From NCBI RefSeq assembly GCF_023555055.1, contig NZ_JAMJPL010000008.1, forward strand, positions 124,001 through 188,000: DNA of 64,000 bases. The letters are read 5' to 3'. Origin of the DNA: Marinobacter sp. ATCH36. Lineage in GTDB: Bacteria; Pseudomonadota; Gammaproteobacteria; Pseudomonadales; Oleiphilaceae. Below are positions 1-64,000 of the stretch, one piece after another. A model generated the notes under the pieces. It ran no database searches and was not told the origin of the DNA. It worked only from the letters and a program-made list of their open reading frames with translations. Within the stretch, counting starts at the first letter, position 1. Every line of letters starts with the position of its first letter. A program made the position numbers and the translations under genes.

Positions 1-938
1 ATCCACTCGTCATTATTATCACTGGAATAGATGAAGCCTTCCTTTACACGCTTGCCATCCTTGATTCGATTGACGTCCTGATCCCAGTTATTAATGGCGG
101 GCAGAATCTTGAAATGCTCGGAGTACTCGTAAGTGTAGTAAGCATCTTCAGGTCCAATCATCTGTTCATGCAGCTTCTCGCCGGGGCGGATACCAACTAC
201 TTCCTGTTTCGCATCTGGAGCGACAACCCGGGCAAGGTCGGTTACCTTCATGGAGGGGATTTTTTTCACATAGATCTCGCCACCTTCCATGTCTTCAAAC
301 GCATGCCATACAAGCTCCACGCCCTGCTCTAGAGAAATCATGAAGCGGGTCATTCTGGAATCTGTAATTGGCAGGATGCCTTTATCACGAATCGACATAA
401 AAAACGGAATAACCGAGCCACGGGACCCCATCACATTGCCGTAGCGGACCACTGAAAAACGTGTCTCATGGCTTCCAGAATAGGAATTACCTGCCACAAA
501 TAGCTTGTCTGACGCCAACTTCGTTGCCCCATAGAGGTTTATAGGGCTACTGGCTTTGTCAGTGGAAAGCGCAACAACTCCCTTTACACCCTTATCAATG
601 GCCGCATCAATCAAATGCATTGCGCCATTGATGTTGGTTTTAACGCACTCAAACGGGTTGTACTCCGCCGTCGGGACTATCTTGGTCGCTGCGGCATGGA
701 CAACATAATCAACTCCGTCAAGAGCCCGGTAAAGCCGGTCTCTGTCACGCACATCGCCAATAAAGAAACGGAGTCGGTCATCACCTTCGAATAGTTTGGC
801 CATTTCCCACTGTTTCATCTCATCCCGAGAGAAGATGATGATTTTTTTTGGATTAAATTTTTCCAGCGTCATTGGCACGAACCTATGGCCAAAAGATCCG
901 GTGCCACCCGTTACCAATATGGTTTTCCCGTCGAACAT
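1..938 (-). CDS. pseB: UDP-GlcNAc 4,6-dehydratase (PseB-type), 3' end cut by window edge
   Basis: Short-chain dehydrogenase/reductase that would convert UDP-GlcNAc to a 4-keto-6-deoxy sugar nucleotide, the first step towards pseudaminic-acid-type sugars used on flagellin or O-antigen. The translation begins MFDGKTILVTGGTGSFG, giving the TGxxGxxG NAD(P)-binding motif at residues 10-17. STDKAS and YGATK, about 30 residues apart, supply the catalytic region typical of PseB/FlaA1/CapD short forms. GMTRF- and RPGEKLHE-like segments of the family follow. About 312 residues are visible and the C-terminus lies outside the window. It is transcribed leftward out of the window, so the rest of its operon is not visible. 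A CapD/FnlA-type epimerase is the main alternative; the short soluble architecture favours PseB. Confidence 0.85.
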   Translation of the reverse strand, partial: MFDGKTILVTGGTGSFGHRFVPMTLEKFNPKKIIIFSRDEMKQWEMAKLFEGDDRLRFFIGDVRDRDRLYRALDGVDYVVHAAATKIVPTAEYNPFECVKTNINGAMHLIDAAIDKGVKGVVALSTDKASSPINLYGATKLASDKLFVAGNSYSGSHETRFSVVRYGNVMGSRGSVIPFFMSIRDKGILPITDSRMTRFMISLEQGVELVWHAFEDMEGGEIYVKKIPSMKVTDLARVVAPDAKQEVVGIRPGEKLHEQMIGPEDAYYTYEYSEHFKILPAINNWDQDVNRIKDGKRVKEGFIYSSDNNDEW

Positions 939-1099
939 CGCTTAAAAGCCTCAATGATATTTACCTACCCTTCTCTGAGGCAGGTAGTTACGAGTAGCCT
1001 ACTAGGGCTTTTCAAATAAGTATATTGTTTGAGCTGCCGCAGTGTGATGGAAGCGCCGCCAAACGCTCAAAAGCAGAGAACCATCCTCCTGCTTCCCAG

Positions 1100-1786
1100 T
1101 TAATCAAACTTTCTTTCCGGAGTAATATTCCGACTAGCCCGTTTTGACTCCAGCATTTTCTTCCAGCCCTGAACACTGGTCCAGAATGCGCCACTGTCCC
1201 ACTTTGAACCGTCTTCCACAAAGGCCATGTCAAGGTAAGCTGTCAAAAGGATTTCAACCATTTCCTCGTCCGGCAATCGAGCCGCAACGTTGGCGAGGTT
1301 GGAGGTGGCAACGCCTATTGAAAGCATGCCGTGATGAACACGGATGTCGTCTTCATCAACCATGGATAACTGACTGTCTTCACCCATCAGAAAATTGGTC
1401 AGGTTGCCATCCGGCTGCTCAATGCCCCGTTTATGGATATCTGCCATAGCCCGACCCAATATACGAATAATGTCGATCTGCCTCGAACGTGACGGTTCAG
1501 CCATCAACACGGCCCTGAGCGGACGGTATCCTTCCAGAAATGCCGTGCCATAGCCAAAGCACCTCGCAGAAGCCACCCAACCCGCAAACACAATAGGCGG
1601 CACTGGCCCACCCGCTCGCCGTATCTTTTTACCCCGGCGCAGCGCCCGTATCCAGTGAACAAGCCCGAACAGCGGCTTCCGATAACATTTGATGGCCGCC
1701 GGCTGTCCATTCACCAGCCCCCGGTAGGTAATCCGGGTTCTGCGGGTATTGGAGTGGAGCTCTTCCTGGAGTTCAACGGTGGTCAT
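1100..1786 (-). CDS. WaaP/Kdo-kinase-like lipopolysaccharide kinase family protein, divergent
   Basis: A 228-residue small kinase-fold protein of the lipopolysaccharide kinase superfamily (WaaP/InaA/KdkA type). It probably acts on the LPS inner core at the cytoplasmic face. An ATP-binding lysine candidate sits in AAIKCYRKP (about residue 34). The catalytic loop reads HKRGIEQPDGNLTNFL, and the metal-binding segment reads MVDEDDI. The usual catalytic-loop histidine-arginine-aspartate is replaced by Gln-Pro-Asp, so it is an atypical member, though the Asp and Asn remain. It follows kdkA on the same strand 36 bases downstream, so the two are probably co-transcribed. Its exact substrate cannot be told from sequence. 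Confidence 0.65.
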   Translation of the reverse strand: MTTVELQEELHSNTRRTRITYRGLVNGQPAAIKCYRKPLFGLVHWIRALRRGKKIRRAGGPVPPIVFAGWVASARCFGYGTAFLEGYRPLRAVLMAEPSRSRQIDIIRILGRAMADIHKRGIEQPDGNLTNFLMGEDSQLSMVDEDDIRVHHGMLSIGVATSNLANVAARLPDEEMVEILLTAYLDMAFVEDGSKWDSGAFWTSVQGWKKMLESKRASRNITPERKFD

Positions 1787-1822
1787 TAAGGAGTATCAGG
1801 CCTGGTCAGGAAAGTGAGAGTT

Positions 1823-2578
1823 TTAGTGGCGATTGTAGGCCTGCAGCAATTGCTGCCAGAGAGTCTCTCGCTGGGCGGGCGGGATCTGTGGGCACCGCTT
1901 GTTGACGGAACGGTGAAGCCGCTCCAGGTTGCGCTGCTTCCATGCTGGGTCTGCTTCATTGTTGCTCTCGGGGACCAGTTTGCAGCGGTCAAAGTCGATC
2001 AGATAAATCTGATCGTCAGTAACCAGTATGTTGTCGCAATTCAAATCCACGTGATCCAGCCCGTTGTCGTGAAAACGGCGAATCACCTGCCCTAACTGCG
2101 CCCAGAGCGACCCGTCGCTCACGCGAGTGCTATCGGAAAACGTTACAGCACCTGGTATCCGCTTAACCAGTATAGCCGCCTGATACCAGAACAGCCGGTA
2201 TCTCCAGGCTATGGCGGCAACTGCCTCAGGCACAGGGAGGTCGCGGGACCGAAGCTGGCTCAGCAAGCGGAACTCCGCCAGCGATCTGGCCTGGTCAAAA
2301 CCGGTGAACAGATAGGTCTTTTCCGCCAACCGCGCCATCAGGCCGCCTCGCCTGTAATGACGAAGTACCATGCCGGATGGTTCGGAATCGATAAACCAGG
2401 CGCCCCCACGGCCTCCGGAGGTAACCGGTTTTGCCTTGTCTCCCCAGAAATCCGGGGAGAACCACAACTCGGTTACACCTTCATACTCCGGAGATACCAG
2501 GAGTTCTGGTTTTCCGAAGCCTGGCTGATTGCCCGCTGCCAATGTCAAAAGATCGCTACCCTCACCCCGGCAATCCAT
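1823..2578 (-). CDS. kdkA: 3-deoxy-D-manno-octulosonic acid (Kdo) kinase
   Basis: A 251-residue protein with the KdkA pattern. A glycine-rich N-terminal segment (SGGRGGAWFI) is followed by VLRHYRRGGL, the catalytic loop LDHVDLNCDNILV and the metal-binding YLIDFDRC. KdkA phosphorylates the Kdo residue of the LPS inner core using ATP, in the cytoplasm or at the inner face of the membrane. It is divergent from the family 9 glycosyltransferase, with 95 bases between them, and lies upstream of a second small LPS kinase. The start at 2578 is the first available ATG; no strong ribosome binding site was seen, so the N-terminus is uncertain by a few residues. Confidence 0.8.
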   Translation of the reverse strand: MDCRGEGSDLLTLAAGNQPGFGKPELLVSPEYEGVTELWFSPDFWGDKAKPVTSGGRGGAWFIDSEPSGMVLRHYRRGGLMARLAEKTYLFTGFDQARSLAEFRLLSQLRSRDLPVPEAVAAIAWRYRLFWYQAAILVKRIPGAVTFSDSTRVSDGSLWAQLGQVIRRFHDNGLDHVDLNCDNILVTDDQIYLIDFDRCKLVPESNNEADPAWKQRNLERLHRSVNKRCPQIPPAQRETLWQQLLQAYNRH

Positions 2579-2673
2579 GGTTTGCCGGGTAAAGACGTTA
2601 AAAGCCCATTAGGCTAGAATGACGCACAGTTTACCAACGAGCCCCGCCCGGCTCCACATCCTGCAGTTAAAGA

Positions 2674-3759
2674 TTGGAAACGGACCGTAACTTGATCAAC
2701 TCCATCTGCATATTGCGTCTATCCGCCATTGGCGACGTTACCCATGTCATTCCTGTGGTTTTGAGCCTTCAGGAACAGCTGCCCAGTGTGAAAATTACCT
2801 GGGTGATTGGCAAAATTGAAGCCAAATTAGTCGGCGACTTGCCTGGCGTCGAGTTTGTTATTTTTGACAAGAAGGCCGGCCGAAAGGGCTACGCCGACTT
2901 GCGCAGCACTCTGAAAGGCCGAAAGTTTGATGCCCTGCTGCAGATGCAGGTGGCTTTCCGGGCCAACCTGGCGGCAGCGATGATTCCGGCAAAAGTGAAG
3001 GTCGGCTATGACAAGGCCCGCAGCAAAGACCTGCACAGCCTGTTTATCAACCGCCGGATTGCGCCGGCACCGCAACAGCATGTCCGGGATTGCCTGGCGA
3101 GTTTTCTGGAGCCGCTGGGGTTGAAGCCGGCCGCACCAAAATGGGTCATTCCTCTTACCGAGGCAGACCATGAGTTTGCCCGCAGTCAACTGGCCACAGA
3201 CAGAAAAAACCTGGTGATCAGCCCCTGTGCCAGCCACACCCTTCGCAATTGGCCAGCCGAGCGTTATGCCCAATTGGCGGATCATGCCATTCGTACCCAT
3301 GGAATGAAGGTTATTCTGGTGGGTAGTCCCGCACCTTTCGAGGCGGAATTCTGCTCAGCTATTGAAAGTGCCATGGAAGAGCCGGTTCATAACATTTGTG
3401 GCAAGGATACGCTAAAACAACTAACTGCCTTGCTGGGCGCGGCAGATCTCGCCGTAGCACCCGATACCGGGCCTGCGCACATTGCCAGCGCGATGGGGAC
3501 CGATGTGCTGGGCATCTATGCCGCCAGTAATCCTTACCGTTCCGGGCCTTATAATTCGCTGCAATGGTGTGTGAATCGTTATCCGGAGGCGTTGGAGCGA
3601 TTCACGGGCAAATCCGTTGAGGAGGCTCGTTGGGGGGCCAAGGCGGAGTTTGAGGGGGCTATGGAGTTGGTGACGGTGGAGGATGTTACCGGAATGCTGG
3701 ATCGGTGGGTTGAGGTTAAGGGGAAAGCTGAAACCAAAGCGGCGCCGGATCTGGGGTGA
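2674..3759 (+). CDS. glycosyltransferase family 9 protein (lipopolysaccharide heptosyltransferase-like)
   Basis: A 361-residue GT-B fold glycosyltransferase of the ADP-heptose:LPS heptosyltransferase family (WaaC/WaaF/WaaQ). The N-terminal ICILRLSAIGDVTHVIPVV and the C-terminal AVAPDTGPAHIASAMGT are the acceptor-side and nucleotide-sugar-side signatures; SPCASHTLRNWP is the central strand-loop motif. It would add a heptose or similar sugar to the LPS core in the cytoplasm. The start is TTG at 2674: an in-frame stop lies 6 bases upstream, and the conserved core begins at about residue 11, so no other start fits. In Pseudomonas, LPS core genes lie beside glnE-ilvE. Here the IS element sits between this gene and that block. 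Confidence 0.85.
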   Translation: METDRNLINSICILRLSAIGDVTHVIPVVLSLQEQLPSVKITWVIGKIEAKLVGDLPGVEFVIFDKKAGRKGYADLRSTLKGRKFDALLQMQVAFRANLAAAMIPAKVKVGYDKARSKDLHSLFINRRIAPAPQQHVRDCLASFLEPLGLKPAAPKWVIPLTEADHEFARSQLATDRKNLVISPCASHTLRNWPAERYAQLADHAIRTHGMKVILVGSPAPFEAEFCSAIESAMEEPVHNICGKDTLKQLTALLGAADLAVAPDTGPAHIASAMGTDVLGIYAASNPYRSGPYNSLQWCVNRYPEALERFTGKSVEEARWGAKAEFEGAMELVTVEDVTGMLDRWVEVKGKAETKAAPDLG

Positions 3760-3777
3760 TCTGGCGCCGCTTTGGTT
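3732..3777. repeat. perfect 15-bp inverted repeat spanning the stop codon of the glycosyltransferase gene
   Basis: Arms 3732-3746 and 3763-3777 (AACCAAAGCGGCGCC and its exact complement) flank a 16-base loop that contains the TGA stop at 3757-3759. There is no following T-run, so this is not a textbook intrinsic terminator. It may be a transcript-end stabiliser or part of a terminator. Confidence 0.7.
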
Positions 3778-3778
3778 G

Positions 3779-3801
3779 TCGGATTACGCTTTGCTAATCC
3801 G
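3779..3801. repeat. REP-like palindrome, left part, interrupted by the IS element
   Basis: TCGGATTA and TAATCCG flank an 8-base loop (3787-3794). The next bases of the palindromic unit (ACCTACGG) are found on the other side of the IS at 5218-5225. Joining 3801 to 5218 restores a perfect TCGGATTA / TAATCCGA hairpin followed by CCTACGG. A related intact copy is at 29469-29496. Confidence 0.75.
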
Positions 3802-3804
3802 TAT

Positions 3805-3818
3805 ATGGTCTCCTCCCC
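3805..3818 (+). repeat. IS subterminal inverted repeat (transposase-distal end)
   Basis: ATGGTCTCCTCCCC, exact inverted copy of 5197-5210. The first 13 bases also recur directly at 5123-5135, across the transposase start codon. Confidence 0.85.
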
Positions 3819-4060
3819 GTTTGCAAGGTCTCAGTGCTCGATGTCAGGGACAGGTTTGCGTCCGTATATCCGGCCTGTTTAACAAGGCGGCTTTGTCGCC
3901 TCTGGCCTTGATGGAAAGATCCGCGCCTACCGTCCTTATCGACCTAACGGCCTCTCGGGCCCTCGGATTAATCAGGTTTTCGGCAGGCCGGTCTGACCTG
4001 TTATGCCATCAATCGCTGCGACCCTCGCAACCTGAGGGAAGGTGATCTTCTTACTCGTTT
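3819..4060 (-). ncRNA. predicted bridge RNA (seekRNA) of the IS1111-type element
   Basis: The non-coding region downstream of the transposase, read on the transposase strand, folds by eye into stem-loops. The target loop spans 3925-3988. A stem GCCTGCCG/CGGTAGGC (one G-U pair) encloses guide 1 (TAATCCGA, complement of 3963-3970), an apical GGCC/GGCC hairpin, and guide 2 (TAGGTCG, complement of 3940-3946). Guide 1 equals the left target at 3795-3801 plus the A at 5218. Guide 2 is the complement of the right target at 5216-5222. Nearer the element end, 3861-3869 repeats the left junction (TCCGTATAT, 3798-3806). Positions 3838-3844 (TCGATGT) complement the right junction at 5212-5218. These would be the donor guides. 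The exact 5' and 3' ends are not determined. The bridge-RNA role is known for the family; this assignment is inferred from the matches. Confidence 0.7.
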
Positions 4061-4089
4061 ACTTCGTGTCGTTTGTCTATTTCATTCAC

Positions 4090-5124
4090 TCATCCAGCCA
4101 GCTGTTGCTCCGGTGGCTGGTAATGTTCGCCTCGGGCGATGATCACCCAGGCAATGCGAACCAATTTATTGGCCAATGCCACCGTGGCTTTGTTGAAGCC
4201 CCGCTCAGCCTTCAGCCGCTGGACCCATCGGCTTAGCCGGTCGGTCTTCCTGTCAGCCCGGGCAGCCACCGATCGGGCTCCGTGGACCAGCTGGGCACGC
4301 ACGTACGGGTCGCCTCGCTTGCTGATCCCCAGCAGTACGTCTTTGCCACCCGTGCTGTTTTGACGGGGAACCAGTCCCAACGCCGCTGCGGCGTCTCTGC
4401 CTCTGCGGAACTGGCGGCCATCGCCCATCCAGCCCTTCAGCAGGCTGGCGACCACCTCGCCAACGCCCGGTATCGCTTGCAGGCGCTGACAGGTCTCGTC
4501 CTGTTTAGCCATCCGCTGCACTTGCTGGTCGTACCAGGCCAGTTCCTTCTCTACCGCCAGAAAATGTTCATATTGGCGATTCAGTAACTCTCGGGCCCGG
4601 TCCGTCAACCCATTGTCGGCGTCCCCCAGAGCGAGCGGTAGCTCCCGGCGTAAAGCCGCTATTCCCTGAGGAATGATCACACCGTACTCGGCCAACAGCC
4701 CCCGCAACTGATTGCTGATCCGGGTCCGATCCTTGCTCATTCCCTGGCGCAGCTTGTGCAGCATCTGTTCATCCTGCTGCTCAACACTCTTGACCGGCAC
4801 CGGGCGGATCCGCCCGTGCTCGCTTGCCTCCGCGATGGCCTGCGCGTCGTTGTAGTCGTTCTTCTGCCCTCGCAGATACCCCTTGACGTGCTGTGGCGGT
4901 AAAAGCTCAACCTGGTGTCCCAGATCCCGGATCTGACGAGCCCAGTAGTGGGAACTGCCACACGCCTCCAGGGCGACCGTGCAAGGCTCCAACCGTACCA
5001 GCTGCTCCAACAATTGCTTGCGGCGCACTTTGCGCTTCCAGCCGCACTGACCTCTCGGGCCAAGCCCGTAAAGGGCAAAGGTGTTCTTTGCGAGGTCAAT
5101 GCCGATCGTTGTAAGCTTGGACAT
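4090..5124 (-). CDS. IS110-family (IS1111 group) transposase / bridge-RNA-guided recombinase
   Basis: A 344-residue DEDD recombinase. The RuvC-like N-terminal domain carries Asp10 (IGIDLAKNTF), Glu53 (ALEACGSS), and Asp90 and Asp93 (KNDYNDAQA). The C-terminal Tnp domain carries IPGVGEVVASLL and the Ser257 nucleophile in PRQNSTGGK. All catalytic residues and normal family length are present, so the enzyme is probably active. The start is fixed by GGGAGGAG 5 bases before ATG; this ribosome binding site is itself a copy of the terminal inverted repeat. The family excises as a circle and reinserts at sites specified by the element's own RNA. It is a recent insertion by the criterion that the flanks can be rejoined without loss. 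Confidence 0.93.
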   Translation of the reverse strand: MSKLTTIGIDLAKNTFALYGLGPRGQCGWKRKVRRKQLLEQLVRLEPCTVALEACGSSHYWARQIRDLGHQVELLPPQHVKGYLRGQKNDYNDAQAIAEASEHGRIRPVPVKSVEQQDEQMLHKLRQGMSKDRTRISNQLRGLLAEYGVIIPQGIAALRRELPLALGDADNGLTDRARELLNRQYEHFLAVEKELAWYDQQVQRMAKQDETCQRLQAIPGVGEVVASLLKGWMGDGRQFRRGRDAAAALGLVPRQNSTGGKDVLLGISKRGDPYVRAQLVHGARSVAARADRKTDRLSRWVQRLKAERGFNKATVALANKLVRIAWVIIARGEHYQPPEQQLAG

Positions 5125-5135
5125 GGTCTCCTCCC
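5123..5135 (+). repeat. internal direct copy of the IS terminal repeat, overlapping the transposase start
   Basis: ATGGTCTCCTCCC is identical to the first 13 bases of the repeat at 3805. On the transposase strand it reads GGGAGGAGACCAT, that is, Shine-Dalgarno plus the first two bases of the start codon. Confidence 0.75.
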
Positions 5136-5196
5136 ACTCTGTTCTGATAGGAAAATTCTCCTTCCCTATCCTGGCGCATTGCGACGCCGATTAGGA

Positions 5197-5210
5197 GGGG
5201 AGGAGACCAT
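5197..5210 (-). repeat. IS subterminal inverted repeat (transposase-proximal end)
   Basis: GGGGAGGAGACCAT on the plus strand, exact inverted copy of 3805-3818, about 7 bases inside the predicted junction. Confidence 0.85.
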
Positions 5211-5237
5211 CACATCGACCTACGGTTTGTAGTGCGG

Positions 5238-5642
5238 TTACTTACGGGCGGTGTAATCCTGGTAGGACTTTTCTTCTACGAAGCGGGAACCGAGGGCCAG
5301 GTTGACTTCTTTTTTGATGGCGGCGCGTTTGTCGTTGGTGACATAGACCGCGCGGGCCAGTTCTATGAACTTCGGGCCGAAGTCCTGGGCGGCTTCCTGG
5401 TCGCGGATGTCGTCTTCGATTACCCAGAGTGCTTCGTTGACGGCTTTCAGCTGCTTGCGCAGATCGGCAATCGCGGCCTGGTCAGGAACGGCTTCGTTCC
5501 AGGTGGCGCTCAGCTCGTCCAGTTCAAGACGAACGTTTTTCACCTTCGCCGGGTCGGCTATCCTTTCGGATTTGATTTCCAGGATGGTGATCTTGTCCAG
5601 TACTTCGCCGAAGGAGACGGGCACTTTGATGACGTCTGCCAT
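5238..5642 (-). CDS. conserved hypothetical protein, DUF6165-like
   Basis: A 134-residue soluble, charged, mostly alpha-helical protein. The N-terminus VPVSFGEVLDKITILEIKSERI resembles the DUF6165 family; the rest is helical with many Glu, Lys and Arg residues and has no membrane segment or signal peptide. No biochemical function is known to me. It lies downstream of ilvE on the same strand (35 bases apart) and, before the IS insertion, would have been next to LPS core genes. That suggests, without proving, a role in LPS or surface sugar metabolism. Confidence 0.65.
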   Translation of the reverse strand: MADVIKVPVSFGEVLDKITILEIKSERIADPAKVKNVRLELDELSATWNEAVPDQAAIADLRKQLKAVNEALWVIEDDIRDQEAAQDFGPKFIELARAVYVTNDKRAAIKKEVNLALGSRFVEEKSYQDYTARK

Positions 5643-5677
5643 TTGCTCTTCCTGCAGTCGAGTGTGTGAAAACCCTG

Positions 5678-6604
5678 TTAGCCTTTTACCGGCGTCAACC
5701 AGTTCGAATGCGCTGCGCTCTTGCCTTTCACGGCATCGAAATACATGCCTTGCAGCTTCTCGGTCAGCGGGCCACGTTTGCCGGCGCCGATCACACGGCC
5801 ATCCAGTTCACGAATCGGCAGCACTTCCGCAGCGGTGCCGGTGAAGAAGGCTTCCTCCGCGATATAGACTTCGTCGCGGGTTATGCGGCGCTCTTTTACC
5901 GGAACATCCAGCTCCTTACAGAAATCCAGGATGGTCTGGCGGGTAATGCCTTCCAGGCAGGAAGTCAGTTCCGGTGTGTGCAACACGCCGTCCCGGTAGA
6001 TAAAGATATTCTCGCCAGAACCCTCGGCAACATAGCCTTCGTTGTCCAGCAACAGCGCTTCTTCACAACCACTGGCGATAGCCTCGTTCAGGGCCAGCAT
6101 GGAGTTGATGTAGTTGCCGTTGGCTTTCGCCTTACACATGGTGATGTTGACGTGGTGGCGAGTATAGGAAGAGGTGCGCACCTTGATGCCCAGCTCTTTT
6201 GCCTCAGGCGACATGTAAGACGGCCAGCTCCAGGCTGCGACCATCACGTGAACCTTCAGGTTATCGGCACGCAGGCCCATGCCCTCGGAGCCATAGAACA
6301 CCATCGGGCGCAGGTAGGCTTCGTCCAGGTTATTCTCGCGAACGGCGGCACACTGCGCGGCATTCAGTTCATCTTTGCTGAACGGCATCTTCATGTTCAG
6401 GATATGAGCGGAGCGGAAGAGGCGGTTGGTGTGATCTTCCAGGCGAAAAATGGCTGGGCCGTTAGCGGTGCTATAGGCACGTACACCCTCAAAGCAACCC
6501 AGACCATAATGCAGGGTATGGGTCAGAACGTGGGTTTTGGCGTCCCGCCAGGGAACCATTTCGCCATCCATCCAGATGACGCCATCGCGATCAGCCATCG
6601 ACAT
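5678..6604 (-). CDS. ilvE: branched-chain amino acid aminotransferase
   Basis: A 308-residue fold-type IV PLP aminotransferase that interconverts Leu, Ile and Val with their 2-oxo acids using glutamate/2-oxoglutarate. Visible signatures are TLHYGLGCFEGVRAY near residue 32, the PLP-lysine region KAKANGNYINSMLALNEA, EEALLLDNEGYVAEGSGENIF and AEEAFFTGTAAEV. The length matches bacterial IlvE. AGGAG lies 8 bases before the ATG. It follows glnE on the same strand with about 97 bases between, the same pairing as in Pseudomonas, and is probably part of that transcript. Confidence 0.95.
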   Translation of the reverse strand: MSMADRDGVIWMDGEMVPWRDAKTHVLTHTLHYGLGCFEGVRAYSTANGPAIFRLEDHTNRLFRSAHILNMKMPFSKDELNAAQCAAVRENNLDEAYLRPMVFYGSEGMGLRADNLKVHVMVAAWSWPSYMSPEAKELGIKVRTSSYTRHHVNITMCKAKANGNYINSMLALNEAIASGCEEALLLDNEGYVAEGSGENIFIYRDGVLHTPELTSCLEGITRQTILDFCKELDVPVKERRITRDEVYIAEEAFFTGTAAEVLPIRELDGRVIGAGKRGPLTEKLQGMYFDAVKGKSAAHSNWLTPVKG

Positions 6605-6701
6605 TGTTTCTGCTCCTAAAGCGCTCTTTATCGGAAAACGGGCATTCTAGCAGGAAAAACCGGGCTTACGAAGAGCTACGAAGGGCTAGAACGAGCCGCA
6701 G

Positions 6702-9608
6702 TTATCCCAGCATAACCTGATTCCACATACGTTGGATGTACTCACGCTCCTCAGTGAATGCGTCCCCCGCCACCTGACTGTTCAGGTTCTGCAACGCTCT
6801 GCGGTGAATGGTGGATCGCAGCGTGATATAGGCTTCTCGCAGCTTCTCGGTATCATCAACCGGCAAAACCCCTGCATGGCCCAACTCCTCCATCTGACGA
6901 ATATTGTCGGACCACTGGGTCAGCTCGGGATGCTCAGAGCACCAGGCCAGCATCAGGTACTGCACCAAAAACTCGATATCAATGATGCCGCCGAAATCAT
7001 GCTTGATGTGAAAAACCTCCGGCTCCTTGCCCTCAACCTGCGGCGTGCCCAAGCTTGTGCGCATTTTCTCGCGCATGTTGACCACGTCTTCCCGCAGCTT
7101 GTCCCGGTCCCTTTGCTGACAGAGTATGTCGCTGCGCAGTTTTTCGAAGGCCTGCAGCGTTTCGCTGCAGCCGGCCACGCCACGAGCGCGCGCCAGCGCC
7201 TGATGCTCCCAGGTCCAAGCGTCCTTACGCTGGTATTTTTCGAAAGCAGTCAGGGTACTGACCAGCAGCCCGGAGTTACCAGACGGACGCAGACGCATAT
7301 CTACTTCATAAAGCTGTCCCGAAGGCGTCTGGGTATTGAGAATATGCACAATGCGCTGGCCCAGCCGGGTATAGAACACCGCGTTGTCGATGGGCTTCTC
7401 CCCGTCGGTGGACTGCTCCGGGTCCGCATCATGAATGAATACCAGATCCAGGTCCGAGGTATAACCCAGCTCGATACCCCCCAGTTTGCCATAGCCAATG
7501 ATGGCAAAGTCGGTATCACAGGCGGAGCCGTCCTTGCGCCGGGGGTAACCGTGGCGGCTAACCAGATTAGCAAAGGCGACGTCAACCACGTGATCCAGCA
7601 CCACTTCGGCTATCCAGGTCAGGTAGTCGCTGACTTTCATCAGCGGCAGGGTTTCCCGAATTTCCGAGGCGGCCACCCGCAGAATATGGGCCTTCTTGAA
7701 GTGCCGCAGGGTTTCCATCTGCTCTTCAAGATCCTCGAAAGGAATCCGCAGCATCTGCTGGCGAAGGTCATCCTGAAGTTCGGTTTTTGCCGGCGGGCTA
7801 TACAGGCTTTCTGCGTTCAGCAGCTCATCCAGCAGTAACGGGGTTTCCGCCAGCTGGCTGGCAATCCATGGGCTTTCGCTGCACAGCCGAACCAGTTGGG
7901 TGCGTGCCCCCGGATTTTCCAGCAGAAGCACCATGTAGGCGGTTCTGCGCAGGATGGCTTCCACCAGTTGCAGAACCCGGGACAGGGTCTGGGACGGGCT
8001 GTCCACGTGAGTAAGCGCTTCCAGCAGCACCGGCATGAACTTGTTGAGCCTGTGCCGGCCCTGGGTCTGCAGCGTTTGCAGGGTGCGGGTTTCGCGCAGG
8101 TCACGGAGGGCGGAGCAGCTGCCTTCCGGGTCTTCAAAATTATGTTCACGGAGCCACGCGGTTGCGGCCTCATCATCCATTTCACCCAGCCAGAGCTCCT
8201 GCCAGCCTTCGTCGATCTCCGCGGCTTCCTGCTCTTCATCGTCGATGGCGATGATGTCCGCAAAGTGGGTTGCCACCCTCTCACGATGCTCGTCCAGCTC
8301 GGCAACGCAAGACGCCCAATCGTCGAAGCCCATAATCAACGCAACACGGGCACGGGACAGGTCGTCGTCCGGCAGCAGCTGGGTCTGTTTATCTTCCATG
8401 CCCTGGAGCGCGTGTTCCAGGTTGCGGAGGAAAATGTAGGCAGCCTTCAGCTCTTTCACAACCCTTGACGGTAGCAGTTCCAGTTCTTCCAGCTCTTTCA
8501 GGATCACCAGCAGCTCCCGTTGCTGCAGCTCCCGGTCACGTCCGCCCCGGATCAGCTGGAAGGCCTGAACCACGAACTCGATCTCACGGATACCGCCATT
8601 TCCCAGCTTGATATTGTTTTCCAGGCCCTTGCGGCGCACTTCCCGGCTGATCATCGATTTCATGCTGCGCAGGGACTCGAACGCGCTGAAATCGATGTAC
8701 TTGCGGTAGACAAAGGGCTTGAGACTGTCCATCAGCACCTGCCCTGCCTGCTGGTCGCCCGCAACGACCCGGGCCTTGACCATGGCATAGCGCTCCCAGT
8801 CCCGGCCCTGGTCCTGGTAGTAGGTTTCAAGCGCGGCAAAGCTCAGGGCCAGCGCCCCGCTTTGCCCGTAGGGCCGCAGGCGCATGTCCACGCGGAACAC
8901 AAAGCCATCCGCGGTAATCTGGTCCAGTGCCTGAATAAGCCGTTGCCCCAGGCGGATGAAAAACTGCTGGTTATCGATGGAACGGCGGCCACCGCGGGTT
9001 TCACCTTTGCCAGGAAACGCAAAGATCAGATCGATATCAGAGGATACGTTGAGCTCGTGACCACCCAGCTTGCCCATACCCAACACAATCAGTGGCTGTG
9101 GCCCCTCCTCTCCGGTCGCCGGATTTATGCCCCACGGAGTGCCGGACTGCTCGCAGGTGTCGTCGTACAGCCAGTCCAGGGCACCCTGAATGCAGATGTC
9201 GGCAAAGTCGCTGGTGGCGGCGATAGTTTCGGCCATGTCTGACCAGCGCATCAGGTCCCGCCAGATAATCCGGAACTGGATCTCCATCCTGAAGCGTCTC
9301 AGCTTGGCGTGGAGGCTGCTTTCATCCAGCACCTCCGCGAGGAATTCCTGCCAGCGCTGGCGCAGATAATCGGCGGTGGTAGGTTCGGTCAGTGGTCGCG
9401 ACTCACACAGGTATTTCACCTGCTCCGGATGACGCTCCAGGGTTTGCCGCAAAAACAGGCTGCGCGCCAAGGCCTGGGCCAGATCCTCATCGGACACACC
9501 ACCAGGGGCGCGCAGGAATCCCGGCACACCGTCTGGAAATACCGAGTGCCAGACAGCCGAAACATCATCCGCCAATAACTCCGGTAGTGAGCGCCATGGC
9601 TCGGACAT
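6702..9608 (-). CDS. glnE: bifunctional glutamine synthetase adenylyltransferase/adenylyl-removing enzyme
   Basis: A 968-residue enzyme that adds AMP to, and removes it from, a conserved tyrosine of glutamine synthetase in response to PII, tuning ammonia assimilation. Two nucleotidyltransferase domains are visible: GMGKLGGHELNVSSDIDLIF in the N-terminal half (deadenylylation) and GYGKLGGIELGYTSDLDLVF in the C-terminal half (adenylylation). Length is close to E. coli GlnE. The open frame extends upstream to 10103, but the ATG at 9608 (MSEPWRSLPELL) was chosen because the upstream part is basic, unlike the family, and overlaps the divergent channel gene. Its target, glnA, is 7.7 kb away in the same window. 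Confidence 0.96.
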   Translation of the reverse strand: MSEPWRSLPELLADDVSAVWHSVFPDGVPGFLRAPGGVSDEDLAQALARSLFLRQTLERHPEQVKYLCESRPLTEPTTADYLRQRWQEFLAEVLDESSLHAKLRRFRMEIQFRIIWRDLMRWSDMAETIAATSDFADICIQGALDWLYDDTCEQSGTPWGINPATGEEGPQPLIVLGMGKLGGHELNVSSDIDLIFAFPGKGETRGGRRSIDNQQFFIRLGQRLIQALDQITADGFVFRVDMRLRPYGQSGALALSFAALETYYQDQGRDWERYAMVKARVVAGDQQAGQVLMDSLKPFVYRKYIDFSAFESLRSMKSMISREVRRKGLENNIKLGNGGIREIEFVVQAFQLIRGGRDRELQQRELLVILKELEELELLPSRVVKELKAAYIFLRNLEHALQGMEDKQTQLLPDDDLSRARVALIMGFDDWASCVAELDEHRERVATHFADIIAIDDEEQEAAEIDEGWQELWLGEMDDEAATAWLREHNFEDPEGSCSALRDLRETRTLQTLQTQGRHRLNKFMPVLLEALTHVDSPSQTLSRVLQLVEAILRRTAYMVLLLENPGARTQLVRLCSESPWIASQLAETPLLLDELLNAESLYSPPAKTELQDDLRQQMLRIPFEDLEEQMETLRHFKKAHILRVAASEIRETLPLMKVSDYLTWIAEVVLDHVVDVAFANLVSRHGYPRRKDGSACDTDFAIIGYGKLGGIELGYTSDLDLVFIHDADPEQSTDGEKPIDNAVFYTRLGQRIVHILNTQTPSGQLYEVDMRLRPSGNSGLLVSTLTAFEKYQRKDAWTWEHQALARARGVAGCSETLQAFEKLRSDILCQQRDRDKLREDVVNMREKMRTSLGTPQVEGKEPEVFHIKHDFGGIIDIEFLVQYLMLAWCSEHPELTQWSDNIRQMEELGHAGVLPVDDTEKLREAYITLRSTIHRRALQNLNSQVAGDAFTEEREYIQRMWNQVMLG

Positions 9609-9689
9609 AATGCAAACCCCTGTGTCTCTGTTATATTTCCCGTACTGTATAACGAACTCTTCCCCGACTGAACCATTGTAAGGACACCG

Positions 9690-10865
9690 ATGCTGAGGAA
9701 TCGCCGGCCGCTGAATCCGGAGCACCAACTCTCCCATCTGCCCATGTCCGGGATAATCCGGTCTCGCATCAAGCGGCTGTTTACGATTCTGGCAACACTG
9801 CTGGTTACCCAGGTGCTTATTATCTGGGCAGCGGAAGATCTCACACTGTTCGAGTCTGCCTGGATGACCATGACCACCCTGGTGACGGTCGGTTATGGTG
9901 ATTTTGCCCCGCAAACCGCGATAGGCAGAATCAGCACGATTCTCATGATGTTCATTGGGTCGATCACCCTGTTGACGCTGATTGTCAGTGATTACATCGA
10001 ATACCGGTTTTACCGCCGGGAACGCATTTTGACCGGACGCTGGATATACGCCATGAAAGACCACATTGTTATCATCAACACCCCTAAGACGGGTGGCGAG
10101 CAATACTTCGCACGCTTTGCCTCCCAGATGCGCTCAGTGCCGGGCTATGAAACCGTTCCCATCATGATATTAACGCGGCACTTTCCCACCGGCCTGCCTC
10201 CGGAACTGGTGGACAGCGGACTGGTGCACTTCCACGGTTCCGGCAGCGACCCGGCCGCGCTCGCAGCGGTCCATGCCGGCAGCGCCCGGCACATCATCAT
10301 ACTGGCGGCCGACGAGGCTGACCCTTCTTCCGACAGTCTGACTTTCGATATTGCGCACCGGTTGAGCGAGTCCAACCTGGGGCAGAAAGTTACGGCGGAA
10401 TGCGTTCGTGATGAGAACCGGGAGCGCTTTACGACCATGGGAGTGCGCACCGTCATAAGACCGGTCCGGACCTATCCTGAAATCATGGTGCGTTCAGTGG
10501 TAGCCCCAGGCTCGGAGAAAGTGCTGGAGGACCTGTTCAACTACCAGAACGATCACCCCCACCGCTACGAGATAGATCTGGATGACCTCACCTGGGCAGA
10601 CATCGTCAGCGCGCTTATTCGCCATGGCATCGGCACGGCACTGGCCTATATCGACGAAAACAACGAAGTGGTCTGCCACCCTGATACAAACGAGGAAGTT
10701 GAGGGCAAGGGACTGATCGTGCTGGTCAAGTCCAGCGAAACGCCCGACGTTAGCGTGGTGGAAGATGCCCTGGCCCGCTACCGTGAATTCATCAAGAAAT
10801 GGCACGAACTGCAGGACCAGGCGGCAGAGGAGGAGGCCATAGCTGACAAGGCCGCAGACCAGTAA
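9690..10865 (+). CDS. potassium channel family protein (two-helix pore plus cytoplasmic RCK/TrkA-N-like domain)
   Basis: A 391-residue inner-membrane protein. Helix 1 (about residues 29-48), a pore helix with the K+ selectivity filter TVGYGD (about 66-71), and helix 2 (about 78-101) form a 2-TM channel subunit. A roughly 270-residue cytoplasmic region follows, with Rossmann-like segments (HIVIINTPKTGGEQ and ARHIIILAADEADP). The usual GxGxxG nucleotide loop of RCK domains is not present in the first strand-loop, so ligand binding may differ. The C-terminus is acidic and charged. It is divergent from glnE and convergent with the CYTH gene, so it is probably monocistronic. Confidence 0.85.
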   Translation: MLRNRRPLNPEHQLSHLPMSGIIRSRIKRLFTILATLLVTQVLIIWAAEDLTLFESAWMTMTTLVTVGYGDFAPQTAIGRISTILMMFIGSITLLTLIVSDYIEYRFYRRERILTGRWIYAMKDHIVIINTPKTGGEQYFARFASQMRSVPGYETVPIMILTRHFPTGLPPELVDSGLVHFHGSGSDPAALAAVHAGSARHIIILAADEADPSSDSLTFDIAHRLSESNLGQKVTAECVRDENRERFTTMGVRTVIRPVRTYPEIMVRSVVAPGSEKVLEDLFNYQNDHPHRYEIDLDDLTWADIVSALIRHGIGTALAYIDENNEVVCHPDTNEEVEGKGLIVLVKSSETPDVSVVEDALARYREFIKKWHELQDQAAEEEAIADKAADQ

Positions 10866-10886
10866 TTGGGCGAAGCTTTCAGGACC

Positions 10887-11744
10887 CTACCCGGCAGCAA
10901 TCGCCAGCTGAAGCTGCCCGAGCTCCTTGCCAGACATCAGGTCGCTGACCGGTGCACCATCAGTCAGGGAGCGGAGCACTTGCTGATACAGTGTTTCAAC
11001 GCCACGCTGGCTCACCAGATGGCCAATCACACCAAGTTCATCTTCGTCGACAGACATTGGCTGGCCGGTGAGCCAGGACGCGCTTAACAGAAACAGGAAA
11101 TCGTTCACTGTCAGTTCCGACTTTCCCCCCACATCAGATACTGGCCGGTAAAGACCCGCGAGGTAGTATCCCTGCTCTGCTTTACTGATCAGGTTAAGGC
11201 ACACCGGCACTTCATCGGCCATCCTTCGCGCCCATGTGAGCAACGCCGACGCATCCCCGGCCTTGAGCTCGAATTCAACCTCATTGAGCGGGCGTGACTG
11301 GCCTCCGGCCACAATCTCGCCGGAGTCAATGGCCACCTCAATCAGGCTCTCCCCCTGCTCAATCACGACCACCCGACGTTCAAAATTGGTCTCGAATACC
11401 GGTTGCAGGTTCGCGAGGTTCACGCTTTGACCCACCGGTGTATCCGCAATCAGCCCCATTTTGAGCTTGGTGCCGATCAGCGGCCATTCCCATTCCTGTC
11501 TGCGATGGGCGCCATCCACGAACTCGCCCCGGGTTTTCAGGGTCTGGATGTACTTGTCGCCCATTTTGCGGATTCGCAGGGCTATTTTCTGCCTGTTGAG
11601 ATCGCCTGCAGGTGTGTCGTAATAGGTATTGCCCAGCTGCAGCGTGTCTGACTCATAGGTATTCGGTTGGCTCAACAGCCATGCCACAGCCCCGTCGAGA
11701 TCCGGCTTCGCCACACTGAGCTTGATTTCCAGTTCCTGGGCCAT
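10887..11744 (-). CDS. CYTH domain protein, inorganic triphosphatase-like
   Basis: A 285-residue protein starting MAQELEIKLSV, which contains the ExExK signature of CYTH phosphohydrolases. Further tunnel residues appear in NTYYDTPAGDLNRQKIALRIRK, QTLKTRG, RQEWEW and NEVEFELKAGD. Homologues such as E. coli YgiF hydrolyse tripolyphosphate. YgiF carries an additional CHAD domain; here the roughly 85-residue tail shows no clear CHAD histidines, so it is a short form. An upstream in-frame ATG exists at 11783, but AGGAGG 5 bases before the ATG at 11744 makes the shorter start much better. In E. coli ygiF precedes glnE; here the channel gene sits between them. Confidence 0.85.
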   Translation of the reverse strand: MAQELEIKLSVAKPDLDGAVAWLLSQPNTYESDTLQLGNTYYDTPAGDLNRQKIALRIRKMGDKYIQTLKTRGEFVDGAHRRQEWEWPLIGTKLKMGLIADTPVGQSVNLANLQPVFETNFERRVVVIEQGESLIEVAIDSGEIVAGGQSRPLNEVEFELKAGDASALLTWARRMADEVPVCLNLISKAEQGYYLAGLYRPVSDVGGKSELTVNDFLFLLSASWLTGQPMSVDEDELGVIGHLVSQRGVETLYQQVLRSLTDGAPVSDLMSGKELGQLQLAIAAG

Positions 11745-11783
11745 CGCCCCTCCTGACATTAGGAATTTGATATCAGCATACAT

Positions 11784-11817
11784 AAAAAAACCGGAAGCCC
11801 GAAGGCTACCGGTTTTT
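11784..11817 (-). terminator. intrinsic terminator of the porin gene
   Basis: On the minus strand, ACCGGTAGCC-TTCG-GGCTTCCGGT forms a stem with one mismatch and a TTCG loop, followed by seven T. The flanking A and T runs would also let it work on the other strand. Confidence 0.85.
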
Positions 11818-11847
11818 CGACTACTTGTTGACTAGCTGGATAGCTGA

Positions 11848-12885
11848 TCAGAAGTAGTAAACAGCACCAACAGAGGCGATGGAACGCTCGTCAGTTGTTG
11901 CAGTGCCGCCCAGAGAGTCAGTGTACTCATACACTTCATCACCGCCGCCCAGGTAGCCTTCAAAGTAGACATACATGTTGTCAGACAGGTTGTGCAGAGC
12001 CTGCAGGGTAATGGTGTCGGAATCAACCTCACCCATGCTGGACTGTTCGTCGAACTGGGTCAGCTCGTAAGACAGAGCAAACTGGTTGGCACCCATGGTG
12101 TAATAGCCGATCACACCGAAAGTATCTGAAGCGTCCTTGCGGGTGTGGAATTCACCCGTTACGCGGAGAGCATCGGCATCGAAGCTCGCGCGCAGGCCGT
12201 AGGTATTTTCATTGCTGGGGGACCCACCGTCGTTAGAATCTACTGCAGCGGCAAGCTCAAGTGAACCTGTTTCAAATACAGCGGCCAACTGATAAGGATA
12301 GGACTTGTCGCCGCCTTTATCACTCGATGGTGAATCGTCACCGTCACCATTGACCTGAACGGCGGCCCACAAGCTCAAACCGCCGAAAGATGGAGACATG
12401 TACTGGATCAGGTCACCTTCACCAGTGGTGTAGTCAACGCCCTGGCTCAATGCAGCAACCTCATAATACTCAGAGATCTCAGTAACGGCACGCTCGTAAG
12501 TCGAGTCGTCAGAGCCTACCCATACCTGACCGAAGCTATCACCTTTTACACCGATGTAGGCTTCGTCAAGGTCTTCCAAACCAGACTCACGATCTTTGTC
12601 ATCTGCAGCAAGACCTTCAAGCTCAATCTTCAAAAAACCAGTGATGCCCGGAGCAAGTTCGTGATCGTGCTTAACACCGATGGTAGACCCGTTGTCAGCG
12701 TGCTCGACGCTTGAAGGACCACCGTCAAAATTATCATGTACTAGAACGTATTGAATGTTACCGTAAACAGTAGGCATGGAATCCATACGTGCCGCCAGCT
12801 CGGAAGCTGAAGCGGTAGATTGTGCCAGCGCGCTGCCGGAGAAAGTTGCGACTGCAATAGCAGATGCGATGAGCGTTTTTTTCAT
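11848..12885 (-). CDS. outer-membrane porin, Gram-negative type
   Basis: A 345-residue beta-barrel protein. A signal peptide (MKKTLIASAIAVATFSGSALA, cleavage after residue 21) is followed by alternating amphipathic strands, DLDEAYIGVKGDSFGQVWVG typical of OmpC-like/Porin_4 barrels, acidic extracellular loops rich in Gly, Asp and Ser, and a final AVYYF ending in the terminal Phe needed for BAM recognition. It should form a general diffusion pore. It is monocistronic, with its own terminator and a long AT-rich upstream region. The acidic character fits marine porins. Substrate selectivity cannot be read from sequence. Confidence 0.93.
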   Translation of the reverse strand: MKKTLIASAIAVATFSGSALAQSTASASELAARMDSMPTVYGNIQYVLVHDNFDGGPSSVEHADNGSTIGVKHDHELAPGITGFLKIELEGLAADDKDRESGLEDLDEAYIGVKGDSFGQVWVGSDDSTYERAVTEISEYYEVAALSQGVDYTTGEGDLIQYMSPSFGGLSLWAAVQVNGDGDDSPSSDKGGDKSYPYQLAAVFETGSLELAAAVDSNDGGSPSNENTYGLRASFDADALRVTGEFHTRKDASDTFGVIGYYTMGANQFALSYELTQFDEQSSMGEVDSDTITLQALHNLSDNMYVYFEGYLGGGDEVYEYTDSLGGTATTDERSIASVGAVYYF

Positions 12886-13224
12886 GTTACGTCTTCCTTT
12901 ATTGAGTTAACTCAGGTTTTAGCGTCGGGTTCAATTCCCGCTCTTCAGACTTCACCAGTCGGGCTGGTTGAGCCCTATTCTGTTTATTTACCGTGTCATT
13001 TTTATGACAAAGCAATAACAATTCGTTTTTTTTGTTGATTACCAAGACCATGCTGGGTCTTTTTGTGTCAATCACTTACAGCTTTTTCTTAAAGCTTCGC
13101 GTGATGAATCTGTTTTAATACAACCAGCTTTTTTTTGCAAACATTTAATTTGCGCTGTTTTATTTCGACGAAGCTTAACAGTGTGAGAGTTTGTGCCCAC
13201 CACCGCTACTTACGTCTAAGCCAG
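12886..13224. other. AT-rich upstream region of the porin gene
   Basis: About 340 bases of markedly AT-rich non-coding DNA with several A/T runs (for example 13025-13033 and 13130-13136). It contains the perfect palindrome at 12994-13009 and probably the porin promoter. No convincing -35/-10 pair could be fixed by eye, and I see no ORF or RNA gene in it. Confidence 0.5.
12994..13009. promoter_or_regulatory. perfect palindrome upstream of the porin, possible operator
   Basis: TGTCATTTTTATGACA: 6-bp arms around TTTT, about 109 bases upstream of the porin start codon. It could be a regulator site; no specific regulator can be named. Confidence 0.35.
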
Positions 13225-13395
13225 CTACTGTTCAAATCCGGTGCCACTATCAATTAGATCTTTAATTTTCAACAGGTTACACTTAAAATCTTTCATCAAA
13301 CCAACAACCTGCGCCATCACATCGGAGCCATGCTGCACCAGCAAAGGCCAGCGGTTCGACACTTGCGCCAAATCAGTGCATATACTTACGCTCAC
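13225..13395 (-). CDS. possible small protein, translationally coupled to dtd
   Basis: A 56-codon ORF whose GTG start overlaps the dtd stop (GTGA). It ends at TAG 13225-13227. The product starts (V/M)SVSICTDLAQVSNRWPLL and continues with an amphipathic helical segment and an acidic, glycine-containing end (LIDSGTGFEQ). The composition looks protein-like, and the reading frame is more plausible than the opposite-strand frames. I do not recognise a family. It may instead be a decayed 3' fragment of a longer gene or chance coding. The overlap suggests coupling to dtd translation. Confidence 0.35.
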   Translation of the reverse strand: MSVSICTDLAQVSNRWPLLVQHGSDVMAQVVGLMKDFKCNLLKIKDLIDSGTGFEQ

Positions 13396-13850
13396 TCTGG
13401 CTTGCCCTCAACCTCAAGCAGGAAAGTAACAGGCCCGTCGTTCTCAAGGGCTACTTTCATATCCGCACCAAACTGTCCACGGCCAACAGCCGCAATTCCC
13501 AAAAGCTGCTCCGATACAGCCAGGAACTCCAGGAACAGTGTTTCAGCCTGATCCGGCGGTGCGGCAACAGAAAAACCGGGGCGGGTGCCCGATCGGGTAT
13601 CGGCAGCAAGGGTAAATTGAGGTACGACAAGGAGGGAGCCACCTGCATCAAGCAGGCTGCGATTCATCCGTCCCTGGTCATCGGGAAACACCCGGTAATT
13701 GATCACTTTCCGGCAGAGTTTTGCCGCGATTTCCGCGCTATCCGTCTTTTCAACCCCAAGCAAAATCAGAAGGCCAATGTTGATGGCGGAAATAGTCTGT
13801 TTATCGACGGTAACGCTGGCGTGAGTAACTCGCTGTATCAGCCCTTTCAT
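13392..13850 (-). CDS. dtd: D-aminoacyl-tRNA deacylase
   Basis: A 152-residue cytoplasmic DTD-family enzyme that removes D-amino acids (and glycine mis-charged on tRNA-Ala) from tRNA. The N-terminus MKGLIQRVTHASVTVD, the GG and PQFTL region, and NDGPVTF (the cross-subunit Gly-cisPro motif) are present. The family's SQxxL motif reads PQFTL here: the serine is a proline (CCT codon), a substitution worth checking because that region lines the active site. It lies 105 bases downstream of the proline iminopeptidase gene, a common gammaproteobacterial pairing. Confidence 0.94.
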   Translation of the reverse strand: MKGLIQRVTHASVTVDKQTISAINIGLLILLGVEKTDSAEIAAKLCRKVINYRVFPDDQGRMNRSLLDAGGSLLVVPQFTLAADTRSGTRPGFSVAAPPDQAETLFLEFLAVSEQLLGIAAVGRGQFGADMKVALENDGPVTFLLEVEGKPE

Positions 13851-13955
13851 TGAGTTCCCTGCAGAAGGACTTAAAAAACCGCAGTGAGTTTATCCACGCG
13901 AACGCGTCGCCGCAACCCCTCTCGAGGGGTATTTCCCGGCTGTGTGGAAAGGAGC

Positions 13956-14918
13956 TTATTCTGCGTCGCCATCAAGCTTTGCGGCAACCTCATCAATGCC
14001 CCGCATCAGCGCATCGACAATCGCCGGCTCTGAGGCGGAATGGCCGGCGTCCCGAATGATTCTCAGGTCAGCCTCGGGCCACGCCTTGCTCAGGGCAAGA
14101 GCATTATCCAGAGGGCAAACCATGTCGTAACGACCATGCACAATAATGCCGGGGATATCTTTCAGCGAACCCGCGTCACGGACAATCTGGTCGTCCTCGA
14201 GAAAGGCGTTGTTCATAAAATAATGGCACTCAATCCGCGCCAGAGCGATGGCTACGTGAGGGTGGCCGAAATGCTCTACCACCCTGGGGTTCGGGTGCAA
14301 GGTGGCACAACGCCCTTCCCAGATGGACCAGGCCTTCGCCGCCTGAATCTGCTCAAGCTCGTTCGTGCTGGTGAGGCGTCGATAGTAGGCGGATACCAGG
14401 TCCTCCCGCTCATTCTCTGGAATGGGTGCGAGAAAATCCTGCCAGTAGTCGGGGAACACACGGCTGGCCCCCTCCTGGTAAAACCAGTGAATATCCCTGG
14501 GACGGCAAAGGAAGATGCCCCTCAGCACCAGCCCAAGTACCCTGTCCGGATGAGCCTGCGCATAAACCAGGCTGAGAGTGGAACCCCAGCTGCCCCCGAA
14601 AAGTATCCACTGGTCAATGCCAAGAAACGAGCGAACCGTTTCCATGTCCTCAACCAGCTTCTGCGTGGTGTTGCCCTCGAATTCCGCCAGCGGACTTGAA
14701 CGGCCGGCACCACGCTGGTCCATCAGAATGATCCGATACCGCTCGGAATCAAAAAATCGACGATAATAATCTTCGCACCCGCCTCCCGGGCCACCATGAA
14801 CAACAAGCACCGGGATACCTTCCGGATTGCCGCTTTCTTCCACGTAAAGCTCGTGGGGAGGATCCACTGCAAGACGATGCCGGGCATTGGGCTTGATGTC
14901 GGGGTACAGGGTGAGCAT
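13956..14918 (-). CDS. pip: prolyl aminopeptidase (proline iminopeptidase)
   Basis: A 320-residue alpha/beta hydrolase of family S33 that removes N-terminal proline from peptides in the cytoplasm. HGGPGGGCE forms the oxyanion region, GGSWGSTLSL holds the nucleophilic serine (about residue 111), HGRYDMVCP the acid and RDAGHSASEP the histidine. Length and the MDQRGAGRS segment match the family. It lies upstream of dtd on the same strand and is probably co-transcribed with it. Confidence 0.94.
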   Translation of the reverse strand: MLTLYPDIKPNARHRLAVDPPHELYVEESGNPEGIPVLVVHGGPGGGCEDYYRRFFDSERYRIILMDQRGAGRSSPLAEFEGNTTQKLVEDMETVRSFLGIDQWILFGGSWGSTLSLVYAQAHPDRVLGLVLRGIFLCRPRDIHWFYQEGASRVFPDYWQDFLAPIPENEREDLVSAYYRRLTSTNELEQIQAAKAWSIWEGRCATLHPNPRVVEHFGHPHVAIALARIECHYFMNNAFLEDDQIVRDAGSLKDIPGIIVHGRYDMVCPLDNALALSKAWPEADLRIIRDAGHSASEPAIVDALMRGIDEVAAKLDGDAE

Positions 14919-14967
14919 AAAACGCTCCGGAAAAAGGATGTAACCGGAGTTTAGCTGAAGTGAACGA

Positions 14968-14996
14968 AAAAGGGGCAGATGTGCTCTGCCCCTTTT
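14968..14996 (-). terminator. intrinsic terminator downstream of typA
   Basis: AAAAGGGGCAGA and TCTGCCCCTTTT form a 12-bp perfect stem with loop TGTGC. The minus-strand transcript ends in a T-run. It may act in both directions. Confidence 0.85.
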
Positions 14997-15014
14997 CCTG
15001 TTGCCGCGCTGAAA

Positions 15015-16826
15015 TTACTTCTTGTGGGCGCGCTTGCGCTCGTTTTCAGTGAGGTATTTCTTGCGCAGGCGGATCGACTTGGGAGTCACCTCTACCAATT
15101 CATCTTCATCGATGAATTCCAGCGCCTGCTCAAGGGTAAACTTGATCGGCGGCACCAGTGCAATGACTTCATCCTTGCCGGAAGCACGCATGTTGTCGAG
15201 CTTCTTGCCTTTCGTCGGATTAATCACCAGATCATTTTCGCGGCTGTGAATACCGCAAAGCTGGCCCTCGTAGACTTCCTGCCCTGGATCCAGGAACAGC
15301 TTGCCCCGGCTTTGCAGCGTTTCCAGCGAGTAGGTCAGCGCCGCGCCGGTTGCCATCGACACCAGTACACCGTTCTGGCGGGCGGTCATGTCGCCGCTCT
15401 TGATCGGGCCGTAATGGCTGAAGGTAGATGTAAGAATACCGGAGCCGGACGTCATGGTCAGGAAGGCGTTGCGGAAACCGATCAGGCCCCGCGCCGGGAT
15501 GGTGTACTCAAGGCGCATGCGGCCCTTGCCATCAGGAACCATATTGGTCAGCTCACCCTTGCGCAGGCCCATCTGGTCCATCAAAGCGCCCTGGTGTTGC
15601 TCCTCGATGTCGATGATCACGTTTTCATACGGCTCCTGTTTTACGCCGTCGACTTCCTTGATCACCACTTCCGGGCGGCCAACTGCCAGCTCGAAATTTT
15701 CACGACGCATGTTCTCGATCAGTACCGACAGGTGAAGCTCACCACGGCCGGAGACCTTGAACTTGTCCGCAGACTCACCTTCTTCAACACGCAGGGCAAC
15801 GTTGTGAAGCAGCTCTTTTTCCAGACGCTCTTTGATATTCCGGCTGGTGACAAACTTGCCTTCCTTGCCACAGAACGGCGAGTCGTTGACCTGGAATGTC
15901 ATGGATACGGTCGGCTCATCCACTGTCAGCGGTGGCAACGCTTCCACATTGGCCTGATCACAGAGGGTGTCGGAAATGAACAACTCATCCATACCGCTCA
16001 CACAAATGATATCACCCGCATGAGCTTGGTCGACTTCGACACGCTGCAGACCGGAGTGCCCCATGATCTTGAGGATACGGCCCTGACGCTTCTTGCCATC
16101 GGCACCAATCGCCGTTACCGGGGAGTTGGTCTTGATCTTGCCGCGCCTGATGCGGCCAATGCCGATGACACCCAGGAAACTGTTGTAGTCCAACTGGGAG
16201 ATCTGCATCTGGAACGGGCCATCGCGATCAACGTTCGGTGCAGGCACGTGATCCACGATAGCCTGGAACACAGCATCCATGTTGTCATCAAGATTTTCAT
16301 GATCCATGCCGGCAATGCCGTTCAGGGCACTGGCAAACACAATCGGAAAGTCCAGTTGCTCATCGGTAGCACCGAGGTTATCAAACAGATCGAAAACCTG
16401 GTCCACTACCCAATCGGGGCGGGCACCGGGGCGGTCAATCTTGTTGACCACGACAATCGGATGCAGGCCGGCATCAAATGCTTTCTGGGTGACGAAGCGG
16501 GTTTGCGGCATGGGGCCGTCGATGGAGTCAACCACCAGCAGCACACAGTCAACCATGCTCATTACCCGCTCAACCTCGCCACCGAAGTCGGCGTGGCCAG
16601 GGGTGTCAACAATGTTGATGTCGTAGTCGTGCCATTTCAGCGCAGTGTTTTTGGCCAGGATAGTAATACCCCGTTCCTTTTCCTGGTCATTGGAATCCAT
16701 GACACGCTCACTTTCGAGCTCTTTACGGTCCAACGTGCCAGACTGGCGCAACAGCTGGTCCACCAGTGTGGTTTTGCCATGGTCGACGTGGGCGATAATG
16801 GCGATATTACGAAGTTTATCAATCAC
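15015..16826 (-). CDS. typA: ribosome-associated GTPase BipA/TypA
   Basis: A 603-residue translational GTPase related to EF-G and LepA, involved in 50S assembly and stress or cold adaptation. G1 [24 protein letters not shown] (G3) and [15 protein letters not shown] (G4) are clear. EF-G-like domains and the BipA C-terminal domain follow, ending in a basic tail. The open frame reaches 16907, but the conserved [20 protein letters not shown] begins at a GTG at 16826 preceded by CAGGA, giving the usual family length (E. coli 607). It is divergent from glnA. Confidence 0.95.
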
Positions 16827-16896
16827 AACTATAATCCTGCAGAATGCACTGAAATGACCTGGCGTTTTTTGCCGGGCGAAAATAAAGTGGCGCGAA

Positions 16897-16907
16897 GTAT
16901 ATAGCAA
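16897..16907 (-). promoter_or_regulatory. possible extended -10 promoter element for typA
   Basis: On the minus strand, TGCTATATACT about 70 bases before the GTG start resembles an extended -10 box. No good -35 was seen. Confidence 0.3.
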
Positions 16908-16958
16908 AGTCCCCTTCGTTTATATGAAGAAAAACGCCTACTGGGCCTCTTGCTTGAG

Positions 16959-16975
16959 CGCACCAAAATAATGCG
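16959..16975. promoter_or_regulatory. NtrC-like palindrome upstream of glnA
   Basis: CGCACC-N5-AATGCG is a partial match to the NtrC palindrome, centred about 160 bases upstream of the expected start from the sigma-54 promoter. A weaker half-site TGCACC lies at 17002-17007, and another palindrome (TGCGCA-N5-GGAGCA) at 17074-17090. Spacing fits an enhancer cluster. Confidence 0.4.
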
Positions 16976-17102
16976 ATTCCTGAGTGCGCGCACCTTTTTA
17001 ATGCACCACAACAGGGCGAAACAGGCAGCACTGAGAACCTGTTCGCTCCAAAACAGCCCGAAAACCGCCTTGTTGCGCACTTGTGGAGCATAAAGGTAAA
17101 AC

Positions 17103-17118
17103 TGGCAAGGCTATTGCT
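17103..17118 (+). promoter_or_regulatory. sigma-54 promoter of glnA
   Basis: TGGCAA-GGCTA-TTGCT matches the -24/-12 consensus TGGCAC-N5-TTGCA/T with one mismatch in the -24 box. It leaves a leader of about 145 bases before the glnA ATG. This agrees with NtrC control of glnA in gammaproteobacteria. Confidence 0.65.
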
Positions 17119-17274
17119 TTACTCTTGTCAGCCGAATTTGCAGGTAAGTGGCAACAGCTTTTGATAAGCTGCCCAACCTGAAAGAAAGATCGGGAGTCAG
17201 CTACCGCTGAACGATCCGGCAAAAACGTACACAGAAATCGCCCGCCGAGCGGGATAACTGACGGAGCTTGCACA

Positions 17275-18678
17275 ATGTCCAAGACGATTGATCTGATCAA
17301 AGAACACGAAGTCAAATGGGTCGACATGCGATTCACTGACAGCCGTGGTAAAGAGCAGCACGTAACTCTGCCCGCTACCGAGGTTGATGAGGATTTCTTC
17401 GCCGACGGCAAAATGTTCGACGGCTCCTCCATCTCTGGCTGGAAGGGCATCAACGAGTCCGACATGATTCTGATGCCGGTCGACGAAACCTCCGTTCTGG
17501 ACCCGTTCACCGAAGAAACCACCGTTAACATCACCTGTGACATCGTGGAACCCTCCACCATGCAGGGCTACGAGCGGGACCCGCGTTCAGTTGCCAAGCG
17601 TGCTGAAGAATACCTGAAGTCCACTGGCATTGCCGACGGCGCACTGTTCGGCCCGGAGCCGGAATTCTTCGTATTCGACTCGGCCAGATGGAAAGTCGAT
17701 ATGCAGGGTGCAATGTACGAACTGCATTCCGAGGAAGCAGCCTGGGTATCCGGTGACGAATTCGATCGCAACAACATCGGTCACCGTCCGGGCGTGAAAG
17801 GTGGCTACTTCCCGGTACCGCCGGTAGACAGCCTGCATGACCTGCGTGGCGCCATGTGTGCGGCCATGGAGTCCATGGGCCTGGAAATCGAAGTACACCA
17901 CCACGAAGTCGGCACCGCTGGCCAGTGTGAGATTGGTGTTGGCGCCAATACCCTGACCAAGAAGGCTGACGAAGTTCAGATCCTCAAGTACTGTGTACAC
18001 AACGTGGCACACGCCTACGGCAAGACAGCCACGTTCATGCCCAAGCCGGTTGTTGGTGACAACGGCTCCGGTATGCACGTACACATGTCTCTGAACAAAG
18101 ACGGCAAGAACCTGTTTGCGGGCGACGGCTATGCCGGCCTAAGCGAAATGGCCATCTACTATATTGGCGGTGTAATCAAGCATGCCAAGTCCATCAACGC
18201 TTTCACCAACGCGTCTACCAACAGCTACAAGCGCCTGGTTCCGGGTTTTGAAGCACCGGTTATGCTGGCCTACTCCGCCCGCAACCGTTCCGCCTCCATC
18301 CGTATCCCGTACGTCAACAGCCCGAAAGGCCGTCGGATCGAAGTCCGCTTCCCCGACGCCTCAGCCAACCCGTACCTGGCTTTCGCAGCACTGATGATGG
18401 CCGGCCTCGACGGCATTCAGAACAAGATCCACCCGGGCGATGCCATGGACAAGGATCTGTACGACCTGCCAAAAGAAGAAGCCCTGGACATCCCGACCGT
18501 AGCCGAGACCTTCCAGGAAGCTCTGGACTGCCTCGAAGCGGATCACGAGTTCCTGACCCGTGGCGGCGTATTCACCGAAGACATGATCGGTGGCTACATT
18601 GACCTGAAGCGCGGCGAAGTTGAGCAGCTCAACATGACCACCCACCCGATCGAGTTCCAGCTGTACTACTCTTGCTAA
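17275..18678 (+). CDS. glnA: glutamine synthetase type I (GSI-beta)
   Basis: A 467-residue enzyme that makes glutamine from glutamate, ammonia and ATP; it is the main ammonia-assimilation step and forms a dodecamer. [35 protein letters not shown] (ATP-binding region), NRSASIRIP and the adenylylation site KDLYDLP (Tyr396) are visible, so it is a GlnE-regulated form. GGAG lies 9 bases before the ATG. It is preceded by a sigma-54-like promoter with NtrC-like sites and followed by a strong terminator, so it is a separate unit from ntrBC. Confidence 0.98.
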
Positions 18679-18728
18679 TCTAAGCACGTCCTGCCAAGGC
18701 GCCCTATGGCGCCAGCAGTCAGAGAAGC

Positions 18729-18752
18729 CTCGCCCCGTGCGGGGCTTTTTTT
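18729..18752 (+). terminator. intrinsic terminator of glnA
   Basis: GCCCC-GTGC-GGGGC followed by seven T. A second hairpin (GGCGCC-CTAT-GGCGCC, 18698-18713) stands just before it. Confidence 0.9.
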
Positions 18753-18872
18753 GTGCCGGATATCACAGAGCCGTCCACCCTTAACGTAATGTAACCAAGC
18801 ACGGCAGGAATGGCGTTGAAATACACAGGTCTGACGCTGATAATCGGATAAAACAACAGACAGGTTGTATCT

Positions 18873-19403
18873 ATGAAACCACGGCTCGCATACGTTGCAG
18901 GCATTCTCGCTTTCGTCGCCTTTCCGCTTTCCGCAGAGGTGTATCGCCAGGTTGATGCTCAGGGCAATGTCACTTACACCGATGAACCCGCAGAAGGCAC
19001 TGAAGCCGAAGAGATCAGGGTCAAGCCGGTAACCACTGTTACCCTGCCTAAACTCGAGGCTGTCCGGGAGCCGGAGAGGCTGAGGGAAAAGGTGGAACAG
19101 GAAGGCGCCGCCTACGATAGCGTGACATTCGTGGCACCGGGCAATAATGAGGCCTTTCACAGTGGTAGTGGCAACGTGGAATTTCAGGTTACCAGCTCCC
19201 CTTCACTGAGGAATAACCATAAATACGAGGTTACCCTGGATGGTCAGCCCGTGGGCCAGAGTCAATCCGGATCCGTTATGGTGCGAAACGTCTACCGGGG
19301 AACCCATGATGCCGGCGTCAGCATCGTTGACAGCAGTGGTGTCACCATCAAGAGTGGAGAAACCATTACTTTCACCATCCACCGCCCCAGCGTTAACAAT
19401 TAA
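18873..19403 (+). CDS. DUF4124 domain-containing periplasmic protein
   Basis: A 176-residue exported protein. The signal peptide (cleavage near FPLSA-EVYRQ, residue 21) is followed by EVYRQVDAQGNVTYTDEPAEG, the short DUF4124 motif. A linker with Glu/Arg-rich helix comes next, then a beta-rich C-terminal half (SVTFVAPGNNEAF to TITFTIHRPS) that resembles an Ig-like fold. Its function is unknown. Location between glnA and ntrB is conserved in several gammaproteobacteria, but nothing in the sequence ties it mechanistically to nitrogen control. Confidence 0.85.
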   Translation: MKPRLAYVAGILAFVAFPLSAEVYRQVDAQGNVTYTDEPAEGTEAEEIRVKPVTTVTLPKLEAVREPERLREKVEQEGAAYDSVTFVAPGNNEAFHSGSGNVEFQVTSSPSLRNNHKYEVTLDGQPVGQSQSGSVMVRNVYRGTHDAGVSIVDSSGVTIKSGETITFTIHRPSVNN

Positions 19404-19490
19404 CCCGCTTTTCAGCGCCTCCTCTGCCCGGACAGGGCACCTGAATGTCAGAACCGTATCACTCCGATGCGGTTATACCGCGCACCGTTA

Positions 19491-19507
19491 CGCACTATTT
19501 TAGTGCG
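19491..19507. promoter_or_regulatory. strong NtrC-type palindrome upstream of ntrB
   Basis: CGCACTATTTTAGTGCG: perfect 7-bp arms around 3 bases, very close to the classical NtrC consensus (GCACY-N5-RGTGC). It sits about 195 bases upstream of the start predicted from the sigma-54 site at 19667. A second, weaker 17-bp palindrome (TGCGCA-N5-AATGCA) is at 19637-19653. Confidence 0.6.
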
Positions 19508-19666
19508 CTCGCACCACAAAGCAGCCATACTCTGACCATTCGCGGGGCGCAGCAACAGCATTCCGCCCTGCACAATAATGCTTATGCACTACACAACGGC
19601 GCGTTAAGCGGCCATTAAACCGCAATGCCCGCAAAATGCGCATTCTCAATGCACAATCGTTCAATG

Positions 19667-19682
19667 TGGTTCGCTTTTTGCA
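19667..19682 (+). promoter_or_regulatory. possible sigma-54 promoter of ntrBC
   Basis: TGGTTC-GCTTT-TTGCA has the essential GG and GC at correct spacing, with two mismatches in the -24 box. The start point would be about 35 bases before ntrB. Together with the NtrC palindrome it suggests autoregulated ntrBC transcription independent of glnA. Confidence 0.5.
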
Positions 19683-19727
19683 AAAACCCGTGAGTACTCA
19701 GCGTGGCCCACCAAAAGGGATGGAAGC

Positions 19728-20810
19728 ATGGCAATACCGGCCGGATACAAAAACATACTGGACAGCCTTACCACTGCGGTAATCGTGCTGAGGGACAGCT
19801 TGCATATCCAGTATCTGAATCCCGCCGCCGAGAGCCTGTTTGAAACCAGCATTACCCGAAGCCAGGGTGCTCCCATCAAGGATATTCTGATTGACTCGGA
19901 AGATGCGCTGAAAACACTGTATGCCGCGGCCGAAAACGGCCAGTCGTACACCCGTCGCGAAGCGGAGTTCGTGCTCACCAGTGGCCTGCGACTCACCGTC
20001 GACTACTCGGTATCGCCTATCAGCCTGGACCCGGCAGAGCTGCTGATTGAGATCCAGCCACGGGATCGACTTTTACGCATCAGCCGGGAAGAGGACATCA
20101 TATCCCAGCAGGAAACCACCCGAATTCTGGTACGAGGCATGGCCCACGAGATCAAGAACCCGCTCGGGGGCATTCGGGGGGCAGCCCAATTACTCGACCG
20201 GGAGCTGAACAGCGAGGACCAGAAGGAATACACCCAGGTCATCATCGCCGAGGCAGATCGCCTCAGATCCCTGGTGGACAGGATGCTCGGCCCCAACAAG
20301 GCCCCGAAACTGGCACCCACGAACATTCATGAAGTACTTGAGCGCGTTAAAACACTGCTCGAGGCGGAAAGCCGCGGACGGATCAGCTTCCAGCGCGATT
20401 ACGACCCCAGTCTTCCGGAGTTCCAGGGCGATAAAGAACAGTTAATCCAGGCCTTTCTCAACATTGCGCGGAACGCCATGGAAGCCGCCTTTGAGAACCA
20501 GGCCGACATGGCTGGCGACGAACAGCCAACCATCACTTTTCGCACCCGCGCACTGAGACAGTTCACCATCGGCCATAAACGCCATCGTCTGGTTTGCCGC
20601 GTGGATGTAATCGACAACGGGCCTGGCATACCACCGGACCTGCTGCAAAACGTTTTCTACCCGATGATCAGTGGACGAGCCAGCGGCACCGGCCTTGGCC
20701 TGTCCATCACCCAGAGCATCATCGGGCAACATCACGGGCTGGTTGAGTGCGAAAGCGAGCCCGGCAAAACCGACTTCATCATCTTCCTGCCCCTGGAGGA
20801 CAATCAATGA
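19728..20810 (+). CDS. ntrB: nitrogen regulation sensor histidine kinase NtrB (GlnL)
   Basis: A 360-residue cytoplasmic two-component kinase. A PAS domain (about residues 8-110) is followed by the H-box RGMAHEIKNPLGGIRGAAQLL with phospho-His140, the N-box (FLNIARNAMEAA), G1 (DVIDNGPGIP) and G2 (GTGLGLSI). It phosphorylates or dephosphorylates NtrC under PII control. There is no membrane segment, as expected for NtrB. The ntrC start overlaps its stop (ATGA). Confidence 0.97.
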   Translation: MAIPAGYKNILDSLTTAVIVLRDSLHIQYLNPAAESLFETSITRSQGAPIKDILIDSEDALKTLYAAAENGQSYTRREAEFVLTSGLRLTVDYSVSPISLDPAELLIEIQPRDRLLRISREEDIISQQETTRILVRGMAHEIKNPLGGIRGAAQLLDRELNSEDQKEYTQVIIAEADRLRSLVDRMLGPNKAPKLAPTNIHEVLERVKTLLEAESRGRISFQRDYDPSLPEFQGDKEQLIQAFLNIARNAMEAAFENQADMAGDEQPTITFRTRALRQFTIGHKRHRLVCRVDVIDNGPGIPPDLLQNVFYPMISGRASGTGLGLSITQSIIGQHHGLVECESEPGKTDFIIFLPLEDNQ

Positions 20811-22234
20811 GCCAACCGGCAAACGTCTGGATCATAGACGACGACCGCAGTATACGCTGGGTGCTGGAGCGCGCCCTGAACCAGGCCGGTATGCAGCCCC
20901 GGGTGTTTGAGAGCGGCGAAAGCATCATGATGCGGCTGGAACACGAACAGCCCGACGCCATCATCAGCGATATCCGCATGCCCGGCGTGGACGGCATTAC
21001 CCTGCTTTCCCAGATTGTCGAGGTGCATCCGGATCTGCCAGTAATCATCATGACCGCCCATTCCGACCTGGAAAGTGCGGTAACAAGCTACCAGACCGGT
21101 GCCTTCGAATACCTGCCCAAACCCTTTGATGTGGACGACGCCGTCGCCCTGGTAAAACGGGCCGTGGCGCACAGCCATGAGCGCCGCGCCACATCGGAAC
21201 CCCAGGCGGAAAGCTCGCAACGCAACACTGAAATCATTGGTGAAGCACCGGCGATGCAGGAAGTGTTCAGGGCCATTGGCCGGCTGTCTCACTCCAACAT
21301 CACTGTACTGATTAACGGCGAGAGCGGTACCGGCAAGGAACTGGTGGCCCAGGCCCTGCACAACCACAGCCCCCGGGCCAGCCGTCCATTTATTGCACTG
21401 AATATGGCCGCCATCCCCAAAGACCTGATTGAGTCCGAGCTGTTCGGCCACGAAAAAGGCGCCTTCACCGGCGCCGCCGCTGCCAGGCAGGGTCGCTTCG
21501 AACAATCCAACGGCGGTACCCTGTTCCTGGATGAAATCGGCGACATGCCCGCCGACACCCAGACACGCCTGCTGCGGGTACTGGCGGATGGCGAGTTCTA
21601 CCGGGTGGGCGGCACCACCCCCATCAAGGTGGACGTACGCATCATTGCCGCCACACACCAGGACCTGGAAAAGCTCGTCCAGGCCGGCACCTTCCGGGAA
21701 GACCTGTTCCACCGTTTGAACGTTATCCGCGTCCACCTGCCCAAACTGGCGGAACGCCGGGAAGACATTCCACGGCTGATGGAGCACTTCCTCAAACGCG
21801 CTGCCAGAGAACTGGCTGTTGAAACCAAGCTGCTGCGCCCGGAAGCTGAAGAGTACCTCACCACCCTGCCCTGGCCCGGCAACGTCCGCCAGCTGGAGAA
21901 CACCTGCCGCTGGCTGACGGTGATGGCCAGTGGCCGCGAAGTACACATCGACGACCTGCCGCCAGAGCTCATGCAACAGGCAGAAGCCCCGACTACTGGC
22001 CAGACCTGGCAGGAGGGCCTACGCAACTGGGCGGAGCAGGAGCTCAAACGGGGCCGCAAGGGCATTCTTGACACGGCCGTGCCAGAATTCGAGCGGATCA
22101 TGATTGAAACCGCCCTGAAGCATACTGGCGGGCGCCGGAGGGACGCCTCAATACTGCTTGGTTGGGGCAGGAATACGCTGACGCGGAAGATTAATGAATT
22201 GGGGATGGATCATCCGGAGGGGGAGGACGATTGA
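20807..22234 (+). CDS. ntrC: nitrogen regulation response regulator NtrC (GlnG)
   Basis: A 475-residue sigma-54 activator. The receiver domain (1-125) has phospho-Asp55 in IISDIRMPGVDG. The AAA+ domain has Walker A GESGTGKE, the sigma-54-contacting loop GAFTGA and Walker B GGTLFLDEIGDM. A Fis-type helix-turn-helix ends the protein (ALKHTGGRRRDASILLGWGR). It would activate glnA and ntrBC from the palindromes noted upstream. The start at 20807 overlaps the ntrB stop by 4 bases and gives the family length; a longer in-frame extension to 20747 lies inside ntrB and is rejected. Confidence 0.97.
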   Translation: MSQPANVWIIDDDRSIRWVLERALNQAGMQPRVFESGESIMMRLEHEQPDAIISDIRMPGVDGITLLSQIVEVHPDLPVIIMTAHSDLESAVTSYQTGAFEYLPKPFDVDDAVALVKRAVAHSHERRATSEPQAESSQRNTEIIGEAPAMQEVFRAIGRLSHSNITVLINGESGTGKELVAQALHNHSPRASRPFIALNMAAIPKDLIESELFGHEKGAFTGAAAARQGRFEQSNGGTLFLDEIGDMPADTQTRLLRVLADGEFYRVGGTTPIKVDVRIIAATHQDLEKLVQAGTFREDLFHRLNVIRVHLPKLAERREDIPRLMEHFLKRAARELAVETKLLRPEAEEYLTTLPWPGNVRQLENTCRWLTVMASGREVHIDDLPPELMQQAEAPTTGQTWQEGLRNWAEQELKRGRKGILDTAVPEFERIMIETALKHTGGRRRDASILLGWGRNTLTRKINELGMDHPEGEDD

Positions 22235-22267
22235 CGATCAGCGCGCCACCGGGGTTCGTTGAGTTTG

Positions 22268-22300
22268 GGGGCAGATGAAATATTCATCTGCCCCTTTTTT
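22268..22300 (+). terminator. intrinsic terminator of ntrBC
   Basis: GGGGCAGATGA and TCATCTGCCCC form an 11-bp perfect stem with a 5-base loop, followed by six T. It also lies just beyond the end of mshQ on the opposite strand, where no T-run follows. Confidence 0.9.
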
Positions 22301-22311
22301 GTGCTCCTTAT

Positions 22312-25300
22312 TCACTCGCTCACTTCACGCCAGTAGATGATGCGGTCGTGGCCTCGGTAGACGCCGAAGGTGGCAAGGGCTGAAGGATTCTCAAGCACTC
22401 CGTTTTCACTCCAATCACTTTGCAGCCATATAGGCATCTCCCAAACAATCCGCTCCTCACCGCGGTTGCCTTTTGGTTCGAGAGTGAGGGGCTGACCAAT
22501 CCCGCTATCAAAGATGCCTTCATCTCCTTCGTCCGCCAGGTCATGGAATGTCTGGTCATTGGCCAGTGGGGAAGGAACGGTTTTGTTCCAGGGTGTGCAG
22601 GAATCCGTCGAGTTCAGCGTGAAACGATTACCGTCCCAGTAGGTCACCCGGAATGGCATTGAGAGTGAGTCAGCTGTTTCCGGCCCATAGACATTGCTCA
22701 TTTCCAGGCGTCCGTAACGGATGTCTCCCGCCGCCGCTGGCTGAAAATTCAACAAAGGATCTGAAGCAGGCAACGCTGAAATACCATCGTCATCCACTAC
22801 AGAATCAATCTCAAAAGCCAAGACCGGAAAAAACGGCTCGGTTCGGGAGTTAACAGACTTGATCATCTCAAAACGTTCAGCATCGCTGTAGCGATAGAAA
22901 ATTGCCTGCTCTGTCATGTCGGAGCTCAGAACCCCGGGCGCAGAGTCGTAGTCAACTTCGACGAAGTCGCTGTCGTCAACCAACCGCCTTACCTGATCTC
23001 GCTCCGGATCCGTGCGGGAAATCCCCGAAACCGTCAGTTTGTTGAACGCCCCAATCAGATAATTGCCCGTCGTGGATGTACCATCGGCTGCAAGAGGCGT
23101 AATTCTGACCTCTGGCTCCATCAACCAGTCGAAAGTCTGCCCCGTGTACGTGAAACCTGGCGTACCGGTACATGCAGCCCCAAGCCCACCCGCGTCACTC
23201 AACGATACGCCGAAGCTGGCGGGGGTAAACCGGCCAACGGGAGCGCTGTTGGTACCTGGCAGGGTTTCGCCAAAGTAGGGGCTGCCAGGCGTCATGGCGA
23301 AATCAAAAACGCCTACTTCAGAGACTGACTGATTGAACTGGGCAGCACCCTCATCCGAGGGAAGAATATCTGCGTTTTCCGTCAGCATTTCACCCACATC
23401 ACCGGAAGCAGGCGCCAATAGCTGGCTGGTAATTTCAAGGCCAGAGTGGGCAAAGTTCGGCGTAACCGGGTTGCCGCAGAATTCCGCATTGGTTTCTCCG
23501 TCCTCCGTCCAGTTCACCGCGGCCAGCCGCATGGCGAATACCTCTCCAGCCGCCGCGCCAACAGAACACTCCGCGTCCACAGTGGCGCATTGCAGCAGCG
23601 AACTGACAGGTTCCAGGCAGAACCCGGCAGGGACAACCGTGAAAAGCCCGCTGCTGCCGGCGATGAACTCACCGGTCGGCGTACCCTGATCATCCACTAG
23701 CGGAGCCCGGGCAAACAGGCTGATTCGACCCGCATCAGGATAGCGGAGGGATAACGGCGCACTACTGGTACTTTCATCGCCAAAGTCCATGTTCACTGTA
23801 CTTGCATTCCCGGTGTTACCGGCGCTGTTGCTGGCTACGTTGCTGCCGTTAACTTCAAGGGCATTATCCAGAGCGCAACTGCCGGGGCTTTCACAAACGG
23901 ACCCAACGGTGACGGACTGCTCCCCCACCAGAAAGGCCTCGCAAGCTCCCGTCTTATCGTTCTCACGAACAGCGGTCAGCCTTAAATCCTGAGCACCGGG
24001 CGCTGCGCTCGAGGGCCGGCCGGAAACCTGGGTGGGAATCGGCTGGGCGAAGTCACTGGCACGATGGAATATAAATCCGGCTTCCTGAAAAACAATATCC
24101 GGATCGGCAGAAGGCAGCTCAGACACATCACCGTCGGTTATACCCAGATTAACGGTGGCGGCCTGGGTGTGCCTCAGCCCGAAGGTAACAACGCCGCCAT
24201 CGGCCGGCGTAAACTGATAACTGGCCTGGCCGGAATCCCCGGGAACGATTGACAGGCTGCCGGTTGACGAGCCTGCGTCCTGCCAGAAACCATCCCCAGT
24301 GCTGGTCGATAGCTGTACCTGCCCGTCGAAATCCGTCAGTAGATCACCTGCTGTGTCTCTTGCTTCGAAAGACACCAGGGACGGCTGACAGGTTACGCCA
24401 AGACCCCCGTGGGATATCCTGAAGTGGTCGAGCACTTTTCCGGTATCAGGACAACTGAAGAATGCGGACTCCGGCACTACCTCAAAACCGCCAGGGCCAG
24501 GCCTGTTCCAGCGTAACTGGGCAACAGCACCACCCTGGTTTTCGTACATCTCCATCCGGAAGCTGTAACTTCTACCCTCTTCCAGATAAACGGTGCCAGA
24601 GTCATGGTTCGTCGGTGACTGATCACGCCACTCATTGATCATTGGTGCCGACAAATCGTTGACATAGAGTCGCACCCCATCGTCAGTCCGGGTACGGAAA
24701 ACGTAATTGCCCGTTTCAGGTGGCACGATAAATCCAGTCCATCGAACCGAGAAGCGGTCAGCGTTGATCGTTCCTGGCACTGGGCTACCCGATCCCCAAT
24801 CGAACAGAATCTGGTCAGAAAGGCCGGTCAGTTCAGGCGCCCCCGCAAGGTTTCGGTTATTCCAGTATTCCGTTATCAGGCCATCTCCGGCTGCGGCGAA
24901 CTCGAATTCCGAAGGATTTGGGTCAATCACGGAACCGCCTACGTCCTGAACATCGGCAACATTGACCCGGTAGGTACTTTCTCGATCCAGATCACTGTCC
25001 AACTGAAGCACAACGCTGTAACCATTCGCCCCGGCGTTTGCATCAATAACGTTGAACGTTTCCCCACCTGCAACGCTTTCTACACTGTAAAAGCTGGTAT
25101 TCTCGAGTGAACTTTGCAGCAAAGGCCTGGACCGGTCTGACTGGGTAAACGTCAGCTCCACCAGATCCGAACTGCCACAGATGGCGGAAGCCGATTCAAG
25201 AACGGGTGACGCCACTGGCAGACAACCAAACAGAAACTCCTCCGGAATAATTTCTTCCGTGCCATCCGGCCGTCGCCATCTCAAGCGGGCCTCTGCCTGA

Positions 25301-27255
25301 CCACCGTTCTCGTAATACTGCATACGAATTCCATAGCGTTGACCCGCCTGCAGCGTAATCGTCTCACTCGACTCGTCAACGGCACGGTCATTCCAGTCAT
25401 CAATGAGTGGGTCATCCAGATTGTCGACCCAAAGCCGAACCCCGTCATCGGTTCGCGCAATGAATTCATAGTTGCCGGTTTCCGGCACCTCAATGGTTCC
25501 CTGCCACTGGACCGCAAACTGATTGTCATTAATCGCTGGGTCTGGTGAACCATTCCCCCAATTAAAATTGATGGTCGGGTCCAGTCTGGTGAGATCAGGC
25601 GTTTCGGGAAATGGATCCGCGCTGTCATAGTTGTTGTAGAAGGTCGCTTCCAGACCGTTCTGGAAACACTCGCAACGCACAACATCCGACCATTGCTCAC
25701 CGGCGGCAACCTGGCCAACCTGAACGCTCGCGTCACCGGAGATATTTTCACTGCGAAGACCAAGTTCAGTAACCTCGCTGACCTTCGACGCCGGGTTGGA
25801 CAAAATATTCGCTGACGCGGTTGGCGGCGGTGAATCCGTGCATTGCGGGTTCACCCACAGCCGTCCCTGCTCATAATAATCCTGACTGTTCTTGGAAAAT
25901 CTGGCGACCAGCAAATAGGTTTGTCCGGGCTCAAATTCTGTCGAATAGTTTGCATCCCGATCCAGGCGAATGAAGAAATCGCGGGCGCCACCACCGCCTT
26001 CGTTGACTTTGATACCGAACTGGGGCGAATCACCAAAATCGGGATTTTGCAGCCAGAACACCAGAAAATCGTTGTTGCCCGGTGTGCCTTGGAACCGCAC
26101 AAGCATGCTCAGGTAGGTATCGTCGCCGTCGAAACTTCCGGAAAGGGGTCGCGTGGCAATGCGGTTATTGTTACCGGTGATTTCCAGGGTCGTATCAGAG
26201 CGGATGCTCAGCCCGTTGGACGCAAGGAATTCCAGGCGGTTAGCACTGGTATCAATAATGGACTGACCACCCGCGCCATCCCATGAGCCACCCCAGTTGG
26301 AGCCGCCGTCATTGCCGTCGATAGATGTGCCTGGCGGGTAGGATTCGAAGTTGTCGAAAACAGGCAAACCGGCACCCGTTGGCACATCACACGCGCGAGT
26401 TTGGTTTAATAGACCTTGTAACTCGTTGTCATTCAGAGCCTCATTATGAGTCCGCAGTTCATCAATAATGCCGGAGAAAAAGTTTACAGGCGCTGCGTTT
26501 TCTCCAAACCGCTCCCCACCAATAATCACGGGGCCATCAAATGATTTATCAGAATAACGAGCAGCATTTGGCCCCCCTCCGTCTCTGAAAAACTTATCGA
26601 ACTGTTGCTGATTACTCTGCAGGAGATTCCCGTTCGCATCGAAAACATAGGCACTCGTTCTTAACTGACCACTGCCACCAACAGGCTCGGCAGTAACTCC
26701 AAAGAAATACCAGACATCTTGCGATAAAGTCTGGTTAACGGTGATAACCCTTTCACTGCCATAAAGATCCCAAAAAGTTGCCTGCAACCTATTGCTCTCG
26801 AGCGAAACTTGATACTCCTGAGAAGGATTGCCCTGGCCTTTGTGAATAATGGTTAGATTTCCCGAATCATCAGACTGAATCCAGCCGGATATCGTCATTT
26901 TCTGTGTCTGTGCCAAGGGAGATAGGGCTGCTTCGTCAGGTACTTCCACGAAATGCTGAGCATCAACATAAGCGTTGTTCTGGTCCGGATCGTTAAAGCC
27001 TTGACCTCGAAAACGACCACCCCGACATACCCTGGCAGGTACGGTGTTTGGGAAGGAGTTGTCACTGGCTGCGGTTCGAGCCCGGCCACTAAACCCTCCT
27101 ACGCTGTCGACTACCTCACCGGCAGAGCCGTCCCAGCCTTGCTCGTCCATACGCCACTCGGAAACGATGTCCGCAGCGGCAGAGCCGCAAGACAGAAGCC
27201 AAGCGCTTAGCGCTAACCAGCCAAAACGCTTAGAAGCTCTTTTCAGAACTATCAT
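22312..27255 (-). CDS. mshQ: MSHA biogenesis protein MshQ, giant LamG/PA14/DUF6701 surface protein
   Basis: A 1647-residue exported protein, last gene of the msh operon. A signal sequence (residues 1-28) contains LLSC, so it could be a lipoprotein or be cut after SAAA. A LamG/concanavalin-like domain follows (about 100-285, MTISGWIQ to GIIDELRTHNEAL), then a second ConA-like beta region (about 300-475). Two PA14-like domains (about 535-670 and 790-920) share the pattern VPETGNYxFxxRTDDGVRL and YENxGGxAxxxLRW. The rest, to the end, is DUF6701-like. LamG and PA14 are carbohydrate-binding folds, so an adhesive tip or surface-anchoring role is inferred. The start overlaps the mshP stop by 4 bases. 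Confidence 0.85.
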   Translation of the reverse strand: MIVLKRASKRFGWLALSAWLLSCGSAAADIVSEWRMDEQGWDGSAGEVVDSVGGFSGRARTAASDNSFPNTVPARVCRGGRFRGQGFNDPDQNNAYVDAQHFVEVPDEAALSPLAQTQKMTISGWIQSDDSGNLTIIHKGQGNPSQEYQVSLESNRLQATFWDLYGSERVITVNQTLSQDVWYFFGVTAEPVGGSGQLRTSAYVFDANGNLLQSNQQQFDKFFRDGGGPNAARYSDKSFDGPVIIGGERFGENAAPVNFFSGIIDELRTHNEALNDNELQGLLNQTRACDVPTGAGLPVFDNFESYPPGTSIDGNDGGSNWGGSWDGAGGQSIIDTSANRLEFLASNGLSIRSDTTLEITGNNNRIATRPLSGSFDGDDTYLSMLVRFQGTPGNNDFLVFWLQNPDFGDSPQFGIKVNEGGGGARDFFIRLDRDANYSTEFEPGQTYLLVARFSKNSQDYYEQGRLWVNPQCTDSPPPTASANILSNPASKVSEVTELGLRSENISGDASVQVGQVAAGEQWSDVVRCECFQNGLEATFYNNYDSADPFPETPDLTRLDPTINFNWGNGSPDPAINDNQFAVQWQGTIEVPETGNYEFIARTDDGVRLWVDNLDDPLIDDWNDRAVDESSETITLQAGQRYGIRMQYYENGGQAEARLRWRRPDGTEEIIPEEFLFGCLPVASPVLESASAICGSSDLVELTFTQSDRSRPLLQSSLENTSFYSVESVAGGETFNVIDANAGANGYSVVLQLDSDLDRESTYRVNVADVQDVGGSVIDPNPSEFEFAAAGDGLITEYWNNRNLAGAPELTGLSDQILFDWGSGSPVPGTINADRFSVRWTGFIVPPETGNYVFRTRTDDGVRLYVNDLSAPMINEWRDQSPTNHDSGTVYLEEGRSYSFRMEMYENQGGAVAQLRWNRPGPGGFEVVPESAFFSCPDTGKVLDHFRISHGGLGVTCQPSLVSFEARDTAGDLLTDFDGQVQLSTSTGDGFWQDAGSSTGSLSIVPGDSGQASYQFTPADGGVVTFGLRHTQAATVNLGITDGDVSELPSADPDIVFQEAGFIFHRASDFAQPIPTQVSGRPSSAAPGAQDLRLTAVRENDKTGACEAFLVGEQSVTVGSVCESPGSCALDNALEVNGSNVASNSAGNTGNASTVNMDFGDESTSSAPLSLRYPDAGRISLFARAPLVDDQGTPTGEFIAGSSGLFTVVPAGFCLEPVSSLLQCATVDAECSVGAAAGEVFAMRLAAVNWTEDGETNAEFCGNPVTPNFAHSGLEITSQLLAPASGDVGEMLTENADILPSDEGAAQFNQSVSEVGVFDFAMTPGSPYFGETLPGTNSAPVGRFTPASFGVSLSDAGGLGAACTGTPGFTYTGQTFDWLMEPEVRITPLAADGTSTTGNYLIGAFNKLTVSGISRTDPERDQVRRLVDDSDFVEVDYDSAPGVLSSDMTEQAIFYRYSDAERFEMIKSVNSRTEPFFPVLAFEIDSVVDDDGISALPASDPLLNFQPAAAGDIRYGRLEMSNVYGPETADSLSMPFRVTYWDGNRFTLNSTDSCTPWNKTVPSPLANDQTFHDLADEGDEGIFDSGIGQPLTLEPKGNRGEERIVWEMPIWLQSDWSENGVLENPSALATFGVYRGHDRIIYWREVSE

Positions 27256-27662
27256 CGTACTCTTACCTCAACTACGCGCGTCGCCAGATCGGCGCCACTA
27301 CCACACTGCCCCGTGCTGGCAATCGAAAAAACCGTATCACCGCCGGGGCCGCGGATATTGGCGGTGACCGAGTTGCAGCTCAATGAGGCGCTGCACCCAT
27401 CAAGCGCTGATGAAGTAAAGCTGATTGAGCCCTCTACGGCACTGCAGTTTTCACCCTCCAGCACGTTACGGACTGCCACCTGCGCCCCACTCTCCGCCGC
27501 AAAAAACGCCCGCTGCGACTGGATCTGCAGGCTCACCGCCTGACCGCTGCTTTCCTGGAGCTGCGCCATGCCGACAACAAGCAGCGCCAGCACGGTGATG
27601 ATGAACAGGGCGATCGGTAAGCCTGCGCCCTTTTGTTGCCGGAAAGAGGGTCTAGGGTACAT
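27252..27662 (-). CDS. mshP: MSHA biogenesis protein MshP, minor pilin-like
   Basis: A 136-residue PilX-like minor pilin subunit. The prepilin leader ends KGAG, followed by LPIALFIITVLALLVVGMAQLQ, the N-terminal assembly helix; the usual Glu5 of type IV pilins is absent, as is typical of PilX/MshP-type proteins. Four cysteines in the C-terminal half suggest disulphides. An upstream in-frame ATG at 27701 exists, but the ATG at 27662 places the leader at normal length and overlaps mshO by 11 bases. Confidence 0.8.
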   Translation of the reverse strand: MYPRPSFRQQKGAGLPIALFIITVLALLVVGMAQLQESSGQAVSLQIQSQRAFFAAESGAQVAVRNVLEGENCSAVEGSISFTSSALDGCSASLSCNSVTANIRGPGGDTVFSIASTGQCGSGADLATRVVEVRVR

Positions 27663-28428
27663 TACGAATCTGTACCTCCTGACTGACGGTCGTGGTTTCA
27701 TCGCCCTGGGGGTCTTTCAGGGTAAAGGTGAACTGCACCACCGCCGCCCGTTGGAGCGAAGGCGGGATGTACTGCAAATCCACATTGCCGGTCAGATTGG
27801 CGGCGAGTACTTCCGGGGTAACCGAAGGTGGGGTCGGCTGGCTGGTATCAGGTGCATAACCACTGTACCGGTACAGGAAACGTCCGTTCTGGCAGAGACT
27901 GACCGGCTGACCGACAACGAACAGGCGTCGCTCCGGTGAACGCTCACGGAACCGGTGGCCTTCACTCAGGGTGATCACCGCCGGGGAGGCGCTATTGTCT
28001 ATCTCACTGATGGGCGGTGACACCGGACCCGGATCGGAACTGCCATACAGGGAGTCGGTGGAGGTTCCGTATCCGTAGACAATGGCCCGCGTTGTATCCG
28101 TGGGCGGCACACTGCTGAACGGAGCCACCTCGATCTCATCCGCACCCGCGCCTCGAGGCAGGCGGGTATACGCGGTACCGGCTTCAGTTGGAAGCCACTC
28201 AAGACAGCCCCCATCGGCACGAATGGAAAGGGGAAAAGCCTCTCGCAGTTCGCGAGTAATCTGTTCACTGATCACCACACCCTGCAGCGCGCGCTGTTGC
28301 CGGGCGCTGACATCCAGGGCACCGCGGGTAGAGAGCGTAACGAACTGGACAGAAATGGTAGCGACTATGCCTAGCAACACAATCACCATGACCAGTTCAA
28401 CCAGTGTAAACCCCGCTGCCCTACGCAT
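27652..28428 (-). CDS. mshO: MSHA biogenesis protein MshO, prepilin-like
   Basis: A 258-residue minor pilin (PilW-like). The short leader MRRAAG is followed by FTLVELVMVIVLLGIVATISV, with class III cleavage after Gly6 and Glu5 retained. The globular domain has two cysteines. The ATG overlaps the mshD stop by one base (TGATG). It would take part in pilus initiation complexes with MshC, MshD and MshP. Confidence 0.88.
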   Translation of the reverse strand: MRRAAGFTLVELVMVIVLLGIVATISVQFVTLSTRGALDVSARQQRALQGVVISEQITRELREAFPLSIRADGGCLEWLPTEAGTAYTRLPRGAGADEIEVAPFSSVPPTDTTRAIVYGYGTSTDSLYGSSDPGPVSPPISEIDNSASPAVITLSEGHRFRERSPERRLFVVGQPVSLCQNGRFLYRYSGYAPDTSQPTPPSVTPEVLAANLTGNVDLQYIPPSLQRAAVVQFTFTLKDPQGDETTTVSQEVQIRNVP

Positions 28429-28949
28429 CAGAAATTCGCCCTGTAAGCGGTGAACAGATAGTCCTGACTGGATGGGTCGGTAATGGTTATGTCGATACGC
28501 TTGGCTTCGTCGTCAGACAGGTCCACCTCCCCGCCCGCACAGGTGACTGTCACGGACACGGTGAAACTGGAATAGGCCGGACCGAGGGACTCACCATCGG
28601 CATTTTCCGGAGACGCATTGTTGATGGCGTTATAGTCGTCCACATCGTCGTAGTCTTTGCGGTCACTCTCTTCGGTATCGATGGAGCAGCCATCGCGTTT
28701 CGGCCGGCCACCCGGCGGCGTGTCATCATCGTATTTCCGGGAGAGGATTTCATCCATGTAAAGCTGCGCCAACGCCACGGCGCGGGTCTGGCTGAGGGGA
28801 TCGGCACTACGCCCCGCGATCAGTGAAAAAGCGCCCACCACGCCGGCAATGGCCACGCTGATGATGACAATGGTGATCACCAGTTCCACCAGAGTTGCGC
28901 CAGCAGTCTTGTTAATAACTGACAGGGTTTCCGGGCGCCTGGACCTCAT
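28428..28949 (-). CDS. mshD: MSHA biogenesis protein MshD, prepilin-like
   Basis: A 173-residue minor pilin (PilV-like). The leader ends KTAG and the mature protein begins ATLVELVITIVIISVAIAG, so the first mature residue is Ala, not Phe; Glu5 is kept. The domain is acidic with two cysteines. The ATG at 28949 overlaps the mshC stop (ATGA) and was preferred over the open frame extending to 28991. Confidence 0.86.
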   Translation of the reverse strand: MRSRRPETLSVINKTAGATLVELVITIVIISVAIAGVVGAFSLIAGRSADPLSQTRAVALAQLYMDEILSRKYDDDTPPGGRPKRDGCSIDTEESDRKDYDDVDDYNAINNASPENADGESLGPAYSSFTVSVTVTCAGGEVDLSDDEAKRIDITITDPSSQDYLFTAYRANF

Positions 28950-29425
28950 TGGCAGGTTCCCGTGTAAACGGCACCGAGCGAACTCAGGCACAGGTCAAAC
29001 TGGCTCTCGCCGGAGAGCCGGAAATCAATGCTTTCCCTGGCAACCGGGCCACTCACCCGGCCCATCGGACTAAACGTGACGTTAAAGCCCGAGGCGGGAA
29101 CGTTGGTATAACTGCCACCCGCGAGACGGTAGGACAGGGTCGCCCCCTCCCGGGTAATCTCAAACTGGTTAATACCGGCATCAAAAACCAGCCGATCGCC
29201 GGTCTGGCTGATGGTCAGTGTATTTGAGGGATTGCCCGCCAGTGCAGCCTGTTGCACAAGCAGCGTGGCGGAGGCAAGTTGCTGGGTAGCCAGCAAAGGA
29301 GAGAAGGCAGAACGGCCGGCAAACAGGCCAATACCCAGAACGGAGAGAACCCCAATCAGGATGATGACCATGACCAGCTCAACAAGGGTGAACCCCGATG
29401 AACTCGGGGCGTTCTTTATTGTCAT
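28946..29425 (-). CDS. mshC: MSHA biogenesis protein MshC, prepilin-like
   Basis: A 159-residue minor pilin (GspH/FimT-like). Leader MTIKNAPSSSG, then FTLVELVMVIILIGVLSVLGI. Two cysteines near the C-terminus (DLCLSS and GTCQ) suggest the terminal disulphide loop. GGAGAGG 4 bases before the ATG at 29425 supports this start over the upstream one at 29446. A hairpin at 29469-29496 separates it from mshA. Confidence 0.86.
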   Translation of the reverse strand: MTIKNAPSSSGFTLVELVMVIILIGVLSVLGIGLFAGRSAFSPLLATQQLASATLLVQQAALAGNPSNTLTISQTGDRLVFDAGINQFEITREGATLSYRLAGGSYTNVPASGFNVTFSPMGRVSGPVARESIDFRLSGESQFDLCLSSLGAVYTGTCQ

Positions 29426-29468
29426 GCCCCTCTCCCGGATTCCCACAGCCCCCCAAAACGTAAAACAA

Positions 29469-29496
29469 GGTCGGATTATGCTTCGCTAATCCTACC
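29469..29496. repeat. REP-like palindrome between mshA and mshC, intact copy
   Basis: GGTCGGATTA-TGCTTCGC-TAATCCTACC has 10-bp arms with one mismatch and is the same unit that the IS interrupts at 3779-3801. After TAATCC it reads TACC, not GACC, so it lacks the CG core and is not a full match to the predicted bridge-RNA guides. As an intercistronic hairpin it may stabilise the upstream pilin message or reduce downstream expression. Confidence 0.7.
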
Positions 29497-29502
29497 CAAC
29501 TG

Positions 29503-29988
29503 TTACGGCGTTGTGCCACAGGTGGTATCAGCGCTCATCGTAGTCACCTCACCTACCGAAGATGGAGTGTTTGAATCAGATGCTGCCGTAAAGGTAAAAC
29601 ATGGCTTTTCAGCTTCGTTAGCAATAGCGACATAGGCTCCATCGGTACCTATTTCATAGTCTTCTAATTGAGCGGCTTCTCTGATCGAGTCCACATCTGC
29701 CGCGAGGTAGCCATAGGCTAAACTTATTTCCTTACCCTCAAGCTTTACAGTCTCACTCTCAGTCGGAGCTGCATTCTTACCCTCGGCCAAGGCCTTGGCA
29801 TGAACAATACCCATAGCAGATTTCAGACTGCCTCGAGCCCCCTCGATCGAAGCTACCTCTGCATCTCCACTCAAATCCGCAAACCTTGGCAACGCAAACG
29901 CCGCCAGAATCCCCAAAATCACAATCACCATCACCAGTTCGATCAGGGTAAAACCTTTCTCTTTCCTATTCGGAATCATGTTTCTCAT
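29503..29988 (-). CDS. mshA: MSHA major pilin-like prepilin MshA
   Basis: A 161-residue type IV pilin. Leader MRNMIPNRKEKG, then [32 protein letters not shown], the MSHA-type N-terminal helix. A roughly 120-residue domain has two cysteines bounding the C-terminal D-region (KPCFTF and TTCGTTP). GGAG lies 8 bases before the ATG. Assigned as MshA by its place in the conserved B-A-C-D-O-P-Q order; either this or the preceding pilin could be the major subunit. Confidence 0.8.
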   Translation of the reverse strand: MRNMIPNRKEKGFTLIELVMVIVILGILAAFALPRFADLSGDAEVASIEGARGSLKSAMGIVHAKALAEGKNAAPTESETVKLEGKEISLAYGYLAADVDSIREAAQLEDYEIGTDGAYVAIANEAEKPCFTFTAASDSNTPSSVGEVTTMSADTTCGTTP

Positions 29989-30026
29989 GTTCGGTCTCCG
30001 TTCGGTTAATTACCTTGGTATCTAAC

Positions 30027-30572
30027 TTAATCCACATTTACATTTACGGTAGCAACTTCGCCTGTGCTGGCATCATAAGTGATCTGTTTTGCATCAGTGC
30101 CAGTCAGCCCATCAAGCTGATAGGTGAACGTACATACTGACCCCCCACCTGTTGCTACATAATCAGAAGATGTGCCGGTGACAGTCGGCGCGTTCGACTG
30201 TAGAACACCACTCCAAACCTGCTGGCAACGATTGTCATCCATAGCAGCGGTACCGTCAGCCTCGCCGTCATAGCCTCCTGTATAAGCTACTGCCCAACCA
30301 CGACTGGAAACGTTCAACTCCCCGTCACCAAATCCCGCCAGAGCAGTCGTGGACGAAGTTAATCCATTGGTCACCCACTGAGCTTTTGCCAAAGCCACAC
30401 CAGCCGCCAACGCTCCAGATGTTGCCTTTACACTAGACCGATGCGCTTCTTCCGAAAGCTGCGCAAACCTCGGCAATGCAAAGGCGGCCAGAATAGCCAG
30501 GATGGCAATAACCACCACCAGTTCAATCAGGGTAAAACCCTTCTGTTTATGTTTTCCGTTTAAATACTTCAT
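30027..30572 (-). CDS. mshB: MSHA pilin MshB-like prepilin
   Basis: A 181-residue type IV pilin. Leader [12 protein letters not shown], then [32 protein letters not shown]. Two cysteines (NRCQQVW and GSVCTFTY) flank the variable region. It is clearly paralogous to the next gene in the N-terminal half and different after it. The MshB name rests on operon position between mshF and mshA. Confidence 0.78.
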
Positions 30573-30624
30573 CGGTCCGCCTCATTCGTCGTTGCAAGTG
30601 TGATTATCGTAAGCCCCATCTTTT

Positions 30625-31188
30625 TCATGGCGCTGCTTCCCTGTCCAGTGGCACCGATTGGAGTTTCAAACCGGTCAACCTTTCCGTCTGCTCCCGGATA
30701 CCGTTTCGGTTCCGGTCTGCAAATTCTGCTTCAACTCTCCAGGCCAGGGGCTCCTCCGCACTTGCTTGCCGTCCATTTATGGTTATCGGCTGCCGTGGGT
30801 TATAAATTAACCACCCCTCACCCAGATTTGCTGTTTCTTTTTGTGTCTGCCCCCGGAAACACCAGAAGCCGGGGTCAGGGACACTGCCCTCACATTCGCC
30901 GGCGTAGGAACCCCACTGATGCTCAATCAGCTCAAAGGGGTTGATGCCTTCCTCGTCTTCCAGGCTGGCATGCCGGTCCAGCATGACTTCCGCACCCTTG
31001 ATCACCAGCGCGGAGCGCAGCTGGCTGAGCACCATATTCACTGACTGATTTTCGGCCCGCTCCGTTTGCCGTTCCAGAACCCCCAGCAAAAACCACCAGA
31101 GGACAAACAAAATACAGATAGCCACCAGAAACCTCAGCCGGCGGGCATTGGCCATTGCCGTTGCCGCCGAGAACCGATGGTTGGCCAT
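30625..31188 (-). CDS. mshF: MSHA biogenesis protein MshF-like
   Basis: A 187-residue bitopic inner-membrane protein with one N-terminal helix (FLVAICILFVLWWFLLGVL, residues 20-38) and a periplasmic domain. The latter contains GINPFELIEHQWGSYAG, WCFRG and LIYNPRQP. Similarity to characterised proteins is low; the name comes from position between mshG and the pilin genes. The ATG directly follows the mshG stop. A 52-base gap separates it from mshB. Confidence 0.65.
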   Translation of the reverse strand: MANHRFSAATAMANARRLRFLVAICILFVLWWFLLGVLERQTERAENQSVNMVLSQLRSALVIKGAEVMLDRHASLEDEEGINPFELIEHQWGSYAGECEGSVPDPGFWCFRGQTQKETANLGEGWLIYNPRQPITINGRQASAEEPLAWRVEAEFADRNRNGIREQTERLTGLKLQSVPLDREAAP

Positions 31189-32418
31189 TCAGCCGCGCCC
31201 CATGGCGGCGGCTCCCAGGTCCCATATGGGCAGGAACACGCCCAGTGCCAGTATCAGTACCAGGATGCCCATGGCCACGATCAGTATTGGTTCGATGGAT
31301 TCCGCCAGCCGCTTGAGGCCGTAATCCACGTCTTCGTCGTAAAAGTCAGCCACGTTCACCAGCATGTCGTCTACAGAACCGGTTTCCTCACCCACCGCGA
31401 TCATCTGTAAAATGAGGGGCGTGAACATATCGCTCTGCCGTGCAGTACGCAACAGGCTTTCACCCCGTTCGATACCGGCGCGCATCTCTTTGATGTGTTT
31501 GGCTATCCAGGCGTTGTCGGTGGCATCAGCGACCGCCGTCAGTGCGGTGGTGACGGGCATGCCCGCCGCCAGCATGCTGGCGAAGTTACGGGCAAACCGG
31601 CTCAGGGTGATCAGCTCCAACAGGGGGCCGATAATGGGCATTTTCAGTTTGTAGCGATCCCAGGTCAGCCGCCCTTGCTCGGTCTGCTTCCACTGGCGCA
31701 GCAACAGCGCGCTCGCGGCAATCGCAAACAACACTATGTACCAGTAACCCAACAGGAAGTTGGAGGTGCCTACCAGCACCTGGGTCAGGAATGGCAGATC
31801 GGCCCCCAGCTTGTCGAATACCGATGCAAACTTCGGGATCACCAGGAAGTTCACCACCATCAGGGCGGCAAACAGGGCAATCACCACGAACATGGGATAG
31901 CGCATGGCCTGTTTGAGGCGCCTTTTGGTGTCCCGCTCCAGTTCCAGGATGTCAGACAGGCGCTTGAAGGCACCGTCCAACTCGCCGGTATTCTCGCCTA
32001 CGTGGATCATCGCGATAAACAGGTCGGAAAATACCTTGGGGTGCGCCTGCATGGCCGCCGCCATGGTGGAGCCGCCTTCCAGCCGCGTAGTGACATCATC
32101 CAGCACTTCGCCCAGCTCCGGCGAGCGGGTGGTGTCCGCCAGGCCGCGCATGGTCCGGATCAATGGAATGCCGGCTTTGGTCAACGCGTACATCTGGCGG
32201 CAGAAAACAATCAGCTCGTCCAGAGTGATTTTCTTGCGGAAAACCGGCAGCTTGTTCAGCCGGTCAACCACAGATTCGGTTTGCTCCTGCTCGCGAATGG
32301 ACAAAGGCGTGATGCCCCGGCGCATGAGTTCCGATGCGGCCGCTTCCGGATTCGGTGCGGCCAGCGCGCCTTGTTGCACAGCCCCTCGGCTGTCCTTACC
32401 CCGGTAACTGAACTGCAT
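31189..32418 (-). CDS. mshG: MSHA inner-membrane platform protein MshG (GspF/PilC family)
   Basis: A 409-residue polytopic platform protein of the type II secretion/type IV pilus F family. It has two T2SSF repeats (about 70-195 and 275-395), with FCRQMYALTKAGIPLIRTM and SRFARNFASMLAAGMPVTTAL as repeat signatures. Hydrophobic segments lie near 172-192, 222-242 and 378-400. It would transmit rotation from the MshE ATPase to pilin polymerisation. The start overlaps the mshE stop by one base. Confidence 0.93.
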   Translation of the reverse strand: MQFSYRGKDSRGAVQQGALAAPNPEAAASELMRRGITPLSIREQEQTESVVDRLNKLPVFRKKITLDELIVFCRQMYALTKAGIPLIRTMRGLADTTRSPELGEVLDDVTTRLEGGSTMAAAMQAHPKVFSDLFIAMIHVGENTGELDGAFKRLSDILELERDTKRRLKQAMRYPMFVVIALFAALMVVNFLVIPKFASVFDKLGADLPFLTQVLVGTSNFLLGYWYIVLFAIAASALLLRQWKQTEQGRLTWDRYKLKMPIIGPLLELITLSRFARNFASMLAAGMPVTTALTAVADATDNAWIAKHIKEMRAGIERGESLLRTARQSDMFTPLILQMIAVGEETGSVDDMLVNVADFYDEDVDYGLKRLAESIEPILIVAMGILVLILALGVFLPIWDLGAAAMGRG

Positions 32419-34175
32419 CAGACACTGCCCTCACGCGAAAGTACAGGCACATCTTCCAGCGACACTTCACCCTCAGACGTGGCCGCTACCCTGGCCACCT
32501 CTTCCAGCGACGTAATGCCCTGCAGGGCGAAATCCATCGCACACTGGCCAAGCGGCCGATACAGGTGGCTCTTGCGGGCTTCCCGGGTAAACCCTGAAAT
32601 GTCCCGACGCCTCAGGGCATCCAGCATGCCTTCGTTCATTTCAAGCATTTCGTACACGCCGAGCCGGCCGACGTACCCGCTGTTACCGCACTGATAGCAA
32701 CCGCGGCCATGTACAAAGCCGGCTTCCAGGTCCAGCGGGTCAAGGTCGAACTGCTCCAGCCAGATCTTCTCCTGGCTGGTGGGCTCATAGCCCTCACGGC
32801 AGTTATCGCACACCTTGCGCACCAGGCGCTGGGCCACAACGCCCAGCAGGGAGCTGGCCACCAGGAAGGGTTCGACGCCCATATCGATCAGGCGCATGGC
32901 GCTGCTGATGGAGTCGTTGGTGTGCAAGGTAGAGAGCACCAGGTGGCCGGTCATGGCCGCCCGCAGGCCGATTTCAGCAGTTTCGTGGTCGCGCATCTCG
33001 CCCACCAGGATGATATCCGGGTCCTGGCGGAGAGCGGACCGCAACACACTGGCGAATTCCAGGCCGATTTTCGGGTTTACCTGAACCTGGGTGATACGTG
33101 GCAAACGGTATTCCACCGGGTCTTCCGCGGTAATGATCTTTACTTCCGGGCGGTTCAGTTCGGTCAGCGCACCATAAAGGGTTGTGGTTTTACCGCTGCC
33201 AGTGGGTCCCGTGACCAGAATCATGCCGTGGGGCTTCTTGATCATGCGCCGGAAGTTTTCCAGCAGCCTTGGCGGCATACCGGTAACGTCCAGGTTCAGC
33301 ATGCCCTGGCTTTGGTCCAGCAAACGCATCACCACCGACTCTCCATACTGAACCGGCATGGTGGATACCCGCACATCGATGCTGCGCCCTTTGACACGGA
33401 CGTTGAAGCGGCCATCCTGAGGGATGCGTTTCTCGGAAATGTTCAGGCCGGCCATCAGTTTCAGGCGGAGCACCAGGGCGGAGTTCACCCGTTTCTCCTT
33501 CATGACCTGTTCCTGCAACACGCCGTCTACCCGCTGGCGAATCCGCACCACGGTTTCGTCAGGCTCGATATGGATATCGGAGCTACGGGCCTGCACCGCA
33601 TCCTCGAACAGGGTTTGCAGCAGCTTGACCACCGGGGCTTCGGCGCTTTCGGATTCGGCACTGAGGTCGGCCAGGTCAAAGGCATCATCGCCTAGCTCAT
33701 CTTCCAGTTCCTCCGCCAGCGATGCAATTTCGTCGGTGCGGCGATAGACCAGATCTAATGTGTTCAGTAGTTCGCTTTCCCGCACAACCGCCTGCTTGAT
33801 GGGCTGTTTGAGCACCCGCACCAGTTCATCGTAGGCGAAGATATCCAGCGGGTCGGCCATGCCTACCAGCAATTCCCCGCTCTGTTCCGCCAGCACAATA
33901 CTGCGGAAGCGGCGGGCCATGGCTTCCGGCAGTTTCTTGACCAGGTCGTTATTGAACTGGTAGTGCCTCAGCTGAACAAAAGGCACATCCAGCTGCCGTG
34001 AGAGGATGTTGAGAAGGTTGTCCTCTTCCACGTAGCCCAGGTCGATCAGGGTGCGGCCCAGCTTCCGCCCGGTGTTCTTCTGCTCACGCAGAGCGGTCAT
34101 CAGCTGTTGTTCAGTGATGACGTCGTTCTGGACCAGCAGGTCACCTATGCGGATTTTTTTCTTTGCTTCAGCCAT
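32418..34175 (-). CDS. mshE: MSHA pilus extension ATPase MshE (GspE/PilB family)
   Basis: A 585-residue hexameric AAA+ ATPase driving pilus assembly. Two N-terminal MshEN motifs are visible: RIGDLLVQNDVITEQQLMTA, and a second starting KLGRTLIDLGYVEEDNLL. This is the fold that binds cyclic di-GMP in characterised MshE. Walker A is GPTGSGKTTT, with the Asp box nearby (IITAEDPVEY), Walker B LVGEMRDHET and His box HLVLSTLHTND. A four-cysteine zinc motif follows (CDNCREGYEP and CYQCGNSGYVGR). It lies 3 bases after mshN. Confidence 0.95.
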   Translation of the reverse strand: MAEAKKKIRIGDLLVQNDVITEQQLMTALREQKNTGRKLGRTLIDLGYVEEDNLLNILSRQLDVPFVQLRHYQFNNDLVKKLPEAMARRFRSIVLAEQSGELLVGMADPLDIFAYDELVRVLKQPIKQAVVRESELLNTLDLVYRRTDEIASLAEELEDELGDDAFDLADLSAESESAEAPVVKLLQTLFEDAVQARSSDIHIEPDETVVRIRQRVDGVLQEQVMKEKRVNSALVLRLKLMAGLNISEKRIPQDGRFNVRVKGRSIDVRVSTMPVQYGESVVMRLLDQSQGMLNLDVTGMPPRLLENFRRMIKKPHGMILVTGPTGSGKTTTLYGALTELNRPEVKIITAEDPVEYRLPRITQVQVNPKIGLEFASVLRSALRQDPDIILVGEMRDHETAEIGLRAAMTGHLVLSTLHTNDSISSAMRLIDMGVEPFLVASSLLGVVAQRLVRKVCDNCREGYEPTSQEKIWLEQFDLDPLDLEAGFVHGRGCYQCGNSGYVGRLGVYEMLEMNEGMLDALRRRDISGFTREARKSHLYRPLGQCAMDFALQGITSLEEVARVAATSEGEVSLEDVPVLSREGSV

Positions 34176-34178
34176 GAA

Positions 34179-35270
34179 TCATCCTGCTCGTAACGCCTGC
34201 AGCCGTTGCTGCACGTAGTCTGCCAGTGAACGGGGCAAGCCCGGCAGATCGGCTGCCTGCCGGTAAGCCCGTGCAGCGCCGGCCTGCTCACCCTGAGCTT
34301 CCAGCGCAATCGCCAGCCCCACCCACCAGGGGCCCTGGCTGTCATCCCAGGCAATCAATTCCGCCCAGTGACGGGCGGCTTCGGTATTGTCTCCCTGCTG
34401 CTGCAGCAGGGTCGCCAATGTAACCCGGTATTCCGCGTGGCCTTCCACCGGCGGCACGTTTGCGCTGAGTGTATCCACTGCGTCAGCCAAATCGTTGTTG
34501 GCGTGCTGCGCCCTGGCTCTCAATAGCCGCAACCGCGGGTGCCCGGCCGTGACTTCTTCTGGCAGCCAGCCAAGGGCCTGATTCTGTTTTCCATCCACCA
34601 GAAGCGCCCTGGCCACCACATAGCGGCTGCGAGGCGCTTGTTGTTTCTGCGTTAACGCCGCAAGGCCACGCTCTGCGTCGGTGGTATTGCCGTCGGCCAC
34701 CAGCCGTTCCAGCTGCCTCGCGGTGCTGCGATCCGTCGCGGCCGGAGTCTCCGGAACCTGTTTGACGCCGGCGGTGGAGACCTCTTCAGGCTGTGCTTCT
34801 TCAACTTCTGCGGTTATCGGCTCCTGCTTGCCGGTCTTCTCCTCCACCGGAGAGGAAGTCACAACTGCCGGCTCGGGCTCGCTGACTTGAGGTTCGGCAA
34901 TTTCCGGCTCCGGTGCCGGAGCCGGCTTCTTGATCGGTTCGGGCTCAGCCACTTCAGGCTGCGGAGCGGGTGTCAGCTCCTGTACAGGTTCATTCTCCGG
35001 TTTTTCATCAACAACAACCGCCACATCCCTTTGAACCGCCCGATCCGGCGTCGGCTCACTCTCCACCGTCATTGGCTGCGGTGATGTGTTATTGGCAAAT
35101 ACCCAGTAGCCACCCAAAACGGCGATAATCAGCGCCAGAACCACAACCACCATCAGCAGCATAGGCCGGCCGTTGCGGGGCTGATGCTGCCCACCCGCGT
35201 AGGCGCCCGGTGCCGCTGGCCGGCTCTGGCGTTGCTCTGCTGCTCTCAGGGCGTCGTTAAGCAGGCTCAT
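34179..35270 (-). CDS. mshN: MSHA biogenesis protein MshN (membrane-anchored TPR protein)
   Basis: A 363-residue bitopic protein. A conserved cytoplasmic start (MSLLNDALRAAEQRQ), a transmembrane helix (about 36-56), and a long Pro/Glu/Val-rich linker (about 60-165) likely to span the periplasm are followed by C-terminal tetratricopeptide-like helices (about 180-360). The ATG at 35270 overlaps the mshM stop (ATGA); a GTG two codons earlier also opens the frame. It probably links MshM to the secretin or assembly complex. Confidence 0.82.
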   Translation of the reverse strand: MSLLNDALRAAEQRQSRPAAPGAYAGGQHQPRNGRPMLLMVVVVLALIIAVLGGYWVFANNTSPQPMTVESEPTPDRAVQRDVAVVVDEKPENEPVQELTPAPQPEVAEPEPIKKPAPAPEPEIAEPQVSEPEPAVVTSSPVEEKTGKQEPITAEVEEAQPEEVSTAGVKQVPETPAATDRSTARQLERLVADGNTTDAERGLAALTQKQQAPRSRYVVARALLVDGKQNQALGWLPEEVTAGHPRLRLLRARAQHANNDLADAVDTLSANVPPVEGHAEYRVTLATLLQQQGDNTEAARHWAELIAWDDSQGPWWVGLAIALEAQGEQAGAARAYRQAADLPGLPRSLADYVQQRLQALRAG

Positions 35271-36106
35271 AACCACCTCACCAGCAGGTTTGGCAGACGG
35301 GCGCTGTCGGTATCACGAATAGCCTGCATAACGTGGGAGCGCCCCACCTGCCTGTCGCCATGGCCCCACGCACAGAGCAGCGATTTGTGGGCAATGATGT
35401 TGACCAGCCGCGGAATGCCACCGGAGGAACGGGAGATCAGCCGCAGGGCGCCGGGCGCAAACAGATCGCCGCCGTTGTAACCAGCCTGTGCCAGGCGGTG
35501 CCTCAGGTACTGTGCCACGGACACCTTGTCCAAAGGTGCCAGGCGGTACTGAAAGGTGATTCGCTGGCGCAGCTGGCGCATGCTGTCCCGCTGCAGGAGT
35601 TCGTCCAGTTCCGGCTGGCCGAACAGCACTACCTGCAACAGGCGGGTACTTTCGGTTTCCAGGTTGGTGAGCAACCGCAGAGCCTCAATGGTTTCTGAGG
35701 GCATGGCCTGGGCTTCGTCGATCACCAACACCACGGGCCGTTGTTCCATCGCCAGTGCAATCAGGCGTTCGTTCAGGGCTTTGAGTATCTGGTGTGTGTT
35801 GACACAACGTGCCACGTCCACGCCCAGTTCCTCGGCCACTGCTTCGTAGAGGGTGTCCGGTGTCAGGTGCGGGTTGGGAATATACGCCGTGTAGGCATCC
35901 TGCTCCAGTTCGTTGAGCAACATGCGGCATAACAGTGTTTTGCCAGTGCCCACTTCTCCGGTAATTTTTATAAAGCCTTCGCGTTCACGCAACGCCACCA
36001 GCAGCAACTCCAGCGCATCGCTATGGCTACGGGCCCGGAGGAAATATCGGGTGTTGGGCGTCAATGCAAACGGTGCTTCCTGCAGTCCGAAATGGGATTC
36101 GTACAT
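35267..36106 (-). CDS. mshM: MSHA biogenesis ATPase MshM (ExeA-like AAA)
   Basis: A 279-residue AAA+ ATPase similar to ExeA/GspA. MYESHFGLQEAPFALTP is the typical start, Walker A is GEVGTGKTLLC, Walker B VVLVIDEAQ, followed by sensor-like GQPELDELL and an arginine-finger region GGIPRLVN. It is probably cytoplasmic and associated with the inner membrane through MshN. One base separates it from mshL. Confidence 0.93.
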   Translation of the reverse strand: MYESHFGLQEAPFALTPNTRYFLRARSHSDALELLLVALREREGFIKITGEVGTGKTLLCRMLLNELEQDAYTAYIPNPHLTPDTLYEAVAEELGVDVARCVNTHQILKALNERLIALAMEQRPVVLVIDEAQAMPSETIEALRLLTNLETESTRLLQVVLFGQPELDELLQRDSMRQLRQRITFQYRLAPLDKVSVAQYLRHRLAQAGYNGGDLFAPGALRLISRSSGGIPRLVNIIAHKSLLCAWGHGDRQVGRSHVMQAIRDTDSARLPNLLVRWL

Positions 36107-36107
36107 G

Positions 36108-37838
36108 CTAGCGTTCGGCTTTCTCCGGTTGGGGTTTCACAGACTCGGATGACTCCAGAAGCTCCCGTAAAACCTGCATGCGCTCGCGGCTGGATGACAC
36201 ATCAGCACTCATCTGCTCGCTACCGGCAACCACCGGGCGCAACAGGATAACCAGCTCACTTTTGCGGGACTCGAAACGGCGCTGTTTGAACAGTTCTCCC
36301 AGCAGGGGAATGTCACTGAAGAAGGGTACCGCCGAATTGTTGTCCTCACTGGTGTTCTGAATCAGCCCGCCAATCACCACAATCTGACCACTTTCAGCAC
36401 GAATCACGCTGTCTGTTTCGCGAACAGTGCTCTGCGCAAGCGGCAGGGTCACATCCTGGTCGCCCACGGTGATAACTTTTTCCTGATCGTTCACTTCGCT
36501 GACCGAGGGGTGAACGTGCAGGGTAATAGCACCGTCTGCGGCAATCTGCGGGGTTACATCCAGAGAGATGCCCGAGAAAAACGGAGTCAGTTCCACCGAC
36601 GTGGAAGTCCTGTCAGTGGCAGTGACTGCAGAATTGTTATCGTCAAAGTCGATATCAGTGACGAAAAACTCATCGGTACCCACTTTGATAACGGCTTTCT
36701 GGTTGTTCACAGTGGATATTCGCGGGCTTGACAGAATCTGCACGTTGCCCTGCTCTCCCAACAGTTCTATCAACCCGGTAAAGGTCCCCTCACGGAAGGT
36801 CGCAGAAAACAGCCCGCCGATATCAGAGGTTTGCACCGCCTGCCCAGCCAGCGATTGGGCGGTAAATTCCGCCGGCAAACCATCGCTCGCCGTAACTGAA
36901 GAGGCACTCTGAATGTCAGACCAGTTCACGCCCTGCTGGTAACCTTCATTCAGCCCAATCTCCAGAATTTTTGCCTCCAGAACAACCTGCCGCTGCATGA
37001 TCAGCTGGGTCTGGCGGAGATACTCTTCCACATGCCTGAGGGAATCACCATCCGACCGGACCATCACCAGGCCGGCGCCGGCGTTGACGATCACCTGGTT
37101 GCCGTTGTCGCTGCCAATGATCATCTTCAGGGCGCGTTCAATGTCCTGCCAGAAGTCGGATTCGGTTTCCGTGGAAATCCGCGTACCTACCAGGTTAGCG
37201 GTACCGCCGTCATCCGAGCCATTCCGGCTTGACCCGGCCCCGGTTGAGTTGTCTCGTGAGCTACTGACCGACCCGGAACTGACACGGGTTTCGGAGCCGC
37301 CACTGCGCTTGAAGTGCAGATAATCAATCGGGAACAGCCGGGTCTGGGCACTGTCGGCCCTGACCTGAAACAGGCGGCCATTGCGCTGGATGTCCAGGCC
37401 ATAGAGGTCACCGGCAATGTCCATTACTTCAGGAACAGTTACGTCTTTCAGGCGCAGGTCGATAGTTGCCTGAACGTCGGGGTGGATCACTACGTTGTAC
37501 CGGCTCCCCTCCACCAATGCCTCGAAGAACGGCGCGGCAGCCAGCCCACGTGCATTCACATCAAAGCGGTCTTCGTCATCCGCGGCGCCAGACAACGAAG
37601 GCATCAGTGCAGCGCTGACATCCTCGGGCACATCCGCCGACATTTTTTCCGCTCTCGCTTTTCGACGCTGCTCGGCTTCGGCCTCGGCCATTGCTTCATC
37701 AATCGCAGTTGCGGCGTCTGTGGAGGTAGCCTGACTGGTGCGCATCAACGGATTATTGCTGCAGGCAGTCAGGAACATAGCCAGCAACAGGGTCAAAAAG
37801 GTTCGGTTCAGTGTCATAGCAGCTCGTTTGTCTGTCAT
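36108..37838 (-). CDS. mshL: MSHA outer-membrane secretin MshL
   Basis: A 576-residue secretin forming the pilus exit pore. A lipoprotein-type signal (LLLAMFLTACSNN, Cys at about 26) precedes an STN-like domain (about 95-160), a Ser/Gly-rich loop (about 183-215), an N1/secretin N domain, and the C-terminal secretin domain (VEVTPFFSGI-like SVELTPFFSGISLDVTPQI and SGQIVVIGGLIQ). The start at 37838 overlaps the mshK stop (ATGA). An internal Met at residue 8 is an alternative start. Confidence 0.93.
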   Translation of the reverse strand: MTDKRAAMTLNRTFLTLLLAMFLTACSNNPLMRTSQATSTDAATAIDEAMAEAEAEQRRKARAEKMSADVPEDVSAALMPSLSGAADDEDRFDVNARGLAAAPFFEALVEGSRYNVVIHPDVQATIDLRLKDVTVPEVMDIAGDLYGLDIQRNGRLFQVRADSAQTRLFPIDYLHFKRSGGSETRVSSGSVSSSRDNSTGAGSSRNGSDDGGTANLVGTRISTETESDFWQDIERALKMIIGSDNGNQVIVNAGAGLVMVRSDGDSLRHVEEYLRQTQLIMQRQVVLEAKILEIGLNEGYQQGVNWSDIQSASSVTASDGLPAEFTAQSLAGQAVQTSDIGGLFSATFREGTFTGLIELLGEQGNVQILSSPRISTVNNQKAVIKVGTDEFFVTDIDFDDNNSAVTATDRTSTSVELTPFFSGISLDVTPQIAADGAITLHVHPSVSEVNDQEKVITVGDQDVTLPLAQSTVRETDSVIRAESGQIVVIGGLIQNTSEDNNSAVPFFSDIPLLGELFKQRRFESRKSELVILLRPVVAGSEQMSADVSSSRERMQVLRELLESSESVKPQPEKAER

Positions 37839-38149
37839 TGCGAAGTCCGCACTTGCGGAAGGGGTTCAAGGCGTAACACGCGCACTCGTCCCTGATCGAC
37901 CAGCTCTACCCGGTCCGGGTGAATCCGCTTGACGCGAACTCCCTCGACCATCTGCCCTTCCCTGCGGGCCTCGCCGTCGATCACCGCCACCTTGCGATCA
38001 TTGCCAATAAATATCGACGCCAGCGTAAACTCTTTTTGCGCCACCTGAGCCTGCGGGGCAGCACCAAAGCCATCCGGGCGGGTCGGATCCTGCAGGGCCA
38101 GCGTATTCGAGGATGCCAAGGCTAACATTGTGATCAGCAGCAGTCTCAT
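37835..38149 (-). CDS. mshK: MSHA biogenesis protein MshK (PilP-like)
   Basis: A 104-residue exported protein. The signal peptide ends near SNTLALQ, followed by DPTRPDGF and a small beta domain (FTLASIFIGNDRKVAVIDGE, VEGVRVKRIHPDRVEL) of the GspC/PilP homology type, expected to contact the secretin MshL. One base follows mshJ, and its stop overlaps mshL. Confidence 0.88.
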   Translation of the reverse strand: MRLLLITMLALASSNTLALQDPTRPDGFGAAPQAQVAQKEFTLASIFIGNDRKVAVIDGEARREGQMVEGVRVKRIHPDRVELVDQGRVRVLRLEPLPQVRTSQ

Positions 38150-38150
38150 A

Positions 38151-38861
38151 TCACACTCCCAGCCATGCGCGATCCAGGCTCAGGGTTCGAACCCTGATGC
38201 GGACTTCGTTCTCGGGATAGTCGCTGGAATCATACTCAAGCAGCACCCATCCAAGGCGCGCGTCCATGGCTTCGAGTGTCTCCAGATACGCCAGGACTTC
38301 CATGTAGCCACCACGCAGCACTATTTCCGCGTCGTGGGCAAACAGCAGCGGCTCTGCTGAGTTTTCCCTGCCATTCCCTGCACTATCTTTTGTATCACTT
38401 CCGCCACTGTCGGATTGCCTGTCAAACACCGGCACCGGAGCCAGCAGGTCTAACCCCAGAAGCTCGAGTTTATCCTGAGCAGCGAGCATATCCCGCAACA
38501 GCACAACCATGGCCCGGGGCGCAATCAATCGCCCCGTGGTTTCAGCGAGCTCATTATTCAGCCGCTCCAGCCTCTGCTGTCGGGCCGCAAGCTGGTTTCT
38601 CAACACCTGGGACGGATCGGATGCCAACTGTTCTGTCAGCTGCCTTTGCTGCTCCATTAATGATGAATGGGTGTCCGACAAAGACAACTGGCGGTACCGA
38701 AGCTGTTCGTTGCTCACAGTAACCGGGGCAACTGCGAGCTCCCAGCCTGCAAAAAAGACCACCACCAGGGCAGTTATGGTCAGCAATGCACGCTCACGGA
38801 CCGGTCGTTCATTGAACCAGGCTGCTCCCTGGTCAAGCGGCTGACGGAGAGCCGACGTCAT
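38151..38861 (-). CDS. mshJ: MSHA biogenesis protein MshJ (PilO-like)
   Basis: A 236-residue bitopic inner-membrane protein. One helix (about 24-44) and a periplasmic coiled coil (about 55-110, rich in Gln, Leu and Arg) lead to a ferredoxin-like C-terminal domain (GGYMEVLAYLETLEAM). It would pair with the PilN-like part of MshI in the alignment complex. Its start overlaps the mshI stop (ATGA). Confidence 0.9.
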   Translation of the reverse strand: MTSALRQPLDQGAAWFNERPVRERALLTITALVVVFFAGWELAVAPVTVSNEQLRYRQLSLSDTHSSLMEQQRQLTEQLASDPSQVLRNQLAARQQRLERLNNELAETTGRLIAPRAMVVLLRDMLAAQDKLELLGLDLLAPVPVFDRQSDSGGSDTKDSAGNGRENSAEPLLFAHDAEIVLRGGYMEVLAYLETLEAMDARLGWVLLEYDSSDYPENEVRIRVRTLSLDRAWLGV

Positions 38862-40372
38862 CGTGCACCCTCCCCATCGGCGTCTGTTGCAACCCGGAAT
38901 TCGATCCAGCGCCCGTCTTCTTCCCGGTCAAGCCGGAAGCTGCCAAAAGTTTTACCGGTAAAGGCTGGCTCATCACCCAGTTGTTCAAGGTACACCGGGA
39001 CAAGCCGTCCTGACTGCGCCTTGCCAGCCAGACCAATGGCACCGTTGCTGGCGTCAAGCCGGATATGGGTCAGCCAGAGCCCGTCAGGCACTTGGCGCGC
39101 CAGAGCCGATAGCGGCGATGAAAATCCCGTCGTCTCGGTGGCAATCAGGTTCTCCACCCGCTCCAGCAATCGCTGACGGCGAGCCAGTGTTGCGGTTACT
39201 CGCTCCAGTGCGGCTTCCACTTCGGGGTCCGGCTGAAGCGCTTCCACATCGCTTGTCAGTTGCTCGACGGAGCGCTGGAGCTGCTCATTCTGCTGCTGCA
39301 GGGCCATGGCCTCTGCTTCAAGCCGTGATTCCTGATAGCGGACAACACCGGCAGCTACAACAACCACAACCAGTGCAAGCACCAGAACGGACAGTGCCAT
39401 CCCGGCCTGCAGCTTTTCCCTGCGAGGCCGCAGTTCATCGGTGTAGAGATTCACCTGCTGGATTGGCTCGTCGCCCTTGCCGCCCAATGTCAGACTGGCG
39501 CCCCAGGCGACGAGACAGCGGCTATCCAGAGGCTCATCGAGGCCGAAGGGCGCCCAGTCCAGGGTTTCAACACTGCCAGCCACGTACGAGGCCAGCATGG
39601 ATGACAGTGGCAGGACGTTGTCGCGGGCCACCAATCTGATGACGGTCGGCGGCACCTGCCCCAACTGGCTTTCGTAGTAGTCCAGGGAACGCTGCATTTC
39701 CAGCGCCAGTGACTGCACCGCATTTTCCTGGCTTGATGCATCCCGCAGGTCATCGGACGTTACGTCCAGCCGGCGGGACAGGTAAAGCGTTTCGTCCTTG
39801 CAGACGATCATCTGCCCGAAACGCTCGCGCATGTGAACCAGGGCCGCTCCGCGGCGATCCGGATCAATGCGGGGCACCAGGTTGCGCAATGCCAGTTCGG
39901 CTATATCGATGGAGGCCAGTGTTAGCCCACAGTCCTCCACCAGCGCCATCAGTTCGCTGACCAGGGACTTGCGAGCGGCAACCACGTTCTCCAGGTTCCC
40001 GCGCCCACGGGAAGCATCCTCCGGGAAAGGAAACACATCGGATACGGCGTCGGAGGGGTTAAAATCCAGGAAATCCTTGAGTTTCCATTTCAAGGCGTCG
40101 CCCAGCTCAGACTCGTCAATGCCTTCCGGGCGTTCCAACTGGAACACCTGGTATTGTTCAAGCGGTAAAATGAGGGTGGTGTCTGCGCCAACCCAGCTGC
40201 GCTCATTGCAGAGAGTACCGAGAACGCTCTCCCGCTTTGCTGGTGAACAATCCGAAAAACCGGCCGCGCCTCCGGACTCCGCCCAGGCAATGCCGTCAGG
40301 CCGAACTTCCAGGTAGACACGTTGTCGGTTACCGGAACGTCGCAGAATTTTCGTTATAAAACTTTGGGCCAC
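38858..40372 (-). CDS. mshI: MSHA biogenesis protein MshI (PilM-PilN-like fusion)
   Basis: A 504-residue first gene of the operon. Residues about 1-300 form an actin-like PilM-type cytoplasmic domain. A transmembrane helix follows at about 318-340, then a PilN-like periplasmic part with coiled coil (about 345-410) and a final alpha/beta domain. The Vibrio mshH gene that usually precedes it is not here. About 200 bases of AT-rich DNA separate it from the ssb terminator and must hold the operon promoter; no confident -35/-10 pair was identified. Confidence 0.9.
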   Translation of the reverse strand: MAQSFITKILRRSGNRQRVYLEVRPDGIAWAESGGAAGFSDCSPAKRESVLGTLCNERSWVGADTTLILPLEQYQVFQLERPEGIDESELGDALKWKLKDFLDFNPSDAVSDVFPFPEDASRGRGNLENVVAARKSLVSELMALVEDCGLTLASIDIAELALRNLVPRIDPDRRGAALVHMRERFGQMIVCKDETLYLSRRLDVTSDDLRDASSQENAVQSLALEMQRSLDYYESQLGQVPPTVIRLVARDNVLPLSSMLASYVAGSVETLDWAPFGLDEPLDSRCLVAWGASLTLGGKGDEPIQQVNLYTDELRPRREKLQAGMALSVLVLALVVVVVAAGVVRYQESRLEAEAMALQQQNEQLQRSVEQLTSDVEALQPDPEVEAALERVTATLARRQRLLERVENLIATETTGFSSPLSALARQVPDGLWLTHIRLDASNGAIGLAGKAQSGRLVPVYLEQLGDEPAFTGKTFGSFRLDREEDGRWIEFRVATDADGEGAR

Positions 40373-40494
40373 TCGCCAGCCTTAGTGGTTATAAAATGCG
40401 CAGATTTTACGTTGACGTGCATGATAGTTGAGAAAGTGAACGTAATTCTATGTTTTCTTGTTAAATTTGACCTATTTTTGCAACTCTTTAACAC

Positions 40495-40516
40495 AAAAAC
40501 CCCCGCTTGGCGGGGG
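40495..40516 (-). terminator. intrinsic terminator of ssb
   Basis: On the minus strand CCCCCGC-CAA-GCGGGGG followed by five T. It isolates ssb from the msh operon. Confidence 0.88.
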
Positions 40517-40570
40517 CCTGGAATCAAACATCTGCTAAAGCGTTACAAATTGGTGCTCGTGTAACGAGTT

Positions 40571-41098
40571 TTAGAACGGAATATCGTCATCAAAATCGTC
40601 GACTGGCTCAGGCATGCTGCCCTGAGATGGCTGGCTGTATCCGCCGCCACCAGACTGTTGTCCCTGCTGACTTGCGGCAGCAGGTGCGGCATTACCCGCC
40701 TGTTGCGGACGGCCAGCAGGCGCTCCCTGGCTCGCGCCACCGCCTTCACCACCGCGGCTGTCGAGCATCTGCATCTGGCCATTGATGTCTACCACAACCT
40801 CGGTCGTGTAAACGTCCTGGCCTTCCTTGTTCTGCCATTTGCGCGTTTGCAGCTTGCCTTCAATGTAGACTTTCGAGCCCTTGCGCAAGTACTGGCCAGC
40901 AACCTCGGCAATCTTGCCGAACATCACGATCCGGTGCCATTCGGTTTTCGGCACAAGCTGGCCTGTTTGCCTGTCCTTGTAGCTCTCGTCTGTCGCAAGG
41001 TTCAGGTTTACCACCGCATTGCCATTGGGGGTATAGCGGGTATCCGGGTCCTGCCCCAGGTTCCCGATCAGAATAACCTTGTTTACGCCTCGTGCCAT
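40571..41098 (-). CDS. ssb: single-stranded DNA-binding protein
   Basis: A 175-residue OB-fold protein that coats single-stranded DNA in replication and repair. [19 protein letters not shown] and [14 protein letters not shown] are the conserved fold. A disordered Gly/Gln/Pro-rich linker (about 113-160) leads to the acidic tip DDFDDDIPF that recruits partners. It is downstream of the YajR-like gene and near divergent uvrA, recalling the enterobacterial uvrA-ssb pairing. Confidence 0.97.
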
Positions 41099-41156
41099 GA
41101 TCTGCTCCTGACTCTGTTTTCAGGGATAGCCTGCTTTCCCTGCAGACCTCCGGTTT

Positions 41157-42527
41157 TCAAGAACTGCTACCCTGCCGGACAAATGCGAAGTCCGCAAGCG
41201 ACAGTTCATCAAATTTCCGACGATCCACCTTCAGGTAGGCCGTTTCTGCCTCTTCCAGGATGACCACGTCCTGCACCCCGGGAAGCCTTCTCAGTGCATC
41301 GTCAATATCATCGAACTGGCTGTGTGCCACAGCATGCAACTGTACCACGAAACTGGCGGTATAACCCGGGCTCGGCATGGTCAGCGCCACTGCCAGCCAG
41401 AGTAGCAACACGATCACCATAAACCACAGCACCCCTTGCAGCCCGAGCTGCTCCAGAAGAAGCCCACCCAAGGCGCCGCCCAGAAACGCGCCGAAGAACT
41501 GGGATGTGGAATAAACCCCCATGGCCGTGCCTTTCGCCGCCGCAGGCGACTCCTTGCTCACCAGTGATGGCAAGCTGGCCTCCAGCAGGTTAAACGCCAT
41601 AAAGAAGAAGAACAGCACGGCCCAGGCAACCGGCAGGCTAGTGGATACCCCATCGATGGCGGCGGTTGAAATGGCCAGCAAAGCAATGGCGCCACAAAGA
41701 ACCGGTTTCATGCTGCGTTTTTTTTCGCCAATGATGATAAACGGCACCATGGCGAAGAAAGACGTGACCATGACCGTCAGGTAAAACCACCAATGGGACG
41801 ATGAAGGCAGGCCCAGCTCATCCTGAAGCAACGTTGGGAATACCAGGAAGATGGCAGTCAGCACCAGGTGCAGGGCGAAAATACCGAAATCGAGCCGTAG
41901 CAGTCGTCTGTCCGAGATCACTTTGCCAAGCATCGCCCGTGCCGGATGGGTATCGGCGCTGGACTTATGCTCATGAGGCGTCGGCACCAGGCGATGGACA
42001 ATCGCCATAGCCACCAGGGCCAGAGCTGCGGTGGTATAGAAGATACCGGACAGGCCGAATGCCGAACCCAGTAAAGGCCCTATTACCAAAGACACGGAAA
42101 AGGACAGGCCGATGGATATGCCCACAGTGGCCATGGCCTTGGTCCGCTCCTCCTCGCGGGTCAGGTCACTGAGCAGCGCCATCAGCACACTGGCAATAGC
42201 ACCCGCTCCCTGAAGAATCCGACCTACGATTACAACGTATATGGAGTCGGTAGAAGCTGCCAGCAAGCTACCAGCAGCGAAGAGGACCAGTCCGATATAG
42301 ATCATCCGCTTGCGGCCAACACGATCCGACAGCATACCGAACGGAATCTGCAGCAGTGCCTGGCTCAGGCCATAAGCGCCAATGGCGAGACCGATCAGGG
42401 CAGGAGTGGCACCTTTCAAGTCACTACCGAGAAGGACAAACACGGGCATGACCATGAAGAGCCCGAGCATTCTCATGGCATACACGGATGCCAGTGCTGC
42501 AACGGAGCGTCTTTCCAGTGAATTCAT
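41157..42527 (-). CDS. major facilitator superfamily transporter, YajR-like with C-terminal YAM domain
   Basis: A 456-residue 12-helix MFS protein. Motif A (GMLSDRVGRKRMIY) lies between helices 2 and 3. After helix 12 a roughly 70-residue soluble ferredoxin-like domain (ASFVVQLHAVAHSQFDDIDD to KVDRRKFDEL) matches the YAM domain of E. coli YajR. The substrate is unknown. The open frame extends to 42758, but the ATG at 42527 (MNSLERRSVAALAS) starts just before helix 1; the upstream part overlaps uvrA on the other strand. It is divergent from uvrA. Confidence 0.9.
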   Translation of the reverse strand: MNSLERRSVAALASVYAMRMLGLFMVMPVFVLLGSDLKGATPALIGLAIGAYGLSQALLQIPFGMLSDRVGRKRMIYIGLVLFAAGSLLAASTDSIYVVIVGRILQGAGAIASVLMALLSDLTREEERTKAMATVGISIGLSFSVSLVIGPLLGSAFGLSGIFYTTAALALVAMAIVHRLVPTPHEHKSSADTHPARAMLGKVISDRRLLRLDFGIFALHLVLTAIFLVFPTLLQDELGLPSSSHWWFYLTVMVTSFFAMVPFIIIGEKKRSMKPVLCGAIALLAISTAAIDGVSTSLPVAWAVLFFFFMAFNLLEASLPSLVSKESPAAAKGTAMGVYSTSQFFGAFLGGALGGLLLEQLGLQGVLWFMVIVLLLWLAVALTMPSPGYTASFVVQLHAVAHSQFDDIDDALRRLPGVQDVVILEEAETAYLKVDRRKFDELSLADFAFVRQGSSS

Positions 42528-42596
42528 GGGGCGCCTGACCTGATAAGGGTTCCGGAAACATGGGTTCGGAAGGGGAGCCTGCCCTTCGCAAAATCG

Positions 42597-42612
42597 CTGC
42601 GCATTGTAACAG
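42597..42612. promoter_or_regulatory. possible LexA (SOS) box upstream of uvrA
   Basis: CTGC-GCATTGTA-ACAG differs from CTGT-N8-ACAG at one half-site base. It lies 111 bases before the uvrA ATG, farther than usual, so it is weak evidence. Confidence 0.3.
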
Positions 42613-42689
42613 ATGCTACACAGGCAAGGCATATTGCATTCGAGTGCATTTAAGCGTCTCAGCCTTGGCCGGCCGGGGGCCAAACGCGG

Positions 42690-42695
42690 TATAAT
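42690..42695 (+). promoter_or_regulatory. -10 element of uvrA
   Basis: TATAAT, 27 bases before the uvrA ATG. TTGGCC at 42665-42670 is a possible -35 with a long 19-base spacer. Confidence 0.5.
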
Positions 42696-42722
42696 TTTCG
42701 TTTTTTCCGATAGTGAGGTGTT

Positions 42723-45548
42723 ATGGACCATATCCAGATCAAAGGGGCACGTACCCACAATCTGAAAAACATTGACCTGGATATGCCGAGGGACAAGCTG
42801 ATCGTAATCACCGGCCTGTCCGGTTCCGGAAAGTCATCCCTGGCGTTCGACACGCTCTATGCCGAAGGACAGCGACGTTACGTCGAATCCCTGTCTACCT
42901 ACGCAAGGCAGTTCCTGTCGATGATGGAAAAGCCGGATGTGGACCACATCGAGGGGCTGTCACCGGCCATTTCCATAGAACAGAAGAGTACGTCCCACAA
43001 TCCTCGCTCCACCGTCGGCACCATTACCGAAATATACGACTATCTGCGTCTGCTGTTTGCCCGCGCCGGCGAGCCCCGCTGTCCGGACCATGACCTGCCA
43101 CTGGAAGCGAAAACCGTCAGCCAGATGGTAGATCAGGTGCTTGCCATGCCAGAGGACAGCAAGCTGATGATCCTTGCACCGGTTATCCGGGATCGCAAAG
43201 GCGAGCACCTCAATGTCATCGACACCATGCGCAGCCAGGGCTTTATCCGCTTGCGGGTGGATGGCCGGGTTTACGATATCGACGACGTTCCTACCCTGGA
43301 TAAGAAACGCAAACACCAGATCGATGTGGTTGTCGACCGTTTCAAGGTCAAGCCGGGGCTGGAGCAGCGGCTTGCGGAGAGTTTTGAAACTGCGCTCGGG
43401 TTGGCAGATGGCATCGCCCTGGTTGCGCCCATGGATAACGAGGGTGAAGAACACACCTTTTCGGCCCGTTATGCCTGCACCCAGTGTGGCTATGCCATCA
43501 GCGAACTGGAGCCCCGGCTCTTCTCGTTCAACAACCCCGCCGGCGCCTGCCCCACCTGTGATGGCCTGGGCGTGAAACAATTCTTTGATGCCGAGAAAAT
43601 TGTCCAGCACCCCGAAGCCACCCTGGCTGAGGGTGCCATCAAGGGCTGGGACCGCCGGGCGGTGTATTATTTCCAGATGCTTAGCAGTGTTGCCGAACAC
43701 TACGACGTCGACATGGACACCCCATGGGACGACCTGCCAGACGACTTTCGCCAGGCATTGCTTTATGGCTCCGGAACCGAAGACATTCCGTTCCGATATG
43801 TGAACTCCCGCGGTCACATCATGGAAAAGGCACATCCCTTTGAGGGCATACTGCCCAACCTTGAGCGGCGCTACCGGGAAACAGAATCACAGAGCATGCG
43901 GGAGGAGCTGGCACGCAACCTCAGTACACAACCCTGTAAAGACTGCGGTGGCTCGCGGTTGCGGCGCAGTGCCCGGCATGTGTTTATTGAGAAGAACAAC
44001 ATCTCCGATGTGACTCATATGCCCGTGGGTGACGCCCACCACTATTTCGGGAAGCTTGCTCTGCCTGGTCGCAAGGGCGAAATAGCCGAGAAGATCCTCA
44101 AAGAGGTTCGCCAGAGACTTCAGTTCCTCGTTAATGTTGGCCTGGAATACCTGACCCTCGAACGCAGCGCCGACACCCTCTCCGGCGGCGAAGCCCAGCG
44201 TATCCGGCTCGCCAGCCAGATTGGCGCCGGCCTTGTGGGCGTCATGTATATTCTCGACGAGCCCTCCATTGGCCTACACCAGCGCGACAATGATCGCCTG
44301 CTCGCCACCCTGTTCCACCTCCGGGATCTGGGCAATACCGTCATAGTGGTGGAGCATGATGAAGATGCCATTCGGGCGGCAGACCATGTCATCGACATCG
44401 GCCCCGGCGCTGGCGTTCATGGTGGCCATATCATTGCCCAGGGCACTCCAGAGGATATCATTGCCTCCGAGGCGTCTCTTACCGGGCAATATCTGTGTGG
44501 CAAAAAAGAGATCGCTATCCCCGAGACACGCCACACCAGCAATGGCAAAAGCCTGGTACTCAAGGGCGCAACCGGTAACAACCTGCGCGGAGTAACGCTG
44601 ACCTTGCCTTTAGGCGTAATGACCTGCGTTACAGGTGTATCCGGCTCCGGCAAGTCCACCCTGATCAACAGCACGCTGTATCCCGTTTGTGCAGCAAAGC
44701 TTAATAAGGCCACGAGCTTGACTCACGCGCCCTATGAATCCCTGAAAGGCCTGGACCAGCTCGATAAGGTTATCGACATTGACCAGAGCCCCATTGGCCG
44801 CACGCCACGTTCGAACCCCGCCACCTACACCGGCCTGTTCACGCCGATCCGCGAGCTGTTCGCCGGCACCCAGGAAGCCCGCTCCCGCGGCTACAAACCC
44901 GGACGGTTCAGCTTTAACGTCAAAGGCGGGCGCTGCGAGGCCTGCCAGGGCGACGGCGTAATAAAAGTGGAGATGCATTTTCTGCCGGATGTATACGTCC
45001 CCTGTGACGTCTGTAAGGGTAAACGCTATAACCGGGAAACCCTCGAGGTTCGCTACAAGGGCAAGAGCATACACGAAGTGCTTGCGATGACAGTCGAGGA
45101 AGCTCGTGAGTTTTTCGACCCGGTCCCCTTCCTGGCTCGCAAGTTACAAACACTGATCGACGTTGGCCTGTCTTACATTCGCCTGGGTCAGAGTGCCGTA
45201 ACGCTGTCCGGTGGCGAAGCCCAACGGGTGAAGCTGGCGAAGGAGTTATCCAAGCGCGATACCGGGCAAACTCTTTACATTCTCGACGAGCCCACCACCG
45301 GCCTGCACTTTTACGATATCCAACAACTGCTGACAGTTCTGCAGAGACTGCGGGACCACGGCAACACCATTGTGGTCATCGAACATAACTTGGATGTGAT
45401 CAAGACGGCGGACTGGATTATCGATCTTGGGCCCGAAGGGGGTTCTGGTGGCGGCATGATTGTCGCGGAAGGCACGCCGGAAGAGGTGGCAGTGGTTGAG
45501 GGCTCGCATACCGGGCGGTATCTGAAAGGGGTTTTCGCCGGGAAATAA
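42723..45548 (+). CDS. uvrA: excinuclease ABC subunit UvrA
   Basis: A 941-residue DNA-damage sensor of nucleotide excision repair. Two ABC ATPase modules are present: Walker [10 protein letters not shown] (about 31) and GVSGSGKST, each with its SGGEAQR signature and LDEPSIGL / LDEPTTGL Walker B. Zinc-binding CTQCGY...CPTCDG and CEACQGDG...CDVCKGKR, and CKDCGGSRL, are in place. Length matches E. coli UvrA (940). It scans DNA as a dimer with UvrB. The start [18 protein letters not shown] is canonical. Confidence 0.98.
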
Positions 45549-45561
45549 ATAACGGATTAGC

Positions 45562-45589
45562 CACGGACGACGCAGACAAACACGGACGA
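45562..45589. repeat. short degenerate repeat after uvrA
   Basis: CACGGACG occurs at 45562-45569 and again at 45582-45589, with a related GACGCAGAC segment between. It appears to be a small low-complexity direct repeat with no known function. Confidence 0.4.
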
Positions 45590-45621
45590 AACAGCGAAAG
45601 GCGTATTACTAAGGCCAGAAC

Positions 45622-45714
45622 GGCCAGGGGATGGGGGTAAGTTTTCTGGAGGAAAAAGGTGTCTGAGCGAAGCGAGTTCTTTTTCTGAAGAAAAATTACC
45701 CCCAGCCCCTGGCC
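45622..45714. repeat. long imperfect inverted repeat between uvrA and rplQ
   Basis: The left arm from 45622 (GGCCAGGGGATGGGGGTAA, then GTTTTCT) and the right arm ending at 45714 are complementary over about 36 bases with a few mismatches. Between them is a loop containing AGCGAAGCGAG. It could form a large cruciform or RNA hairpin. It is not followed by a T-run, and the dedicated terminator is at 45768-45805. Confidence 0.75.
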
Positions 45715-45767
45715 AAGCACCAATGACCAAGCACCAAACCACAAATCACCGAACTCGAAAGTCAGAC

Positions 45768-45805
45768 ATAAAAAAACCGGAGCGATCAGGCTCCGGTTTT
45801 TTTAT
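45768..45805. terminator. bidirectional terminator between uvrA and the ribosomal operon
   Basis: ATAAAAAAACCGGAGC and its exact complement (16-bp stem) flank loop GATCAG. A and T runs on both sides suit termination of both rplQ (minus) and uvrA (plus) transcripts. Confidence 0.92.
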
Positions 45806-45820
45806 GACTCGGCGAGGAGA

Positions 45821-46219
45821 TTAATCTTCGCTTTCGTCAACTTCTTCTGCTTCGATGTCCAACGGACGACCGACCAGCTCTACGAATGCCATCGGGGCAT
45901 TGTCGCCAGCGCGGAAGCCACACTTCAGAATACGAAGGTAACCACCCGGACGCTCGTTGTAACGGGGGCCAAGCTCGTTGAACAGCTTGGCAACCGCCGC
46001 ATCGTCACGCAGGCGTGAGAACGCCAGCCGACGATTTGCAACCGAATCATTCTTTGCGAGCGTGATCAAAGGCTCAGCTACCCGGCGAAGTTCCTTCGCC
46101 TTGGGGAGCGTTGTTTTGATCAGCTCGTGATCAACCAGCGACGCAGCCATGTTGCGAAACATGGCCTTGCGATGCGCGCTGGTCCTGCTGAACTTACGAC
46201 CACTCTTACGATGACGCAT
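45821..46219 (-). CDS. rplQ: 50S ribosomal protein L17
   Basis: 132 residues; [28 protein letters not shown] is the family start ([14 protein letters not shown] shown). Last gene of the alpha operon, followed by a strong terminator. The acidic C-terminal tail ([10 protein letters not shown]) is slightly longer than in E. coli. Confidence 0.97.
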
Positions 46220-46252
46220 TGCTCTGATTCCTTACCTTAAACTAATCGGCGA

Positions 46253-47257
46253 TTAACCGCCCAGTACCCGGTCGTCGCCACGAAGGCTAGCCGGCGGCCA
46301 GTTATCAAGACGCATACCCAGTGACAGACCACGGGACGCGAGCACGTCCTTGATCTCGGTAAGCGACTTTTTACCAAGGTTAGGCGTCTTCAGCAGCTCA
46401 ACTTCTGTGCGCTGGATCAGATCGCCGATGTAGTAAATATTTTCAGCCTTCAAGCAGTTAGCTGAACGCACTGTCAATTCCAGATCATCAACCGGGCGCA
46501 GGAGAATAGGATCGATTTCTTCCTCTTCCTCAACACGCTCAGGCTCTTTCTCATGATCGAAATCAACAAACACAGCCAGTTGCTGCTGGAGAATGGTTGC
46601 GGCCCGGCGAATCGCTTCTTCCGGATCGATAGTACCATTGGTTTCCAGGTCAATAACCAGCTTGTCCAGATCCGTACGCTGCTCTACCCGCGCGCTTTCC
46701 ACGGCATAGGCAACACGACGAACCGGGCTGAAAGTTGCGTCCAGTTGCAGGCGTCCAATGGCGCGAGTCTCGTCCTCGTCCAGACCCCGCTGATCGGCCG
46801 GCTCATAGCCGCGACCACGGACAACCTTCAGACGCATGTTAACTTCACCGTTGGCACTCAGGTGACAGATAACATGTTCCGGGTTGGTGATCTCGACATC
46901 GTGATCCAGCTTGATATCACCGGCAGTGACAACGCCCGGGCCTTTCTTGCTGAGTGTTACCTCAGCATCGTCCCGGCCGCCCATTTTCACGGCCACGCCC
47001 TTGAGATTCAGTAGAATCTCGATGACGTCTTCCTGAACACCTTCGATCGCGCTGTACTCATGCAGAACGCCGTCAATCTGTGCTTCGGTAATGGCACAGC
47101 CCGGCATTGAGGACAAGAGTATACGACGCAGTGCGCTGCCCAGAGTGTGCCCGAAACCTCTTTCCAGAGGCTCCAGTGTCACCTTGGCGCGCATGGCGCT
47201 TGATTCTTTCACGTCAATGGTACGAGGTGTCAATAACTCATGTACTGAACGCTGCAT
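46253..47257 (-). CDS. rpoA: DNA-directed RNA polymerase subunit alpha
   Basis: A 334-residue subunit that nucleates RNA polymerase assembly. N-terminal dimerisation domain with [20 protein letters not shown], then an acidic linker ([15 protein letters not shown]) and the C-terminal domain with [14 protein letters not shown] and [19 protein letters not shown] that binds UP elements and activators. Sits between rpsD and rplQ as in E. coli. Confidence 0.98.
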
Positions 47258-47292
47258 AGACGCCCCTAATTGCTCTCGTTGCTAACTGGGCT

Positions 47293-47913
47293 TTACTTGG
47301 AGTAAAGCTCGACGATGAGGTTCTCGTTGATGTCGGCCGACAATTCAGTGCGCTCGGGCACTGACCTGTAAACGCCGGACATCTTGCTGGCGTCGACCTC
47401 TACCCAGCTTACCGGTGAACGGCTGGAAGACAGATCCAGCGCGCCTTTGACGCGAAGCTGGTTTTTTGCCTTCTCACGCACACTCACAACATCGCCTGGC
47501 TTAACCTGATAAGACGGAATATTTACCAGCTTATCGTTAACCAGAATCGCTTTGTGAGAAACGAGCTGACGGGACTCAGCACGGGTAGAACCAAAACCCA
47601 TGCGATATACAACGTTATCAAGACGGCCTTCCAGCAGCTGCAACAGGTTCTCACCAGTTGCGCCTTTGCCGCGGGCGGCCTCTTTGTAATAGTTGCGGAA
47701 TTGCTTTTCCAGTACGCCGTAGATACGACGGACCTTCTGCTTTTCACGAAGCTGCACGCCATACTCGGACAGACGGCTGCGACGCGCGCCGTGCATACCT
47801 GGCGGAGTCTCAATGTTGCACTTTGAATCGAGCGCGCGAACACCGCTCTTCAGAAAAAGATCTGTCCCTTCACGACGAGACAGCTTGCACTTCGGGCCTA
47901 TATAACGAGCCAT
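47293..47913 (-). CDS. rpsD: 30S ribosomal protein S4
   Basis: 206 residues, same as E. coli. [19 protein letters not shown] start and the S4 RNA-binding domain ([20 protein letters not shown]) are present. S4 is an assembly-initiating protein and, in E. coli, the translational repressor of the alpha operon. Confidence 0.98.
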
Positions 47914-47931
47914 AATTCACTGTCTCCTGTG

Positions 47932-48321
47932 TTAGACGCGGCGCTTTTTGGGCGGACGACAACCGTTATGGGGAATCGGCGTCACATCAGTGATGTTGGT
48001 GATCTTGTACCCGCAGCCGTTAAGCGCGCGTACAGCGGATTCACGTCCGGGCCCCGGACCTTTAACCTCTACGTCCAGGTTTTTAAGGCCGTATTCAGCA
48101 GCCGCATTACCGGCTCTTTCAGCTGCTACCTGCGCAGCAAAAGGTGTGCTCTTGCGTGACCCACGAAAACCGGAACCACCAGAAGTGGCCCAGGACAATA
48201 CGTTGCCCTGACGGTCAGAAATGGTCACGATAGTGTTGTTGAAGGACGCGTGAATGTGCGCGACGCCATCAACAACCGTCTTTTTCACCTTTTTACGGGT
48301 ACGTGTACCTGGCTTTGCCAT
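47932..48321 (-). CDS. rpsK: 30S ribosomal protein S11
   Basis: 129 residues. [20 protein letters not shown] and the C-terminal [18 protein letters not shown] are diagnostic. Lies between rpsM and rpsD in the alpha operon. Confidence 0.98.
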
Positions 48322-48334
48322 GATTGCCTACCTG

Positions 48335-48691
48335 TTACTTACGAATAGGTTTGCGAGGACCTTTACGGGTGCGTGCGTTGGTCTTTGTGCGCTGGCCACG
48401 GACCGGAAGGCCATGACGATGACGCAGACCACGGTGACAACCGAGATCCTTCAAACGCTTAATGTTCATCTGAACTTCACGACGCAAATCGCCTTCAACG
48501 GCCAGCTTGCCTACTTCAGTACGAAGAGATTCAAGCTGCTCGTCGGACAGGTCCTTGACCTTGACGTCCGGCTTTACGCCGGTTGCATCGCAAAGCTTCT
48601 GAGCTGCTGTCCGGCCGACTCCAAAAATGTAAGTCAGCGAGATAACAGCATGTTTGTGATCGGGTATATTGACACCGGCTATACGTGCCAT
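48335..48691 (-). CDS. rpsM: 30S ribosomal protein S13
   Basis: 118 residues starting [19 protein letters not shown] at 48691, with GGAG 8 bases upstream. The open frame reaches 48784, but that extension is not conserved. [22 protein letters not shown] is the family C-terminal signature. First gene of the alpha operon after rpmJ. Confidence 0.97.
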
Positions 48692-48832
48692 CCAAATTAC
48701 TCCGCGTTCAAAGCTTTGCTGTGTGAATTTTCCGCCACTATAAAAGGGCGCGAAATAATAGCGCCTGACCCCACCTGAGGTCAAGCGCTATTGATCGTAC
48801 CCTCTGCAATGTCAGTGCTGAATCCCTAAGGA

Positions 48833-48946
48833 TTAACCCTGGCGCTGCTTGTGACGAGGCTCCGAGCAAATGACCCTTACCGAGCCATTGCGACGAATTA
48901 CTTTGCAGTTACGGCAAATTTTCTTTACCGAAGCGCGTACTTTCAT
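48833..48946 (-). CDS. rpmJ: 50S ribosomal protein L36, zinc-binding form
   Basis: 37 residues: begins [19 protein letters not shown] and ends RHKQRQG. Cys11, Cys14, Cys27 and His32 form the zinc site, so this is the zinc-dependent paralogue. It lies between secY and rpsM, as in E. coli. Start at 48946, stop TAA at 48833-48835. Confidence 0.95.
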
Positions 48947-48976
48947 TGTCGACTCCAGTTTTCAAGGGGAACGGCG

Positions 48977-50299
48977 TTAACCGTTCCGACCATAGCCCTT
49001 GAGATTGGACTTCTTCATCAATGAATCATATTGATGAGACATCAGGTGCGACTGTACCTGAGCCATGAAATCCATCACCACGACTACAACAATCAGCAGT
49101 GACGTACCGCCCAGATAGAACGGAACATTCCCGGCCACCATCAGGAACTGAGGGAACAGGGAAACTGCTGCAATGTACATTGCACCGAACAATGTCAGGC
49201 GGGTCAGCACACCGTCAATATACTTGGCGGTCTGATCGCCCGGACGGATGCCCGGAATAAACGCGCCTGAGCGCTTGAGGTTATCCGCAACTTCTTTCGG
49301 GTTGTACATCAGCGCTGTATAGAAGAAGCAGAAGAACACCACCGCTGCTGCAAACAGAATAATGTACAGGGGCTGACTGGGCGCCAGTGCCTGGGAGATA
49401 TCGCTCAGCCACTCCATGCCTTCGCCCTGACCGAACCACTGCCCCAGCGATGCCGGGAACAGCAGAATGGAAGAGGCAAAGATCGGCGGAATAACGCCGG
49501 CCATGTTCACCTTCAAAGGCAAGTGACTGGATTGCTGCGCGAATACCCGACGACCCTGTTGCCTCTTGGCATAGTTGATGGTCAGACGGCGCTGTCCGCG
49601 CTCCATGAACACCACAAAGCCAACGACGGCAACTGCCAGCACAGCGATACCCAGAACCACCAGCAGACTCATTTCGCCATTGCGAGCCTGCTCAAGTGTC
49701 TGGCCAATAGCCCCAGGCAGACCCGCAACGATGCCCGCAAAAATCAGCAGCGAAATGCCGTTACCAACACCGCGCTCGGTGATCTGCTCACCCAGCCACA
49801 TCATGAACACGGCACCGCTGACGAAAGAAACAACTGCCACAAAATGGAAGCTGAAGCTGTCGTTAAAGGTCACGCCCTGTGATGCAAGCCCGACAGAGAT
49901 ACCAAAGCCCTGAACCAGGGCCAGGATAACCGTACCATACCGCGTGTACTGGCTAATCTTTCGACGACCAGCCTCGCCCTCTTTCTTCAGCTGCTCCAAC
50001 GTCGGGTTGACCGCCGTCATGAGCTGCATGATTATCGAGGCCGAGATATACGGCATGATACCAAGTGCGAAGATACTCATTCGCTCAAGCGCACCACCGG
50101 AAAACATGTTGAACATGCTCAGGATTGTGCCCTGATTCTGTTCAAACAGTGCCGCCAGACGGTCAGGATTGATACCCGGAACCGGTATATGGGCACCTAT
50201 TCGGTACACCAACAGTGCCAGGAAGACAAACCAGAGCCGCGAACGCAGCTCTGCCAGTCCTTTTCCCCCGCCCGCAGGCAATGATGCGTTCTTGGCCAT
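48977..50299 (-). CDS. secY: protein translocase subunit SecY
   Basis: A 440-residue ten-helix channel protein of the Sec translocon. [16 protein letters not shown], the plug-containing [20 protein letters not shown] and the cytoplasmic loop [20 protein letters not shown] are visible, as is [20 protein letters not shown] in the C-terminal half. Lies between rplO and rpmJ in the spc operon. Confidence 0.98.
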
Positions 50300-50316
50300 T
50301 TAGTCCTCGACTCGCC

Positions 50317-50751
50317 TTAGTCTTCGACTTTACCGCCCGCGGCAGTGATCGCCTCGCGTGCGCCTTTGGTCACTTTAAGACCCTTGACGGTCACCGCACG
50401 GCTCAGTTCGCCGGACAGAATGACCTTCGCTTCGCGGATTTCCTCGCGAACGATGTCAGCTTTTTTCAGGGCCTCGAGATCGGCAACATCGCCGTCCACT
50501 TTCGCCAGCTCGTTCAGACGAATTTCGGCGACATAGCGCTGTTGGCGCGAGGTGAAACCAAATTTCGGCAGACGACGGGCCAACGGCTGCTGGCCACCCT
50601 CGAAACCGGGAGCTACACTGCCGCCGGAACGGGCTTTCAGACCCTTGTGACCACGACCACCGGTCTTGCCGAGGCCGCTACCGATACCGCGACCCACACG
50701 CCTTGCGGCGGGACGTGAACCAGGTTCCGGACTAAGTTCGTTCAGACGCAT
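50317..50751 (-). CDS. rplO: 50S ribosomal protein L15
   Basis: 144 residues. [20 protein letters not shown] start and [18 protein letters not shown] loop are diagnostic. One base separates it from rpmD. Confidence 0.98.
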
Positions 50752-50752
50752 C

Positions 50753-50941
50753 CTAGTTCTCCTCTACCTGCACCAGGTAGTTAACCCGGTTGATCATGCC
50801 GCGAATGGACGGTGTATCTTCCACTTCCACGGTGTGACCGATTTTACGGAGACCCAGGCCCTTCACACACAGCTTGTGCTTGGGCTGACAGCCGATAGGG
50901 CTGCGGGTCAGTGTTACTTTGATCGTTTTTGCGTTCGCCAT
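50753..50941 (-). CDS. rpmD: 50S ribosomal protein L30
   Basis: 62 residues from [17 protein letters not shown] at 50941; the open frame to 50989 overlaps rpsE and is not conserved. [20 protein letters not shown] is the family core. Confidence 0.96.
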
Positions 50942-50945
50942 GACT

Positions 50946-51446
50946 TCAACCCAGAATCTCTTCCACGGATTTACCGCGCTTGGCTGCAATATCTTCAGGC
51001 GCTTGAGTTGCCTGTAGACCCTTGATGGTGGAACGTACCACGTTCACCGGGTTGGTAGACCCATAACACTTGGACAGTACGTTCTGCACACCCGCGACTT
51101 CCAGTACCGCACGCATCGCACCACCGGCGATGATACCGGTACCTTCCGATGCCGGCTGCATGTAGACCTTGGAGCCACCATGCTGCGCTTTGACCGCGTA
51201 CTGCAGCGTCGTTCCGTCAAGCGGAATGTCGACCATGTTCTTGCGTGCAGCTTCCATCGCTTTCTGGATCGCAACCGGCACTTCACGCGCCTTGCCACGA
51301 CCGAAACCAACGCGTCCTTTACCATCACCCACTACAGTCAGTGCGGTGAAGGCAAAAATACGGCCGCCTTTGACAACCTTGGCGACGCGATTGACCTGAA
51401 CCAGCTTCTCCTGGAGCTCAGGCGCCTTCTGTTCGTTAACGCTCAT
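50946..51446 (-). CDS. rpsE: 30S ribosomal protein S5
   Basis: 166 residues. The start ATG at 51446 ([15 protein letters not shown]) has AGAGG 8 bases upstream; an in-frame GTG three codons earlier is less likely. [20 protein letters not shown] and the S5 C-terminal domain are present. S5 affects decoding fidelity. Confidence 0.97.
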
Positions 51447-51458
51447 CTTCTCCACCTC

Positions 51459-51806
51459 TTAGAATTGCAAGCCAGCTTCACGGGCTGCGTCGGCCAGAGC
51501 CTGGACGCGACCATGATAACGGTAACCGGAGCGGTCAAAAGCGACCTGCTCTACACCTGCTGCCTTGGCACGCTCAGCAATAAGCTGACCGACCTTTTTG
51601 GCAGCGTCCACGTTACCGGTTGCACCCTGGCGCAGGTCCTTATCCAACGTGGAGGCAGCCGCCAGCACCTTGCTGCCGTCTGCAGTCGTAACCTGGGCAT
51701 ACATATGCCGCGGTGTACGATGTACACACAGGCGGTTGGTACCCAACTTACGGATCTTCATGCGCACTTTGCGTGCGCGACGCAATCTTTCGTTATTCGC
51801 GCTCAT
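51459..51806 (-). CDS. rplR: 50S ribosomal protein L18
   Basis: 115 residues. [20 protein letters not shown] and the C-terminal [20 protein letters not shown] are diagnostic; it binds 5S rRNA with L5. Confidence 0.97.
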
Positions 51807-51815
51807 AGTCCCGCC

Positions 51816-52349
51816 TTATTTCTTCTTGGCTTCTTTGCGTCTGACCTGCTCATCCGCATAACGAACACCTTTGCCTTTGTAAGGCTCTGGCGGACGGAAT
51901 GCGCGAATTTCAGCAGCGACCTGGCCAACCTGTTGCTTGTCGATTCCGCGAATCACAACTTCCGTATTGGACGGAGTTTCAGCGGTAATCCCCTCGGGCA
52001 GCTCATACTCGACCGGGTGAGAAAAACCCAGTGTCAGGTTGAGCTTCTTACCTTGCGCCTGAGCACGGTAACCTACGCCCGTCAGTGCGAGCTTGCGCTC
52101 CCAACCTGTCGTCACACCGGTCACCATGTTGTTGACCAGTGCGCGGGTAGTACCAGCAAGAGCGCGGGACTGTTTTGCTCCATCACGAGCAACGAAGCGC
52201 AGAACATTTTCTTCCTGCGTGACGTCAACCACGTGGTGGATGGTGAATTGAAGCGACCCCTTGGATCCCTTCACATTAATTTCCTGTCCGTTCAGCTTAA
52301 CCTCAACACCGGAAGGCAGCACGACAGGATTATTGGCAACCCTGGACAT
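51816..52349 (-). CDS. rplF: 50S ribosomal protein L6
   Basis: 177 residues. [20 protein letters not shown] start and the C-terminal [16 protein letters not shown] motif are conserved. Two L6 domains are visible. Confidence 0.98.
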
Positions 52350-52358
52350 GTGTATCTC

Positions 52359-52751
52359 CTAAAATACGGTGCAGATGACTTCGCCACCCACGCCGGCAGC
52401 ACGTGCAGCGCGGTCTGTCATTACGCCCTTGGACGTAGAGACAATCGCGATTCCCAGACCACCGGATACTTTCGGCAGTTCCCCAGCGCCATTGTACCGG
52501 CGCAGACTCGGACGGCTGACCCGCTTGATTTCCTCAATAACCGGCTTGCCACCGAAATACTTGAGGTTAATGGTCAGCTCGGGCTTCGCGTCAGCTGAGA
52601 CGGAAAAATCGGCTACGTAACCTTCGTCCTTTAGGACCTGGGCCACGGAGATCTTCATCTTTGAAGACGGCATGGCCACATCGGCCTTCTGTGCCATCTG
52701 TGCATTGCGGATACGGGTAAACATATCCGCAAGCGTATCTTGCATACTCAT
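52359..52751 (-). CDS. rpsH: 30S ribosomal protein S8
   Basis: 130 residues from [20 protein letters not shown] at 52751; the upstream open frame to 52808 is not conserved. [20 protein letters not shown] is the C-terminal signature. In E. coli S8 represses the spc operon. Confidence 0.98.
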
Positions 52752-52840
52752 TGGTATGAGACTCCTGATCTTTTTAGTTGTGCAGCGGCGCGCCGCACCG
52801 CTTACCAACGGGCACCTGACCTGCGGTCAGAGTACCTGCC

Positions 52841-53146
52841 TTACCAGCTTGCTTTGGTCAGGCCCGGAACGTCTCCGCGCATGCCAGCTTCACGCAACTT
52901 GATACGTGACAGCTTGAACTTGCGCAGAACGCCATGGGGACGACCTGTAACCTGGCAACGATTACGAAGACGCGAGGGCGACGCATCACGAGGAAGCTGT
53001 TGCAGCTTCATCTGTGCATCCCAACGGTCATCATCGCTGGTATTCGGGTTCTTGATAATCGCCTTGAGTTCGGCACGCTTCGCTGCGAACTTCGCAACGG
53101 TTTTTTCGCGCTTGAACTCGCGGTTCTTCATGGAAACCTTAGCCAT
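52841..53146 (-). CDS. rpsN: 30S ribosomal protein S14, zinc-free form
   Basis: 101 residues. [20 protein letters not shown] is the family signature. It lacks the CxxC pairs of the short zinc form, so it is the long C-minus type. Confidence 0.97.
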
Positions 53147-53158
53147 TACACTCGTTCC

Positions 53159-53698
53159 TTATTTCTTGAACGGAAAGCCGAAGGCTTTCAGCAGTTCGCG
53201 ACCTTCATCGTCGGTACCGGCTGTGGTGGTAATGGTGATGTCAAGACCACGGATCTTGTCGACTCTGTCGTACTCGATCTCGGGGAAAATGATCTGCTCA
53301 CGCACGCCCATGCTGTAGTTACCGCGACCATCGAAGGACTTGGGATTCAGACCGCGAAAGTCACGAATGCGGGGAACCGCAATGTGAACCAGACGATCAA
53401 AGAAATCCCACATGCGCTCACCGCGCAGCGTAACTTTACAACCGATCGGCCAACCTTCACGGATTTTAAAACCCGCAACGGATTTACGTGCCAGAGTGAC
53501 AACCGCTTTCTGACCAGCCAGGCGCTCAAGATCCGCCACGGCATTTTCAATCAGCTTCTTGTCACCGACCGCTTCGCCGACACCCATGTTCAGGGTGATC
53601 TTCTCGATACGCGGCACCTGCATAATGTTCTTGTAGCTGAACTCTTTCTGCAGGGCGGGTACCACTTCCTTACTGTACTGCTCTTTCATGTTAAGCAT
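53159..53698 (-). CDS. rplE: 50S ribosomal protein L5
   Basis: 179 residues from the ATG at 53698 ([16 protein letters not shown]), with GGTGG 5 bases upstream; the frame is open to 53710 but this start gives the E. coli length. [15 protein letters not shown] and the C-terminal [18 protein letters not shown] are conserved. Confidence 0.97.
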
Positions 53699-53713
53699 CG
53701 TAACCACCACCGC

Positions 53714-54034
53714 TTACTGGTTATCGACGACTTCTTTCGTGGACTTGAAAATCCGCACCTTGGCGCCGTCTTCCTTGATCTGGAAGCCTACGCGATCGGC
53801 TTTGCCGGTCTGCGGATTAAAAATAGCCACGTTGGAAGCCTGGATAGGTGCTTCTTTTTCGACGATGCCACCTGGGGTGCCCGACATCGGGTTTGGCTTG
53901 GTGTGCTTCTTGATCATATTGATCCCTGAAACAACAACCCGGCCATCGTCCTGAACCTTCAGGACTTTACCACGTTTGCCCTGGTCTTTCCCCGTAGTGA
54001 CGATTACTTCGTCATCTCGTTTGATCTTTTTCAT
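53714..54034 (-). CDS. rplX: 50S ribosomal protein L24
   Basis: 106 residues. The KOW motif [19 protein letters not shown] and the [20 protein letters not shown] segment are diagnostic. Confidence 0.98.
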
Positions 54035-54050
54035 AACCGGCCTCTGGTCC

Positions 54051-54419
54051 TTAAAGTACTTCGGGTGCCAGTGAAATAATTTTCATGAACTTTTCATTTC
54101 GCAGTTCACGGGTAACCGGTCCGAAGATACGGGTACCAATTGGTGCGTCCTGATTGTTCAGAAGTACTGCCGCGTTTCCGTCGAAACGAATAAGCGACCC
54201 GTCGGGACGACGCACACCTTTACGGGTGCGCACAACGACAGCTTTCAGGACCTGGCCTTTTTTCACTTTACCGCGGGGGATGGCTTCCTTGACGGTCACC
54301 TTGATGATATCCCCGACGCTGGCATAACGCCTGTGTGAACCGCCCAGGACCTTGATGCACATAACCTGACGTGCACCACTGTTGTCCGCGACATCAAGCA
54401 TTGTTTGAGTCTGAATCAT
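54051..54419 (-). CDS. rplN: 50S ribosomal protein L14
   Basis: 122 residues. [20 protein letters not shown] start and [20 protein letters not shown] end match the family exactly in length. Confidence 0.98.
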
Positions 54420-54437
54420 GGTTGTTCTCCGGGCGAA

Positions 54438-54704
54438 TTACACCTTGGATGCACGCTCGGTGACTTCAACCAGGGCCCAGCTTTTGGTCTTGGAGACCGG
54501 GCGGGTTTCCTGGATCGTAACGATGTCACCGATGTTGCACTGATTGCTCTCATCGTGAGCGTGAATTTTGGATGAGCGCTTCATGTACTTACCGTACAGA
54601 GGATGCTTAACCTGGCGCTCAACCAGAACCACAATGGATTTCTCCATTTTGTTGCTCACGACCTTGCCGCTAAGGGTTCTGGCAGTTTGGGTAGCTTCAG
54701 TCAT
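54438..54704 (-). CDS. rpsQ: 30S ribosomal protein S17
   Basis: 88 residues from [20 protein letters not shown] at 54704; the frame is open a few codons upstream. [19 protein letters not shown] and [13 protein letters not shown] are conserved. Confidence 0.97.
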
Positions 54705-54705
54705 G

Positions 54706-54897
54706 TTACTGTCCTGCCTTTTCATTCATAACCGTTTTCACGCGAGCAATGTCACGCTTCACCTTCGGTAGAAGATGAGACTGATTCAGCTGACCTGTCG
54801 CCTTACGCATGCGCAGGTTGAACTGCTCCTTCAGGAGGTCGATCAGCTCTTTGTTCAGCTCCTCGACTGACTTGTCACGCAGCTCTGTTGCTTTCAT
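54706..54897 (-). CDS. rpmC: 50S ribosomal protein L29
   Basis: 63 residues, two-helix protein at the polypeptide exit tunnel. The ATG overlaps the rplP stop by one base (TGATG). [16 protein letters not shown] is the signature. Confidence 0.97.
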
Positions 54898-55310
54898 CAC
54901 ATCACCGTCCTCGTAACAAAGGTGGTCTGTACGGGCAGTTTGGCCGCAGCAAGAGTGAATGCATCGCGAGCAATTTCCTCGGAGACGCCTTCCATCTCGT
55001 AAAGCATCCGGCCAGGCTGAATTTCAGCCACCCAATACTCGACAGAACCCTTACCTTTACCCATTCGTACTTCCAGCGGCTTACTGGAGATCGGTTTGTC
55101 CGGGAAAATCCGGATCCAGATCTTACCGCCCCGCTTGATGCGACGTGTCATGGTACGACGCGCTGCCTCAATCTGGCGCGCAGTTATACGCCCACGGGTA
55201 GTCGCCTTCAATCCGTATTCACCGAAGCTCACCTTGTTAGCACGGTGAGCAAGACCGGTATTACGGCCTTTCATTACCTTGCGAAATTTGGTGCGTTTTG
55301 GTTGCAGCAT
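54897..55310 (-). CDS. rplP: 50S ribosomal protein L16
   Basis: 137 residues. [20 protein letters not shown] start and [20 protein letters not shown] are diagnostic. Confidence 0.98.
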
Positions 55311-55322
55311 TTGAGTGCCCCT

Positions 55323-56006
55323 TTACTTAGAACCTTTCTTCCCAGAGGCTTTCTTGTCAGCACGGACCTGCTCCATACCACCAAGAATCTCACCTTTGAA
55401 GATCCATACCTTGACGCCAATAATGCCGTAAGTGGTCTTCGCTTCGTAGGTCGAGTAATCAATATCTGCACGCAGTGTGTGCAGCGGTACACGACCTTCG
55501 CGATACCACTCGGAACGGGCAATTTCAGCACCCCCGAGACGACCGCCTACCTGAATCTTGATGCCTTTCGCACCCTGGCGCATAGCGTTCTGCACCGCGC
55601 GCTTCATAGCACGACGGAACATCACACGACGCTCCAGCTGACCGGCAACGTTCTGCGCGACCAGGCGGGCATCCAGGTCCGGCTTGCGGACTTCTTCGAT
55701 GTTGATGTGCACGGGCACACCCATCATGTCGCTGACTTCGCGACGCAGACGGTCAACATCTTCGCCCTTCTTGCCGATAACAATACCGGGACGGGCTGTA
55801 TGGATCGTGATACGGGCGTTCTGAGCAGGGCGCTCGATCACAATCTTGCTGACAGACGCCTTAACCAGACGCTTGTCGAGAAATTCGCGAACCTGAATAT
55901 CGTTCAACAGGTTATTCGCGTATTCCGCTTTTTCCGCATACCACACTGAGTTGTGCTCTTTGATCACACCCAGGCGCATGCCGGTTGGATTTACTTTATG
56001 ACCCAT
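55323..56006 (-). CDS. rpsC: 30S ribosomal protein S3
   Basis: 227 residues. [20 protein letters not shown] start, KH-domain [18 protein letters not shown] and the C-terminal domain [14 protein letters not shown] are present, with a basic tail. Confidence 0.98.
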
Positions 56007-56017
56007 CTGAGCATCTC

Positions 56018-56350
56018 CTACTTGTCGGCGACCTTGACGGTGATATGGCAGGTGCGCTTGAAAATCCGGTCAGCGCGCCCCTTGGCTCGAGCTTTGATTC
56101 GCTTGAGCGTCGGACCCTCATCCACCATCACAGTGGAAACCCGCAGATCATCTACGTCCAGACCTTCGTTATGCTCAGCGTTGGCAATGGCAGACTCAAG
56201 TGCTTTCTTGAGAATGACCGATGCCTTCTTAGGGCTGAAAGTCAGAATATTCAGGGCGTCCTCAACAGCCTTGCCGCGTACTTGGTCAGCGACAAGACGC
56301 GCTTTCTGAGCTGAGAGGCGAGCGCCCTTATACTTGGCTGCTACTTCCAT
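56018..56350 (-). CDS. rplV: 50S ribosomal protein L22
   Basis: 110 residues from [20 protein letters not shown] at 56350; the longer open frame to 56497 overlaps rpsS and is rejected. The beta-hairpin end [20 protein letters not shown] lines the exit tunnel. Confidence 0.97.
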
Positions 56351-56366
56351 TTCTATTACCTCACAA

Positions 56367-56642
56367 TCAGCGTTTAGCTTTCCTGTCGGCCGCATGACCA
56401 CGATAAGTACGCGTTGCCGCGAACTCACCCAACTTATGCCCGACCATATCTTCGGTGACATAAACCGGTACGTGTTGCTTGCCGTTGTGAACTGCAATGG
56501 TCAAGCCTACAAACTCAGGGAAGATAGTAGAACGACGAGACCAGGTCTTGATCGGTCGCTTGTCGTTCGCTTCCAGAGCTGCCTCGACCTTCTTCAACAG
56601 ATGCAGGTCTATAAAAGGACCTTTCTTTAAAGAACGTGGCAC
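56367..56642 (-). CDS. rpsS: 30S ribosomal protein S19
   Basis: 91 residues. [20 protein letters not shown] start and [20 protein letters not shown] end are diagnostic. Confidence 0.98.
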
Positions 56643-56665
56643 AGCATTTACCTCTATGTAGTCGT

Positions 56666-57493
56666 TTACTTGGCTGAACGACGACGTACTATCATCTTGT
56701 CAGTACGTTTGTTCTTACGAGTTTTATGTCCTTTGGTCGGAACACCCCACGGAGTAACCGGGTGACGCCCGCCAGAGGTACGCCCTTCACCACCACCATG
56801 TGGGTGGTCAACTGGGTTCATAGCAACACCACGTACTGTTGGACGTTTACCGCGCCAACGTGATGCACCCGCTTTGCCAAGTTGCTTGAGACTGTGTTCG
56901 CTATTGGACACTTCGCCCAATGTCGCACGACAGTCAACAAGCACCTTACGCATTTCACCTGAACGCAGGCGGATGGTGGCATAAGCCCCTTCCCGAGCAA
57001 CCAGCTGTACGGATGCGCCCGCAGAGCGAGCCAGCTGAGCACCTTTGCCAGGCTTGATTTCGACGCAGTGAATCACGGAACCGACCGGAATGTTCCGGAG
57101 CGGAAGCGTGCTTCCTACTTTAATCGGCGCGTCGATGCCGGAGCGCACAGGATCACCAATCTGCATGCCTTTGGGAGCGATAATGTAACGACGCTCGCCA
57201 TCAGCGTACTTGACCAATGCAATGTGCGCAGAGCGGTTAGGATCATATTCCAGGCGTTCAATGACCGCCGGAATACCATCTTTGGTCCGCTTAAAGTCGA
57301 TGACACGGTAGTGCTTTTTGTGACCACCACCAATATGACGGGTGGTGATTCGACCAACATTGTTGCGACCACCCGATTTATTCAGTGTTTCTACCAACGG
57401 CTCGTAAGGGCGCCCCTTGTGAAGATCAGGGTTAAAGAGCTTAACAACGTGACGGCGGCCGGCAGATGTTGGCTTGGTTTTGACGATCGGCAT
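56666..57493 (-). CDS. rplB: 50S ribosomal protein L2
   Basis: 275 residues. It has the peptidyl-transferase-proximal loop [20 protein letters not shown] with the conserved histidine, and [19 protein letters not shown] near the N-terminus. Confidence 0.98.
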
Positions 57494-57510
57494 TTTACGA
57501 CCCCTTTACC

Positions 57511-57804
57511 TTATTCCACATCCAGAAAATCAATGTCCTGACCGTCCGCAAGCTTTACATAAGCCTTACGAATGTCAGAACGCTTGCCGAAGCCGCGAAC
57601 GGTACGCTTTAGCTTACCCTTACGGTTCAGAACCTGAACACCTTCGACGGTGACGTTGAACAGCTGCTCAACGGCTTTCTTGATCTCGGGCTTAGTTGCG
57701 TCAGGGGCAACACGAAATACCACCTGACCGCTTTCCGCTACCAGAGAAGCTTTCTCTGATACGTGGGGCCCAAGAAGAACCTTGTAAATACGTTCCTGAT
57801 TCAT
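57511..57804 (-). CDS. rplW: 50S ribosomal protein L23
   Basis: 97 residues; sits at the exit tunnel and docks trigger factor and [19 protein letters not shown] start is conserved. The start overlaps the rplD stop by 4 bases. Confidence 0.98.
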
Positions 57805-58406
57805 CCCAGCATCTCCTCGATTTTCTTCAGAGCGGGAACAGTCACAACGACCGTCTCGAAGGCAACCAGGCTAACCGGATCCAGACCAGCAATGTCACGC
57901 ACGTCGACGTGCGGAATGTTGCGCGAGGCCAGATGCAGATTCTGCTCGACATTCTCGGAGAGAATCAGCGCGTTGGTCACACCGATGTCCTTCAGCTTGG
58001 CGCTAAACGCCTTGGTCTTGGGGCTGTCAACATTCATGTCGTCAACAACGACCAGACGCTCCTGGCGAACCAGCTCTGAAAAAATGGAGCGCATCGCTGC
58101 GCGGTACATCTTGCGGTTAACTTTCTGCTCAAAGCCACGGGGCTTGGCAGCAAAGGTAACACCACCGGAGCGCCAGATCGGGCTGCGGATAGTACCGGCA
58201 CGGGCACGACCAGTGCCCTTCTGGCGCCATGGCTTCTTGCCACCACCAGCGACTTCGGAACGCGTCTTTTGAGCCTTGGTTCCCTGGCGGGCGCCTGCCA
58301 TATAAGCAGTAACCACCTGGTGAACCAGCGACTCGTTAAAATCTTTGGCAAATGCAGCGTCGGAAACAGAGATTCCCTGGCCGCTACCTGTAATTGTCAA
58401 TTCCAT
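57801..58406 (-). CDS. rplD: 50S ribosomal protein L4
   Basis: 201 residues. The extended loop [20 protein letters not shown] is diagnostic. In E. coli L4 represses the S10 operon through a long leader; the leader here is only about 56 bases, so that exact mechanism looks unlikely. Confidence 0.98.
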
Positions 58407-58417
58407 CGCACCGCTCC

Positions 58418-59056
58418 TCAGGCTTTAACTGCAGGCTTGATGACAACATTTCCGCCGGTCGCGCCCGGAACGGCACCACGAATCAGCAGAAGGTTGCGCT
58501 CGGCGTCGACACGGACGACTTGCAGGTTCTGCACGGTCACCTGCGCATTGCCCATCTGGCCCGCCATCTTTTTGCCCTTGAATACCTTGCCCGGAGTCTG
58601 GTTCTGACCGATAGAACCCGGAGCACGATGAGAAAGGGAGTTACCGTGTGTGGCGTCCTGCATGGAGAAGTTCCAGCGCTTAACACCGCCCTGGAAACCT
58701 TTACCCTTGGACTGACCAACAGCATCAACGACCTGACCATCTTCAAAGATAGAAGCGGTAATCTCACCGCCTGCAGTCAGCTCTTCGCCTTCACCGTCGG
58801 CGAGGCGGAATTCCCACAGACCACGACCTGCCTCTACTCCGGCTTTCGCATAATGGCCCGCTTCGCTTTTGGTCACACGAGAGGAACGACGCTTTCCAAC
58901 GGTTACCTGAACCGCACGATAGCCGTCGTTTTCAAGAGTTTTCAGTTGGGTAATGCGGTTGGGTTCAACCTCAATTACCGTCACGGGCAGCGCCTGCCCG
59001 TCTTCCGTAAAAATACGGGTCATACCGGCCTTACGACCGACAATTCCAATTGCCAT
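58418..59056 (-). CDS. rplC: 50S ribosomal protein L3
   Basis: 212 residues. [20 protein letters not shown] start and [20 protein letters not shown] are diagnostic; the methylatable Gln region ([14 protein letters not shown]) is present. Confidence 0.98.
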
Positions 59057-59129
59057 GTTTCACCTCTTAAGTGTACGGGGCTCTCACCCTCTATGGCCTT
59101 ATGACAGTTACACAGACTAACGCAGAGCG

Positions 59130-59441
59130 TTAGCCGAGGCTGATCTGAACGTCTACACCTGCTGCCAGATCCAGCTTCATCAAAGCATCTACTGTCTTTT
59201 CCGTCGGCTCGACGATATCCAGCAGACGCTTGTGTGTACGAATCTCGTACTGATCGCGCGCGTCTTTGTTGACGTGCGGAGAAATCAGCACGGTGTACTT
59301 TTCCTTCCGCGTCGGCAGAGGGATTGGCCCACGCACTTGAGCGCCGGTCCGCTTTGCGGTATCGACAATCTCCTGCGTTGACTGGTCGATCAGGCGGTAA
59401 TCAAACGCCTTCAACCGGATTCGAATTTTTTGGCTTTGCAT
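59130..59441 (-). CDS. rpsJ: 30S ribosomal protein S10 / NusE
   Basis: 103 residues from [20 protein letters not shown] at 59441. [20 protein letters not shown] is diagnostic. First gene of the S10 operon; also a transcription antitermination factor (NusE). Preceded by a strong promoter at 59504-59532. Confidence 0.98.
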
Positions 59442-59503
59442 GATGCACCCAAACTCCACTCGTAGCAGCTACTAGTTAGCCGACCTTCAAAAAAAGGAGC
59501 CGC

Positions 59504-59532
59504 ATTGTATGCATAATACCCAGCAGTGTCAA
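59504..59532 (-). promoter_or_regulatory. strong sigma-70 promoter of the S10 operon
   Basis: On the minus strand TTGACA, 17-base spacer, TACAAT. The start would be near 59497, giving a leader of about 56 bases before rpsJ. Confidence 0.8.
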
Positions 59533-59580
59533 CTGCGTTCAGCAGCGACTCCGCCAGGTCTGGTTGTGCGGCTGAAACAG

Positions 59581-59609
59581 AAAAAGGGGCTGAGTTTCAG
59601 CCCCTTTTT
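59581..59609. terminator. terminator downstream of tuf
   Basis: AAAAAGGGGCTGA and its complement form a 13-bp perfect stem with loop GTT and end in five T on the minus strand. It separates the str operon from the S10 operon. Confidence 0.9.
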
Positions 59610-59629
59610 CCTCAGACCATTCGAGTCAT

Positions 59630-60826
59630 TTACTCGATGATCTTTGAGACCACACCGGCACCAACGGTACGGCCACCTTCACGAATCGCGAAGCGCAGGC
59701 CATCTTCCATGGCGATCGGGTTGATCAGGGTAACACTCATCTTCACGTTGTCACCCGGCATTACCATCTCCACACCTTCCGGCAGCTCACAGGAACCTGT
59801 GACGTCGGTGGTACGGAAGTAGAACTGCGGGCGGTAGCCCTTGAAGAACGGCGTATGACGACCACCTTCTTCTTTGCTCAGTATGTAAACTTCGCACTCG
59901 AACTTGGTGTGCGGCTTGATCGAGCCCGGTACACACAGAACCTGACCACGCTCAACGTCGTCACGCTTGGTACCACGCAGCAGAACACCGACGTTCTCAC
60001 CAGCACGGCCTTCGTCCAGCAACTTGCGGAACATCTCAACACCGGTACAAACGGTCTTGACGGTATCCTTGATACCGACGATTTCCACTTCGTCACCAAC
60101 CTTGATGATGCCACGCTCTACACGACCGGTCACAACGGTACCACGACCAGAGATGGAGAACACGTCCTCAATCGGCATCAGGAACGGCTGATCAACCGCA
60201 CGCTCCGGCTCGGGCAGGTACTCGTCCAGGGCCTCTACCAGCTTCTTAACAGCCGTAGTACCCATTTCGTTGTCATCCTTGCCTTCCAGCGCCATCAGCG
60301 CGGAGCCAGTGATGATCGGTGTGTCGTCACCCGGGAAATCGTACTGCTCAAGCAGTTCACGAACTTCCATCTCGACCAGCTCAAGCAGCTCTTCGTCATC
60401 GACCATGTCCGCTTTGTTCAGGAACACAACGATGTACGGTACGCCAACCTGGCGGGACAGCAGGATGTGCTCGCGAGTCTGCGGCATGGGGCCGTCAGCT
60501 GCGGAGCAAACCAGAATAGCACCGTCCATCTGCGCCGCACCTGTGATCATGTTCTTCACATAGTCAGCGTGGCCCGGGCAGTCTACGTGGGCGTAATGAC
60601 GGTTCGGGGAATCATACTCAACGTGAGACGTTGCGATCGTGATACCACGAGCCTTCTCTTCCGGCGCGTTATCGATAGAATCGAATGCACTGGCACTGCC
60701 AGTTCCCCACACTTCGTGACACACACGAGTCAGTGCGGCTGTCAGAGTGGTCTTGCCATGGTCTACGTGACCAATGGTGCCCACGTTCAAGTGCGGCTTG
60801 TTACGCTCAAATTTTGCTTTAGACAC
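59630..60826 (-). CDS. tuf: elongation factor Tu
   Basis: A 398-residue GTPase that delivers aminoacyl-tRNA to the ribosome. GHVDHGKTT (G1), [15 protein letters not shown] (G3) and [11 protein letters not shown] (G4) are present, and all three domains are complete. It is the last gene of the str operon. Most gammaproteobacteria carry a second tuf copy elsewhere, not visible here. Confidence 0.98.
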
Positions 60827-60861
60827 GGTTACACCTCTTCCTGTTTCTTAAGTCCTGGGGA

Positions 60862-62967
60862 TCAACCCTTTTTAATGATCGCTTCGGCAATGTTCGAAGG
60901 AGCTTCCATATAGCGGGAGAACTCCATCGCATAAGACGCCCGACCCTGCGTTGCTGAACGCAGATCGGTGGCGTAACCGAACATCTCCGACAACGGAACT
61001 TCAGCGCGAATTGTCTTACCCGCCGGGGTATCTTCCATACCCTGCACGAGCCCACGACGGCGGTTCAGGTCGCCTACAACGTCACCCATGTATTCTTCAG
61101 GGGTGGCAACTTCAACTCTCATCAGCGGCTCAAGAAGTGCCGGACTGGCTTCAAGAGCGCCCTTCTTCATGGCCATCGAGCCGGCAACCTTGAACGCCAT
61201 CTCGTTGGAGTCAACGTCGTGATAGGAACCATCGTACAGCGTGGCCTTGATCCGCAGCAGCGGATAACCCGCCAGACAACCATTCTGCATCTGCTCAGCG
61301 ATACCCTGCTGAACCGCCGGGATGTATTCCTTGGGAACCACACCACCAACGATCTCGTTGACAAAAATGAAGTTTTCACCTTCTTCGTCATCCAGCGGCA
61401 GAGGCTCAAGCTTGATCTTGACGTGACCATACTGACCGCGACCACCAGACTGACGTACAAACTTGCCTTCCACATCAACCGGCTTGCGGATGCACTCACG
61501 ATAAGCAACCTGAGGCTTACCAATATTGGCCTCTACCTTGAACTCGCGACGCATACGGTCGACGATGATGTCCAGGTGAAGCTCACCCATACCGGAAATG
61601 ATGGTCTGGCCTGACTCTTCGTCTGTACGGACCTGGAAAGAGGGGTCTTCCTGAGCCAGCTTGCCAAGCGCAACACCCATTTTCTCCTGGTCAGCTTTCG
61701 ACTTCGGCTCGACCGCTACCGAAATAACCGGATCCGGGAATTCCATGCGCTCAAGAATAATCTTGTGGTTCTCGTCGCACAGGGTGTCACCAGTAGTGAC
61801 ACTCTTGAGGCCGATTGCCGCAGCGATGTCACCAGCAAGAACTTCCTTGATTTCCTGACGCTCTTTGGAGTGCATCTGAACCATGCGGCCGACACGCTCT
61901 TTCTTACTCTTTACGGAGTTGTAAACAGCGTTTCCGGACTCAAGCCTACCCGAGTAAACGCGGAAGAACGTCAACGTACCCACGAACGGGTCGGTCGCAA
62001 TTTTAAATGCGAGTGCCGAGAACGGCGCATCATCGTCAGCCTGACGGGTTTCCTCGGTGCCATCCTCATCGACTTCACCGCGAATCGCCTTGACTTCGTC
62101 CGGCGCCGGCAGAAACTCAATGACGGAATCCAGAACTGCCTGAACACCCTTGTTCTTGAAGGCTGAACCGCAGGTCGCAACAACAATCTCGTTGGCCAGG
62201 GTGCGCATCCGAAGACCTTTCTTGATGTCCTCGATGTTGAGCTCGCCTTCTTCGAGGTAGCGTTCCATCAGCTCTTCATTGGCCTCGGCCGCCGCTTCCA
62301 TCATTTCTTCGCGATACTTTGCGACTTCGTCTGCCATCTCGGCCGGAACGTCACGCTGGTCATAGGTTGCACCTGCATCATCTTCGTTCCAGTAAATCGC
62401 CTTGTTACGAATCAGGTCGATCACACCTGCGAACTGGTCTTCAGCACCAATCGGCAATTGAACCGGTACGCAGTTTGCGCCCAGACGCTTCTTGATCTGC
62501 TCTACGACTCGCAGGAAGTTCGCACCGGCACGGTCCATCTTGTTGACAAAGACAATGCGAGGCACTTCGTACTTGTTGGCCTGACGCCAAACAGTCTCGG
62601 ACTGCGGCTCAACACCAGAGGAACCACAGAACACCACAACAGCACCGTCGAGCACACGCAATGAACGCTCTACCTCGATGGTAAAGTCAACGTGTCCCGG
62701 GGTATCGATGATGTTGATACGGTGCTCAGGATACTGCTTGTCCATGCCCTGCCAGAAACAGGTTGTTGCAGCAGAAGTGATGGTGATGCCACGCTCCTGC
62801 TCCTGCTCCATCCAGTCCATGGTAGCCGCACCATCGTGAACTTCACCGATCTTGTGGGAAATGCCTGTATAAAACAGGACCCGCTCGGTGGTCGTGGTTT
62901 TGCCCGCATCAACGTGCGCACAAATACCAATGTTTCTGTATCTTTTAATCGGAGTCTTGCGTGCCAC
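60862..62967 (-). CDS. fusA: elongation factor G
   Basis: A 701-residue translocase GTPase. [20 protein letters not shown] start, [13 protein letters not shown] (G1), [15 protein letters not shown] (G3) and [11 protein letters not shown] (G4) are clear, followed by domains II to V. Located between rpsG and tuf. Confidence 0.98.
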
Positions 62968-62985
62968 TGTATAAACCTCGGCTGA

Positions 62986-63456
62986 TTAGAAACGGAAGTG
63001 AGAGAACGCCTTGTTGGCTTCTGCCATGCGATGAACGTCTTCGCGCTTCTTAACAGCGGAGCCTTTGCTATCAGCGGCATCCAGGATTTCACCTGCCAGA
63101 CGCTGAGCCATGGACTTTTCACCACGTTTCCGTGAATATTCTACGAGCCAGCGCATTGCCAGCGCGTTCTGACGGGAAGGCCTAACTTCAACAGGCACCT
63201 GGTAAGTAGCACCACCCACACGACGGGACTTGACCTCTACCATCGGCTGGATGTTCTCCAGGGCCTTCTCGAACATGTCGATCGGCTCTTCCTTTGATTT
63301 GTCGGCAACGATATCGAGCGCGCCATAAACAATGCGCTCTGCAACAGCTTTCTTGCCACTTTCCATCACGTGATTGATGAACTTGGCCAGCCGTGCACTG
63401 CCGAATTTGGGATCCGGGATAATTTCCCGTTTTGCTGCAACTCTTCTTCTAGGCAT
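62986..63456 (-). CDS. rpsG: 30S ribosomal protein S7
   Basis: 156 residues. [20 protein letters not shown] start and [20 protein letters not shown] are diagnostic. In E. coli S7 is the translational regulator of the str operon. Confidence 0.98.
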
Positions 63457-63569
63457 CGATAAGCCCTTATCTAATTAAAGGTCTTCAGGAACCCCTGAGA
63501 TAGCATCAGCTACTCAGCCTTACTCTTACCGTTCTTCGTAGCAACGATAAAAGATACCCGCGTGGGACA

Positions 63570-63944
63570 TCAGGACTTGGGTCGTTTTGCACCGTACTTG
63601 GAGCGGCCCTGTTTACGGTTCTGTACACCCTGGGTGTCCAGCGTTCCGCGAACAGTGTGATAGCGCACACCCGGAAGGTCTTTAACGCGACCGCCACGGA
63701 TCAGCACAACACTGTGCTCCTGAAGGTTGTGACCTTCACCACCAATGTAAGAGGAAACCTCGTAACCGTTGGTCAGACGAACACGGCACACTTTACGCAG
63801 TGCTGAGTTCGGCTTCTTCGGCGTTGTGGTGTATACACGAGTACACACACCACGGCGCTGAGGACATGCCTGAAGAGCAGGAACGTCGCTCTTGGCTGCC
63901 TTGCGTTTACGAGGCTTACGCACCAACTGATTAATCGTTGCCAT
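63570..63944 (-). CDS. rpsL: 30S ribosomal protein S12
   Basis: 124 residues from [20 protein letters not shown] at 63944. [20 protein letters not shown] contains Lys43, and [17 protein letters not shown] contains Lys88; both are wild-type (streptomycin-sensitive) residues. First gene of the str operon in this window. Confidence 0.98.
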
Positions 63945-63979
63945 GTAAGCAAACTCCAAAAAACCGTATCAATGAAACT

Positions 63980-64000
63980 TACCCCCGGCAGGCGGGGGTA
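63980..64000. repeat. hairpin upstream of rpsL at the window edge
   Basis: TACCCCCG-GCAGG-CGGGGGTA, an 8-bp perfect stem. It probably lies between rpoC (outside the window) and rpsL. No T-run follows on the minus strand, so attenuation or processing is as likely as termination. Confidence 0.55.

What the first reader, a model, noticed from the sequence alone, without database searches (positions are those of the whole stretch)
3835..3870. Candidate donor-binding guides that copy the element's own two ends
Positions 3861-3869 (TCCGTATAT) repeat the left junction 3798-3806 exactly. Positions 3838-3844 (TCGATGT) are the exact complement of the right junction 5212-5218. Both span the CG core and lie after the target loop in transcript order, as donor guides should. 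The donor loop stem is less clear by eye than the target loop. The left match extends three bases into the flank, which may indicate that the true boundary or core is slightly different.
Basis: partly seen in the sequence, partly recalled or inferred. Interest (0 to 1): 0.75.

Follow-up and report, generated by a model that had tools for sequence, protein, structure and literature searches.

The report
Jumping element's RNA copies its ends

Summary
The window holds an IS1111-group element of the IS110 family (3802-5217, minus strand).

3861-3869 is the left donor guide (LDG). The homologous segment tracks each element's own right end: position -2 matches in 92/94 clusters (permutation mean 36, maximum 50) and core base 1 in 80/94 (mean 43.5). 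Held out: 23/23 and 20/23.

3838-3844 is not the right donor guide (RDG): the 7-mer is near chance (15% of shuffles) and shows no signal in relatives. A covariation scan puts the RDG at 3909-3915, upstream of the LDG. It is complementary to left-end bases 7 and 6 in 72/91 and 76/91, held out 12/21 and 20/21. The window's own RDG fits its left end imperfectly.

Guide order is RTG-LTG-RDG-LDG, reversed within each loop relative to IS621; RDG and LDG flank a covarying 4-bp stem. The flank "extension" is the CG core plus two target bases; a handshake role is not established.

New member of a known kind.

The parts
3802..5217 (-). IS1111-group element, 1416 bp
   Evidence: sTIRs plus 7-bp left and 3-bp right extensions; a second 94% copy in the same genome has the same ends and target sequence
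4090..5124 (-). DEDD recombinase (transposase), 344 aa
   Evidence: Pfam DEDD_Tnp_IS110 and Transposase_20; NCBIfam NF033542 'IS110 family RNA-guided transposase', 327 bits against a cut-off of 140
5211..5217 (-). left-end 7-bp extension CGATGTG, beginning with core CG
5197..5210 (-). left sub-terminal inverted repeat ATGGTCTCCTCCCC
3805..3818 (-). right sub-terminal inverted repeat GGGGAGGAGACCAT
3802..3804 (-). right-end 3-bp extension ATA
3800..3801 (-). core CG on the right-flank side
3821..4030 (-). structured RNA core downstream of tnp (extent inferred from the outer part of the consensus fold)
   Evidence: consensus fold of 22 relatives; single-sequence fold of 3803-4060 z -3.9; no Rfam match at gathering scores
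3964..3971 (-). right target guide (RTG) TTAATCCG
   Evidence: TAATCCG is the reverse complement of the right-flank CGGATTA; RTG columns covary with right-flank bases 4 and 5 in 65/91 and 63/91
3938..3946 (-). left target guide (LTG) TAGGTCG plus AT
   Evidence: 9-nt match to the left junction; LTG columns match the five left-flank bases in 73-84 of 90
3909..3915 (-). right donor guide (RDG) TCCATCA, corrected position; in this element it pairs with the left end at 4 of 7 positions plus one G-U
3904..3907 (-). 5' strand of the 4-bp stem between RDG and LDG
   Evidence: pairs in 91/91, 90/91, 91/91 and 90/91 relatives, two of the four positions varying with compensation
3872..3875 (-). 3' strand of the same stem

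Best explanation
This is an IS1111-group element whose 3' non-coding region encodes a bridge RNA (seekRNA) with four guides in the order RTG, LTG, RDG, LDG. The first two read the landing site (GTAGGT-CG-GATTAG). The last two read the element's own joined ends (ATATA-CG-ATGTG). [quoted passage not shown] the RDG (3909-3915) is complementary to the top strand of the left end. Shown by sequence comparison: which segments covary with which end bases, and their order. Inferred: that they base-pair with a circular intermediate inside the recombinase, as in IS621.
For: LDG: right-end position -2 matched in 92/94 clusters (permutation mean 36.3, max 50), core 1 versus right flank 80/94 (43.5, max 56), core 2 versus right flank 73/94 (37.5, max 49). 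In 45 sister pairs the LDG base changed in 7 of 9 pairs where the right-end base differed and in 0 of 36 where it did not; core 1: 14 of 24 against 0 of 21. RDG: left-end base 7 complementary in 72/91 (expected 35.4), base 6 in 76/91 (42.2); sister pairs 12 of 16 against 4 of 29, and 7 of 12 against 3 of 33. Held-out elements, rules fixed beforehand: LDG -2 23/23 (13.4), core 1 20/23 (9.6), core 2 17/23 (8.1), RDG base 6 20/21 (10.1), base 7 12/21 (5.3). RDG and LDG flank a 4-bp stem (90-91 of 91, compensatory changes at two positions), and RTG and LTG flank an equivalent hairpin. Six uninterrupted GTAGGTCGGATTAG sites lie in the same genome, none for the reversed control pattern.
Against: Permutations do not preserve relatedness; the sister-pair test only partly repairs this. 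The RDG core positions do not covary with the left end (base 2: 32/91 against 29.3; base 1: 52/91 against 48.0), and among the 22 clusters below 37.9% identity base 6 is not significant (20/22 against 18.4). Left-end bases 3-5 are nearly invariant, so they carry almost no test. In the window itself the RDG mismatches left-end bases 6 and 1. 13 of 107 clusters and 4 of 27 held-out clusters lacked the LDG anchor, and 2 further held-out ones the RDG anchor. In print, an 82-nt form of the ISEc11 RNA, described as holding the target matches, supported transposition at 42% (PMC11187229); RTG to LDG spans 111 nt here, so an RNA of that length would hardly hold all four guides.
Confidence: 0.86

Rival explanations
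1. One reading: right donor guide at 3838-3844, downstream of the LDG, i.e. order LDG then RDG as in IS621.
For: Exact 7-nt complement including the core. A CATC at the same place occurs in several close relatives.
Against: 15% of shuffles give as much. No excess over permuted or shuffled left ends in 94 clusters or in the 22 closest. The segment is unpaired in the consensus fold and lies outside the RDG-stem-LDG unit. The closest relatives with left end CGATGAG (L006, L115) keep an A at the tail position opposite base 6, so it does not follow the T/A difference.
Confidence: 0.06
2. The RNA guides only target choice; the ends are recognised by protein binding to the sub-terminal inverted repeats, and the matches to the ends are remnants of capture or of related templates.
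For: 82-nt RNA sufficed for ISEc11, and the authors state that which domain binds the ends is unknown (PMC11187229). Left-end bases 3-5 (ATG) are nearly invariant, as a protein-recognised sequence would be.
Against: End bases that differ between elements are followed by the RNA, in opposite strand senses at the two ends, also in held-out elements.
Confidence: 0.06
3. The LDG is a handshake guide too: it is built to match the integrated right junction (end plus core plus first target base), not only the circle.
For: The window matches 9 nt across right end and flank. First base after the core equals the right-flank base in 42/94 (27.3 permuted, p 0.001; stratified by guide 31.9, p 0.004) and in 24/44 of the ATA class (12.9, p 0.0008). 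Where flank and left end differ it follows the flank in 35 of 77 and the left end in 12.
Against: Second and third bases show nothing. Sister pairs: RNA changed in 13 of 29 pairs where the flank base differed against 5 of 16 where not, and both members matched in only 2 of 29. Held out 7/23 against 4.8, p 0.18.
Confidence: 0.15

Closest known systems
IS1111-group seekRNAs (ISEc11, ISPa11, ISKpn4, ISPst6; PMC11187229, text parts 1-5 of 9 read)
   Same: DEDD recombinase, sub-terminal inverted repeats with 7/3 extensions, non-coding region downstream of tnp, top-strand complement (RTG) before bottom-strand match (LTG).
   Different: In the parts read, that paper describes target matches only; here donor guides are added and tested by covariation.
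IS1111 bridge RNAs predicted by Durrant et al. (PMC11208160: section 12 and passages read; the figure was not visible)
   Different: Manual inspection of three IS1111 elements; here 94 clusters plus 23 held out, with permutations and sister pairs, and an explicit RDG position.
IS621 bridge RNA (PMC11208158 and PMC11208160, passages read)
   Same: Two loops, four guides, each including a dinucleotide core; guides on both strands.
   Different: IS621 order is LTG-RTG-LDG-RDG and the RNA is in the left end; here right guide precedes left guide in both loops and the RNA is in the right end. IS621 handshake guides are not established here.

Membership tests
IS1111 group of the IS110 family | DEDD recombinase with the IS110 catalytic domain and the C-terminal Transposase_20 domain | tested here: met
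   PF01548 2.7e-18, PF02371 4.2e-19
IS1111 group of the IS110 family | sub-terminal inverted repeats with 7-bp left and 3-bp right extensions | tested here: met
   14-bp perfect repeat, CGATGTG and ATA
IS1111 group of the IS110 family | long non-coding region downstream of tnp | tested here: met
   271 nt between the stop codon and the right repeat; 86 bp from left repeat to tnp start
IS1111 group of the IS110 family | target guides: top-strand complement before bottom-strand match | tested here: met
   TAATCCG at 119, TAGGTCGAT at 143 of the non-coding region; covariation in relatives
IS1111 group of the IS110 family | insertion without extra bases into a fixed target | tested here: met
   joined flanks GTAGGT-CG-GATTAG occur uninterrupted six times in the same genome
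IS1111 group of the IS110 family | circular intermediate and RNA bound to the recombinase | not testable with these tools
   needs bench work
IS621-type bridge RNA | left donor guide that follows the donor end | tested here: met
IS621-type bridge RNA | right donor guide that follows the donor end | tested here: met
   in relatives at left-end bases 6 and 7; imperfect in the window and not for the core bases
IS621-type bridge RNA | guide order left then right within each loop | tested here: not met
   right then left in both loops
IS621-type bridge RNA | handshake guides | tested here: inconclusive
   base after the LDG core: in favour, not

The most novel reading that the evidence does not exclude
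The base after the LDG core is a handshake guide on the left donor guide, so that the IS1111 RNA is built around the integrated right junction (end-core-target) and hands over the opposite strand first compared with IS621, in keeping with the reversed guide order in both loops.
Probability: 0.13. Interest if true: 0.7.

Novelty: new member of a known kind. Interest (0 to 1): 0.48.

Why it matters
Two 2024 papers leave open whether IS1111 RNAs read only the target or also the donor ends. The comparison here gives family-wide evidence that both ends are read, places the right donor guide, and shows the same right-then-left order in both loops. That makes donor reprogramming of IS1111 recombinases directly testable: the guides to change and the end bases to change with them are named.

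Tried and rejected
2) Handshake reading of the flank extension: first looked good in the 16 nearest relatives, weakened by sister pairs and held-out data, kept as a rival. A comparison with the RTG-coded base gave 49/91 (27.2 permuted, p 0.0003) for one RTG column and nothing for the two neighbouring ones (23/91 and 22/91), and the RTG columns are in mixed register in that alignment, so it is not counted. 3) The first pairwise alignment of the two own-genome copies was made with one copy in the wrong orientation and is not used; the 94% identity comes. 4) A search for ISEc11 itself, to place donor guides against its mapped 82-nt and 154-nt RNAs, was not successful: searches gave other E. coli IS110-family elements, none identified as ISEc11. 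5) viral contigs gave four loci.

Rows dropped: 114 loci plus the window, 103 passed the tnp-length filter; 242 sequences including the window (three entries are the same element: window, L001, L005), 238 with a tnp match, 172 with ends called; dropped 12 partial tnp, 44 without an ATG..CAT repeat pair, 10 with short flanks. 107 clusters, 94 with the LDG anchor, 91 aligned (the other three failed the distance, length or N filter); 75 new loci, 41 with ends called (30 without repeat pair, 4 partial), 27 clusters not in the first set, 23 with LDG anchor, 21 of them with RDG anchor. The sister-pair test used 45 pairs down to 41.5% protein identity.

Full report
What is there. The region is an IS110-family element of the IS1111 group on the minus strand. 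The recombinase gene is 4090-5124 (344 aa; Pfam DEDD_Tnp_IS110 and Transposase_20; NCBIfam 'IS110 family RNA-guided transposase'). The sub-terminal inverted repeat is 14 bp and perfect; the left extension is CGATGTG and the right one ATA, which fits the 7/3 rule given in PMC11187229. The element is therefore 3802-5217, 1416 bp, with left flank GTAGGT and right flank CGGATTAG. A second copy, 94% identical, sits elsewhere in the same genome with the same ends and the same target sequence; its recombinase frame holds one TAG. The joined flanks GTAGGTCGGATTAG occur uninterrupted six times in the genome, at the start of inverted repeats of the type GTCGGATTA...TAATCCGAC; the backwards control pattern occurs zero times. 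The genus is probably Marinobacter: same-genus hits coincide with Marinobacter loci (inference).

The observation. Both matches are as described. The 9-mer at 3861-3869 is unusual (0.8% of 4000 shuffles); the 7-mer at 3838-3844 is not (15%).

Left donor guide. I collected relatives by transposase similarity, called ends from the inverted repeats (172 elements) and reduced them to 107 clusters by shared 8-mers of the non-coding region. The three bases after it follow the 3-bp right extension of the same element: ATA, ACA, AGA, GTA and GGA extensions go with ATA, ACA, AGA, GTA and GGA in the RNA, with two exceptions at the variable position (92/94; permutation mean 36.3, max 50). The next two follow the core (80/94 and 73/94 against the right flank; 87/94 and 59/94 against the left end). 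Where left-end and right-flank core bases differ, the guide follows the left end at core base 1 (13 of 20, against 6 for the flank) and the flank at core base 2 (31 of 51, against 17 for the left end). Among 45 non-overlapping sister pairs the RNA base changed in 7 of 9 pairs in which the right-end base differed and in 0 of 36 in which it did not.

Right donor guide. A scan of end and flank positions that vary against all well-filled RNA columns in 91 aligned clusters recovered the LTG (73-84 of 90 at the five left-flank bases next to the element), the RTG (65/91 and 63/91 at right-flank bases 4 and 5) and the LDG, and also a segment nobody had pointed to in this window: NN-CAU-C before a conserved GG, complementary to left-end bases 7 and 6 (72/91, expected 35.4; 76/91, expected 42.2). 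Examples: TAATGTA with UACAU, GAATGAT with AUCAU, TAATGAC with GUCAU, CGATAGG with UUUAU. In sister pairs the RNA changed in 12 of 16 pairs where base 7 differed (4 of 29 where not) and 7 of 12 for base 6 (3 of 33). Against this: the two core positions of this segment do not covary with the left end (32/91 and 52/91 against 29.3 and 48.0), bases 3-5 are too constant to test, and in the window itself the segment (3909-3915) mismatches bases 6 and 1 and has a G-U at base 7. The RNA also holds an upstream GATG that can pair with the CATC of this guide (20 to 22 of 22 in the close set). It does not explain the signal: its column agrees with left-end base 6 in only 49/90, against 76/91 for the guide column, and base 7 lies outside that helix.

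Held-out test. Rules were fixed on the first set and applied to 27 clusters fetched later: LDG -2 23/23 (13.4 permuted), core 1 versus flank 20/23 (9.6), core 2 versus flank 17/23 (8.1), RDG base 6 20/21 (10.1), base 7 12/21 (5.3). One held-out element has a right extension of a class not in the first set, CTA, and its RNA reads CTA.

Architecture. The order in the transcript is RTG 3971-3964, LTG 3946-3938, RDG 3915-3909, LDG 3869-3861. A 4-bp stem lies between RDG and LDG (pairs in 91, 90, 91 and 90 of 91, with C-G, T-A, A-T and G-C forms at the two inner positions), and a hairpin lies between RTG and LTG (84/90, 88/90, 84/91, 86/91). Both loops are thus built as right guide, hairpin, left guide. 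IS621 is left then right in both (LTG 50-58, RTG 77-80, LDG 123-130, RDG 157-165; PMC11208158, passages). The reversed order of the target guides in IS1111 is published (PMC11187229); the donor guides share it here.

The flank extension. The LDG matches CGGA of the flank: two core and two target bases. A role as handshake guide is suggested by permutation (42/94, p 0.001; 24/44 in the ATA class, p 0.0008) but not by sister pairs (13 of 29 against 5 of 16) or held-out elements (7/23, p 0.18). I leave it open.

How it probably works. By analogy with IS621 (established there by structure), the RNA would bind recombinase dimers, the target loop reading GTAGGT-CG-GATTAG and the donor loop reading ATATA-CG-ATGTG of the circle, with exchange at CG. 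The pairing segments and their order are supported here by sequence comparison; binding, cleavage and exchange are inferred. The published sufficiency of an 82-nt RNA for ISEc11 (PMC11187229) is the main result against a strict need for the donor guides.

What is known. PMC11208160 (section 12; figure not visible) already predicts donor pairing in IS1111 elements by inspection and notes a multi-loop. My literature searches (open-licence PMC papers only, no preprints) listed no family-wide test of IS1111 donor guides, but supplements, subscription papers and preprints were not covered. Hence: new member of a known kind, with added comparative evidence.

Noticed in passing
window 5123-5135: A third copy of the inverted repeat (13 nt) overlaps the ribosome-binding site and start codon of tnp. 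In relatives with other repeat sequences the start region often carries their own version: 21 of 106 clusters share at least 9 nt with their own repeat, permuted mean 3.0, maximum 8. Possibly self-regulation by the recombinase.
   Followed up: partly
L003, G000:C21:185719-185817 and adjoining bases: A roughly 98-bp derivative: left flank, left extension, repeat and leader up to the internal repeat copy, followed by an inverted copy of the left extension and left flank, so that both of its ends are left ends.
   Followed up: partly
relatives: The second core base differs between left end and right flank in 51 of 94 clusters (often TA against TG), and the LDG follows the flank in 31 and the left end in 17. 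The guides thus often disagree with the donor's own core.
   Followed up: partly
window about 4006-4010 with 3910-3914: An upstream GATGG in the RNA can pair with the right donor guide (five pairs, 20 to 22 of 22 in the close set): a copy of the donor sequence inside the RNA that may cover the guide.
   Followed up: partly
L002 (G000:C20): Second copy in the same target sequence with one TAG inside the recombinase frame.
   Followed up: no
L201, L200, L140, L212, L138, L193: A lineage whose right flank reads TGTTA and often TGTTAGGC or TGTTATG; from recall this resembles integron attC sites, a known IS1111 target.
   Followed up: no
L242:2001-2151: An E. coli stretch about 72% identical to the window's bridge-RNA region and right end, with no annotated gene under the match and an IS110-family gene about 550 bp upstream.
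   Followed up: no
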